Origin: a virus
Reading direction: 5' to 3' (one strand)
Virus record (IMG/VR): IMGVR_UViG_3300030389_000924
Location: 1 to 37,279 of that record
DNA: 37,279 bases
The translations under genes were made by a program, and so were the position numbers. The notes under the pieces were generated by a model. That model had not been told where the DNA came from. It saw nothing but the letters and a program-made list of their open reading frames with translations, and did not search any database. Below, one piece after another: positions 1 through 37,279 of this stretch. Numbering within the stretch: position 1 is the stretch's first letter; every line of letters starts with the position of its first letter.

Positions 1-383
1 GATACCCTATGAATAAGATTTACGTTTACCCAGATGCTAGTGGAGGAAACAGGAGTACAAATGCGAGTCAGACAGACATTGAGATACTTTCTGGATATGG
101 TTTCAGCAATCAAAGCCCCAGAAGTAACCCACCAGTTAGAGACAGGATCGCTTCCGTACAGGCTTTACTATGTAACGGCAAAGGGGAAAGCCGTTTACAA
201 ATCCATGCCAGTTGCAGAAAGCTAATCGAATCAATGGAACTTCAGTCATACAACGAAAAGGGAGAGCCTGATAAAGAATCTGGCTATGACCATATGGCTG
301 ATGCTGTTGGTTATTTAATATGGCGTGAGTTCAATCCATTATTTGCAAGGTCGGGCAAACCTACAGGGATTAGAATATATTAA
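1..383 (+). CDS. terL: Terminase large subunit, C-terminal nuclease fragment (5' truncated)
   Basis: This is the end of the packaging motor: the RNase H-like nuclease that cuts concatemeric phage DNA. The open frame runs from position 3 with no start, so the ATG at 9 is an internal methionine. Visible acidic motifs are IYVYPDASGG, the usual first metal-binding Asp followed by a GNRST-like turn, and near the end GYDHMADAVGYLIW, the usual terminal Asp pair of terminase nucleases. About 125 residues remain. The ATPase half of the same gene lies at 36647-37279. The portal gene follows after 27 bases, the standard order. Family assignment comes from motifs and context; the truncation is caused by the window edge. 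Confidence 0.85.
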   Translation, partial: YPMNKIYVYPDASGGNRSTNASQTDIEILSGYGFSNQSPRSNPPVRDRIASVQALLCNGKGESRLQIHASCRKLIESMELQSYNEKGEPDKESGYDHMADAVGYLIWREFNPLFARSGKPTGIRIY

Positions 384-410
384 GATCATGGTATTATTGA
401 GGGTAAAATT

Positions 411-1829
411 GTGTACAGCTCACTAAATATTTATAACCAACCTGTAACCGTAGCTCCTACAACAGTTGTAAGCCCAAATGCAGCCTATCAACGCATGGCA
501 CAATTTTGGGATTTAATAGCAGATTTGAAGGAAGGCACATATAAAATTAGATCCGAGCATAGAAAATATTTACCACAGTTAGAAAGAGAAGTAGATGATA
601 GTTATGATCGCAGACTTGCAAGATCAACAGTAGTTCCATATCTACAAAGAATAGAAAAAATGCTGTCAGGTATGTTGGTTAGAAAGCCAGTAAGACTTGA
701 TGATGTTTCTGATCTGGTAAGAGAACAGCTATTTGATGTAGACCTAGAAGGCAATGACTTAAACATTTGGCTATATCAGACTGCCAGAACTGTTGTTTCA
801 TTTGGGCATTGTGGTGTTTTGGTAGATGCACCAAAGGAAGGAGAGAAAGCAAGGCCATATTGGGTAACATATAAGCCATCAGACATTTTAGGTTGGAGGA
901 CTGAGATCATAGATGGAATGAGAGTTCTTACACAGGTACGTTTGTTAGAAAAGGTTGTTGAACCAGATGGAGCTTATGGTGAGAAAAACATCACACAGGT
1001 CAGGGTTTTAGAGCGTGGTAGATATGAGATTCATAGGAAAGATGATAAGAAGGGCGAATATAAATTGTTTGAAGAAGGTGAAATGAGTCTTAAGGACAAG
1101 ATTCCTTTTGCAGTAGCTTATTCCAACAGAGTTGGATTCTATGAAAGCCGCAGTCCTTTGTATGACATTGCAGAACTCAACCTTAAGCATTATCAGATTC
1201 AGTCTGATTTGGACAACATATTACACATCAGTTCTGTTCCTTTACTTGCAGTCTTTGGCTATCCAAATGCAGATGAAATAACAACAGGGCCAAGTGAGGC
1301 ATTATCATTGCCACCTGAGTCACGCATGGAATATATCAGCCCATCAGGAGACAGCTATGACAGTCAGTTCAAAAGGCTTGATGACATAAAAGAACAGATC
1401 AATACTTTGTCATTGGCTGCGGTGCTTGGTCAAAAATTAGTGGGAGAAACAGCGGAAGCCAAGAGAATAGATAGGTCGCAGAATGACAGCACAATGATGG
1501 TAGTTGCCCAGCAGATGCAAGACTTGATTGATAACTGTCTCAAGTTTCATAGTGAATATCTCAATGAACCTAATGCTGGTAGTTCTTTTGTTAATAGAGA
1601 CTTTGTAAGTTCAAGATTAGAACCACAGGAAATTCAGTCATTACTTGCATTGTTTACCTCTGGAACTATCAGTCAGGAAACATTACTGAACCAGTTATCG
1701 GCTGGAGAGATTCTTGGTGATGATTTTGATGTAGAAGATGAGATTGAAACAACGCAGAATGGAGGTTTAACAGAAAGAGAAGAACCACCAGCCCCAGCGG
1801 AGGAACCAGCGGGCACTGAGGAAGAATGA
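411..1829 (+). CDS. Portal protein (DUF4055-like)
   Basis: A 472-residue protein that would form the dodecameric portal, the channel through which TerL pumps DNA and to which the tail connector attaches. It starts at GTG 411, preceded by a GAGGG ribosome-binding sequence. The N-terminal part has the layout I associate with DUF4055 portals: YLPQLEREVDDSYDRRLARS, then a PYLQRIEKMLSGMLVRKP segment and a VSFGHCGVLVDAP core strand. The tail is acidic and proline-rich (EREEPPAPAEEPAGTEEE). It sits directly between the large terminase and the MuF gene, the normal place for a portal. Length fits the family. DUF assignment is from memory; the portal role is well supported by context. Confidence 0.85.
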   Translation: MYSSLNIYNQPVTVAPTTVVSPNAAYQRMAQFWDLIADLKEGTYKIRSEHRKYLPQLEREVDDSYDRRLARSTVVPYLQRIEKMLSGMLVRKPVRLDDVSDLVREQLFDVDLEGNDLNIWLYQTARTVVSFGHCGVLVDAPKEGEKARPYWVTYKPSDILGWRTEIIDGMRVLTQVRLLEKVVEPDGAYGEKNITQVRVLERGRYEIHRKDDKKGEYKLFEEGEMSLKDKIPFAVAYSNRVGFYESRSPLYDIAELNLKHYQIQSDLDNILHISSVPLLAVFGYPNADEITTGPSEALSLPPESRMEYISPSGDSYDSQFKRLDDIKEQINTLSLAAVLGQKLVGETAEAKRIDRSQNDSTMMVVAQQMQDLIDNCLKFHSEYLNEPNAGSSFVNRDFVSSRLEPQEIQSLLALFTSGTISQETLLNQLSAGEILGDDFDVEDEIETTQNGGLTEREEPPAPAEEPAGTEEE

Positions 1830-1832
1830 TAA

Positions 1833-4091
1833 ATGTCCACACCAGAGGTATTTTTTAGAGAAACTATTGATTTAGGTAGGTATAGCAATTCTGTCTCTAG
1901 AAAATTTGTCTCAACTTATAACGACATTATTGTTGCATCTGCAAAAAAACTAAGACAGATTGATCTAAGACAACAGGCAGCAGCAGAGGGTGTAATTGTT
2001 GCACCACAAACTAGAAAAAGGCTAAGAGCCATAATTGCTCAGTCAAAAGCAAGTTTGAATACTTGGGCTAAGACCACAACTAAGGAAATGACACAGGAGT
2101 TGCAGGGTTTGGCACTCTTACAGACTGATTTTATAAAGAATGAACTACAGAAGGTAACAGCATCAGGTGATATTCCTATTAACAGTGTTGCCGTTAGTCC
2201 TAAATATGCAGAATCATTTGTCACTACTGATCCGACTCAAGTTAACATTTTTACCAGTAAACAATTTACAGAAGATGATTTTGTAAAGTTTGGTGCTGGT
2301 AAGTTTGAACTTACTGCTAGACAAGGAGCAGCGATCACATTACCTAATGGACAAACAGTCGAGAAAGCTTTTAGAGGAATAGCAGAACGTCAGCAAGACG
2401 CATTAGCAAGGCATATTAGGCAAGGTGTGTTTTCAGGAGAGTCAACACAACAGATTGCAAGACGAATGATAGGTAGGCTTGACTTTGCACAGAAGGGAAA
2501 TGTCAGACAGATTGCAGCGGCTGGTGGTGAGGTGACAAAATTAGCTAACTATCAGGTAAGAACTATTGTAAGAACATCAATCAATCAAGTACAGAATCAG
2601 GCAAGTCAGGCGGTATATGCAGCAAATAAAAAAGTAAGTCCTAAATATGAATATGTTGCAACGCTAGACTCAAGAACAAGTGCAATATGTATGAGGCTTG
2701 ATGGCCAAGAGTTTGAATACAACAAAGGGCCAACACCTCCACAACATTTTAACTGTCGATCTACTACTGTCCCTGTGGTTGACTTTGATGGTTTGCAAAA
2801 GAAATATCCTAGTCTTGAAAAACCACCAGCGTCTGTACTTGACACAAGACCAAGTATTACAGGCAGAGTTCCGCAGGGGACAACATATGGAAACTGGCTA
2901 CTTAATCAAGATAAAAAGCTACAGATTAAGACTTTAGGTAATGAAGGCAAGGTAAATTATTTTAAGAAACTAGCAAAGAGAGAAGGATCTGGACAGGCGG
3001 CTTTGAGAAAGATGATTAGAAATGATGGAAGCGAAAGAAGTTTGAAGGACTTGGAAAGATTGTATGGCAAGCCTAGTGATATAACTATCAAGATACCAAA
3101 GCCCAAGCCTGTTGCAAAGCCTGTTGGATTTGAAAGAAGGCTAGTTGATTCAAGCCCAGAGCAATTAAGAAAAGCTGGTAAAGAACTTATGGAAGAGGTA
3201 GGAGTATTAGATGTAAATAAACTCAAAAAATTAGATGCTGAATATGTAAAAACTGCAAAGGAGGCTGCTACAAATATGGCAGCTTTAGATAAATTTGATA
3301 AAGCCAAAAATGCTTATCTAAAATACAAAGAATCTTTTACTAACAGCCTTGAAAAACTTAGAAATAAAATGCTAGATACACCTTTAAATGACACACAAAT
3401 AGATAAATTTATCAAAAATGTAAAGATTACTACTTTTAACGCTGCACAAAAAACAGAACTGCGTGGTCAACTCAATGAGTACATAAGAATGTTTAATGGT
3501 AATGGATTTGTTGATTCAGCAAATGGAATACCAGCTATAACAAAAATTGGTAAGGCATCAAGAGCATCATGCAAATTCTGGGAAGGGTCAATGACTGCAA
3601 GTGCTAGAACAAGAAAAGTTGGTTCAAAGTTTTTAAATGTTAGAAAAGCAACTACTTTCCATGAAATATCACATTCAGTAGAAGTAGCTAATCCAAAATT
3701 AAATAAATACTTGAACAAGTGGAAACTGGATAAAGGTTTTACAGATAAAGATAAAATTATTGATGCTATGCAAAATAAGAAAGCTTCTATTGTTAAAAAA
3801 CCTACAGAAAAACTTGGAAAGCCTGTATATAAACTTGAGGACATACGAAGAGGCGGCTACAGAAAAGATGAAGTAGCCCTTGTAAATGAATATATCTCAC
3901 CATATATGGGAAAGGTTTATGAGCCATACGATTTTTCTAAATTTGGTATTACTTTAGATACTGAGCCATCTGAGGTTTTATCAATGAGCATAGAAAGATT
4001 TGCTGGTACAGAGTCTATGACAAAATTACTGATGCAACACCCCGATCTTTTTGAGATTGTTGTTGGTATGTCTAGGGCAACGGGCCTATAG
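1833..4091 (+). CDS. MuF-type head protein fused to a C-terminal HEISH metallopeptidase-like domain
   Basis: A 752-residue protein, far longer than a plain MuF/SPP1 gp7 minor head protein. Residues about 1-330 form the head domain and end in the signature TLDSRTSAICMRLDGQEF...PPQHFNCRSTTVPV. A Lys/Pro-rich linker and a helical charged region follow. The C-terminal part (about 520-752) contains the zinc-binding motif H610-E611-I612-S613-H614 in the context TTFHEISHSVE, with E711 and E714 (TEPSEVLSMSIERFAG) as candidates for the third ligand. That arrangement resembles gluzincin-type peptidases. MuF proteins carrying C-terminal toxin domains are a known class; here the enzyme would be packaged in the virion and possibly injected. 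Alternatives are a virion-maturation protease or a host-targeted effector. The fold is inferred from motif spacing only. Confidence 0.75.
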   Translation: MSTPEVFFRETIDLGRYSNSVSRKFVSTYNDIIVASAKKLRQIDLRQQAAAEGVIVAPQTRKRLRAIIAQSKASLNTWAKTTTKEMTQELQGLALLQTDFIKNELQKVTASGDIPINSVAVSPKYAESFVTTDPTQVNIFTSKQFTEDDFVKFGAGKFELTARQGAAITLPNGQTVEKAFRGIAERQQDALARHIRQGVFSGESTQQIARRMIGRLDFAQKGNVRQIAAAGGEVTKLANYQVRTIVRTSINQVQNQASQAVYAANKKVSPKYEYVATLDSRTSAICMRLDGQEFEYNKGPTPPQHFNCRSTTVPVVDFDGLQKKYPSLEKPPASVLDTRPSITGRVPQGTTYGNWLLNQDKKLQIKTLGNEGKVNYFKKLAKREGSGQAALRKMIRNDGSERSLKDLERLYGKPSDITIKIPKPKPVAKPVGFERRLVDSSPEQLRKAGKELMEEVGVLDVNKLKKLDAEYVKTAKEAATNMAALDKFDKAKNAYLKYKESFTNSLEKLRNKMLDTPLNDTQIDKFIKNVKITTFNAAQKTELRGQLNEYIRMFNGNGFVDSANGIPAITKIGKASRASCKFWEGSMTASARTRKVGSKFLNVRKATTFHEISHSVEVANPKLNKYLNKWKLDKGFTDKDKIIDAMQNKKASIVKKPTEKLGKPVYKLEDIRRGGYRKDEVALVNEYISPYMGKVYEPYDFSKFGITLDTEPSEVLSMSIERFAGTESMTKLLMQHPDLFEIVVGMSRATGL

Positions 4092-4374
4092 GATAGCCTG
4101 ATGAATAACTTTTTAATTCTTCGATAGCTTGTACTCTTGATTTTTCTGGGATTTTTACATTGCTGAATCCCACTGAATCCATAGCCGCACTGATAACGTC
4201 TGCAATGTCACAGTCATCTTTATCAAACAAATGGCCATGTATGCCATATAAACCCATTTCTACATCATTATTCCAGAAATCAACAGCCCTTTGATTACCA
4301 ACAGCCTTTGCTGTTTGTTTAGAATGTTGTATTTCAATATCCCCTAGTGGGGTGGTGATAGTTATAGTAAGCAT
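4072..4374 (-). CDS. Unknown 100-residue protein convergent with the MuF-peptidase gene; candidate immunity protein
   Basis: The only leftward gene inside the head operon. It overlaps the 3' end of the MuF-peptidase gene tail to tail by 20 bases and faces a stretch without any rightward gene, so it is not a coding shadow. The product is small and acidic (SKQTAKAVGNQRAVDFWNND, GLYGIHGHLFDKDDCDIADV). I see no signal peptide or membrane segment, and I do not recognise the family. Acidic composition, single-gene size and pairing with a putative toxin-like domain fit an immunity protein, but that is inference. No clear Shine-Dalgarno lies before the ATG at 4374. Its start is only 15 bases from the rightward gene at 4390, so any promoter must overlap that gene. 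Confidence 0.6.
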   Translation of the reverse strand: MLTITITTPLGDIEIQHSKQTAKAVGNQRAVDFWNNDVEMGLYGIHGHLFDKDDCDIADVISAAMDSVGFSNVKIPEKSRVQAIEELKSYSSGYPIGPLP

Positions 4375-4389
4375 AGTTGTAGTTTAGTT

Positions 4390-4521
4390 ATGCCACTTAA
4401 AAAAGGCAAATCACAAAAGACTATCTCTGGCAACATTCGTTTGCTGATGAAAGAAGGCAAAACATTAAAGCAAGCACAAGCAATCGCTTTATCAACTGCT
4501 AAAAAACGTAAAAAGAAGTAA
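4390..4521 (+). CDS. Small basic phage protein (43 aa)
   Basis: Encodes MPLKKGKSQKTISGNIRLLM..., ending in KKRKKK, 43 residues. It resembles short phage proteins beginning MPLKKGKS-TIS-NI that sit near head genes in many phages; their function is unknown to me. The central part is probably an amphipathic helix (EGKTLKQAQAIALSTAKK). It opens a run of seven small genes between MuF and scaffold. The strongly positive charge suggests nucleic-acid contact, which is inference. Confidence 0.65.
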   Translation: MPLKKGKSQKTISGNIRLLMKEGKTLKQAQAIALSTAKKRKKK

Positions 4522-4545
4522 TATAAAGTCAGTTACTTTTTTGTC

Positions 4546-4617
4546 ATGCCTTCACACTACGGATCAATGAAGCCAAAAGGAACAAAGAAAAAAAAGAAAA
4601 AAGGAGGTAAAAAATAA
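4546..4617 (+). CDS. Lysine-rich micro-ORF (23 aa)
   Basis: A 23-residue reading frame, MPSHYGSMKPKGTKKKKKKG plus GKK. Its stop overlaps the next start (TAATG). The AAGGAGG at 4601-4607 inside this frame is an ideal ribosome-binding site, nine bases before the next ATG at 4617, so this frame may couple translation of its neighbour as well as make a peptide. Its own start is preceded by the TAATATA...TTTTTTG leader seen before several other genes here. Similar Lys/Gly micro-proteins occur in phage head regions as far as I recall. Reality of the peptide is moderately supported. Confidence 0.5.
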   Translation: MPSHYGSMKPKGTKKKKKKGGKK

Positions 4618-4790
4618 TGGGTTATAAATTTACAGTACAGGGCAAAGAAACTGTTTCTGTAGAAAATGATTTCTCTAAAATGTCTAAACTTGAGTTAGAA
4701 GAGTTTGGTCGTACTATTGGTATTGAGCTTGACAGAAGGCTCAGTAAACCTAATCTTATTAAACAATTAGAGGAAGCTGTTGGTGGCTAG
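4617..4790 (+). CDS. Small hypothetical protein, HeH/SAP-like helix pair (57 aa)
   Basis: Encodes 57 residues beginning MGYKFTVQGKETVSVENDFS. The C-terminal half (MSKLELEEFGRTIGIELDRR followed by SKPNLIKQLEEAV) has the helix-extension-helix pattern of short HeH/SAP-type nucleic-acid-binding modules. The best Shine-Dalgarno in the region (AAGGAGG, nine-base spacing) precedes it. Start overlaps the upstream stop and its own end overlaps the next gene by eight bases. Unlike its neighbours it is not strongly basic. The domain suggestion comes from pattern only. Confidence 0.65.
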   Translation: MGYKFTVQGKETVSVENDFSKMSKLELEEFGRTIGIELDRRLSKPNLIKQLEEAVGG

Positions 4791-5010
4791 ACGCTTTAAA
4801 AAAGTACCAAAGGACAAAAAAACTGGTGTCGCAAAGAAATATCTTAGCGGTGCTAAAAATAAAAGTGCAAAAGCGGCAGAAATAAAAAGAACTGCCGAAG
4901 CTTACAGAAAAGGGGAGTATATTGATATAAAGGCAGTATCCAAATCACGCACAAAACAAGATGGCTCCAAAAAGAAAACCACTGTCCGCCGCCGTAGAAA
5001 AAAGTCTTAG
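4783..5010 (+). CDS. Basic hypothetical protein with KYLSGAKN motif (75 aa)
   Basis: A 75-residue protein starting at GTG 4783 (a TTG lies one codon earlier). The sequence runs VARRFKKVPKDKKTGVAKKY then LSGAKNKSAKAAEIKRTAEA, and ends in a run of Arg/Lys (VRRRRKKS). Short phage proteins with this PKKYLSGAKNRS-type core are common next to head genes; I know no function. It overlaps the upstream gene by eight bases and the downstream gene by 50 bases in another frame, so the arginine-rich tail and the next protein's start share DNA. The high positive charge suggests DNA contact in the capsid (inference). Confidence 0.7.
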   Translation: MARRFKKVPKDKKTGVAKKYLSGAKNKSAKAAEIKRTAEAYRKGEYIDIKAVSKSRTKQDGSKKKTTVRRRRKKS

Positions 5011-5206
5011 GGCAAAAGCAGAAAAGTCAAGATTTACATATCGTCAGCTTGCAGCCGTCTATAGGCGTGGGCAAGGTGCTTACTTGTCTAGCGGATCAAG
5101 AAATGTTCCTATGGGTGCGTGGGCAATGGGCAGAGTCAACAGTTTTATCTCTGGAAAAGGCGGAGCAAGAAAAGCAGATGCTGATTTGTTGAGGAAAAAG
5201 AAATGA
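4961..5206 (+). CDS. Small basic phage protein with MGAWAMGRVNSFI core (81 aa)
   Basis: An 81-residue protein beginning MAPKRKPLSAAVEKSLRAKA. Its conserved-looking core is GSRNVPMGAWAMGRVNSFIS followed by GKGGARKADADLL, which I recognise from short proteins in marine phage genomes without a known function. It begins 50 bases inside the preceding gene in a different frame and ends with an ATGA overlap into the next gene. No good ribosome-binding site is visible, so translational coupling is likely. Positive net charge, like its neighbours. Confidence 0.7.
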   Translation: MAPKRKPLSAAVEKSLRAKAEKSRFTYRQLAAVYRRGQGAYLSSGSRNVPMGAWAMGRVNSFISGKGGARKADADLLRKKK

Positions 5207-5358
5207 GACTGACTACCAGACAAAAGAACACACTTGCAAAGCATCAAAAGGCTCATGGTCACACAAAGGCGCATATGGAATATATGAAACGCAAGATGAG
5301 AGAAGGAGTTTCATTTACAGAAGCTCATAATATGGCAATGAAGAGGAAAGGTAAATGA
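5203..5358 (+). CDS. Small basic hypothetical protein (51 aa)
   Basis: Encodes 51 residues, beginning MRLTTRQKNTLAKHQKAHGH. It is rich in His, Lys and Met with an amphipathic helix (KAHMEYMKRKMREGVSFTEA). Both ends overlap neighbours by four bases (ATGA), the signature of coupled translation. Similar short HxxxH-rich phage proteins are known to me only as hypotheticals. The paired histidines could suggest metal binding, but no proper zinc-finger spacing is visible. Confidence 0.65.
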   Translation: MRLTTRQKNTLAKHQKAHGHTKAHMEYMKRKMREGVSFTEAHNMAMKRKGK

Positions 5359-5636
5359 GTGATCCTAGACTTAAAAGATTTGGATTAGCTGGTTTTAACA
5401 AACCAAAGAGAACCCCATCACACCCAACAAAGAGTCACGTTGTTTTGGCAAAAGAAGGTGATAAGGTCAAACTTATAAGGTTTGGTATGCAGGGAGCAAA
5501 GAATAAACCGCCAAGAAAAGGAGAATCAGACGCAGATAAAGCAAAACGCAAGAGTTTTAAGGCTAGACACGCTAAAAATATTGCAAAAGGCAAAATGTCA
5601 GCAGCTTTTTGGGCAGACAGGACAAAGTGGAGCTAA
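5355..5636 (+). CDS. Conserved basic phage protein, DUF6321-like (93 aa)
   Basis: A 93-residue protein with the readable blocks DPRLKRFGLAGFNKPKRTPS, HPTKSHVVLAKEGDKVKLIR, FGMQGAKNKPPRKGES and a C-terminal SFKARHAKNIAKGKMSAAFW. I know this pattern from many marine phages; I believe it is the family labelled DUF6321, whose function is undescribed. It is the last of the small-gene run before the scaffold gene. It starts with an ATGA overlap and is followed by 29 bases of AT-rich sequence carrying a TAATATT and U-rich leader. Confidence 0.75.
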   Translation: MSDPRLKRFGLAGFNKPKRTPSHPTKSHVVLAKEGDKVKLIRFGMQGAKNKPPRKGESDADKAKRKSFKARHAKNIAKGKMSAAFWADRTKWS

Positions 5637-5665
5637 TATTGTGAATAATTGTAAATTTTTTATTT

Positions 5666-6334
5666 ATGGCAGACGAAGTAATCAAGCCTGATAACTCAGC
5701 AGAAATGGCTGCATTGAAGGCTGAAGTTGAAAGACTAAGAAAATCTAATAGTGAAATATTAGATGATTACAAGAAAGCTAAGGAAGCTGCAAAAGCTGTA
5801 CCTCAAGATGTAGATGTAAACGCTTTGATTGCTTTCAAGCAAAAAAAAGAACAGGAAGAGCTTGAAGCTAAAGGTAGATATGAAGAGGCTACAGAAAAAT
5901 TAGCAACTCAGTACAGAGAGGCAGAGCAACAGCAAAAACAAAAGATCGAACAATTATTGGCTGAGAAGAGACAGCTAGAAGTTGAAGCTCCAGCAGTAAC
6001 AGCACTTGCTGATGTTGTACATGATCCTCAATATGTTTTGAGCCGTATTAGTAAGGATCAGCTTGCTAGAGAAGCAGATGGAACAGTTGTTGTTGTTGAT
6101 GGCTATAACAGAACACCAGTTAAAGAATGGGCAATGTCTCAAATGCCTCAATGGGTGCAAAAAAATCCAAGACCACAAGGCGGTGGAGCTACGACAACAA
6201 AGGTACAGACTGAGTTTGTTTCTAATGATAAAAACCCATTTGCACCTGATTCATTCAACCTTACAGAGCAAGCTAGGTTATACAGAACAGATATTAATAA
6301 ATATAATATGCTCAAAAACGCAGTTACAGGTTAG
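5666..6334 (+). CDS. Putative head scaffold protein
   Basis: A 222-residue protein lying just before the major capsid gene, where siphoviruses encode their scaffold. Residues about 10-115 are an almost continuous charged coiled coil (AALKAEVERLRKSNSEILDD, YREAEQQQKQKIEQLLAEKR). The C-terminal part is Pro/Gly-rich and ends in FNLTEQARLYRTDINKYNML, likely the segment that contacts capsid subunits. This layout matches scaffold and minor structural GP20-like proteins. No serine-protease motif is seen, so the protein is probably not a scaffold-protease fusion. Translation starts without a Shine-Dalgarno after a TTTTTTATTT leader. Confidence 0.75.
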   Translation: MADEVIKPDNSAEMAALKAEVERLRKSNSEILDDYKKAKEAAKAVPQDVDVNALIAFKQKKEQEELEAKGRYEEATEKLATQYREAEQQQKQKIEQLLAEKRQLEVEAPAVTALADVVHDPQYVLSRISKDQLAREADGTVVVVDGYNRTPVKEWAMSQMPQWVQKNPRPQGGGATTTKVQTEFVSNDKNPFAPDSFNLTEQARLYRTDINKYNMLKNAVTG

Positions 6335-6345
6335 TATATAAACAA

Positions 6346-6376
6346 CGTGGTTGTGCCATGTCAGAGGTTGTGCCTC
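6346..6376 (+). promoter_or_regulatory. Tandem stem-loops with identical loops upstream of the capsid gene
   Basis: Two hairpins lie side by side in the 67-base gap between scaffold and major capsid genes. The first pairs 6346-6350 with 6356-6360 (CGTGG/CCATG, one G-T wobble). The second pairs 6364-6367 with 6373-6376 (GAGG/CCTC). Both expose the same five-base loop TTGTG closed by GG/CC. The mRNA leader of the most abundant virion protein is a plausible site for a protein or stability element; the function is inferred. Confidence 0.45.
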
Positions 6377-6401
6377 GAAGTAAACATATCTATTAATTCA
6401 C

Positions 6402-7439
6402 ATGGCGACAGTTCGCAGTGATTTAATTATTCCAGAGGTGTTTACACCCTACTTAATTGAGGCTACTACTCAGACAGATAGCTTTCTACAAAGTGGGGTT
6501 GTGCAACCTTTGGCAGAGTTAAATCTATCTTCCACCGCTGGTGGCGACTTTGTAAAAATACCTTTTTATAAAGCAAACTTAACAGGAGATTTTGAGGTTC
6601 TTTCAGATTCAACTTCATTAACTCCATCTAAAATCCAAGCTGATAACCAGATCGCTGCTGTTCTTCACAGAGGTCGTGCTTTCAGTTCTAGAGATTTAGC
6701 TAGTCTTGCAGTTGGTAGCAGTACAGATCCAATGGCTGCCATTGCTCAAAAAATGGCTGCATATGTAAACAACCAGAAACAGAAGGACTTATATTCTTGC
6801 TTAACTGGTGCTTTTGGTTCTATCAATGCAAACTCAAGCAGTTCTGCATTGTTTGATCTAACTATTGATTCTGAGTCAGGTGATACACCAACAGCGTTAA
6901 GCCCTAGACACGTTGCAAAAGCTCAATCATTACTAGGCGATCAAGGCGGTAAGCTCACAACAATCGCAATGCACAGCAAAGTGTATTACGACCTAGTTGA
7001 AAGAAGAGCAGTTGATTTTGTATTAGCTACTGACATCAATGGTGGCGGTGCTACAGCATCTGGTGGTTCTATCCAGAACGCATTTGGTAGCCCAACAGTT
7101 CCAACATTCATGGGTTTAAGAGTTATCGTTTCTGACGATATTCCTACAACAGGCTCTGGATCATCAACTGAGTATTCAGTATTTATGTTCACTGCTGGTG
7201 CTGTTGTTACTGGTGAGCAAGCTCCGATCAGAACACAGACTGACAGAGACATCCTTGCACTTGAGGAAGCAATGGCTGTTGACCTTCACTACATCTACCA
7301 TCCAGTAGGTTTGAAGTATGCAGTAACAACTGTTAATCCAAACAGATCAGTTCTTGAAACTGTAGGCTCTTGGTCGAAAGTCTATGAAACAAAGAATATC
7401 GGTATCGTAAGAGCTACCGTTGTTTCTAATAACGACTAG
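6402..7439 (+). CDS. Major capsid protein (HK97 fold expected)
   Basis: A 345-residue protein that would build the icosahedral shell. It follows the scaffold gene, has the size of an HK97-fold capsid protein, and reads like one: an N-terminal arm (LIIPEVFTPYLIEATTQTDS), a GGDFVKIPFYKANLTGDFEV strand pair, a spine-helix region (DPMAAIAQKMAAYVNNQKQK) and A-domain-like strands (GKLTTIAMHSKVYYDLVERR, EYSVFMFTAGAVVTGEQAPI). No prohead protease gene lies nearby and the N-terminus shows no long delta domain, so maturation cleavage may be absent. Codons look more GC-rich than in the tail genes, consistent with high expression. Family assignment is by pattern and position. Confidence 0.85.
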   Translation: MATVRSDLIIPEVFTPYLIEATTQTDSFLQSGVVQPLAELNLSSTAGGDFVKIPFYKANLTGDFEVLSDSTSLTPSKIQADNQIAAVLHRGRAFSSRDLASLAVGSSTDPMAAIAQKMAAYVNNQKQKDLYSCLTGAFGSINANSSSSALFDLTIDSESGDTPTALSPRHVAKAQSLLGDQGGKLTTIAMHSKVYYDLVERRAVDFVLATDINGGGATASGGSIQNAFGSPTVPTFMGLRVIVSDDIPTTGSGSSTEYSVFMFTAGAVVTGEQAPIRTQTDRDILALEEAMAVDLHYIYHPVGLKYAVTTVNPNRSVLETVGSWSKVYETKNIGIVRATVVSNND

Positions 7440-7451
7440 AGGTAATTAATC

Positions 7452-7817
7452 ATGCCATCTTTATTTGATGTAACTGCTGGGTCTTTAGTAGGCCCAACAA
7501 CAGGCGGCACTGTAACTCAGGCCACTGACAAATCAACAGGTGTAACTCTAAACACAGAGTCTGGTCAAATCACAATGAACAACGCAGCTTTAGCGGCTGC
7601 GGCAGAAGTAACTTTCACAGTAACAAATAGCAAGATCGCAGCAACAGACGTTGTTGTGGCTTGTCATGGATCTGGTGGAACTGCTGGTTCATATTTAGTA
7701 AACGCCAACACAATGGCATCAGGATCTTTCAAAGTGACTGTTGCTAACGTAAGCGGTAGCGGACTAAGTGAAGCGATTGTAATTAACTTTGTTGCTCTCA
7801 AGGGTGCTTCAAGTTAA
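7452..7817 (+). CDS. Putative head decoration protein (121 aa)
   Basis: A 121-residue, Thr/Ser/Ala-rich, all-beta-looking protein immediately after the capsid gene. Recognisable blocks are TDKSTGVTLNTESGQITMNN, AAEVTFTVTNSKIAATDVVV and GSFKVTVANVSGSGLSEAIV. Proteins of this type recur next to capsid genes or in fibre loci of marine phages and are annotated as structural. The GGTAGSYLVNANTM segment is typical. Decoration or head-fibre function is inference from position and composition. Its stop overlaps the next start (TAATG). Confidence 0.6.
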   Translation: MPSLFDVTAGSLVGPTTGGTVTQATDKSTGVTLNTESGQITMNNAALAAAAEVTFTVTNSKIAATDVVVACHGSGGTAGSYLVNANTMASGSFKVTVANVSGSGLSEAIVINFVALKGASS

Positions 7818-7963
7818 TGGGAATGTACGCTTTTAGGCGTATGAGGGAACAGAACGAAGCTGCTCAAAAGGCGGCTTCAGTTTCCACATATAAGCCAAAA
7901 CCAAAAACAAAACCCAAGAAGGTTAAATTAAATGGCGATCACAATAGTAGCGACAGTCGGTAG
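7817..7963 (+). CDS. Small basic protein (48 aa)
   Basis: A 48-residue frame beginning MGMYAFRRMREQNEAAQKAA, followed by a Lys/Pro stretch (YKPKPKTKPKKVK) and a polar tail. It starts on the TAATG overlap with the decoration-like gene and overlaps the following connector gene by 32 bases in a different frame. Short MYAFRR-type phage proteins are familiar to me from this location, function unknown. It could bind DNA or the capsid interior; nothing more can be read. Confidence 0.55.
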   Translation: MGMYAFRRMREQNEAAQKAASVSTYKPKPKTKPKKVKLNGDHNSSDSR

Positions 7964-8492
7964 TGCGACTGCTAATAGCTATGCAACATTAGCTGAAGCA
8001 AATTCATTTGTTGAAGGTCTTACTCAGTCTGATGATGTTGTAGCGTGGGGAACTAGCACTGATGACGAAAAGAATCGTGCTCTATTTTCCAGCACTAGAA
8101 GAATTGATCGTGAAAAATTTTTAGGTGCAAAGGTATCTGATACACAGGCAAGGCAGTGGCCACGAAGCGGTGTTCGTGTTCCTGACCAATATACAAACCT
8201 TTACGGTCTATCCTTCCCTAATAGGATTATGGCTGATTACTATACAGACACAGAAATACCACAAGAAGTAAAAGACGCACAAATCGAACTTGCTGTTTAT
8301 CTCAACAATAATAAAGACGGTATCGGTTTGAGTGGTTTGGAGGATTTTGCAGCTATGAGTATTGGAAATATAAACGTGACTCCTAATTTTTATGGTAGAA
8401 CTGGTATTGATCGCATCCCACCAATTATTGACCAGTATTTAAAAGGTCTTAGAATAGGGGGAAGTGCTAATCTAACAATTAAGAGGTCTTAA
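7932..8492 (+). CDS. Head-tail connector protein (DnaT-like structural family)
   Basis: A 186-residue protein with N-terminal SATANSYATLAEANSFVEGL, then RALFSSTRRIDREKFLGAKV and ARQWPRSGVRVPDQY, and a C-terminal PPIIDQYLKGLRIGG. This is the family commonly labelled DnaT-like ssDNA-binding protein in phages, which in this position serves as the first head-completion adaptor docking on the portal. The helical core and WPR block are typical. It lies between decoration-like and head-closure genes, supporting a connector rather than a replication role. Family name is from memory. Confidence 0.7.
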   Translation: MAITIVATVGSATANSYATLAEANSFVEGLTQSDDVVAWGTSTDDEKNRALFSSTRRIDREKFLGAKVSDTQARQWPRSGVRVPDQYTNLYGLSFPNRIMADYYTDTEIPQEVKDAQIELAVYLNNNKDGIGLSGLEDFAAMSIGNINVTPNFYGRTGIDRIPPIIDQYLKGLRIGGSANLTIKRS

Positions 8493-8495
8493 CTA

Positions 8496-8729
8496 ATGGC
8501 ATACGAATACCCAGCAGCAATTATCATTACTGATACAAATGCCCATACTGGCAGATTTGGAAAGGTTCATTGCCTGACAGATGCAAGTGCTACTTTTGTT
8601 GCAGAAAACATTACAGAAAATGGATCTTCAACTATAAACGGCATCACTATGAAGGCTTCATCTGAAGTTTGTGGTGTTATCACAAGTATTACTTTGGCTA
8701 GTGGTCAGGTTATAGCTTATTACTTATGA
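8496..8729 (+). CDS. Small structural-like protein (77 aa)
   Basis: A 77-residue beta-rich protein: AIIITDTNAHTGRFGKVHCL, ENITENGSSTINGITMKASS and a C-terminal GVITSITLASGQVIAYYL. The final block, SITLASGxVIAY, is a recurrent ending of small virion-associated proteins in marine podo- and siphoviruses. It lies within the connector gene run and ends with an ATGA overlap into the head-closure gene. Possibly a trimeric spike or decoration element; function unproven. Confidence 0.6.
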   Translation: MAYEYPAAIIITDTNAHTGRFGKVHCLTDASATFVAENITENGSSTINGITMKASSEVCGVITSITLASGQVIAYYL

Positions 8730-9079
8730 GTATTGCATCAGCACTTAAAAACGCAGCTTCAGCAGCGGTGAGAGCAGTAGGAGGCACTATTACGATAGTT
8801 AGGTTGACTGAAGGCACTTATGATGAAGAAACTGGTGTTTTTTATAACAATGAAACAAAATTCACAGTAAAAGGTGTTTTGAGTAATGTTGTTAGAAGGC
8901 AAACAAATGATTTAGTTGAATCGCAAGATAAAATTCTTACTATTTCTGCTGGTGATATTACGTTTGTACCTACAACAAAAGATAAAATTATTATTAGTGA
9001 TATAAATTATAAAATAATACAAGTCAACACAAATGAGCAGGGAAATATACCAATAAGTTTTGAATTAATTTTGAGGTAA
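8726..9079 (+). CDS. Putative head-closure (stopper) protein
   Basis: A 117-residue protein in the second connector position. After a short amphipathic N-terminus it alternates beta strands (GGTITIVRLTEGTYDEETGV, KILTISAGDITFVPTTKDKI, INYKIIQVNTNEQGNIPISF), the beta-barrel layout of stopper proteins related to lambda FII, SPP1 gp16 and HK97 gp9. Length is right for that group. It follows the adaptor-like gene and precedes a gp10-like gene. Assignment is by fold pattern and order, not by a diagnostic motif. Confidence 0.65.
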   Translation: MSIASALKNAASAAVRAVGGTITIVRLTEGTYDEETGVFYNNETKFTVKGVLSNVVRRQTNDLVESQDKILTISAGDITFVPTTKDKIIISDINYKIIQVNTNEQGNIPISFELILR

Positions 9080-9081
9080 AC

Positions 9082-9423
9082 ATGGCACGACAGATCAGAG
9101 TAGATCAAATTGATGATTTCTTCGAAGATCTTGTTGTTGATCTTGTTGAAGCTACTACCCTTGAATGGACAAAAAGAGTAAAAAAAGAAACTCCTGTCGA
9201 TACAGGCAGATTAAGAAATGGATGGCAAACCTCAATAAAAAAATTTGAAGGCAGTGTTACTAATAATATTGAATACGCAGAACCTGTTTGCTTTGGAGTA
9301 AACCTACCTCCGTCATGGGGTGGTCAATATAGAACAAGACAAGGAACTGTTGCTGGGTTTCCAGAACTTATAGGTAAGGAACTTGAACTATATGTCATGC
9401 AACAAATCAGGAGGGCTATTTGA
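9082..9423 (+). CDS. HK97 gp10-like neck / tail-completion protein
   Basis: A 113-residue protein carrying the classic HK97-gp10 signature: TPVDTGRLRNGWQTSIKKFE, then VTNNIEYAEPVCFG, and a C-terminal helix (KELELYVMQQIRRAI). Proteins of this family occupy the neck or tail-completion position between head closure and tail terminator, as here. The stop overlaps the next start, and the AGGAGGG inside its last codons serves as the ribosome-binding site for that gene. Confidence 0.75.
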   Translation: MARQIRVDQIDDFFEDLVVDLVEATTLEWTKRVKKETPVDTGRLRNGWQTSIKKFEGSVTNNIEYAEPVCFGVNLPPSWGGQYRTRQGTVAGFPELIGKELELYVMQQIRRAI

Positions 9424-9860
9424 TGGCAGCTACAAACTTAAATACAGTCAGGGCGACTATTGAACAGCGTTTAAATGAAGAGTTTAGAACTAATGAAGTA
9501 ATACCTTTAGTATTTAATAATGTACCCTTTGATGCCGCAAATGTTGACCAATACATACAATGCATCACTAGCTTTGGATCAAGTCAATACCTTACACAGC
9601 AAGCACCAAATTCTGCTACTACTGCAACAAACCTTGTTGTGGGTCTTACTACTTTTAATATATATACGGCTCAAGGATTAGGAGCAGGGGCAAATTTTGC
9701 TATTGGTAAAAGATTAAGAGATTTATACAATAGGATTTCTGTGTCAGATGTAAGGTTTGATCCACCTGTAGGCCCAGAAGTATTACAGGCGACACCAGAA
9801 GGCAAGTTTCAGACACAGGTTAGAATAACATTTGAATTATATGAAGCACTTACACCATGA
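9423..9860 (+). CDS. Tail terminator protein (DUF4128-like)
   Basis: A 145-residue protein expected to form the hexameric ring ending tail-tube growth and joining it to the neck. Start is taken at ATG 9423, with AGGAGGG about eight bases upstream; a TTG directly before it is less likely. Motifs: LNTVRATIEQRLNEEFRTNE, the PLVFNNVPFDAANVDQYIQC block, FNIYTAQGLGAGANFAIGKR and the final strand FQTQVRITFELYEAL. This is the organisation I associate with DUF4128 terminators. It precedes the tail-tube gene, the usual order. Confidence 0.75.
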   Translation: MAATNLNTVRATIEQRLNEEFRTNEVIPLVFNNVPFDAANVDQYIQCITSFGSSQYLTQQAPNSATTATNLVVGLTTFNIYTAQGLGAGANFAIGKRLRDLYNRISVSDVRFDPPVGPEVLQATPEGKFQTQVRITFELYEALTP

Positions 9861-9994
9861 TTGAAATTACAGAAGAAATGCTTGACGCTATTGAAGCTGT
9901 GAAAGGTAGAAGAGATCCAAAGTATTGGGATCCACAATGCAGACGATATATGGAGAAAAATAAGAAAGCTGTAAAAAAACCAAAAAAAGGTTAA
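9857..9994 (+). CDS. Small hypothetical protein (45 aa)
   Basis: A 45-residue frame beginning MIEITEEMLDAIEAVKGRRD, with PKYWDPQCRRYMEKNKK and a Lys-rich end. It overlaps the tail terminator by an ATGA junction. Its final codons run into the TAATATAATTATAAAT element that precedes the tail-tube gene. I do not recognise it. Overlap and clean start support a real gene, perhaps a translational bridge between neck and tail genes. Confidence 0.55.
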   Translation: MIEITEEMLDAIEAVKGRRDPKYWDPQCRRYMEKNKKAVKKPKKG

Positions 9995-10023
9995 TATAAT
10001 TATAAATCTTTCTTTTTATTGTT

Positions 10024-10443
10024 ATGGCTGCTGTAAAAGGTGATGTCGGGCAAGTCAAATTTGATGATGGCGGCTCCTCAGTAAATCCTGTATTAGGCAC
10101 TAGATCATGGTCTATGTCTATCACCAAAGATACCCAAGAAACAACTGTTCAAGGTGACACTTTCAAATCATTTATAGGTGGACTAATTGAAGGTGAAGGC
10201 ACTGCTGAATTAGTTTATGACAATGCTGCATCTGGCGAAACTGCGACTTTTGTTGATGCTTGTTTAACAACAGGTGACGCTGCTACTGCTTCTTTTGAAC
10301 TTTTCCCTGATAGTGCTAGTGGATCTGCAAAAATCAGCTTTAGTGGCCTTGTAACAAACTTTGAGCAAAGCTCATCATTAGGTGATGTAAACACAATTAC
10401 AGTCACATTTAAGCCATCTGGCACAATTACATCCGCAATCTAA
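10024..10443 (+). CDS. Major tail tube protein
   Basis: A 139-residue beta-rich protein in the tail-tube position between terminator and assembly chaperones. Diagnostic stretches are SWSMSITKDTQETTVQGDTF, the IGGLIEGEGTAELVYD strand typical of the tube fold, and the closing SSSLGDVNTITVTFKPSGTI. It would polymerise as hexameric rings around the tape measure. There is no extra Ig-like domain. Translation begins without a Shine-Dalgarno after a TTTTTATTGTT leader that follows TAATATAATTATAAA, a possible promoter -10 region for this abundant product. Confidence 0.85.
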   Translation: MAAVKGDVGQVKFDDGGSSVNPVLGTRSWSMSITKDTQETTVQGDTFKSFIGGLIEGEGTAELVYDNAASGETATFVDACLTTGDAATASFELFPDSASGSAKISFSGLVTNFEQSSSLGDVNTITVTFKPSGTITSAI

Positions 10444-10467
10444 AAGTAAAATTCTTCGCATTTATTT

Positions 10468-10824
10468 ATGGCAACTGAAAGAACCGCAGACATAATTCTT
10501 GGTGCGTTCCAAGACGAAATGGTCACAAGACGTAAGTTTGATTTAAAAAACTCTCAAGGTAAATTAATTACTTCTATCTATTTTAAACCTATAACAAGAT
10601 ATGCAAGAGTTAAAGCACAACAATTAGCTGGCCCTAATGCTGATGCTTTAGTTGTATCAACACAGCTTTTGTGTCAAATGGCAGAAAAAGAAGACGGAAC
10701 TCCAGCTTTTGATATGTCTGATGCACCGATACTGCAAAGACAACTTCCAGAAAAAGTATTAAATGATTTAGAGCTTTTCTTAAACGACATCAAGCTTGAT
10801 ATTGATACAGCAAAAAAAGAATAA
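10468..10824 (+). CDS. Tail assembly chaperone, short form (lambda gpG-like)
   Basis: A 118-residue protein lying between tube and tape measure, the invariant location of gpG-type chaperones. It begins ATERTADIILGAFQDEMVTR, contains a tube-like strand region (QGKLITSIYFKPITRYARVK) and ends DIKLDIDTAKKE. The last lysine codons sit in a seven-A slippery run (10812-10818), so some ribosomes would shift and make the longer form described separately. It would keep the tape measure soluble and recruit tube subunits. The start lacks a Shine-Dalgarno and follows CATTTATTT. Confidence 0.85.
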   Translation: MATERTADIILGAFQDEMVTRRKFDLKNSQGKLITSIYFKPITRYARVKAQQLAGPNADALVVSTQLLCQMAEKEDGTPAFDMSDAPILQRQLPEKVLNDLELFLNDIKLDIDTAKKE

Positions 10825-11000
10825 AAGGGGATAGCTGGTTTAGATTTGAGTTTTTCCTAGCAACAGAACTTGGTAAGACAGTACAAGAACTCAGAATGAA
10901 TATGACTGAGGCAGAGCTTATTTATTGGGCTGGATACTATGAAGTAAAAACAGAAGAAGAAAAAAGAGCATTGCAACGACAAAAACGCAATTCAAGGTAA
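10468..11000 (+). CDS. Tail assembly chaperone, -1 frameshift fusion (lambda gpGT-like)
   Basis: A -1 shift at A AAA AAA (10812-10818) lets ribosomes bypass the TAA at 10822 and read on to the TAA at 10998, giving about 177 residues. The added domain reads GDSWFRFEFFLATELGKTVQ, ELRMNMTEAELIYWAGYY, which is the characteristic T domain of lambda-type GT fusions (aromatic start, TELGKTVxEL, WAGYYE). The T part has no start of its own in a sensible position. In lambda the T extension is needed to bring tube subunits to the tape measure. The frameshift is inferred from sequence but is a well-established property of this gene pair. Confidence 0.85.
10812..10818 (+). promoter_or_regulatory. Programmed -1 ribosomal frameshift site, tail chaperone
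   Basis: Seven consecutive A residues arranged as A AAA AAA in the frame of the upstream gene, followed by GAA TAA. Both lysyl-tRNAs can re-pair one base back. The shifted frame continues without a stop for 60 codons into the T domain. Confidence 0.8.
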
Positions 11001-11025
11001 TATAGAGTAAAGGTTTTTTTTATTT

Positions 11026-12954
11026 GTGGCAGAAGCAGTTGTTAGATTAAGAGTTGATGCCAGCGGTGCGACTAAGGCTTTAAATGGTGTCCAACAAAAA
11101 ACTAACGCATTACAGAAATCATTTGGTGGGCTTAGAACTGCAATAGCTGGTCTTGGTATAACAGTAGTTGCTAGGCAAGCGGTAAACGCATCAGCTACTT
11201 TTGATAAATTAAAAATACGATTAGGATTGCTTACAAAAGAAAGCGGATCGTTTGCAAAATCTCTACAGATTGCCAAAGATGCCCAGAAAGCTTTTGGTTT
11301 GAGTACGATTGAAGCTTTAGAAGGCGTTACAGATATTACAGCAAGACTAGCTCCATTAAAAGTTGGCGTTGATGACATTAGAACTGTATTCTTTGGATTT
11401 AATACAGCCGCAAAACTGGCTGGTGCTTCAGCTATAGAATCATCAAACGCATTTAGGCAACTAGCACAGGCTCTTGGCTCAGGAAGGCTGGCTGGTGATG
11501 AATTTAGAAGTATCTCGGAACAAGTACCAACTGTTCTTGCTCCTATTGCTGCTGAACTTGGAGTAACTATAGGAGAGCTTAAAAAATTAGCTGCTGAAGG
11601 TGAATTGACAAGTGATGTTGTTTTAAGGGCTTTGAGCAGAGTAGGAAAAGAGGGCAGCGGGTTCTTGGAAGAATTATTAAAAAATGATCCAACACAAATA
11701 TTTAAAAACTTTCAAAATGCTACACAGGATCTGTCGATTGCTCTTGGTTCTGAACTTAGACCAGCAGTTGAAGGTGTTACAAAATTATTGACTGATTTAA
11801 TAAATGGAATTCTAGAATTTGTTGAAACAGATGCTGGACAAGCTGCAATTCTAATAACAAAAATTGCTGTAGCTGTTAAATTATTAGGCGTTGCTATACC
11901 TATTGCAACAGCCGCATTTAAAGGTCTTTTGATTTCTGTTAATGCAGTTGGTGTTCAAAGTCTTATCACCTCTGGAGGTCTTACTGCATTACAAGCGTCT
12001 GCACTGTTGGCCGCTGGTGGTATAGGAAAGACAACTCTTGCTCTTGGAGCATTAAAAATAGCTATGGCAACAACTGGAATAGGTTTGCTTGTTGTTGGTG
12101 TTGGAGCTTTGGCAACTGCATTCATGAAAGCTAGAAGAAAAGCAAAAGAGTTTCAAGACTTAATAAATGAAGGACAAGCAGAAGATGTAAAAGAAGCTTT
12201 TAGGGAAAATGCAAAACTTATAGGTGAGTTAGAAACAAAACTAGAAAAAGCAAGAGGAAATGCAAAAAGAGGTATTCAAAGACAAATTGAAGAGGCAGAA
12301 GCACAAGGTAGAATGTTAGAGGGAAGATTACAAACTCTTGAGTCTGAAAGAAAAATAACTGAAGTTAAGAAAGAACAAAATGTAGAAAATAAAAATGCAG
12401 AAGTATCCTTAAAAAATCAACAAACAGAAACAGAAAAACTAAAAGAAAAAATGACTGCTGTAGGTGAAGAGATCGAAAGCAGTATTAAAAATAATTTAAG
12501 AGATGCTATAACTGGAGCAAAATCATTTGGTGAAGCAATGGCAGGGGTTCTTAATAAGATAAGAGATAAAATTATAGATGCTCAGTTAGATAAGTTATTA
12601 GGTAATTTTGGTGAAAACTTTGGTAAGGGTAAAAGCGGTGGTAAAGGTTTTGGAGGATTTCTTGGTGGCATTCTTGGAGGACTATTTGCAAATGGTGGTC
12701 AACCACCTGTTAATAAAATTTCAGTCGTAGGCGAGAGAGGCCCTGAACTTTTTGTTCCTCGTTCTGCTGGTACTGTTATTCCTAATAGTGATATTGGTGG
12801 TTCTTCTATTACAAATAATATTAGTATTAGTGTAGATGCCTCTGGTTCATCTGTACAAAGTGATGGTGATGGTCAGCAGTTTGGTGAAGCTCTTGCAACT
12901 GCAATACAGTTAGAAATTGTAAAACAAAAACGAAGTGGAGGTTTACTTACATAA
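11026..12954 (+). CDS. Tail tape measure protein
   Basis: A 642-residue protein that sets tail length and is ejected with the DNA. It starts at GTG 11026 after TTTTTTTTATTT. The N-terminal 60-250 region has the standard tape-measure domain (RLGLLTKESGSFAKSLQIAK, SSNAFRQLAQALGSGRLAGD, EFRSISEQVPTVLAPIAAEL). Hydrophobic helices occupy about residues 275-370 (ILITKIAVAVKLLGVAIPIA, GIGLLVVGVGALATAF). A coiled coil follows, and the end is the usual NGGQPPVNKISVVGERGPEL FVPRSAG motif. At roughly 1.5 angstroms per residue the tail would be near 95 nm; that is an estimate. No peptidase insert is seen. Confidence 0.92.
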   Translation: MAEAVVRLRVDASGATKALNGVQQKTNALQKSFGGLRTAIAGLGITVVARQAVNASATFDKLKIRLGLLTKESGSFAKSLQIAKDAQKAFGLSTIEALEGVTDITARLAPLKVGVDDIRTVFFGFNTAAKLAGASAIESSNAFRQLAQALGSGRLAGDEFRSISEQVPTVLAPIAAELGVTIGELKKLAAEGELTSDVVLRALSRVGKEGSGFLEELLKNDPTQIFKNFQNATQDLSIALGSELRPAVEGVTKLLTDLINGILEFVETDAGQAAILITKIAVAVKLLGVAIPIATAAFKGLLISVNAVGVQSLITSGGLTALQASALLAAGGIGKTTLALGALKIAMATTGIGLLVVGVGALATAFMKARRKAKEFQDLINEGQAEDVKEAFRENAKLIGELETKLEKARGNAKRGIQRQIEEAEAQGRMLEGRLQTLESERKITEVKKEQNVENKNAEVSLKNQQTETEKLKEKMTAVGEEIESSIKNNLRDAITGAKSFGEAMAGVLNKIRDKIIDAQLDKLLGNFGENFGKGKSGGKGFGGFLGGILGGLFANGGQPPVNKISVVGERGPELFVPRSAGTVIPNSDIGGSSITNNISISVDASGSSVQSDGDGQQFGEALATAIQLEIVKQKRSGGLLT

Positions 12955-13322
12955 TGGCTACATTTAATGATACGACACTTGGCACTACAACAGGTGCAAC
13001 TACCCCTGCTTATAGTTCTGTTGAAACAGCATCACCGAAAAATATTACAGTTCAGTTTGGGGATGGATATAAGTCTCGTAATGCTTTTGGATTAAATCAA
13101 AACCCAAAATCTTACAGCTTGACTTTTAATGTTTCTCTTGCAGATGGTGATAAAATTTTAGATTTTTTAGATGCCAGAGCTAAAGATAGTGCTAGTTTTA
13201 CTTTTACTCCCCCTCATACAAGCACAGCAAAACAATTTATCTGTGAAAATTACCCTAGAACAAACACTTATTTGAATAGAGTTACAATACAAGCAACATT
13301 TGAGGAGGTATTTCAGCCATGA
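12954..13322 (+). CDS. Minor tail protein M (lambda gpM-like)
   Basis: A 122-residue tail-tip protein starting on the TAATG overlap with the tape measure. The block KNITVQFGDGYKSRNAFGLN and the following SYSLTFNVSLADGDKILDFL are diagnostic for the lambda gpM family. A C-terminal IQATFEEVFQP closes the fold. gpM joins the tail tip to the first tube ring. It is the first of five genes in lambda order M-L-K-I-J, which makes the assignment strong. Confidence 0.85.
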   Translation: MATFNDTTLGTTTGATTPAYSSVETASPKNITVQFGDGYKSRNAFGLNQNPKSYSLTFNVSLADGDKILDFLDARAKDSASFTFTPPHTSTAKQFICENYPRTNTYLNRVTIQATFEEVFQP

Positions 13323-13909
13323 CGATACCAGTTGAACAGCTACAAAAATTAGATAATATAACAATTATTGAATTATTTGAACTACAGCTTTTCGATCCCA
13401 TACATTTTGCAACTGGAGATACTTCAGTGACTACTTTGTATAGATTTCATAATGGTACAAACGAAATCAATTCAGATATAATTTTTAACAGTAACTCTTA
13501 TACAGCTATTGCATGTCAGGCTGAAGGTTTTGAAAGTGGCGATAATACAACAATGGCTAGACCTACTATAACTTTTGCAAATACGGTTGGTAATTTTTCC
13601 ACGATATTAGAGATTGTAAATGCTCAAACTCCTTTTAATGATTTACAAAAAGCACAAATTAAAAGAATTAGAACATTGGCACAGTTTTTAGATCACGCAA
13701 ATTTTACAGGTGATAATCCTTATGGAACACCTGATCCCACAAAGAAATTAAGCGATGATACTTATGAAATAAATAAAAAAATTATTGAAAACAATCAAGT
13801 ATGTAGTTTTGAACTTGTTAATACTATTGATTCTGAAGATTTAACTTTGCCAAGAAATCAAATTACAAAAGATAGATTCCCTGCTGCTGGTAGTTTTGTA
13901 TTTGTATGA
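13319..13909 (+). CDS. Minor tail protein L (lambda gpL-like)
   Basis: A 196-residue tail-tip protein overlapping gpM by four bases. N-terminal IIELFELQLFDPIHFATGDT and NSYTAIACQAEGFESGDNTT, then ARPTITFANTVGNFSTIL, match lambda gpL-type proteins. The C-terminal part is LTLPRNQITKDRFPAAGSFV. Lambda gpL carries a C-terminal iron-sulphur cluster with four cysteines; here I see only C67 and C162, so that cluster is probably absent, shortening the protein relative to lambda. Confidence 0.82.
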   Translation: MTIPVEQLQKLDNITIIELFELQLFDPIHFATGDTSVTTLYRFHNGTNEINSDIIFNSNSYTAIACQAEGFESGDNTTMARPTITFANTVGNFSTILEIVNAQTPFNDLQKAQIKRIRTLAQFLDHANFTGDNPYGTPDPTKKLSDDTYEINKKIIENNQVCSFELVNTIDSEDLTLPRNQITKDRFPAAGSFVFV

Positions 13910-14241
13910 ACTGGAAAAAAGAAGCAAAAAAATATTTTATTGAATGTTCACCTAGTGAAGGTTGTGGTTTGTTAGTAGAAAGAGGTGGCAATGAATTTTT
14001 CTTTCCTTGTAAAAACATCGCTTCTCATATACAAGATGATATAACTTTTGCGATTGATCCTTTAGATTTTGCTGCTTGTGAAGATAGTGGTGCAGATATA
14101 TTAGCGGTTCTTCATTCTCATGTAGAAGGCAGTGCAGAGCCTTCTAAAGCTGATATAAGTAACTGTAAGCTCTATATGATGGATTGGTACATTTACTCGA
14201 TTCAAGATGATGACTGGCACTTTGAGGAGACAAAATTATGA
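13906..14241 (+). CDS. Stand-alone JAMM metallopeptidase, tail-tip (lambda gpK N-domain only)
   Basis: A 111-residue protein consisting of a JAB/JAMM domain. All zinc-site residues are visible: E18 in SEGCGLL, and H70-x-H72-x7-S80-x2-D83 in LHSHVEGSAEPSKAD. Lambda gpK fuses this domain to an NlpC/P60 cell-wall peptidase; the NlpC/P60 half is missing here, and no such domain is found elsewhere in the window. The gene overlaps gpL before it and gpI after it by four bases each. The likely role is proteolysis during tail-tip assembly, with the neighbouring ubiquitin-like gpI as candidate partner (inference). Confidence 0.88.
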   Translation: MNWKKEAKKYFIECSPSEGCGLLVERGGNEFFFPCKNIASHIQDDITFAIDPLDFAACEDSGADILAVLHSHVEGSAEPSKADISNCKLYMMDWYIYSIQDDDWHFEETKL

Positions 14242-14780
14242 TCAGAAAAATTAAATTATATGGGCCTTTAAAAAAATTATGTGGTGTAAAAGAGTTTGAA
14301 GCTGATTGTTCAAACGTAGATCAAGTATTCAGTTTTATTAAAGTAAACTATCCAGATTGCCAACAGCATTTATTAGAAGCTTGTTATAGCATTGTAATGA
14401 ATGATGTAGACATAACATTTGCAAATTTAATAATAGAGGGTGAAGGTGATATTAAAGTAATTCCTTTAATTTCTGGAAATATATTTGGTATAGGCGCATT
14501 TATTAAAATTGTTGGTGGCTTTGTTACAAGTTCTTTTTTTACAAGTACTTTAACTATGTTAGCTGTTAATGCTGGTTTAAGTTTTTTAACTGATTTACTA
14601 ACTCCTTCTCTAGAGGAACCTTCAGCAGACCCACAAGTAACTTCTTTTCTTAGTAATCAAACCGCAAATACTACGAAATCTGGTGTTCCAGCTCCCTTAA
14701 TATTTGGAGAATGTTTAGTCGGATCTGTGGTTATTAGTGCTGGTTCTGATACATTAAAGGTTGATGATAGTTCGACATAA
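14238..14780 (+). CDS. Tail assembly protein I (lambda gpI-like, ubiquitin-like N-domain)
   Basis: A 180-residue protein. Residues 1-80 look like a beta-grasp domain (IRKIKLYGPLKKLCGVKEFE, SIVMNDVDITFANLIIEGEG, DIKVIPLISGN), as in lambda gpI. A Gly-rich hydrophobic stretch follows (about residues 82-120: IFGIGAFIKIVGGFVTSSFF), then a polar region ending SGVPAPLIFGECLVGSVVIS. It lies between the JAMM gene and gpJ, as in lambda. The hydrophobic part may insert in tail or membrane during tip assembly. The combination of JAMM peptidase and ubiquitin-like substrate is known for this tail family. Confidence 0.82.
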   Translation: MIRKIKLYGPLKKLCGVKEFEADCSNVDQVFSFIKVNYPDCQQHLLEACYSIVMNDVDITFANLIIEGEGDIKVIPLISGNIFGIGAFIKIVGGFVTSSFFTSTLTMLAVNAGLSFLTDLLTPSLEEPSADPQVTSFLSNQTANTTKSGVPAPLIFGECLVGSVVISAGSDTLKVDDSST

Positions 14781-14782
14781 AA

Positions 14783-17700
14783 ATGGCAAAACAGCTAGGT
14801 AGCATAAGGCTAGAAAAATTATCGGAAGATCTACCGAATAATTTTTTAAAAGCTGAACAGTTTTTTACTTTCTTAGATTTACTTTCTGACGGAGCAGAAA
14901 TTGAGGGATTTGCCACACCATCAAAAAATAATTTATCTATACCTACAAGCTTATTAGCTCCAAGTAGTGCAGAAGATACTACGCTAACAACTGATGCTGA
15001 GAGAACATATATTCAAGAAGCGCAAAAAGATATTTTTTTAGATGGTCGTGCTATTAGAGATTCTGGTGGTGTTGAAAATATACAAAATACCTCTCTTGCA
15101 ATAAGAACGGGAACTAACGACCAAAAAATTATGCTTGGAGTGGATGAGCAAAGGGCTGCTGGTAATTTAACCCCAGCTAAAGTATTGAATAATAATGATG
15201 CGGAGGCAAATAAAGTAACAGGTACTCTTAATGCTGGAACTGATTTAAACAGTACTCCAAGAGCAGCAATAATTACTTTGACATGGGAAAGAATCTTTCA
15301 AACAAGTGCAGATGATGGGTCGGCTGTTGGCTTGGGAATAAATACTGGACATAGAAAGGGTGAGAATGGTGATGTAATCATTCTTTTAAGATTAAGAGAT
15401 AAAAATAATATTGAAATTTATAGAAGAACAGAACTAGTGAACGGAGTTTCAAGAGGTCAATTTAGTAGAGATTATAGGGTAGAAATTCCAGAAAGTTATT
15501 TTCAAAACATGACTGTAGTTGCAAATCATTATCCGATAAGTGTTGATGTTTTAAGACAAGATTTAGAATTTAGAGCAAATGGTGGTAGCGATCCTTTTAA
15601 TAGTGAACGTGATGCAAATGTTTATGAAGAAGGGGACAGAAGATTTACAGAATTTTTCTTTTCAGGACTACAAGGAGTTTTACCTTTAGATGGTGAAAAT
15701 CAACCAAAAATAACTTTTCCAAAGTCAGCATATATAGGTCTAAGGTACTCGGCAGAGCAATTTCCAAGCATACCCACAAGGCAGTTTTTAATTAGAGGAA
15801 TTAAAATCCGCATACCAACTGGAGTGACTATAGACACTGCTGATACAGGTAGAATTATATATCCTTCAGGGTATTCATTTGCTGTTTTAACAGGTACAAG
15901 AAATCAAGAAGGTGATAAGTTTTGGACATCTGATCCAGCTTGGATTTTATATGCTTTGTTAACAGAAGATTATGGTCTAAATATTGATGATTCAAAAATA
16001 GATAAGGCTTCTTTTTATGCTGCAAGTGTATATTGTTCAGACTTTAATTCCACTGGTAAGCCTAGATATTCTTTTAACGGGGTTATCAACCAAAGAAAAA
16101 AAGCTCTCGATTTAATTAAAGAGGTAGCTAGTTTGATGAGAGCAACTGTTTATTATAAAAATGGTTCTATAAAAATTGCTTTAGATAAACAAGAAACTGT
16201 TACCTCTTATCTATTTACTAATGCAAATGTAGTTGAGGGAGCATTTACTTATTCTGGAACGGATAAAGATAAAAAATACACCCAAATAAATGTTTCATAT
16301 TTTAATAACGAAATACAAGAATTAGATCAAATTTCAGTTAGTTCAGATAATTTAGATGCTTCTTTAAAACAAAATTATGGTTTAAATCAAATTAATATCC
16401 AGTCTTTATATACAACAGACAGAGATCAAGCGAAACGTCTTGGCAGATCATTAATTTATAGTTCAAGTCGTGAGGCAGAAACTGTATCCTTTGAATGTGG
16501 TTTGGAAGCTGCTGCTATATTAGAGCCTTTTGATGTTATTAAAGTTGCTGATAGATTAAAAGAATCTATTAGAGCAAGTGGCAGAATAAATACAGTTACA
16601 AGTCCTACAGTGGTAGTGGTTGATGATAGTACAGATACTACTGTTGGTTCAATTGGAGATACTTTTTTAATTATTGACAAAGAAGGAGGGGTGCAAGAAA
16701 GAACAATAGATGCGGTGTCTGGCAGTACGGTTACATTATCATCAGCTTTAAGTCCTGAACCTCAAGCTGGTACGATATGGGCTGTAAAAACTGGTAATGT
16801 ACAACATAGAAAATTCAGAATAACAAATATAAAGCAAAAAAATAATTTTGTATTTAGTATTTCAGCAATAGTTTATGACGATAACAAATACATTTTTATT
16901 GATGACGAAACAAGCACTCTTGGTTTAGGTAGAAGTCCAACAACTTTATTAGATAGATTACCTGCTCCAGAAATACAAAATTTAAGCGAAGAACTTATTG
17001 TTGTTAGGGGTAGGGCTACTACTAGGATAGTTTTAAATTTTAGTAATGTAGACGGAGCGAAAAAATATCAGGTTGTTTACAGATTAAATAGTGGTTCACC
17101 CATAGTAACTACTACCACAGAAACTGAATTTGTTTTATTAAATAATCGAGAGGGTAATTATGAATTTACTGTAAAATCATTAAATTCTGCTCATGTATTA
17201 AGTACTGTAGGATCTACGAGAACTATTACTGCGGAAGGATTAGATGCAAAACCAAATCCTGTAGCAAATTTAAGAGCAGAAGAAAGTGGTGATAATCTTA
17301 TTTTAAAATTTGATCGTGCTACTGACAAAGATGTTTTATTTGGTGGATTTGTCGATGTTGAACTTTCACTTATTTCTGATGGTACAGCAACCTTAGAAAA
17401 CGCAAATCCTGAAAAACGTGTAGACGGTAACATAAATGAAATTGTTTTTAATGATTATCAAAGCGGAGAATATTTTTTAAAATTTATTGACGTAAATGGA
17501 AACAAATCGGAAACTGCAACTTCAATTGTTGTTAATAGAACTATTGCATCTAATAATTTAGTTGCTGCACAAATAAGAGAAAATACAAATAATTTTGCAG
17601 GATCTAAAGTAAATTTAGAATATGACAGTTCCATAGGTGGTTTAAAACTTTCAAGTGCAATAACCTTAGAGTCCCTTTCAGATTTTGATACGCTTGCACA

Positions 17701-18430
17701 CTCAGGTGGTAATTTTGCAACGCTTGATTTGGTTACTGGAGGAGGTGGTAGCGGTATTCCTAGTGAGGGTACTTATACATTTGCTGCTAACGACATTGAT
17801 TTAGGAGCTGTCTTTAGATTTCATGTAGAACCGCACTTTAAAAAATCTGGATTTGATACTCTTGGCCCCTCTGGTTTATGGGATAGTCATACAGATCTTA
17901 TGGATGATTGGCCTGATATTTTCACATCAGGTACAACCGTTGTTGATAAAAGTGCAAATCTTGTATTTCAAGTTGCAAAAAGTCAGACAGCATCTGCTAG
18001 CTCAACCTTTGAAACTTTTACAAATACAGATATGATTGCAAGAACTGTATCTTTTAAAGTTCTTGTTAATAATGCAAGCACTTACGAAAATGTAGATATT
18101 GAAGAATTAGGTGTGAATATTATATTCAGACCAAGAACAGAAAGAAGTATAGATAATTCAAGTGCAACGAACGGAGTGTTGACAAGTTCTAGCAGTGGAG
18201 CGACTACAGTAACTTTTAATAAAAAATTCTTTTTAGGCACTTCCACAGTAGGGGGAAGCACAACAGCTTTCAAGCCAGTTGTTTCTATAAATATTAATAA
18301 TATGCAGTCAGGTGATTTCTTTACTATTGATAGTGTTACCTCAACTCAATTTGTAGTAAGTATTAAAAACGGCTCTAGCTTTGTTCAGAGATCATTTACA
18401 TATAGTGCTTTCGGATATGGTGAAGGGTAG
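14783..18430 (+). CDS. Tail tip / host-specificity protein J (lambda gpJ-like)
   Basis: A 1215-residue central tail-tip protein, similar in length to lambda gpJ. The N-terminal segment SDGAEIEGFATPSKNNLSIP is the gpJ hallmark, followed by a hub-like region with DPAWILYALLTEDYGLNIDD and the RKKALDLIKEVASLMRATVY block. Fibronectin-type-III-like repeats appear around residues 730-920. The C-terminus is Ser/Thr-rich with receptor-binding character (TNDMIARTVSFKVLVNN, VEPHFKKSGFDTLGPSGLWD). The distal domain is normally the host-range determinant. A 25-base gap with TATAAT (at about 18430) separates it from the fibre gene. Confidence 0.88.
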   Translation: MAKQLGSIRLEKLSEDLPNNFLKAEQFFTFLDLLSDGAEIEGFATPSKNNLSIPTSLLAPSSAEDTTLTTDAERTYIQEAQKDIFLDGRAIRDSGGVENIQNTSLAIRTGTNDQKIMLGVDEQRAAGNLTPAKVLNNNDAEANKVTGTLNAGTDLNSTPRAAIITLTWERIFQTSADDGSAVGLGINTGHRKGENGDVIILLRLRDKNNIEIYRRTELVNGVSRGQFSRDYRVEIPESYFQNMTVVANHYPISVDVLRQDLEFRANGGSDPFNSERDANVYEEGDRRFTEFFFSGLQGVLPLDGENQPKITFPKSAYIGLRYSAEQFPSIPTRQFLIRGIKIRIPTGVTIDTADTGRIIYPSGYSFAVLTGTRNQEGDKFWTSDPAWILYALLTEDYGLNIDDSKIDKASFYAASVYCSDFNSTGKPRYSFNGVINQRKKALDLIKEVASLMRATVYYKNGSIKIALDKQETVTSYLFTNANVVEGAFTYSGTDKDKKYTQINVSYFNNEIQELDQISVSSDNLDASLKQNYGLNQINIQSLYTTDRDQAKRLGRSLIYSSSREAETVSFECGLEAAAILEPFDVIKVADRLKESIRASGRINTVTSPTVVVVDDSTDTTVGSIGDTFLIIDKEGGVQERTIDAVSGSTVTLSSALSPEPQAGTIWAVKTGNVQHRKFRITNIKQKNNFVFSISAIVYDDNKYIFIDDETSTLGLGRSPTTLLDRLPAPEIQNLSEELIVVRGRATTRIVLNFSNVDGAKKYQVVYRLNSGSPIVTTTTETEFVLLNNREGNYEFTVKSLNSAHVLSTVGSTRTITAEGLDAKPNPVANLRAEESGDNLILKFDRATDKDVLFGGFVDVELSLISDGTATLENANPEKRVDGNINEIVFNDYQSGEYFLKFIDVNGNKSETATSIVVNRTIASNNLVAAQIRENTNNFAGSKVNLEYDSSIGGLKLSSAITLESLSDFDTLAHSGGNFATLDLVTGGGGSGIPSEGTYTFAANDIDLGAVFRFHVEPHFKKSGFDTLGPSGLWDSHTDLMDDWPDIFTSGTTVVDKSANLVFQVAKSQTASASSTFETFTNTDMIARTVSFKVLVNNASTYENVDIEELGVNIIFRPRTERSIDNSSATNGVLTSSSSGATTVTFNKKFFLGTSTVGGSTTAFKPVVSININNMQSGDFFTIDSVTSTQFVVSIKNGSSFVQRSFTYSAFGYGEG

Positions 18431-18455
18431 TATAATAGAAAAAACATAAAAAAAA

Positions 18456-19643
18456 ATGGCAAAACCAGCAGATTTTGTAGTTGATAATGCCTCAGGTTCA
18501 GCGGTTAGAACTGATCTGAATAATATTTTTGATGCAATAAGTATTAACAATGGATTTGGTTCTGTACCAACCCAAAAATACAAATATATGTGGTATGCGG
18601 ATACATCTTCAGGAAAGATGTCATTTTATAAAGCTAACGCATCAGATAAATTAGATTTTATAAGCCTTACTGATGGCAGTTTTTTTGGCCCTAATGGTTC
18701 CGCATCAAATCCATCATATACTTTTACAAACAGTACAAGTACAGGATTTTATAGAAGTGCAAGTAATGAAATAGGGGTTTCTAATGGTGGTACAAATACA
18801 GCATTATTTAAAAGTACAGGAACAGATATAAAAGGCGTGTTATCTGTTGCTCCTTCAAGTGGTCAAGCTTTTATAGAAGTCAAAACTAATAATGTTAATG
18901 ATCAGGATGCTTTTATAGATTTTGTAGCTGACCAAACACATACAGATTATGGGTTACGCCTATTAAGAGGTTCTGGAGGAGCAGACACAATTTCACAATT
19001 AGTGCATAGAGGTACAGGTGCATTGGAGTTAATTGCACAAGATGGTGGAGAAATTCAATTTAAATTAGGTGTTGATGATAATAGTACATTATTAACTAGA
19101 TGGGCATTTAGTAATCAGGGTGCTTTTAAATGGGCTCAACACACTCCAGCTTTACCATCAGGTGCTAATGAAAGTGGTGTTATAATTCCGAAAGGTATAG
19201 CCACTAAAACAGGATCAGCTGCAAATGCGACACTAACGGGTAATGTATATAACTTTGCTTGGTCTAGTCCAGATTTAACAGCTTATATCGATACTTCAGC
19301 AATAGGTGTAGCTGCTACAAGTGCCTCTGATTATAGAATTAAAGAAAATATAGCTCTACAAACTGAATCAGGGATTGATAAAGTAAAACTGTTGAAGCCT
19401 TCAACTTTTCAGTTTAAAGACTATCAAGGAGTGTTTAAGGCAGATGGAATTACAAGAGAGGGATTTATTGCCCATGAGGTACAAGAGGTTATACCTAGTG
19501 GTGCGACAGGAACAAAAGATGGAACAGATATTCAATCATTAAAATTAGATGCAATAGTTTCTGTTTTAACAAAAGCATTACAAGAAGCAGTTGCTAAGAT
19601 AGAAACATTAGAGACTAAAGTTGCTGCATTGGAGGCTGGCTGA
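18456..19643 (+). CDS. Tail fibre with C-terminal S74 intramolecular chaperone
   Basis: A 395-residue fibre protein. The shaft has SYTFTNSTSTGFYRSASNEI and GADTISQLVHRGTGALELIA repeats. The C-terminus is an autoproteolytic S74 chaperone domain: S291 in SDYRIKENI with K296, then REGFIAHEVQEVIPSGATGT, DIQSLKLDAIVSVLTKALQE and a terminal coiled coil (VAKIETLETKVAALEAG). Such domains trimerise the fibre and then cut themselves off before the Ser. It is the first gene after gpJ and probably forms a side or tip fibre. A TATAAT lies upstream, and the start is preceded by eight As, without a Shine-Dalgarno. Confidence 0.85.
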   Translation: MAKPADFVVDNASGSAVRTDLNNIFDAISINNGFGSVPTQKYKYMWYADTSSGKMSFYKANASDKLDFISLTDGSFFGPNGSASNPSYTFTNSTSTGFYRSASNEIGVSNGGTNTALFKSTGTDIKGVLSVAPSSGQAFIEVKTNNVNDQDAFIDFVADQTHTDYGLRLLRGSGGADTISQLVHRGTGALELIAQDGGEIQFKLGVDDNSTLLTRWAFSNQGAFKWAQHTPALPSGANESGVIIPKGIATKTGSAANATLTGNVYNFAWSSPDLTAYIDTSAIGVAATSASDYRIKENIALQTESGIDKVKLLKPSTFQFKDYQGVFKADGITREGFIAHEVQEVIPSGATGTKDGTDIQSLKLDAIVSVLTKALQEAVAKIETLETKVAALEAG

Positions 19644-19984
19644 TGGCAGTTCAACCTGCAAAAAAAAATTTTACAATTCAAAGAAGAGCAGACTTTCCTG
19701 TTCGCTTGATTTTTAAAGATTCTGCCGGTACAGCAGTTAACCTCACAGGATTTACAGTAGAAGCACAAGTTTGGAATAGAGAACGTTCCAATAAATTTGC
19801 TGATTTTGGGGTTACTTATACAGACAGAGCTAATGGAACGATTGATATAAAATTAACTGATACACAAACTGCTACTTTTTCTTTAAATATTCTTGAATAT
19901 GATATTTTGTTAACAGATCCTAATGGCGATAAAATGTATTATTTAGAAGGTACACTATTTATAAGTGAAGGTTACACAGCATGA
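19643..19984 (+). CDS. Fibre-associated beta-sandwich protein (113 aa)
   Basis: A 113-residue protein between two fibre genes: FTIQRRADFPVRLIFKDSAG, TAVNLTGFTVEAQVWNRERS, and YDILLTDPNGDKMYYLEGTL. The pattern resembles the N-terminal domain of BppU-type baseplate/receptor-binding adaptor proteins (QGDTxxLxFxxxxxxG-xNLTG-xFxxxR). Its probable job is to link the collagen-like fibre to the tail tip. It overlaps both neighbours (TGATG and ATGA). The relation to BppU is a weak inference. Confidence 0.6.
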   Translation: MAVQPAKKNFTIQRRADFPVRLIFKDSAGTAVNLTGFTVEAQVWNRERSNKFADFGVTYTDRANGTIDIKLTDTQTATFSLNILEYDILLTDPNGDKMYYLEGTLFISEGYTA

Positions 19985-22900
19985 GTTCTTCTAATCCTAT
20001 TGCCATTGTAGAAATTGTTACTCAAGGCCCACAGGGTGTTGCAGGTGCTGCTGGAGCGCAAGGGCCAGCAGGAGAAGGTTCTGCCACTGTTGCTATAGGT
20101 ACAGTAACCACTGGAAATGCTGGTACAAATGCTTCGGTTACTAATGTTGGTAGTACAACAGCAGCCACATTAAATTTTACAATTCCAAGAGGTGATACAG
20201 GTGCTGCTGGCAGTAATGGAAGTAATGGAAGTGATGGTGCTGCTGCAACCATAGCTGTAGGAACAGTGACTACAGGTGCTGCTGGATCTTCAGCAACAGT
20301 TACTAATGTTGGATCGTCAAGTGCTGCAACCTTTAACTTTTCAATTCCTAAAGGCGATACAGGAGCGCAGGGGCCTGCTGGACAAGACGGACAAGACGGA
20401 CAAGATGGAGCAGATGGAGCTATTTCTGATGGTGACAAGGGAGATATTGTTGTAAGTAATTCTGGCGCAACTTTTACTATAGATAATGATGTTGTTACTG
20501 CTGCTAAATTAGCTGACACTGCTGTTACTGCTGGTAGTTATACAAATGCAGATATAACAGTTGATGCACAGGGAAGGATAACATCTGCTGCCTCTGGTTC
20601 TGGAGGAGGAGGTGGATCAGTAACAGGTGTTAGCGGTACAGCCCCAATAGTTTCTTCAGGTGGCAACACCCCAGCTATAAGTATTTCCGCAGCTACAACA
20701 TCTGCTGCTGGTTCAATGAGTTCAGCAGATAAAACAAAATTAGATGGAATAGAGAGCAATGCCACCTCAGATCAAACTGATGCAGAAATTAAGACTGCCT
20801 ACGAGAACAATTCAGATACTAACGCTTTCACAGATGCAGAAAAGACTAAATTGTCAGGGGTGGAGGCTAGTGCCACCGCAGATCAGACAGCTAGTGAGAT
20901 AAGAACTCTTGTAGAGGCAGCTACAGATTCTAATGTATTCACTGACGCAGATCATACAAAGTTAAATAACATTGAAACTGCTGCTACTGCTGACCAAACA
21001 GATGCGGAAATAAAGACAGCTTACGAAAATAACTCTGACACTAATGCTTTTACAGATGCCGAGAAATCAAAACTTGCTGCAATAGAAGCTAGTGCAGATG
21101 TCACAGATGCAACTAATGTAGATGCGGCAGGGGCTGTAATGAACAGTGACCTTGATGGCAAAGGTGAATTACTGGTTGGGGATGGTTCAGGAGATCCTAC
21201 TGCTTTAGCTGCTGGTACTGATGGCTATGTTTTAAAAGCTAATAGCAGTACTGCAACAGGTCTTGAGTGGTCTGCTGCTGGTAGTGGTGGTGATGTAAAC
21301 CAAAATGCCTTTTCTAATGTTGCAGTATCAGGTCAAGATACCGTTGCAGCTGATAGCACAACAGATACTTTAAATATTGCTGCTGGTAGTAATGTCACTA
21401 TAACAACTAATGCTAGTAGTGATACGGTTACTATTTCTTCTACTGATACAAATACAACCTACACTGCTGGAACGGGTTTAAGTTTATCTGGCACTACTTT
21501 TAATGTCGATCAAATAGCACTTACTACTGTACAGACAGCAGCAAATGAATCCGCACAACTAGCCCTTACGACCCAAGAAGGCGATATTGTTGTTAGATCA
21601 GACCAGAATAAGTCTTATGTGAGAAACAGTGGGACTGCTGGTACAATGGCAGATTTCACAGAACTATTAACTCCTACAGATCAGGTTTTATCTGTTAATG
21701 GTAATACAGGAGCAATATCGGCTGCACAGATAGCAGCAGCAGTAGAAGCAGCTACAGACTCTAATACTTTTACAGACGCAGATCATACAAAATTAAATGG
21801 TGCTAATGATGCCTCGAATTTAGATACAGGAACATTACCTGATGGAAGATTTCCTTCAACATTACCAGCAGCTTCAGCGCAAAATTTAACAAACATACCT
21901 GCTGCTAACTTAACTGGTGCTTTACCAGCAACGCAGCTAGGTGGTAACTTATCAACAAGTGGTTACAATATTAACTTTGCTGATTCTAATGGGTCAAATA
22001 ATTTAGCATCATTCGGAAATGGGGGAGATTTAGAGATTCTTCATACTGGATCAGCTAGTGTAATTCGCACTTCAACTTCAGCAGTTGGAAATTTAAATAT
22101 TCGCTGTGATAATAATATAGTTTTTGGGAGTACAACATCTCCCGCTGAAGATTACATAAAAGCCATTAAAGATGGTGGAATAGAGTTATATTATGACAAC
22201 GTAAAAAAACTAGAAACAACTTCTAATGGCGCAACAGTCACAGGAGGAGTAACAGCAGCAAGTTTAGATATTTCTGGAGATGTTGATGTTGATGGTACGT
22301 TAGAAGCAGATGCAATCACAGTGAATGGAACTGCTTTGGCAGCTTCAGCAACAACTGATACTACTAATGCAGATAACATTTCAAGCGGTACTTTAGCAGC
22401 CGCTAGGGTAGCAACTTTAAACCAAGATACTACAGGATCAGCAGCAACATTAACAACAGCAAGAACGATAGCTGGAGTTGCTTTTGACGGTTCAGCAAAC
22501 ATTTCTCTTAACAATAATGCAATTACTAATGGTGCTGGATATATTACTGATTTGGTAAGTGATACAACACCACAACTAGGTGGTGATTTGGATATGAACA
22601 GTAAGTTTATATCAAGCGGTATTCTAGGTGTTAAAAATACAGGTTCACAATCTGAATTACGTCTTTATTGTGAAGTTAGTAATGCTCATTATGCAAGTAT
22701 AAAAGCTCCTGCGCATGCTGATTTTTCTGGTAATATCACTTACACCTTACCTTCAGGATATGGGTCTAACGGACAGGTTTTAAAGTCAGATGGTTCGGGT
22801 GGTACTAGTTGGGTAGATCAAACAACTGATACAAACACAACATATTCTGCTGGTTCTGGATTAACACTTACTGGTACTACATTTTCTGTTGATACTTTAA

Positions 22901-23352
22901 ATCAAGATACAACAGGATCTGCGGCAACATTAACAACACCAAGAGCTATTAATGGCGTTAACTTTGATGGTTCTGCTGATATAACAATAGCTGACTCAAC
23001 TAAAATGCCGCTTGCTGGTGGTACTTTTACAGGCACAATAATTGTTGAAGATGCAATAAATGAAAATATATTTGCTATTACTGACGCTTCCTCTGTTGCC
23101 CTAGATCCTGATAACGGAATGGTTCAAACATGGACTTTAGGAGCGAATAGAACTGCAACCGATAGTTTAACTACAGGTCAATCAATGCTTCTTATAGTTA
23201 CTGCAAGTAGTTCTAACTATACTCTGACTTGGCCTACTATGAAATGGAACGGTGGTTCTGCACCTACACTTGGCGGCTCTGATCCTACAGCAATAGAATT
23301 ATTTAAAGTAGGAAGTCAGTTATATGGTGCAACAGTAGGCGATCTATCATGA
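19981..23352 (+). CDS. Long collagen-like tail fibre protein (1123 aa)
   Basis: A 1123-residue fibre. Near the N-terminus are collagen Gly-X-Y triplets (GPQGVAGAAGAQGPAGEG, then GDTGAQGPAGQDGQDGQDGA), separated by two copies of a TVTTG-TVTNVGSS-ATFNFSIPKGDTG module. Repeats of about 74 residues follow (EIKTAYENNSDTNAFTDAEK), encoded by strongly diverged synonymous codons at 20779-20844 and 21001-21066. Other recurrent marine-phage fibre segments are GDIVVRSDQNKSYVRNSGTA and ASNLDTGTLPDGRFPSTLPA. The C-terminus ends in an unclassified beta-rich receptor domain. It would form a trimeric shaft for host adsorption. Confidence 0.88.
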   Translation: MSSSNPIAIVEIVTQGPQGVAGAAGAQGPAGEGSATVAIGTVTTGNAGTNASVTNVGSTTAATLNFTIPRGDTGAAGSNGSNGSDGAAATIAVGTVTTGAAGSSATVTNVGSSSAATFNFSIPKGDTGAQGPAGQDGQDGQDGADGAISDGDKGDIVVSNSGATFTIDNDVVTAAKLADTAVTAGSYTNADITVDAQGRITSAASGSGGGGGSVTGVSGTAPIVSSGGNTPAISISAATTSAAGSMSSADKTKLDGIESNATSDQTDAEIKTAYENNSDTNAFTDAEKTKLSGVEASATADQTASEIRTLVEAATDSNVFTDADHTKLNNIETAATADQTDAEIKTAYENNSDTNAFTDAEKSKLAAIEASADVTDATNVDAAGAVMNSDLDGKGELLVGDGSGDPTALAAGTDGYVLKANSSTATGLEWSAAGSGGDVNQNAFSNVAVSGQDTVAADSTTDTLNIAAGSNVTITTNASSDTVTISSTDTNTTYTAGTGLSLSGTTFNVDQIALTTVQTAANESAQLALTTQEGDIVVRSDQNKSYVRNSGTAGTMADFTELLTPTDQVLSVNGNTGAISAAQIAAAVEAATDSNTFTDADHTKLNGANDASNLDTGTLPDGRFPSTLPAASAQNLTNIPAANLTGALPATQLGGNLSTSGYNINFADSNGSNNLASFGNGGDLEILHTGSASVIRTSTSAVGNLNIRCDNNIVFGSTTSPAEDYIKAIKDGGIELYYDNVKKLETTSNGATVTGGVTAASLDISGDVDVDGTLEADAITVNGTALAASATTDTTNADNISSGTLAAARVATLNQDTTGSAATLTTARTIAGVAFDGSANISLNNNAITNGAGYITDLVSDTTPQLGGDLDMNSKFISSGILGVKNTGSQSELRLYCEVSNAHYASIKAPAHADFSGNITYTLPSGYGSNGQVLKSDGSGGTSWVDQTTDTNTTYSAGSGLTLTGTTFSVDTLNQDTTGSAATLTTPRAINGVNFDGSADITIADSTKMPLAGGTFTGTIIVEDAINENIFAITDASSVALDPDNGMVQTWTLGANRTATDSLTTGQSMLLIVTASSSNYTLTWPTMKWNGGSAPTLGGSDPTAIELFKVGSQLYGATVGDLS

Positions 23353-24368
23353 CCTTATCGCATCGTCTTCGTGCTGCTGCTGGTGCTTCATCGGGAGGGT
23401 ACGATGATTCAATGTACAATAATTTTTTTACTAGTGGTGCATCTGCTCTAGATTTTTCTAGTAACACAAAAACTCAAGCATGGATGGTTAGTAACAGTAA
23501 TCAACTTTTTAGAGATGCTTTTTATGATTCAAATCTTAATAGGGTGTGGAATCTTGAAAACAGTACTACTAGCTACGAAACGGCTGGATACCTGCCATCT
23601 TATCCTGCTGCAACAAAAAGTATAGGATCTAGTATTTCAAATACCGATTATAAACCATCATCAACTAGCTATACATATTTAACCAGTTACACCAGCAATT
23701 CCGATACTCAATATATGCAAGCTGGCCCAAATTCTAGAAATTCTGTAAGTATTGGTTTTTTACAAGATAATACTCCTGTAGTTTTTTACCCTACATTTAC
23801 ATCTACATTAACCCCTAATAAGTTAAGGATTTACTTTTGGAATTACACAACTGGTGCTCGTCTTGGACATATGAACCTTAATTTAGATGGTACTAATCAA
23901 GTACAATCTAGTATGCAGAGTTATGGTGTCAATAGGGCTAAAGCTTGCTTTGATGGCTCAGGAATCATTCTTGCTTTAGAAAATCAACAATATGCGTGGA
24001 AGTATGACATGCCTGCTGATACTTCTGCATTAACACCAGCCGGCTCTACTACTAGCAATACTATAAGCGCACATACTAGATGGACTTTACAAAATACCAT
24101 TGCAAACGATACAAAAGCTATAGTATGGGCAGGAGATGGCATTATTTATATTTACGGATCTCCTAGTGTATCAGGTTTTAGTCACGATATTTTTAGTACT
24201 GGCACAGGATTATCGCAAACAACATCATTAAATTATTCTATTTCTAATACTCGTCTACTTGGTGGGCCAGCTATTGATTATAAACATAGAGTACTAGTTT
24301 TTCCTGAATCCCTTTATGGCACAGGAAGAATTTATAATAATTACAGATCAAGTATATATGAAGAATAA
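23349..24368 (+). CDS. Putative receptor-binding or fibre-tip protein (339 aa)
   Basis: A 339-residue Ser/Thr/Tyr/Asn-rich protein that overlaps the collagen-like fibre by four bases. It begins TLSHRLRAAAGASSGGYDDS and continues as aromatic, beta-rich sequence (AGPNSRNSVSIGFLQDNTPV, KLRIYFWNYTTGARLGHMNL, AIVWAGDGIIYIYGSPSVSG). The alternating strand pattern suggests a beta-propeller-like or adhesin head. I do not recognise a family. Position between the fibre and the chaperone-like gene supports a role as distal receptor-binding subunit (inference). Confidence 0.6.
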   Translation: MTLSHRLRAAAGASSGGYDDSMYNNFFTSGASALDFSSNTKTQAWMVSNSNQLFRDAFYDSNLNRVWNLENSTTSYETAGYLPSYPAATKSIGSSISNTDYKPSSTSYTYLTSYTSNSDTQYMQAGPNSRNSVSIGFLQDNTPVVFYPTFTSTLTPNKLRIYFWNYTTGARLGHMNLNLDGTNQVQSSMQSYGVNRAKACFDGSGIILALENQQYAWKYDMPADTSALTPAGSTTSNTISAHTRWTLQNTIANDTKAIVWAGDGIIYIYGSPSVSGFSHDIFSTGTGLSQTTSLNYSISNTRLLGGPAIDYKHRVLVFPESLYGTGRIYNNYRSSIYEE

Positions 24369-24405
24369 TTTGAATTATAATTAAAAGAAATTAAATTGAT
24401 AAATT

Positions 24406-24843
24406 ATGAACTACGCAATTATTGATGGCACAACTGTAAAAAACACTGGTACGATCCAGCAGTTATTTCCCAATACAAGTTTTACTAACGCTGGGCCTAA
24501 CGCAGATTTTCTAACTGCAAATAATGTTGTTGAACTTGTAGAAACTCTTAGCTATACAACACCAACGCAAAAATTATCTACTGTAGATGCTTATGTTGAA
24601 AGTGGTAAAGCTTATAATGTAAAAGTAGAAAGTACAACAGCAGATGAACAGACTGAATTAATAAATCAAAAATGGAACGAAATAAGGAATACAAGAAATA
24701 TTTTATTACAAGATACAGATTGGAGAGCCAGTAGCGATCTTACCTTGTCAGATGCTTGGAAGACTTATAGAAATGAACTTAGACAAATCCCACAAACACA
24801 AACAGATCCATATAATATTACTTGGCCTACAGAACCTAGCTAA
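24406..24843 (+). CDS. Phage tail fibre assembly / chaperone-like protein
   Basis: A 145-residue protein whose C-terminal third carries the signature of the phage tail-assembly-chaperone-like family found beside fibre genes: WNEIRNTRNILLQDTDWRAS, then DAWKTYRNELRQIPQTQTDP and WPTEPS. The N-terminal part (NYAIIDGTTVKNTGTIQQLF) is typical too. Members help fold or attach fibres. It closes the structural module. The 37-base gap before it is almost pure A/T and has no Shine-Dalgarno. Confidence 0.75.
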   Translation: MNYAIIDGTTVKNTGTIQQLFPNTSFTNAGPNADFLTANNVVELVETLSYTTPTQKLSTVDAYVESGKAYNVKVESTTADEQTELINQKWNEIRNTRNILLQDTDWRASSDLTLSDAWKTYRNELRQIPQTQTDPYNITWPTEPS

Positions 24844-24886
24844 GAATATAAACGCTGTTACAATATAAGAAACACAGTATTTATTT

Positions 24887-25057
24887 ATGGCTCGTAAAAC
24901 AGACGCAGAACTACAGCAACGTTTACAAGAATTAAAAAATAATCAAGAACAAGCTGTTCAGGTTGCTAATAACTGTCGTGATGAAATCATGCGTATTGAA
25001 GCTGTATTAATAGATAGATCAGAGGCAACAACCGAAAAAAAGTCTTCTGCGAAATAA
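24887..25057 (+). CDS. Coiled-coil small protein, zero-frame product (56 aa)
   Basis: A 56-residue protein: ARKTDAELQQRLQELKNNQE, QAVQVANNCRDEIMRIEAVL, then a polar tail ending KKSSAK. It is predicted to be one long coiled-coil helix. Start follows the CAGTATTTATTT leader shared with other genes here. Its final codons contain A AAA AAG, a classical -1 slippery heptamer, and the -1 frame continues into a four-cysteine zinc finger (next entry). I know no family for the short form. Confidence 0.65.
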   Translation: MARKTDAELQQRLQELKNNQEQAVQVANNCRDEIMRIEAVLIDRSEATTEKKSSAK

Positions 25058-25170
25058 TAGAAAAGCAGTGTAAATGCTGCGGCAAAGTGTTTGCCACAAC
25101 AGAACAAAGAAGAAAGTATTGCTCTAACGCTTGTAAAACAAGGTTTTATCGCAGAAAGCTTGCTACTTAG
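24887..25170 (+). CDS. Probable -1 frameshift fusion: coiled coil plus C4 zinc finger (about 94 aa)
   Basis: The -1 frame entered at 25036-25042 runs to the TAG at 25168 and reads VFCEIIEKQCKCCGKVFATT, EQRRKYCSNACKTRFYRRKL. Four cysteines (CxxC, 13 residues, CxxxC if the K-C-K-C-C-G first pair is used) form a short zinc finger of a type common in phages and bacteria. This frame has no ATG, GTG or TTG between its last upstream stop (25015-25017) and the first cysteines, so independent initiation is unlikely. The zero-frame gene contains A AAA AAG exactly inside the permitted 40-base window. The fusion would join a coiled-coil dimeriser to a nucleic-acid-binding finger. Frameshifting is inferred. 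Confidence 0.6.
25036..25042 (+). promoter_or_regulatory. Candidate programmed -1 frameshift site A AAA AAG
   Basis: Zero frame reads GAA AAA AAG TCT TCT GCG AAA TAA. A slip of one base back gives AAA AAA GTC TTC TGC, which opens the zinc-finger frame. A weak hairpin (GCAGT/GCTGC) starts about 22 bases downstream, rather far for a stimulator. A AAA AAG is the strongest bacterial -1 slippery heptamer known. Confidence 0.6.
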
Positions 25171-25238
25171 TTTCGGTGGTCATTTGCCTTGTCATTAAGC
25201 CCATAGTGACGTATAAAGGTGACAGCGTTAAGATAAGA

Positions 25239-25523
25239 ATGAGTACAAGCACACTCGTAACTGAAAGTGCTTTAATTATTGCAAATTTAATCATGTTTCA
25301 AAAGATCGCTAATGTTTTAAGTATTGTCTCTTTCCTTATGGTAGCCTCCATGAGTGCAGGGGCATTCATTACTTACCGTTTTGTTACGTCTGAACAATTT
25401 AAAAGCCGAGTTCTTAATCAGATACTTTCTGAAGTCAGTGGATCTATGGGCAAAGTTTTAGATAAACAACTTCCAAAATCAACAGGTATATCTGTTCCAA
25501 TAAATTCATTACCTAAATTTTAA
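25239..25523 (+). CDS. Small single-pass membrane protein
   Basis: A small protein with one clear membrane helix (KIANVLSIVSFLMVASMSAG AFITYRFV) followed by a helical cytoplasmic or periplasmic part (EQFKSRVLNQILSEVSGSMG). The start is uncertain. ATG 25239 gives 94 residues; ATG 25293 gives 76 and places MFQKIANVLSIVSF at the N-terminus, which matches homologs as I remember them from marine cyanophage-like genomes. A GTG at 25176 is less likely. It heads a run of three membrane-protein genes between the tail module and the terminator. Holin-like behaviour is possible but not shown. Confidence 0.6.
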   Translation: MSTSTLVTESALIIANLIMFQKIANVLSIVSFLMVASMSAGAFITYRFVTSEQFKSRVLNQILSEVSGSMGKVLDKQLPKSTGISVPINSLPKF

Positions 25524-25551
25524 TTTGTATAAGTTCAATGGTGACACTTCT

Positions 25552-26091
25552 ATGAACAATACTATAAAGGGTATATCAATAGGACTTGGAACTGTTTTAG
25601 TTGCTTCCAACTTTTATACGATTACTCTTTTAAGTAAAAAATCAAATCTGCCAATTTTTGATTTACCTGTAAGCAAGTATTCTACTTACGAAATTGAAGC
25701 TGATAAAGATAGTTATAAGATAAGACATAGGATGCACGATCCAAGAATTATTGCTTCTATTGAAAGCAGCAAAAAGCCAGCAGGGTTTTTAGGTGCAAGT
25801 AAGTCATACGTTACAAAAGAGAGCCAAAGGATAGCTGGTGAAAAGGATGTAACTATTGTCAATAATGGTGAGCTTACAGCAAAGCAAATTGCTTGTATAA
25901 AAGAAAGAGCGAAGGGAGAATCTACAGGACAACTTATTGGAACGTCAGTAGCTACTGGAACAGGTTTATCTAGTTCATTAGCTAATGTTCCTATTGTCGG
26001 CTGGTTCTTATCTGGCTTTGCAACTAACACAGCTAGAAGAGAAGGCGGTAAAATAGGAGGTAATATGGCCTCTGACTTCAACGACTGTTGA
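25552..26091 (+). CDS. Membrane-anchored protein with glycine-rich C-terminus (179 aa)
   Basis: Start chosen at ATG 25552 (a TTG at 25525 is possible). Residues 1-30 form an N-terminal anchor or signal (IKGISIGLGTVLVASNFYTI TLLSKK). The middle is charged and beta-like (YEIEADKDSYKIRHRMHDPR). The C-terminal part has a conserved-looking CIKERAKGESTGQLIGTSVA, a hydrophobic VPIVGWFLSGFA and a final GGNMASDFNDC. I recall this family from marine cyanophage-type genomes, always without a function. It probably faces the periplasm. The stop overlaps the next start. Confidence 0.65.
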   Translation: MNNTIKGISIGLGTVLVASNFYTITLLSKKSNLPIFDLPVSKYSTYEIEADKDSYKIRHRMHDPRIIASIESSKKPAGFLGASKSYVTKESQRIAGEKDVTIVNNGELTAKQIACIKERAKGESTGQLIGTSVATGTGLSSSLANVPIVGWFLSGFATNTARREGGKIGGNMASDFNDC

Positions 26092-26738
26092 TGACTGAAA
26101 TAAAAAATATTGAAATTAAGGAAATAAATATTCCTAAAATACGAAGCTACGACATTTTTACACCAAAAGTAAAAAAAGTTCCGAAGTTAGTTATAGAGTA
26201 TCCAGCCTGTATAAAAATTCATAGAAATAATTTATTTACCGAAATAGATATTGATGAAAACGGCACAATTATTGAGTGCGGTACAGAAATGCCTAGCTAT
26301 GAGCCACTTGATTATACTCCTATGTATTTCAGCGGAACACAATCTACTTTAACCAACAGGGTAGAACAAGAACCAGAAATCAAATCGCAAGAACCAAAGA
26401 TTGCAAGAAAGAAAGAAGAAGAAGAATTTTATATACCTTGCCCACCTTTAAATCCTCAATTTATGAAAGGTGATTACAGAAATGACAAAAGAATTCAAAG
26501 ATTTGACTCATACTCCAAAATAGAGATAAATGGAGTTATTGAGTGTGTCGAAAATTGGCAAGAAGTACCATTCAGAGAAAGTTTTATTGGTACGCCTCAA
26601 ACTCTTATTTCAACTTCTCTTATTGGTGTGGTTGCTGGTGGCTCTGCGCTTTTGGCTCCTTTGATAAAAAAGCTAATTTCTACAATATTTAAAAAGCTAA
26701 AGAAAAAGATCTCAAAAGAGAAAAAAGAGGTAGAATAA
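26091..26738 (+). CDS. C-terminally anchored membrane protein (215 aa)
   Basis: The start is taken at ATG 26091, overlapping the upstream stop. The soluble N-terminal 160 residues include VPKLVIEYPACIKIHRNNLF, IIECGTEMPSYEPLDYTPMY and a PCPPLNPQFMKGDYRN segment. A single membrane helix near the end (LISTSLIGVVAGGSALLAPL) is followed by a strongly basic tail (KKLKKKISKEKKEVE), so the bulk lies outside the cytoplasm by the positive-inside rule. Family members with the PPC-HRN-DD-MPSY-PLDY pattern are known to me from cyanophage-like genomes without a function. Confidence 0.65.
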   Translation: MTEIKNIEIKEINIPKIRSYDIFTPKVKKVPKLVIEYPACIKIHRNNLFTEIDIDENGTIIECGTEMPSYEPLDYTPMYFSGTQSTLTNRVEQEPEIKSQEPKIARKKEEEEFYIPCPPLNPQFMKGDYRNDKRIQRFDSYSKIEINGVIECVENWQEVPFRESFIGTPQTLISTSLIGVVAGGSALLAPLIKKLISTIFKKLKKKISKEKKEVE

Positions 26739-26750
26739 TATTAAGCATCT

Positions 26751-26849
26751 GTCTTATGGGTCGCTCCATAATGAGAAGACGTTAGGTTAAAAGCCTAGTC
26801 GCCAGTTGCTTTCAAGCTTACAACTTTTACATCGTGCTGATAAAACAGC
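26751..26849. other. Multi-hairpin non-coding segment at the end of the late operon
   Basis: The 138 bases between the convergent genes hold no gene but fold into successive hairpins. H1 uses GTC/GAC (751-753/778-780 of the 26 kb block) and TTATGG/CCATAA. H2 pairs 26780-26786 with 26794-26801 around TTAAAAG with one bulge. H3 pairs 26804-26808 with 26821-26825. H4 pairs 26836-26839 with 26846-26849. The terminator follows. This could be a 3' UTR stability element or a small RNA from either strand; I match it to no known RNA family. Confidence 0.4.
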
Positions 26850-26860
26850 CACCGCTCTGT

Positions 26861-26886
26861 ATAAGTCAATGTGGGCTTATTTTTTT
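26861..26886 (+). terminator. Rho-independent terminator of the late operon
   Basis: A seven-base-pair stem (ATAAGTC / GGCTTAT, one G-T pair) with loop AATGTG is followed directly by six Ts. It ends rightward transcription of the structural and membrane-protein genes. It overlaps the last codons of the leftward gene at 26877. Confidence 0.8.
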
Positions 26887-27662
26887 GTCTTTAATTCGTG
26901 TGTATGTGGTATAACTTGACCCATCTTTTCAGTAACTATGACATCTTCACATATCTTGTGATAAATACTAGATTTTGCATATTGAATACCAGCAATTTTT
27001 AATTCACCGCAGTTTTTCAACCTTGCCAACTCATAATCTAACTTTTTGTTATTAAGTATTTGATTTTGTATTTTTTCTTGTGTTGTAGCTGATCTTAAAC
27101 AAGCATCTTGATAAGCAGAACCTAAAGGTATAGAAAACGTAGCTGCAATACCAAAATTAATTCCAAGACTGTCTTTATTAGCTGAATAGTTTTCTTGGTG
27201 ATAAAGTATTTCTCCAGCATTAGTTAAATTACCATTCTCATCCATTGCCATGTTGTACACTGGCGTTGTGTAGCGTAGATCTTGAGGTCGTTTCTGATTA
27301 TAAGTTGTAGTTACAAAAGGAGAAATAGTAAGCATTGAGTTTTGGCAAACTATACCACCACCAAACTGTGATTCAATAAGATTTCCCTGTAACACTTGTA
27401 CAGCCTGATTAGAAACTGACGAGCTAGATTGAGCTACGGGAGCTGCTGTACTTGAATTATTTGCTAAAACTGGCTGACCAAAAAGACTTGCTATTGCGAG
27501 AACACTGTAGTAGTTTCTGTGACGCTTTCGCTTGTGATTTGCCTTGTTAGATCTGTTATTCGACTTACTGAAGGCTGTTTGTAAACCTCTGTAAATTGAA
27601 AACTTTGTCCATTTTTCTGTAAACTCCAGTTCGGGCGTGTGTTTAGATCTATTTGTTTCCAT
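26877..27662 (-). CDS. Secreted protein of the leftward envelope cassette; start unclear
   Basis: The mature part is clear: a signal peptide KRKRHRNYYSVLAIASLFGQ PVLA, then SSVSNQAVQVLQGNLIESQF, GGGIVCQNSMLTISPFVTTT, SLGINFGIAATFSIPL and a Cys-containing helical end finishing VIPHTHELKTKK. The only ordinary start, ATG 27662, lies 172 bases inside the neighbouring gene and would add about 50 odd, basic residues before the signal peptide. No ATG, GTG or TTG occurs between it and the signal sequence. Either that long overlap is used, a rare start operates, or a frame change from the upstream gene joins the two. I know similar proteins from cyanophage-like genomes, function unknown. Confidence 0.65.
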   Translation of the reverse strand: METNRSKHTPELEFTEKWTKFSIYRGLQTAFSKSNNRSNKANHKRKRHRNYYSVLAIASLFGQPVLANNSSTAAPVAQSSSSVSNQAVQVLQGNLIESQFGGGIVCQNSMLTISPFVTTTYNQKRPQDLRYTTPVYNMAMDENGNLTNAGEILYHQENYSANKDSLGINFGIAATFSIPLGSAYQDACLRSATTQEKIQNQILNNKKLDYELARLKNCGELKIAGIQYAKSSIYHKICEDVIVTEKMGQVIPHTHELKTKK

Positions 27663-27910
27663 GTATATTTATCACCATTTAGGGTGGTTTCTAAGTCAGT
27701 GTAACTAGGATTTATGTTACCGTCAGCCGTAACTCCCGATCCTGTCACGCTATAAGTAGAACCTGAAAATTCAACAGTTTTAATTTGCTCCGTAATATTA
27801 GTAGTTGTTCTTGTAGTTGAAAAACTACTACCCTGCGAAAAATTAGGCACAACTGGTATTGCATAAAGAGGATTAGATACAAATAAAATTAGTAAACCTA
27901 ACCACTTCAT
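27491..27910 (-). CDS. Secreted protein (139 aa), envelope cassette
   Basis: A 139-residue protein with an N-terminal signal peptide (MKWLGLLILFVSNPLYA, likely cut before IPVVPNF). The mature chain is Thr/Ser-rich and beta-like: SSFSTTRTTTNITEQIKTVE, FSGSTYSVTGSGVTADGNIN, and a closing SESVTETTTVFSQ. It has no lipobox and no later membrane helix. The start overlaps the stop of the gene at 27910-28419 and its own 3' part overlaps the following gene in another frame. The NITEQIKTVEFSGSTYSVTG pattern is familiar from marine cyanobacterial virus genomes; function undescribed. Confidence 0.7.
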   Translation of the reverse strand: MKWLGLLILFVSNPLYAIPVVPNFSQGSSFSTTRTTTNITEQIKTVEFSGSTYSVTGSGVTADGNINPSYTDLETTLNGDKYTWKQIDLNTRPNWSLQKNGQSFQFTEVYKQPSVSRITDLTRQITSESVTETTTVFSQ

Positions 27911-28419
27911 TAATCCAATATTGAAAGTTCGGTGACAAATTGACCTATACCTGTAGTACCAGCCCCACCAGCCGTTACTGTTAAGACTCCAGCACTTGTC
28001 ACAGTACCAGCTAAGTTACCAGCAACACCACCAGAGTAAGAGGTTGTTTTAGAGAAAACAGGAAGGTCAGCTATTACACCAGCGGAAACATCCACACCAG
28101 ATCCAACAGCATAAGCAGCGTCACCATAAATCGCCGATTCTTGGAAACTGAAGGCTGCCCCTGCTGTATTAATGTCGTATGTTCCAGCGTCTAATGTAGC
28201 TGCTGCTGTAGCACTTGCTGGTGCAACTAACTTACCAAAGTGATCGTCAGCAGATGCAACTTTTATGTTTGAACCTGAAACGCTATATGAAGTAGCACCA
28301 CGTTCAGCAACGGTATAAGCACCATCAACAGTAAGTTGGGTTGAACTGGTCATTTTGTGGATCATGTCAGCTTGTGCAGCTGGCATAAGTAATGCTGCGA
28401 GAAGAATTAATTTTTTCAT
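27910..28419 (-). CDS. Secreted protein (169 aa), envelope cassette
   Basis: A 169-residue protein with a textbook signal peptide (MKKLILLAALLMPAAQA, cut before DMIHK). The mature protein is Gly/Ala/Ser/Thr-rich with repeating strands (STQLTVDGAYTVAERGATSY, SYSGGVAGNLAGTVTSAGVL, TVTAGGAGTTGIGQFVTELS), as in self-assembling or adhesive surface proteins. It lacks cysteines. It overlaps both neighbours by one to four bases. I recall MIHKMTSSTQL-type starts in marine phage proteins of unknown function. Cell-surface or periplasmic location is likely. Confidence 0.7.
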   Translation of the reverse strand: MKKLILLAALLMPAAQADMIHKMTSSTQLTVDGAYTVAERGATSYSVSGSNIKVASADDHFGKLVAPASATAAATLDAGTYDINTAGAAFSFQESAIYGDAAYAVGSGVDVSAGVIADLPVFSKTTSYSGGVAGNLAGTVTSAGVLTVTAGGAGTTGIGQFVTELSILD

Positions 28420-28844
28420 TTTTTGGAAGAATTAGGGTCAACTTTGATAACGTCAGGTTTAGATGTGACGATTTCAAGTGGCTGCCTTATTATTATAGTC
28501 GAAACGCTACCAGAAGAGTTACCATTACTACCATTTCCATCTTCTTTCTTTTTCTTCTTGGCTCCCTGTGCTGCGTTAACCGAAATGCCTAAACCTCCAA
28601 GAATGTTACCAAGGAGTCCAGCAGCAAATGTACTATCCACTCTAGGTTGATCTGGTATATCTAAACCAAATAATCTGTTAGGTAGTTTTATATATCCTAG
28701 AGAAAGCACTAATAGACACCAAGCAAGAATAAATGCTTGAGCAATAGTAGAAATTAAAAAAGTAATTTTTTCTTGATAATCAGGCTTTTCATCTTCAACA
28801 GGTTCTTTTGTTAAAACAGGTTCTTTTTTCTGTTGTTCTGCCAT
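28416..28844 (-). CDS. Membrane protein (142 aa), first gene of the envelope cassette
   Basis: A 142-residue protein with one strong membrane helix (TFLISTIAQAFILAWCLLVL SLGYI, about residues 28-52). A Gly-rich second segment follows (AAGLLGNILGGLGISVNAAQ), then a lysine block (KKKKKEDGNG) and a C-terminal beta-like IIIRQPLEIVTSKPDVIKV. The N-terminus is charged and cytoplasmic-looking. It is the promoter-proximal gene of four co-directional leftward genes with four-base overlaps. It may anchor the secreted partners; no known family is recognised. Confidence 0.65.
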   Translation of the reverse strand: MAEQQKKEPVLTKEPVEDEKPDYQEKITFLISTIAQAFILAWCLLVLSLGYIKLPNRLFGLDIPDQPRVDSTFAAGLLGNILGGLGISVNAAQGAKKKKKEDGNGSNGNSSGSVSTIIIRQPLEIVTSKPDVIKVDPNSSKK

Positions 28845-28858
28845 AAAAGCGAAGCATC

Positions 28859-28904
28859 TTGTCTAATACTAGCATTTTCGCTATGTTTGGAAAGTAAAAC
28901 ATAG
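28859..28904. promoter_or_regulatory. Divergent promoter region with an 8-bp dyad
   Basis: Between the leftward gene (28844) and the rightward gene (28912). Rightward: TTGTCT (28859-28864), 17 bases, TATGTT (28882-28887). Leftward: an extended -10 TGCTAGTAT (hexamer at 28866-28871 on the complement). A perfect inverted repeat CTATGTTT / AAACATAG (28881-28888, 28897-28904) overlaps the rightward -10, as an operator would. Confidence 0.45.
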
Positions 28905-28911
28905 TTATGTC

Positions 28912-29067
28912 ATGTATAAGATTCTAAAACCTATTTTATTAACCTTTCTGACCACGACTGCGTGTAAAAGGTTAGTTATTGATTTGCTTAGAGCAATTTG
29001 TAAACAGACAACAAATACTCTTGATGATCGTGCAGTTGACGTTTTAGAAAAACAACTTTTTCCATAA
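28912..29067 (+). CDS. Small protein with hydrophobic N-terminus (51 aa)
   Basis: A 51-residue protein, MYKILKPILLTFLTTTACKR then LVIDLLRAICKQTTNTLDDR and AVDVLEKQLFP. The N-terminal 17 residues could be a membrane anchor; the C-terminal half is amphipathic with a DDxAV-LEKxLF end that I have seen in small proteins of cyanophage-like genomes. Its ATG overlaps a shorter out-of-frame ATG at 28907. The stop is followed immediately by the next start. A small lysis or membrane function is possible but unproven. Confidence 0.55.
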   Translation: MYKILKPILLTFLTTTACKRLVIDLLRAICKQTTNTLDDRAVDVLEKQLFP

Positions 29068-29361
29068 ATGAAAAATATAATTGACGCACTAACCAGCAGC
29101 TACAGTCTTGAGGGTGAGTTTGAAGTGCAAAAGTCTATACAGTTCATACAGAACATGGAAGATATTGAATTACTCAAGCCTTATGCAATAAAGCTATTAC
29201 AGACAAACGCAAAGCAAGCTCATTTTGTAAGCACTTCACTAGATTTTATTGCTACTCAACAAGCATATGTTGTGAGATTAGAAAACAAAATGCGCAAGAA
29301 AAAAGCGACCTTTTGGGATCGCTTAAAATACGTTTTGTTTAACAAAAAGTCAGGGAACTAA
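29068..29361 (+). CDS. Hypothetical helical protein (97 aa)
   Basis: A 97-residue alpha-helical protein: IIDALTSSYSLEGEFEVQKS, ELLKPYAIKLLQTNAKQAHF, VSTSLDFIATQQAYVVRLEN, and a basic amphipathic end (KKKATFWDRLKYVLFNKKSG). It follows the preceding gene without spacing. The last codons overlap a leftward terminator and the 3' end of the leftward gene at 29350. Similar proteins are known to me from marine phages without a role. The basic aromatic C-terminus could bind membranes. Confidence 0.6.
   Translation: MKNIIDALTSSYSLEGEFEVQKSIQFIQNMEDIELLKPYAIKLLQTNAKQAHFVSTSLDFIATQQAYVVRLENKMRKKKATFWDRLKYVLFNKKSGN
29298..29324 (-). terminator. Rho-independent terminator of the leftward early operon
   Basis: Read on the complement: AAGCGATCC, loop CAAAA, GGTCGCTT, then TTTTC. 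The stem has eight pairs with one bulge and is followed by a run of Ts. It lies inside the coding end of the rightward gene 29068-29361 and would stop transcripts coming from the recombination genes. Confidence 0.75.
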
Positions 29362-29520
29362 ATCCTTTTCGGTAATATCAAACCAAGTTGCAGACTCAAT
29401 AACTTCTCCAGTTTCATGGTTTGTTTTGGTTGTTTCACAAAATTCATAAGTTCTTTCAGATTTTGGATGATAAAAAATCTGACCAACATATGGATCGCTT
29501 GGAAAAGTAAATAAATACAT
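29350..29520 (-). CDS. Small hypothetical protein (56 aa)
   Basis: A 56-residue leftward frame, MYLFTFPSDPYVGQIFYHPK, SERTYEFCETTKTNHETGEV and IESATWFDITEKDLVP. The composition is balanced and protein-like, the region has no competing gene, and it starts two bases after the SSB-like gene. It is the last gene before the leftward terminator and overlaps the convergent gene by 12 bases. No family recognised; it may contact the SSB-like partner. Confidence 0.6.
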   Translation of the reverse strand: MYLFTFPSDPYVGQIFYHPKSERTYEFCETTKTNHETGEVIESATWFDITEKDLVP

Positions 29521-29522
29521 AA

Positions 29523-29864
29523 TTAAAAAGGTAAATCCTCTGGAAGTTCACGCTGGTTTGCTCTTACGTTTACAGTCCTTTCAGAGGCTGGTTTAGGGTT
29601 CATTGGTGCAACTTTGCCTGAGTTACCCCAAAGGCCACCCCAAAGGGAAAAGCCAGCTACTTCATCATAATCTGACTTGCTTTTGTAAACACGAATTGTA
29701 GTGCCGTCCATCCTTGCAGTTTCAGCAGCTTGTTTAAACCATTTTGCAGCTTTTTCGGCTTCTTCACAAGAAAAATCCATAATTACGTTTCTTTCTGGTG
29801 CGTTTTCTCTATCGCTGTTGTTGTCAACGATTCTTAGTTTTGCGTTAAATGCGGTGTTTGCCAT
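29523..29864 (-). CDS. Putative single-stranded DNA-binding protein
   Basis: A 113-residue protein ending in ELPEDLPF, the acidic tip with terminal Pro-Phe that bacterial and phage SSBs use to recruit partners. The body (AKLRIVDNNSDRENAPERNV, EKAAKWFKQAAETARMDGTT, IRVYKSKSDYDEVAGFSLWG) is shorter than an ordinary OB-fold SSB and I cannot match the core to it. It lies downstream of the annealase and nuclease genes, a common place for phage SSBs. The SSB call rests on the tail and context. Confidence 0.6.
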   Translation of the reverse strand: MANTAFNAKLRIVDNNSDRENAPERNVIMDFSCEEAEKAAKWFKQAAETARMDGTTIRVYKSKSDYDEVAGFSLWGGLWGNSGKVAPMNPKPASERTVNVRANQRELPEDLPF

Positions 29865-29869
29865 TGTTT

Positions 29870-30118
29870 TTAGATAGTTGTTGAATTAATTGGTGTAACG
29901 TTGTTTGCTTCTTCCCAAGCAAGGACTTTGTACAAGTCATATCTAACTCTAGGTTCGCCATAAGAAACAGCAAATATTGAGACTTCATAGTAATCAGGCC
30001 CTATGCCTTTGTACCGCCATCTTCTTATGGAGTCTGGGTGCATACCATATCTATGAGCTAATTGGTCTGTAGAAAGAAATTTATCTTTAGCCGCAGCTTT
30101 TAACATTTTATCTTTCAT
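29870..30118 (-). CDS. Excisionase / MerR-like helix-turn-helix protein
   Basis: An 82-residue DNA-binding protein. DKFLSTDQLAHRYGMHPDSI followed by RRWRYKGIGPDYY is the winged helix-turn-helix pattern of excisionase-type HTH_17 proteins, with the usual RRWR recognition end and K-G-G-P-like wing. It overlaps the ERF gene by four bases. It could regulate early transcription or assist recombination; no integrase is present in the window, so a true Xis role is doubtful. The second Met at codon 5 could also be the start. Confidence 0.7.
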   Translation of the reverse strand: MKDKMLKAAAKDKFLSTDQLAHRYGMHPDSIRRWRYKGIGPDYYEVSIFAVSYGEPRVRYDLYKVLAWEEANNVTPINSTTI

Positions 30119-30762
30119 GTTGTAATTACCTCTTTTCTAGTTTTAATTAGGTCGCAAAGGTCGTTGTAATCATTTTGCGCTATTTCTTTGTTAGTGTAAT
30201 AAACTTCCAAAGCTCCAGCACATATATCAAGCGTTTTTCTAGTATTAGCTTTTAAGATTGCATCTTTAGCAGCGACAGAACGATTTTCAACTGGCTGAGC
30301 TGATCTGTCTTTTTTATTTGTTTTTTCTTCTTCAATTTCCATATTGTTGTCCATATCAGTTTCAAGACCAAGAATTAATTTAATACTGTATCTTCTCTGA
30401 TAGGTGACAGCACCACCCCAAACATGAGCTTCATTTTTCTTTTGTAAATCTCTTGGTGGCAGAAATAAAGGCAATTCACTTACTTCTTCATGTCCATCTT
30501 CATGAACTAATTTAGTTTTTACTAAAGTTTCACCTGTTGGCGTATAACCAAAAAGTTGAGATAAATGAAAACCATTGTTATGTAATACAGGTTGTATTAA
30601 AGAAAGCATTTGTTCTAATGGCAGATAGCTATAACCATATCTAGTACCTATGCCTACTTCTTTAGTTTTTACTAAAGATGGGAACTCTTTTTGTGCTTTT
30701 TGTAATGCTTTTATAAAAGCTAATTTTGGATTAGTTTCAGTCATGGTGTTAATTAAAGCCAT
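30115..30762 (-). CDS. erf: ERF-family single-strand annealing protein
   Basis: A 215-residue recombinase of the ERF superfamily, which anneals complementary single strands during phage recombination and concatemer formation. Visible features are GYSYLPLEQMLSLIQPVLHN, the NGFHLSQLF strand, the LVKTKLVHEDGHEEVSELPL sheet and WGGAVTYQRRYSIKLILGLE followed by a TDMDNN acidic patch, the ERF signature. A linker and a helical C-terminus (residues 165-215) follow. A second possible start is the Met at codon 7. It overlaps the RecE-like nuclease gene by ten bases, forming a nuclease-annealase pair. Confidence 0.88.
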   Translation of the reverse strand: MALINTMTETNPKLAFIKALQKAQKEFPSLVKTKEVGIGTRYGYSYLPLEQMLSLIQPVLHNNGFHLSQLFGYTPTGETLVKTKLVHEDGHEEVSELPLFLPPRDLQKKNEAHVWGGAVTYQRRYSIKLILGLETDMDNNMEIEEEKTNKKDRSAQPVENRSVAAKDAILKANTRKTLDICAGALEVYYTNKEIAQNDYNDLCDLIKTRKEVITT

Positions 30763-31589
30763 CTAGGGGGTGTAAGTGTTTTTATGCCCTCTGGTTCATA
30801 GTTGGTGTAACCTGACCAGATGCCTGACTCTTGGGCGTTTTTGATGTCAGACAATCCTTGTTCTTGTAATTCATAGCCACGTTCTATGAAGTTAGGTGAA
30901 AGTTCGTAAACTCCCACGCTATATGGAAATACCTTTTCAACAGCAACAAAAATAAATCTCTTTTGACCTGTGCCTTGAAGATAATGTGCAGCTTGTAAAA
31001 AATATTTGAATGAGGCTATTGTTTTAGTAAATGCCTCTGGTGATGCACCACCTTCACCTGTGGTTTTAAGATCAATGACCATATCATCGATCACATAGTC
31101 ACAACGGCATTTGCATTGCAAGCCTGTTTCTCTATGCTTCCACCAGTAGGATTGTTCTGCTAAACCTCTACTGTATTTCAAGGTATCTTGAATGATGTAG
31201 TTGTTAGCAAATTCGTTATTACAAAGAGCCTTATAAATACCAGTAAGAGTATCCATTTCTGGAGTTGTAAAAGTTTCTATGCCTTTTTCTTGCATAGCTA
31301 GTGCTGTTGCTTTGCCAGCTTTTGTTCTCTTATCGTCTAGTAAAGAATAAGAAACAGGAAAAAGTTTAGGCTCAAGTACAAACTTATGGCACATAGATCC
31401 AAACTTCATTGCTGGGGTTGCAATTCTGGGTGGATTGTTTTTGCCAAACTTATAGATATTGAAGGCTTCGAGGCCATGATCTATGGCATATTTCAAGTCA
31501 GAAGCAGCAATGGCTGGATCTGATCTATACACTTGTTCGTCAATATCAACTGACGTTATGTGTGGTGTTGTGTTGTTTAAAGATTCCAT
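30753..31589 (-). CDS. RecE-like PD-(D/E)XK exonuclease
   Basis: A 278-residue nuclease resembling the C-terminal catalytic part of exonuclease VIII. Motifs are MKFGSMCHKFVLEP (H68), AEQSYWW (E145), CKCRCDYVIDDMVIDLKTT (D164, D173, K175) and the Q-containing helix FLQAAHYLQG (Q199), followed by FIFVAVEKVFPYSVGVYEL. This is the standard order for the family. It would resect double-stranded ends 5'-3' to supply substrate for the adjacent ERF annealase. It lies downstream of a pair of strong intergenic hairpins. No helicase domain is attached. Confidence 0.85.
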   Translation of the reverse strand: MESLNNTTPHITSVDIDEQVYRSDPAIAASDLKYAIDHGLEAFNIYKFGKNNPPRIATPAMKFGSMCHKFVLEPKLFPVSYSLLDDKRTKAGKATALAMQEKGIETFTTPEMDTLTGIYKALCNNEFANNYIIQDTLKYSRGLAEQSYWWKHRETGLQCKCRCDYVIDDMVIDLKTTGEGGASPEAFTKTIASFKYFLQAAHYLQGTGQKRFIFVAVEKVFPYSVGVYELSPNFIERGYELQEQGLSDIKNAQESGIWSGYTNYEPEGIKTLTPPRWL

Positions 31590-31605
31590 TTTGTTATAGT
31601 AATGG

Positions 31606-31674
31606 TGTCCTTTGGTGTTAGGACAACGGTGGATACTGGTAGAGATCAGGGGTGGTCTTTACCAGTATTTTTTT
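31606..31674 (+). terminator. Strong hairpins with a rightward T-run inside the leftward operon
   Basis: A 15-pair stem (ATACTGGTA G AGATC / GGTCT T TACCAGTAT, including wobbles; loop AGGGGT) spans 31633-31668 and is followed on the + strand by seven Ts. A second hairpin TGTCCT/AGGACA is at 31606-31625. The T-run lies on the + strand, so intrinsic termination would stop antisense, not operon, transcripts. The stem covers the stop codon of the leftward gene at 31646. Confidence 0.6.
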
Positions 31675-31942
31675 GTTCTAATTTTTTAACTCTGTCTGTA
31701 AGCTCAAGCATTGCCTGTGCCATAGGATCAAATTTTTGAACAATCTGACGTAATTCCATAATTGAATCAGTCATTATTTTTAAAGTTTCGTGAACTTCAC
31801 CTTGAAGCTCTGTGTGTTTTACTGTTGCTTCACTAGCTTTTAAATGAAGTTTTTTCCATTGGTCGTGCCAAAAAGATAATTCTTTATAACCTTTTTCAAG
31901 GTCAGCAAGCCTTTGCTGCATACGTTTGATTTCAAAAGTCAT
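31646..31942 (-). CDS. Coiled-coil protein (98 aa)
   Basis: A 98-residue, almost entirely helical protein with heptad pattern: IKRMQQRLADLEKGYKELSF, HTELQGEVHETLKIMTDSIM, ELRQIVQKFDPMAQAMLELT, DRVKKLEQK. No catalytic motif is visible. It overlaps the upstream small membrane-protein gene by four bases. Possibly an oligomerising accessory of the recombination operon; function unknown. Its stop codon lies in a strong hairpin. Confidence 0.6.
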   Translation of the reverse strand: MTFEIKRMQQRLADLEKGYKELSFWHDQWKKLHLKASEATVKHTELQGEVHETLKIMTDSIMELRQIVQKFDPMAQAMLELTDRVKKLEQKNTGKDHP

Positions 31943-32070
31943 TTCTGTAACTCCTTACAAGCAAGTTCAATACCAGCATTACAATCTGCAACTGTCATGT
32001 CGTATAAAGTTCCAGAGAGGGTTGTATAAAACAACCCCATGCCAGCGAGTATTAAAAAAAAGTTTTTCAT
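31939..32070 (-). CDS. Small secreted or membrane protein (43 aa)
   Basis: A 43-residue frame with a hydrophobic N-terminus: MKNFFLILAGMGLFYTTLSG, then TLYDMTVADCNAGIELACKE LQK. The first 20 residues are a signal peptide or membrane anchor, and two cysteines follow in the short outer part. Both ends overlap neighbours (ATGA and TAATG), which supports translation. Possibly a small periplasmic factor made early in infection; function unknown. Confidence 0.55.
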   Translation of the reverse strand: MKNFFLILAGMGLFYTTLSGTLYDMTVADCNAGIELACKELQK

Positions 32071-32372
32071 TAGTCAAGCTCCTTTTGTATTCTGTTTAAT
32101 ATGTTGTAAGTCCAGTTTGGCTCATATTCAAGGTCACGAAAATCAGCGTTGGCTTTATTGGCCTCATAATTTGTTTCATGTATGCTGAAGTGTATAACCT
32201 TGTTTGTAAGATGGTTGAATAAGTGAGCTACACCAAACTCTGTTGCTGATTGATCGCAAAACTTAATTGCATCTTGCCAGTTAACAAATATATGATCTAA
32301 GTGACCATTTTTGTATGGTGTTTCAACCCTGTACTGTAAGTGTTTTGGGTTGCCTTGAATTGGGTTTCTCAT
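32070..32372 (-). CDS. Hypothetical early protein (100 aa)
   Basis: A 100-residue protein, first gene of the leftward early operon: RNPIQGNPKHLQYRVETPYK, NGHLDHIFVNWQDAIKFCDQ, NHLTNKVIHFSIHETNYEAN. It is His-, Asn- and aromatic-rich with mixed alpha/beta character and no membrane segment. I do not recognise the family. The promoter-proximal position in the early operon suggests a host-takeover or regulatory role, by position only. The start is 44 bases downstream of a canonical -10. Confidence 0.6.
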   Translation of the reverse strand: MRNPIQGNPKHLQYRVETPYKNGHLDHIFVNWQDAIKFCDQSATEFGVAHLFNHLTNKVIHFSIHETNYEANKANADFRDLEYEPNWTYNILNRIQKELD

Positions 32373-32415
32373 TTGAAATACCTTGCGAAAGAATGGCTAT
32401 CTCAGCCATAACCTA

Positions 32416-32444
32416 ATATTATATGCACTATGTTGCACTGTCAA
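32416..32444 (-). promoter_or_regulatory. Leftward early promoter
   Basis: On the complement, TTGACA (32439-32444) is followed after 17 bases by TAATAT (32416-32421), overlapping TATAAT at 32418-32423. This is close to the sigma-70 consensus, and is correctly placed for the early operon starting at 32372. Confidence 0.75.
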
Positions 32445-32461
32445 GTCCTATAAGATATTAT
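32433..32461 (+). promoter_or_regulatory. Rightward early promoter overlapping the leftward one
   Basis: TTGCAC (32433-32438), 17 bases, TATTAT (32456-32461). The -35 abuts the leftward -35, so the two promoters compete or are jointly controlled. The inverted repeat TGCA-N6-TGCA (32424-32437) lies across both and is a candidate operator. The rest of 32373-32584 holds no convincing gene. Confidence 0.5.
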
Positions 32462-32584
32462 TACAGATCCATAACATTAAGATAAACTTACAGGGCAAGG
32501 GTGGACATATATATATTATTGATGTATTATTTAAATATGAGGTCGAGAGATCGGCTGATTATTAAAACTAACTTCGCTAAACAA

Positions 32585-32878
32585 ATGACAAAAATTTACT
32601 GGCACAATCACGAATTTAGACATGAGCTAAGAAGCGTTCAAGCACGTTTCCCAAAAACTTATCAAAAAGTCGGCAAGATTCTTAAAGAAAAAGGTATTCT
32701 TGAATATAACAAAGATTGGAAAAACCAGACAAAACAAGATGTTTTGAGAGAGTGGTTAGGAATCATTCAATATATGCCAAAGCACGTTATTCCTTATGGT
32801 GGTATGGGGGATGATAAAAAGTGGGGTGAATATGATTGGACAAAAAGAACAACAAATCTTATTACAGAGGCTGAATAG
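32585..32878 (+). CDS. Hypothetical early protein (97 aa)
   Basis: A 97-residue protein starting at ATG 32585: TKIYWHNHEFRHELRSVQAR, FPKTYQKVGKILKEKGILEY, LREWLGIIQYMPKHVIPYGG. An upstream in-frame ATG at 32501 would add an unlikely hydrophobic extension that runs into the leader. It is the first gene of the rightward early set. It is basic and helical with many aromatic residues. No family recognised. Confidence 0.55.
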   Translation: MTKIYWHNHEFRHELRSVQARFPKTYQKVGKILKEKGILEYNKDWKNQTKQDVLREWLGIIQYMPKHVIPYGGMGDDKKWGEYDWTKRTTNLITEAE

Positions 32879-32915
32879 TCAACCTTTTTTTATATAACCT
32901 ATCACCAAAAAAATA

Positions 32916-33263
32916 ATGACACCAGATCAAAGACTTAAACTTGCTCAAGCTCTTATCACAGAGGCAGTCGTTTGTGCAAACAAAGACGAAGATGCGGAAG
33001 CAAAACATCTTACAGAGCTTGCTGTAAGGCATGAGTTTAAAGATGAAATAGAAAAGCTTATCAAAGGTGATGTTGAACTATTCAAGATTACTTTTAAAGC
33101 AATGTATCGACAAAATGTAAAAGCAAGGATTGTTTCAAGAATTATCCTAAATATGCTGATGGAAAACAAAGACTTTCAAAAAACATTCAGAGAAAAATAT
33201 ATTCATGTAGCCCATGAACTTTGGATCTTTGAAAAGGAACAGGAGTGGAAATACAATGGATAA
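32916..33263 (+). CDS. Hypothetical helical protein (115 aa)
   Basis: A 115-residue, all-helical protein: PDQRLKLAQALITEAVVCAN, RHEFKDEIEKLIKGDVELFK, ARIVSRIILNMLMENKDFQK, YIHVAHELWIFEKEQEW. No motif is recognised. The stretch before it (32879-32915) has a T-run and A-rich leader without a Shine-Dalgarno. It overlaps the next gene by eight bases. Likely expressed early with its neighbours. Confidence 0.6.
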   Translation: MTPDQRLKLAQALITEAVVCANKDEDAEAKHLTELAVRHEFKDEIEKLIKGDVELFKITFKAMYRQNVKARIVSRIILNMLMENKDFQKTFREKYIHVAHELWIFEKEQEWKYNG

Positions 33264-33486
33264 AAAGAGGCTAAAAATGACTGAGGACAAGCTTGAATAT
33301 CAGTTTAAAAAAGCTTTTCTTGAACAAGAAGAAGAAAGGTTTATTGATTACCTTTGTGACAAAAGGACAAGACCAGAGGTAATTGCAGCAATAGAAAAAA
33401 TTGCTCTCATCAACTTAGAAATAAAAAATTGTGATGATGTTATCTATACCGCAAATATCCCAGAATTTGATGATCCATTGATTTAA
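33256..33486 (+). CDS. Hypothetical small acidic protein (76 aa)
   Basis: The start is taken at ATG 33256, preceded by AGGAGTGG; the frame is open further upstream but without a good site. The 76 residues (DKKRLKMTEDKLEYQFKKAF, LEQEEERFIDYLCDKRTRPE, VIAAIEKIALINLEIKNCDD) are helical, and the end is acidic (NIPEFDDPLI). Terminal FDDPLI resembles a partner-recruiting tail rather than a domain. Function unknown. Confidence 0.6.
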   Translation: MDKKRLKMTEDKLEYQFKKAFLEQEEERFIDYLCDKRTRPEVIAAIEKIALINLEIKNCDDVIYTANIPEFDDPLI

Positions 33487-33537
33487 GGGTTAATATCTAG
33501 ATGTAAGAGATTACAACTTCGTGTATTTAAAAACTAC

Positions 33538-33702
33538 ATGAACATTTTTCTTAACATCAAAGCTGAAGATGCCCACAGGCTCAGACAGTTTTTAAAAAAG
33601 AACCCATCAACCAAAGGTTCTGGTATCTCAAGAGAACATCTTGACGCTGGTATTATTTCCAGAGTTGTTTTTCAACTTGAAAGTGCATTAAATGAATTAT
33701 GA
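33538..33702 (+). CDS. Small hypothetical protein (54 aa)
   Basis: A 54-residue frame: MNIFLNIKAEDAHRLRQFLK, KNPSTKGSGISREHLDAGII, SRVVFQLESALNEL. A balanced composition and a clean end at the foot of the structured element at 33702-33811 support it. The region is not covered by another gene. No motif is recognised; it may be a short helical regulator. It is the last gene of the rightward early set. Confidence 0.5.
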   Translation: MNIFLNIKAEDAHRLRQFLKKNPSTKGSGISREHLDAGIISRVVFQLESALNEL

Positions 33703-33811
33703 GTCGGGAAGCCTGATGACTTATGCAAAGCAAGTCTGAAAGCCATACAACACCCTATGCAACACAGGGAAAGGCAAGGCGGTTAGCGAAGAGCCGATCT
33801 ATCTCCCGACT
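33702..33811. ncRNA. Candidate structured RNA closed by an 8-bp stem between convergent genes
   Basis: AGTCGGGA (33702-33709) pairs perfectly with TCCCGACT (33804-33811). Inside are three hairpins: GACTT/AAGTC (718-722/732-736 of the 33 kb block), CCCT/AGGG (753-756/766-769) and CGGTT/AGCCG (780-784/792-796). The first two have nine-base loops that both begin ATGCAA, so the palindromic TGCA could form a kissing contact. There is no T-run, so it is not an ordinary terminator. The transcribed strand is unknown. Confidence 0.45.
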
Positions 33812-34007
33812 ACTCACATAATGTATATTTTGCTTTTATATCTTCGACAATCATTTCTGGATATTGAATAGTGTGCCAAATATGACCACATTCATAACAT
33901 TCTCTACGTCTTACAATAACGTGTTTTGAATTGCGATCTGATCTTCTTACTTTTTGGTCTGTATAGTCTTTGCATTTAGGACAGGCTACCCAAGAAATCC
34001 GTTTCAT
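33810..34007 (-). CDS. Zinc-ribbon protein (65 aa)
   Basis: A 65-residue protein with two cysteine knuckles, VACPKC at the N-terminus and ECYECGHIWHTIQYPEM after a basic stretch (KVRRSDRNSKHVIVRRR). This is a C4 zinc ribbon of the NrdR/TFIIS type, probably binding nucleic acid. Its start lies inside the end of the RusA gene (32-base overlap in another frame), and its stop overlaps the outer strand of the structured element. It could be a small transcription factor; the target is unknown. Confidence 0.65.
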   Translation of the reverse strand: MKRISWVACPKCKDYTDQKVRRSDRNSKHVIVRRRECYECGHIWHTIQYPEMIVEDIKAKYTLCE

Positions 34008-34428
34008 TTATTGTTCTAATTTTAATGTTTGCACCAGTTTCAGATTCCGTATCACAATACTTTTTGACAGCGTGTAAACTTACAACTTGGCTATCGTCAG
34101 CAAATGCGGATTTAGTGAGAGAATCCAGTAAGGCTCTACAATGTTTATCAAGATCACCTTTGTTTTTGTTGGTAATATACACAGGTGCTGATTGACGAAT
34201 CATACCGTTAGGGAGATAGTGAAGCTTCGGGCGTTTGAACCAGAATACCACCTCTATCTCAACTGGTTCTTTGATTATATCGTCCATTATCAACTTTGCT
34301 CTTAAATCCACCTGTTTACGCCATGACTTCAGACGCTTACTTGTCTCAACCATTATTCCATTACCAACGTGTTTTTTGCTTCCCTGCGGAGCAGATTCCA
34401 TGCCTTTTACAGAAATAATATATTCCAT
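33976..34428 (-). CDS. rusA: RusA-family Holliday junction resolvase
   Basis: A 150-residue endonuclease that would resolve branched DNA before packaging. The catalytic region is intact: NKNKGDLDKHCRALLDSLTK followed by SAFADDSQVVSLHAVKKY, giving D92, D94 and D111/D112 as the metal-binding aspartates, with a conserved lysine after. The N-terminus has APQGSKKHVGNG and FWFKRPKLH, also usual. It is transcribed leftward and divergently from the replication initiator, with five bases between the start codons. Confidence 0.88.
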   Translation of the reverse strand: MEYIISVKGMESAPQGSKKHVGNGIMVETSKRLKSWRKQVDLRAKLIMDDIIKEPVEIEVVFWFKRPKLHYLPNGMIRQSAPVYITNKNKGDLDKHCRALLDSLTKSAFADDSQVVSLHAVKKYCDTESETGANIKIRTINETDFLGSLS

Positions 34429-34433
34429 AGAAA

Positions 34434-35201
34434 ATGAGCTTTATTCCAGAGAATACTCCATTCATAGCTTTGCCGACAGCTTTAAAAGGAAAAGTTACAC
34501 CATATCAGCTATCAGTGTTGTGGGTATTGCAGAGTTATTATCCAAACATCTGGCCTAGTTACCAGACGATTGCCAAAGATGCAAAGATGTCCAGATCCAG
34601 TGTTATCAGAACTGTTAATGAGTTAGTAGAACTTGGGTTATTGCAAAAGCAGTATCGGATTGATGAATTGAACCAAAAGACAAACTGTTACAGAGTCAGT
34701 ATTTGGAAGCATTGTAAAGCATTACCTGTACCAAATCCTGTCATTCAAGGGGGGTATCTCACAGGAACAGGGGTAGTGTCAGAGAGAAACGGGGGTAGTA
34801 TCACACAGACACTAGGGGGGTGTCAGGGAGACACGGGGGTAGTGTCAGAGGTACACCCTAAGAAAAACAATATAACTAAAACAAATAACTATAAAAATAA
34901 AAGCTTTGAACCTTTTTGGAAAACCTATCTGGAAATACCAAAAGACATGAGAACAATATCTTTGTCAAAAAAGCCAGCATACAATGAATTTATGAAGTTA
35001 GATGCAAAGACAAGGGATAAGCTGAAACAATGTCTTGAAGCCGATTTAAGAGCCAGATTAAAGTCACTTAAAGCTGATAAGTTCACGCCATTGTTCCCAG
35101 ATGCTCACCGCTGGATAAAAAATGGTCAATATGAACAATACTTGTTGACACTAGATAAAAAGCCTATTACATTTAGAAAACCTAAAAACACCCCTTTTTA
35201 A
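34434..35201 (+). CDS. Replication initiator with N-terminal helix-turn-helix
   Basis: A 255-residue protein resembling phage initiator proteins of the lambda O type. The N-terminal domain is a winged helix-turn-helix: VTPYQLSVLWVLQSYYPNIW, PSYQTIAKDAKMSRSSVIRT and VNELVELGLLQKQYRIDE. The middle (about residues 105-150) is low-complexity because its DNA carries five iteron-like repeats. The C-terminal domain (FEPFWKTYLEIPKDMRTISL, LFPDAHRWIKNGQYEQYL) is of the type that contacts a host helicase loader. No helicase or polymerase gene is present, so the host machinery must be recruited. Confidence 0.8.
   Translation: MSFIPENTPFIALPTALKGKVTPYQLSVLWVLQSYYPNIWPSYQTIAKDAKMSRSSVIRTVNELVELGLLQKQYRIDELNQKTNCYRVSIWKHCKALPVPNPVIQGGYLTGTGVVSERNGGSITQTLGGCQGDTGVVSEVHPKKNNITKTNNYKNKSFEPFWKTYLEIPKDMRTISLSKKPAYNEFMKLDAKTRDKLKQCLEADLRARLKSLKADKFTPLFPDAHRWIKNGQYEQYLLTLDKKPITFRKPKNTPF
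34751..34910 (+). other. Probable replication origin: five iterons plus AT-rich stretch
   Basis: Five imperfect copies of a GGGGTAGTGTCAGAG-like unit begin near 34751, 34770, 34792, 34814 and 34836, spaced 19, 22, 22 and 22 bases, so each lies on the same helix face. An A/T-rich segment follows directly (34857-34910). Iterons next to an unwinding region inside the initiator gene are the lambda-origin layout. The repeats are read at DNA level; origin function is inferred. Confidence 0.65.
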
Positions 35202-35205
35202 CACC

Positions 35206-35682
35206 ATGAAAAGCTATAAAAGAAGACCCATTGATCGGGAGATCACTTTCAAAGCACCACATTATGAGTGCTATGCCTGTAATGATTCTGGAATTATCCA
35301 CAACTCTGATGGACTAATTAATCAACACTTGCCTGATTATGATATGGACGACTCAGGAAAACGCTTTACTGGACAGGATCTAGCTCTTATCTGCTACTGT
35401 GCAGCGGCTAACGGAAAATATGATACTGATGGTCAATTAATCTGTAAAGGTTACAGAACTGATGAAGGAATAATAAGAAATTTTGTTGGTGTTGACATTA
35501 ACATTGATGTTGTCAGAGAAATACATAACATGAGAAAAGAAGGCTGGACTAAAACTACTAAAGTGATGAACAAAGTAATCCATCAAAACAACAAAAATGG
35601 TGAGAAAAATCTTATCAACTGTTCCCCAGAGATACAAAAAGTTAAAGATCAACTTGCAAACTTCAGTATGAAATCTTTATGA
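35206..35682 (+). CDS. Hypothetical protein with DnaJ-like zinc motif (158 aa)
   Basis: A 158-residue protein. YECYACNDSGIIHNSDG resembles one arm of a DnaJ-type CxxCxxxG zinc module, and a second Cys cluster appears at ALICYCAAANGKYDTDGQLI CKGY. The C-terminal half is basic and helical (VREIHNMRKEGWTKTTKVMN). It follows the initiator by four bases and overlaps the next gene. The family is known to me from phage replication regions only as hypothetical. A helper for replication or transcription is plausible. Confidence 0.6.
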   Translation: MKSYKRRPIDREITFKAPHYECYACNDSGIIHNSDGLINQHLPDYDMDDSGKRFTGQDLALICYCAAANGKYDTDGQLICKGYRTDEGIIRNFVGVDINIDVVREIHNMRKEGWTKTTKVMNKVIHQNNKNGEKNLINCSPEIQKVKDQLANFSMKSL

Positions 35683-35960
35683 ATATTCAATATCATGATG
35701 GTGAGGCACGTTTTTATTTTATTTGCGAAGCCTGTGGCGAACCTATACATGACTGCAAAGGAGTTGTTGACTTTCCTCTTTCAATATCAAAAAATCAAAA
35801 AGCACCATTGCGTTTTTATCACAGAGGGCCTTGTGCATCTGCTGGAGAAGATAAAAGGGCAAAAGATATGTGGGGCTGTTGGAATTTAGATGACTTTGTT
35901 GCAAGCTTGTTAAATGGTGAACTACCAGAAATGATAAAACTATTTACTGGCATCAGATGA
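35679..35960 (+). CDS. Zinc-binding hypothetical protein (93 aa)
   Basis: A 93-residue protein: ARFYFICEACGEPIHDCKGV, VDFPLSISKNQKAPLRFYHR, GPCASAGEDKRAKDMWGCWN. Its CxxC, C, HRGPC pattern indicates a treble-clef or LIM-like zinc site. It overlaps the preceding gene and the following gene by four bases each. No enzyme motif is visible. Possibly a small nucleic-acid-binding or protein-adaptor protein of the replication module. Confidence 0.6.
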   Translation: MNIQYHDGEARFYFICEACGEPIHDCKGVVDFPLSISKNQKAPLRFYHRGPCASAGEDKRAKDMWGCWNLDDFVASLLNGELPEMIKLFTGIR

Positions 35961-36091
35961 AAAACAAAGACTTTGACACCTTTAACAATGACCGCATCAA
36001 TGCTCTAAGAAAAAGGATTGATGAACTTATATTTCTTAAAACAACTTTTGAAAAACAATCACATGATAAAAGTAACAGCAACACCAAATAA
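35957..36091 (+). CDS. Small coiled protein (44 aa)
   Basis: A 44-residue frame starting on the ATGA overlap: MKNKDFDTFNNDRINALRKR, IDELIFLKTTFEKQSHDKSN, SNTK. It is one predicted amphipathic helix with a polar tail. It overlaps the next gene by 29 bases in another frame. The coupling at its start argues for translation; function unknown. Confidence 0.5.
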   Translation: MKNKDFDTFNNDRINALRKRIDELIFLKTTFEKQSHDKSNSNTK

Positions 36092-36269
36092 CGAAATACT
36101 TATGTCAGAGAGCATTTTGTGGGAAATTACTTGGCAACGTGATCTTGAACCACCACAAGGACAGGTAATAATGCTTTCACCAAAAGGATGGTCTGATCCT
36201 CTTTTAAAAAAAATTTTACCTAGTGATGTTGTAGAGGCATTGATAAAAAAATATGACTTACAGCAATAA
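36063..36269 (+). CDS. Hypothetical protein (68 aa)
   Basis: The start is chosen at ATG 36063, inside the preceding gene; an upstream in-frame ATG at 36018 is possible. The 68 residues (IKVTATPNNEILMSESILWE, ITWQRDLEPPQGQVIMLSPK, GWSDPLLKKILPSDVVEALI) form a short alpha/beta protein. I do not recognise it. The following 57 bases before TerS contain a TTGACG without a convincing -10. Confidence 0.55.
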   Translation: MIKVTATPNNEILMSESILWEITWQRDLEPPQGQVIMLSPKGWSDPLLKKILPSDVVEALIKKYDLQQ

Positions 36270-36326
36270 TCGACAAAAACCAACGATTGACGCTACATTT
36301 AGAATATTAAAAACCATAATTTCATA

Positions 36327-36650
36327 GTGGCCAACGGCAGAACTAGCAAAAATGAGTATGAGTTTAGAGTGAACAAAGTAGCAAAGCTTTTGTCTGTTGG
36401 TAGTGTTAGGTCAGATATACACCAATTTGCAGCAAAAGAGTGGGGGGTTCATTCAAGAACTATAGATAGATATATTCAAGATGCTAGAGAGATTGTAAAG
36501 CAAGATTTTGACATTGATCGCAGACAATTTACAGCAGATATTCTTTCTCAATATGCATCACTGGCAAAAGAGGCTAGGAAATCAGGTCAGTTGCACGTAG
36601 CTTTAGGCTGCATAAACTCAATGGCTAAAGTAGGACAGGTAAGCACTTGA
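36327..36650 (+). CDS. terS: Terminase small subunit
   Basis: A 107-residue protein starting at GTG 36327, directly before TerL. The N-terminal half is a helix-turn-helix (SVRSDIHQFAAKEWGVHSRT IDRYIQDAREIVKQ), which would bind the packaging site. The C-terminal half (LSQYASLAKEARKSGQLHVA LGCINSMAKVGQ) is the oligomerisation helix pair. TerS recognises phage DNA and loads TerL. Its TGA overlaps the TTG start of TerL. The family call comes from domain order and position. Confidence 0.8.
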   Translation: MANGRTSKNEYEFRVNKVAKLLSVGSVRSDIHQFAAKEWGVHSRTIDRYIQDAREIVKQDFDIDRRQFTADILSQYASLAKEARKSGQLHVALGCINSMAKVGQVST

Positions 36651-37279
36651 GCATACTGAATAGGGAAGGTTCTGTATTAGATCATGTTGGTAGTCGATAT
36701 GTTGATATTGATACTGATGACTTGTTAAACAGGATTAGGGCTGACTTGCATCCACCGCAGCAACAGTTCTTTGATAACCAGAATGAAATAGTAGGACTTA
36801 GTGCTGGATATGGTGCTGGTAAGACAAGAGCTTTGTGTAGTATGGCTGTCAAACTGGCTGCTATGAATATTGGATTTATTGGTGCTGTTATGGAGCCTAC
36901 GGCACCTTTAATAAGAGACATTTGGCAAACAGACTTTGAAATGTTCCTTGAGCAGTATGAGATCCCTTACACTTTCAGAGCTAGTCCACTTCCAGAATAT
37001 ACTTTGCACTTCAAGGAAGGTGACAGCAAACTACTATGCAGATCCTTTGAAAACTGGAGCAGAATAATAGGTCTCAATCTTAGTCATGTGTTAGTGGACG
37101 AAATTGATGTTGTTAGTCCAGTAATAGCTGACAAAGCCTTCCCTAAAATACTTGGAAGACTAAGGGCTGGTAATGTTCGCCAGTTTTGTGCAGCCAGTAC
37201 ACCAGAAGGATTCCGCTGGCTATATAACACCTTTGGTACAGATGAAGCTAAAGAGAGAACAGATAGGCAGCTAATCAAG
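36647..37279 (+). CDS. terL: Terminase large subunit, N-terminal ATPase part (3' truncated by window end)
   Basis: The ATPase half of the packaging motor. It starts at TTG 36647, after AGGACAGGT and overlapping the TerS stop; the nearest upstream in-frame stop leaves no other start. Walker A is GYGAGKT (residues 54-60), Walker B is HVLVDEID (D151, E152), and the coupling motif is CAASTPEGF (184-185 region). An adenine-binding Q in HPPQQQFFD precedes them. The frame is open to the last base (211 codons). The nuclease half is at 1-383; the connecting residues are not in the window. Confidence 0.9.
   Translation, partial: MSILNREGSVLDHVGSRYVDIDTDDLLNRIRADLHPPQQQFFDNQNEIVGLSAGYGAGKTRALCSMAVKLAAMNIGFIGAVMEPTAPLIRDIWQTDFEMFLEQYEIPYTFRASPLPEYTLHFKEGDSKLLCRSFENWSRIIGLNLSHVLVDEIDVVSPVIADKAFPKILGRLRAGNVRQFCAASTPEGFRWLYNTFGTDEAKERTDRQLIK

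Follow-up and report, generated by a model that had tools for sequence, protein, structure and literature searches.

Confirmed programmed frameshifts in tailed phages lie mostly in the tail chaperones and in capsid or tail proteins. The shift in Escherichia coli dnaX gives the shorter of two products and is also stimulated by a stem-loop. The tail assembly chaperone genes G/GT use a -1 shift in the phage late operon to make an N-terminal protein and a minor extended form of it. The dnaX products tau and gamma share an N-terminus and arise on the slippery heptamer A_AAA_AAG with an upstream internal Shine-Dalgarno (SD) stimulator (PMC5009743), and this heptamer is among the most efficient -1 motifs in E. 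coli (PMC4066793). SD stimulators of -1 shifts are spaced 9-14 nt upstream of the shift site (review PMC5009743). They are common in shifts of the IS3 family (PMC5009743, PMC4066793), where orfA/orfAB yields a short protein in the zero frame and, by slipping on A_AAA_AAG or A_AAA_AAA, a longer -1 fusion. Mobile Ig-like domains are added by frameshifting to the C-termini of various phage proteins (PMC5009743 and references therein); these are Ig-like folds on virion proteins, reached by shifts of either sign.

The 37,279-nt stretch of viral DNA analyzed here (the window) contains a gene for which dnaX/IS-type -1 frameshifting outside the tail chaperone is by far the best reading of the sequence. 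One mRNA would give a 56-aa coiled coil and a 94-aa coiled coil/zinc finger by a programmed -1 shift on A_AAA_AAG, with a probability of about 0.9. The gene shares with dnaX the heptamer, the upstream SD-like element and the common N-terminus, but the shifted product would be the longer one and a conserved stem-loop was not found. The order of products is that of the IS3 family, but there is no transposase, the extension is a finger of about 42 residues and the gene occupies a fixed locus in a phage late operon. Unlike G/GT, the pair does not lie between the major tail protein and the tape measure but behind the fibre and fibre-assembly genes, and the proteins are different. Unlike the Ig-like domains, the unit here adds a zinc finger to small coiled coils and keeps to a single heptamer class throughout.

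A coiled-coil gene overlapped by a zinc-finger frame

The features of the locus in the window are as follows.

24406..24843, + strand: tail-fibre assembly gene, upstream neighbour (Phage_tail_APC, E = 1.1e-13; tail fibre assembly PHROGs)
24887..25057, + strand: zero-frame coiled-coil ORF, family F1 / phrog_20003, ATG to TAA 25055-25057, 56 aa
25018..25170, + strand: -1-frame open stretch with the zinc-finger extension, ending in TAG 25168-25170
25021..25025, + strand: internal SD-like AGAGG, exactly 10 nt 5' of the heptamer
25036..25042, + strand: slippery heptamer A_AAA_AAG, codons GAA AAA AAG at 25034-25042, in the X_XXY_YYZ register of the zero frame
25069..25134, + strand: zinc-finger core C-x2-C-x13-C-x3-C in the -1 frame, Cys codons at 25069, 25078, 25120 and 25132
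25290..25523, + strand: small protein, downstream neighbour, ATG at 25290 with a longer GTG start at 25176 possible (phrog_568, E = 7e-13)

Direct reading of the window bore out the initial annotation, which had described a coiled-coil ORF overlapping a startless zinc-finger -1 frame with A AAA AAG in register at 25036-25042. The distance from the heptamer to the zero-frame stop, given there as 13 bases, was counted as 12. The last -1-frame stop 5' of the overlap is the TAG at 25015-25017, and no ATG, GTG or TTG precedes the finger cysteines in the -1 frame, the first being a GTG within the finger. The -1 reading after the slip would be ...KK|VFCEIIEKQCKCCGKVFATTEQRRKYCSNACKTRFYRRKLAT with GTC 25042 as its first codon, and the 42 codons added would bring the fusion product to 94 aa.

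The coiled-coil part matches the phrog_20003 profile with E = 1.6e-10 over 54/60 positions. The host is probably Prochlorococcus, because the window encodes a portal protein with 87.7% identity to the portal of Prochlorococcus phages MED4-117, MED4-184 and P-HS2. The product of 25290..25523 is predicted to have one membrane helix, judged by eye from the sequence. The 'plasmid stability' label of phrog_568 (window 25290-25523, and CPAG_00006 of MED4-184) looks wrong, since the protein reads as a small membrane protein with one helix, encoded in a cluster of late phage genes.

The frameshift counted as the first by the initial annotation is a likely tail chaperone G/GT pair at 10468-10999 on the + strand. 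Its zero-frame ORF ends GCA AAA AAA GAA TAA with A_AAA_AAA at 10812-10818, and the -1 continuation runs to about 10999, before a long gene at 11026.

Conservation of the heptamer among relatives

An IMG/VR scan with the fusion gave 78 loci, and further scans, with profiles of three finger groups and of two coiled coils (the present one and a second one), extended this set. Nearly all full-length loci from the fusion scan have the zero-frame stop at +169, the finger in the -1 frame and AAAAAAG at +150. With duplicates removed, IMG/VR and the window provided a set of 124 genes in which an ORF with an ATG precedes the finger, the finger is in the -1 frame of that ORF and no start of its own stands upstream of the overlap. 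An in-register A_AAA_AAR was present in the overlap of all 124 (A_AAA_AAG in 121, A_AAA_AAA in 3), and no relative with both frames had lost the heptamer. The finger frame is without any start codon before the cysteines in 121/124. This conservation, which had been named at the outset as a check to make, supports a programmed -1 shift that joins the coiled coil to the zinc finger. The 124 genes comprise 120 distinct protein pairs, which a rough count without gaps groups into 57 clusters at 85% identity; being related, the genes do not represent 124 separate events, and the counts are given without a significance value.

Coiled coils also exist without the finger, and 35 distinct ones were examined: 18 of family F1, including CPAG_00005 of the cultured Prochlorococcus phage MED4-184, and 17 of a second family, F2. 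The MED4-184 protein (phrog_20003) is a homologous coiled coil at the same locus, but there is no finger anywhere in that genome and no heptamer near the 3' end of the gene. In-register A_AAA_AAG was found in the last 60 nt of 0/35 finger-less genes and in-register A_AAA_AAA in 2/35 (L230, L446); L232 and L236 have A runs out of register only. Set against the 124/124 with the finger, these figures mean that the in-register site is no accident. In family F2 the heptamer is present in 54/54 unique genes with a finger versus 1/19 without.

Ten fingers have their own ATG (L070, L217, L219-L223, L319, L321 and L322), and none has an in-register heptamer in the overlap zone. All except L070 are at the same locus or on fibre-gene contigs. 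Because finger-less coiled coils lack A_AAA_AAG and own-ATG fingers lack the heptamer, the heptamer in these genes accompanies the -1 finger and not the coiled coil or the finger singly. A finger encoded alone with a normal start had been named as a finding that would speak against the shift. Ten such genes do exist, but without an overlapping coiled coil and heptamer. They indicate that the finger can exist singly and are no argument against the shift where both frames overlap. Since fingers with their own start exist, the shift is one route to a finger at this locus and not the sole route.

Several exceptional arrangements were seen. An in-frame fusion was found once (L003) versus 124 -1-frame genes; in L003:1771-1998 the coiled coil has lost a segment, which brings the finger into the reading frame of the ATG and gives 76 aa, and the gene is either real or an assembly chimaera. 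If real, it shows that a single-chain coiled coil-finger product can occur. L027:2618-2898 has the usual arrangement, but its coiled-coil frame meets a stop at codon 7; it is a pseudogene or an error. L323 (2466-3140) has a coiled-coil ORF and an own-ATG finger as separate genes with another gene between them, which may represent the unfused state of the pair. A same-type finger with an ATG of its own, L070:3553-3738, lies away from the fibre locus and follows a gene resembling the minus-strand gene 26877-27662 of the window.

The probable site of the slip and selection on the finger frame

The position of the stops confines the frame change. Many of the 124 genes have a -1 stop immediately 5' of the heptamer, and 58 have the zero-frame stop directly 3' of it. 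The overlap in L268 is exactly AAAAAAG, as [TGA]AAAAAAG[TAG], and therefore the frame change is possible only on the heptamer. In L118, L138, L139, L255 and L269 the slippery site lies about 6-9 nt further downstream, still in register, as 8-10 consecutive A just ahead of the zero-frame stop.

Substitutions were counted by parsimony in 44 unique close relatives on a tree from which the heptamer and SD had been left out. Gene positions 150-158 form nine consecutive sites with zero changes, compared with means per third position elsewhere of 5.7 in the coiled coil and 6.0 in the finger and with 4-14 changes at the third positions of other conserved Lys codons. Part of this conservation could come from dual coding, since the G at 156 also opens the -1 Val codon; the A residues ahead of it are read in a single frame. 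The dN/dS in the same number of unique relatives was 0.089 for the finger (-1) frame versus about 0.37 for the coiled coil, and the remaining two frames contain stops across the finger. By this measure the finger frame is under strong purifying selection. The finger cysteines are invariant in group A2.

Candidate stimulatory elements

The strongest anti-SD pairing of the gene, across relatives, is at the AGAGG region. GAGG shows one parsimony change over its four sites in the 44 relatives, and the codon in this region is GAG in 43/44, whereas GAA outnumbers GAG elsewhere (204 vs 36). The 10-nt spacing in the window is inside the range for -1 stimulators. The SD-like motif was found in 95/124 genes, and because 29/124 are without a clear one the element would be helpful at most. 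A recoded null equalled the observed mean anti-SD energy in 16% of draws, and anti-SD energy alone is modest evidence. No consensus structure corresponding to a conserved downstream stem-loop or pseudoknot emerged among the relatives (window z-score -0.48). Downstream stimulatory structures are frequent in bacterial -1 shifts, not universal.

The finger unit follows different coiled coils at one locus

In L292 and many other cases the same locus is taken by the second coiled-coil family, F2 (MKEIIEKQILEWQQEIINQ...GG..AYQLLL...), whose genes have their own heptamer, mostly directly before TAG. Profile comparison by hhalign gave a probability of 0.1% for the F1 and F2 coiled coils, the profiles being shallow and a very remote relation possible, and of 99.4% for the F1 and F2 fingers, which are clearly homologous. 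The sequences thus support a unit of heptamer and finger frame that has become attached, at one and the same late-gene locus, to two or more coiled-coil families with no detectable homology to each other. In L208 (about 960-1290) the same A_AAA_AAG and -1 finger follow a third coiled coil (MLTARQKLAALESELQ...), which is only weakly similar to phrog_20003, and no clear SD is seen.

Synteny was assessed by tblastn. The downstream membrane gene (phrog_568) was present at 88/99 testable -1-finger loci, 11/12 loci with the coiled coil alone, 5/6 with the finger alone and 1/1 in-frame locus, and the tail-fibre assembly gene is the conserved upstream neighbour. In the loci collected, this site holds the coiled coil alone, the finger alone or both via the slip, and almost never an in-frame fusion. 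The carriers, ocean phages, are probably Prochlorococcus-type siphophages. A tblastn search of 50,697 phage records with the fusion, the coiled coil and the fingers found no true relatives; the matches were WhiB/HNH look-alikes with E near or above 0.01. A pattern search found no finger in Synechococcus phages KBS-S-2A and S-H1, which have the next closest portals. A GTDB genome scan with the finger returned one unrelated Lachnospiraceae locus and no host-genome unit at that sensitivity. In the cultured relatives examined, the annotation leaves the finger region without a gene.

The nature of the finger

The finger gave weak profile matches to HNH endonuclease fingers, NinG, DUF2116 (a probable treble clef), zf-FCS and YacG, and none above a curated cut-off. 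The zf-FCS (MYM-type) match was weak in five of ten members, with a best E of 0.02. The HNH, NinG and YacG fingers have a similar C-x2-C...C-x3-C spacing, but no nuclease domain is present here and the matches are below cut-off or statistically unsupported. A gyrase-inhibitor role by likeness to YacG was rejected: the best E was 0.027, and one member scored 14.0 bits versus the 25.5-bit cut-off of PF03884 / NF002362. The AlphaFold2 model of the in-frame L003 fusion is a long helix followed by a hairpin and two helices (mean pLDDT 80, pTM 0.37). Foldseek with this model gave no match at E below 1, with the YacG structure 4tma among the listed matches, and searches of solved structures gave short CxxC matches only. 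A short, basic finger of treble-clef type is a fair description. Such a basic finger may bind nucleic acid or a host protein.

Discussion

The preferred reading is a programmed -1 shift that makes two products. Most ribosomes would end at the TAA at 25055 and release the 56-aa coiled coil. Pairing of the internal AGAGG with 16S rRNA would hold back a fraction of ribosomes, which would slip one base back on A_AAA_AAG and add 42 codons. The resulting 94-aa protein, the minor form, would carry a C-terminal zinc finger of the treble-clef kind on the coiled coil. The arrangement, its conservation, selection on the -1 frame, the slip site and the modularity are supported by sequence evidence. The slip in the cell and its efficiency are inferred. 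The two products may stand in a fixed ratio, as the initial annotation proposed. By analogy with dnaX and IS3, both may enter a shared oligomer through the coiled coil, with the finger sub-stoichiometric.

The same modularity can be read as meaning that only the fusion matters. The finger would have been captured out of frame by recombination, the shift would be a mere expression route and the ratio would be irrelevant. Capture with the frameshift as expression route is the explanation given for the phage Ig-like domains (PMC5009743), and the modular exchange of coiled coils at this locus and the one in-frame version, L003, agree with it. This is unlikely here: there is 1 in-frame gene against 124 although a one-base indel would suffice, which suggests selection for both products, and the coiled coil also persists alone in relatives. 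Because in-frame versions are almost absent, the pattern suggests that both forms are needed; history could be an alternative cause.

RNA polymerase stuttering on the A run could produce mixed mRNAs and fuse the finger without a ribosomal shift. Transcriptional slippage of this kind has little chance of being the explanation. The run is 7 A in the window and in 79 of the 124 genes and 8-10 A in 10, but it is 6 A in 35, and a 6-A run is too short for efficient bacterial transcriptional slippage. Polymerase slippage needs no register, yet the register is kept in 124/124 genes, and in the finger-less L232 and L236 the A runs stand outside the register. Nor does polymerase slippage make use of an SD-like element placed at the distance typical of ribosomal shifts.

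Separate translation of the finger, with ribosomes re-initiating past the zero-frame stop or starting at a non-canonical codon, is a shade less probable still. Nine own-ATG finger genes at the same locus (L217, L219-L223, L319, L321 and L322) speak for it, but 121/124 of the -1 frames offer no ATG, GTG or TTG before the cysteines. The stand-alone fingers lack the heptamer, and separate translation would not explain its register. A homopolymer sequencing or assembly error or a decayed gene, as an A7 run in an uncultured virus record, the in-frame L003 and the stop at codon 7 in L027 might suggest, has a negligible probability and is refuted by a frame relation that recurs in 124 distinct genes across many metagenomes, with 6-A runs too, and by the finger dN/dS.

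A broader proposal builds on the programmed -1 shift, and the odds are somewhat against it. A mobile C-terminal recoding unit would make unrelated small coiled coils at one cyanophage late locus into two-product genes. It would be kept out of frame for a set subunit ratio in one oligomer and would serve a DNA-binding, host-takeover or virion task new to described phages.

A coiled coil-finger frameshift gene was not found in the open literature, subscription papers being outside the scope. The initial claim that no system of this kind had been described holds, apparently, for the pairing and not for the principle, since frameshift-appended C-terminal domains are already known in phages (PMC5009743). 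The gene, the module and its place appear to be new. This would be a conserved case of frameshifting in a gene of small size, and its carriers would be phages of a photosynthetic organism that ranks among the most abundant in the ocean. Because the finger has no start codon, ordinary gene callers would overlook it in new phages. Its spread over two apparently unrelated coiled coils offers a natural experiment on the gain, movement and out-of-frame maintenance of a recoded module, and with in-frame versions nearly absent the importance of the ratio is directly testable.
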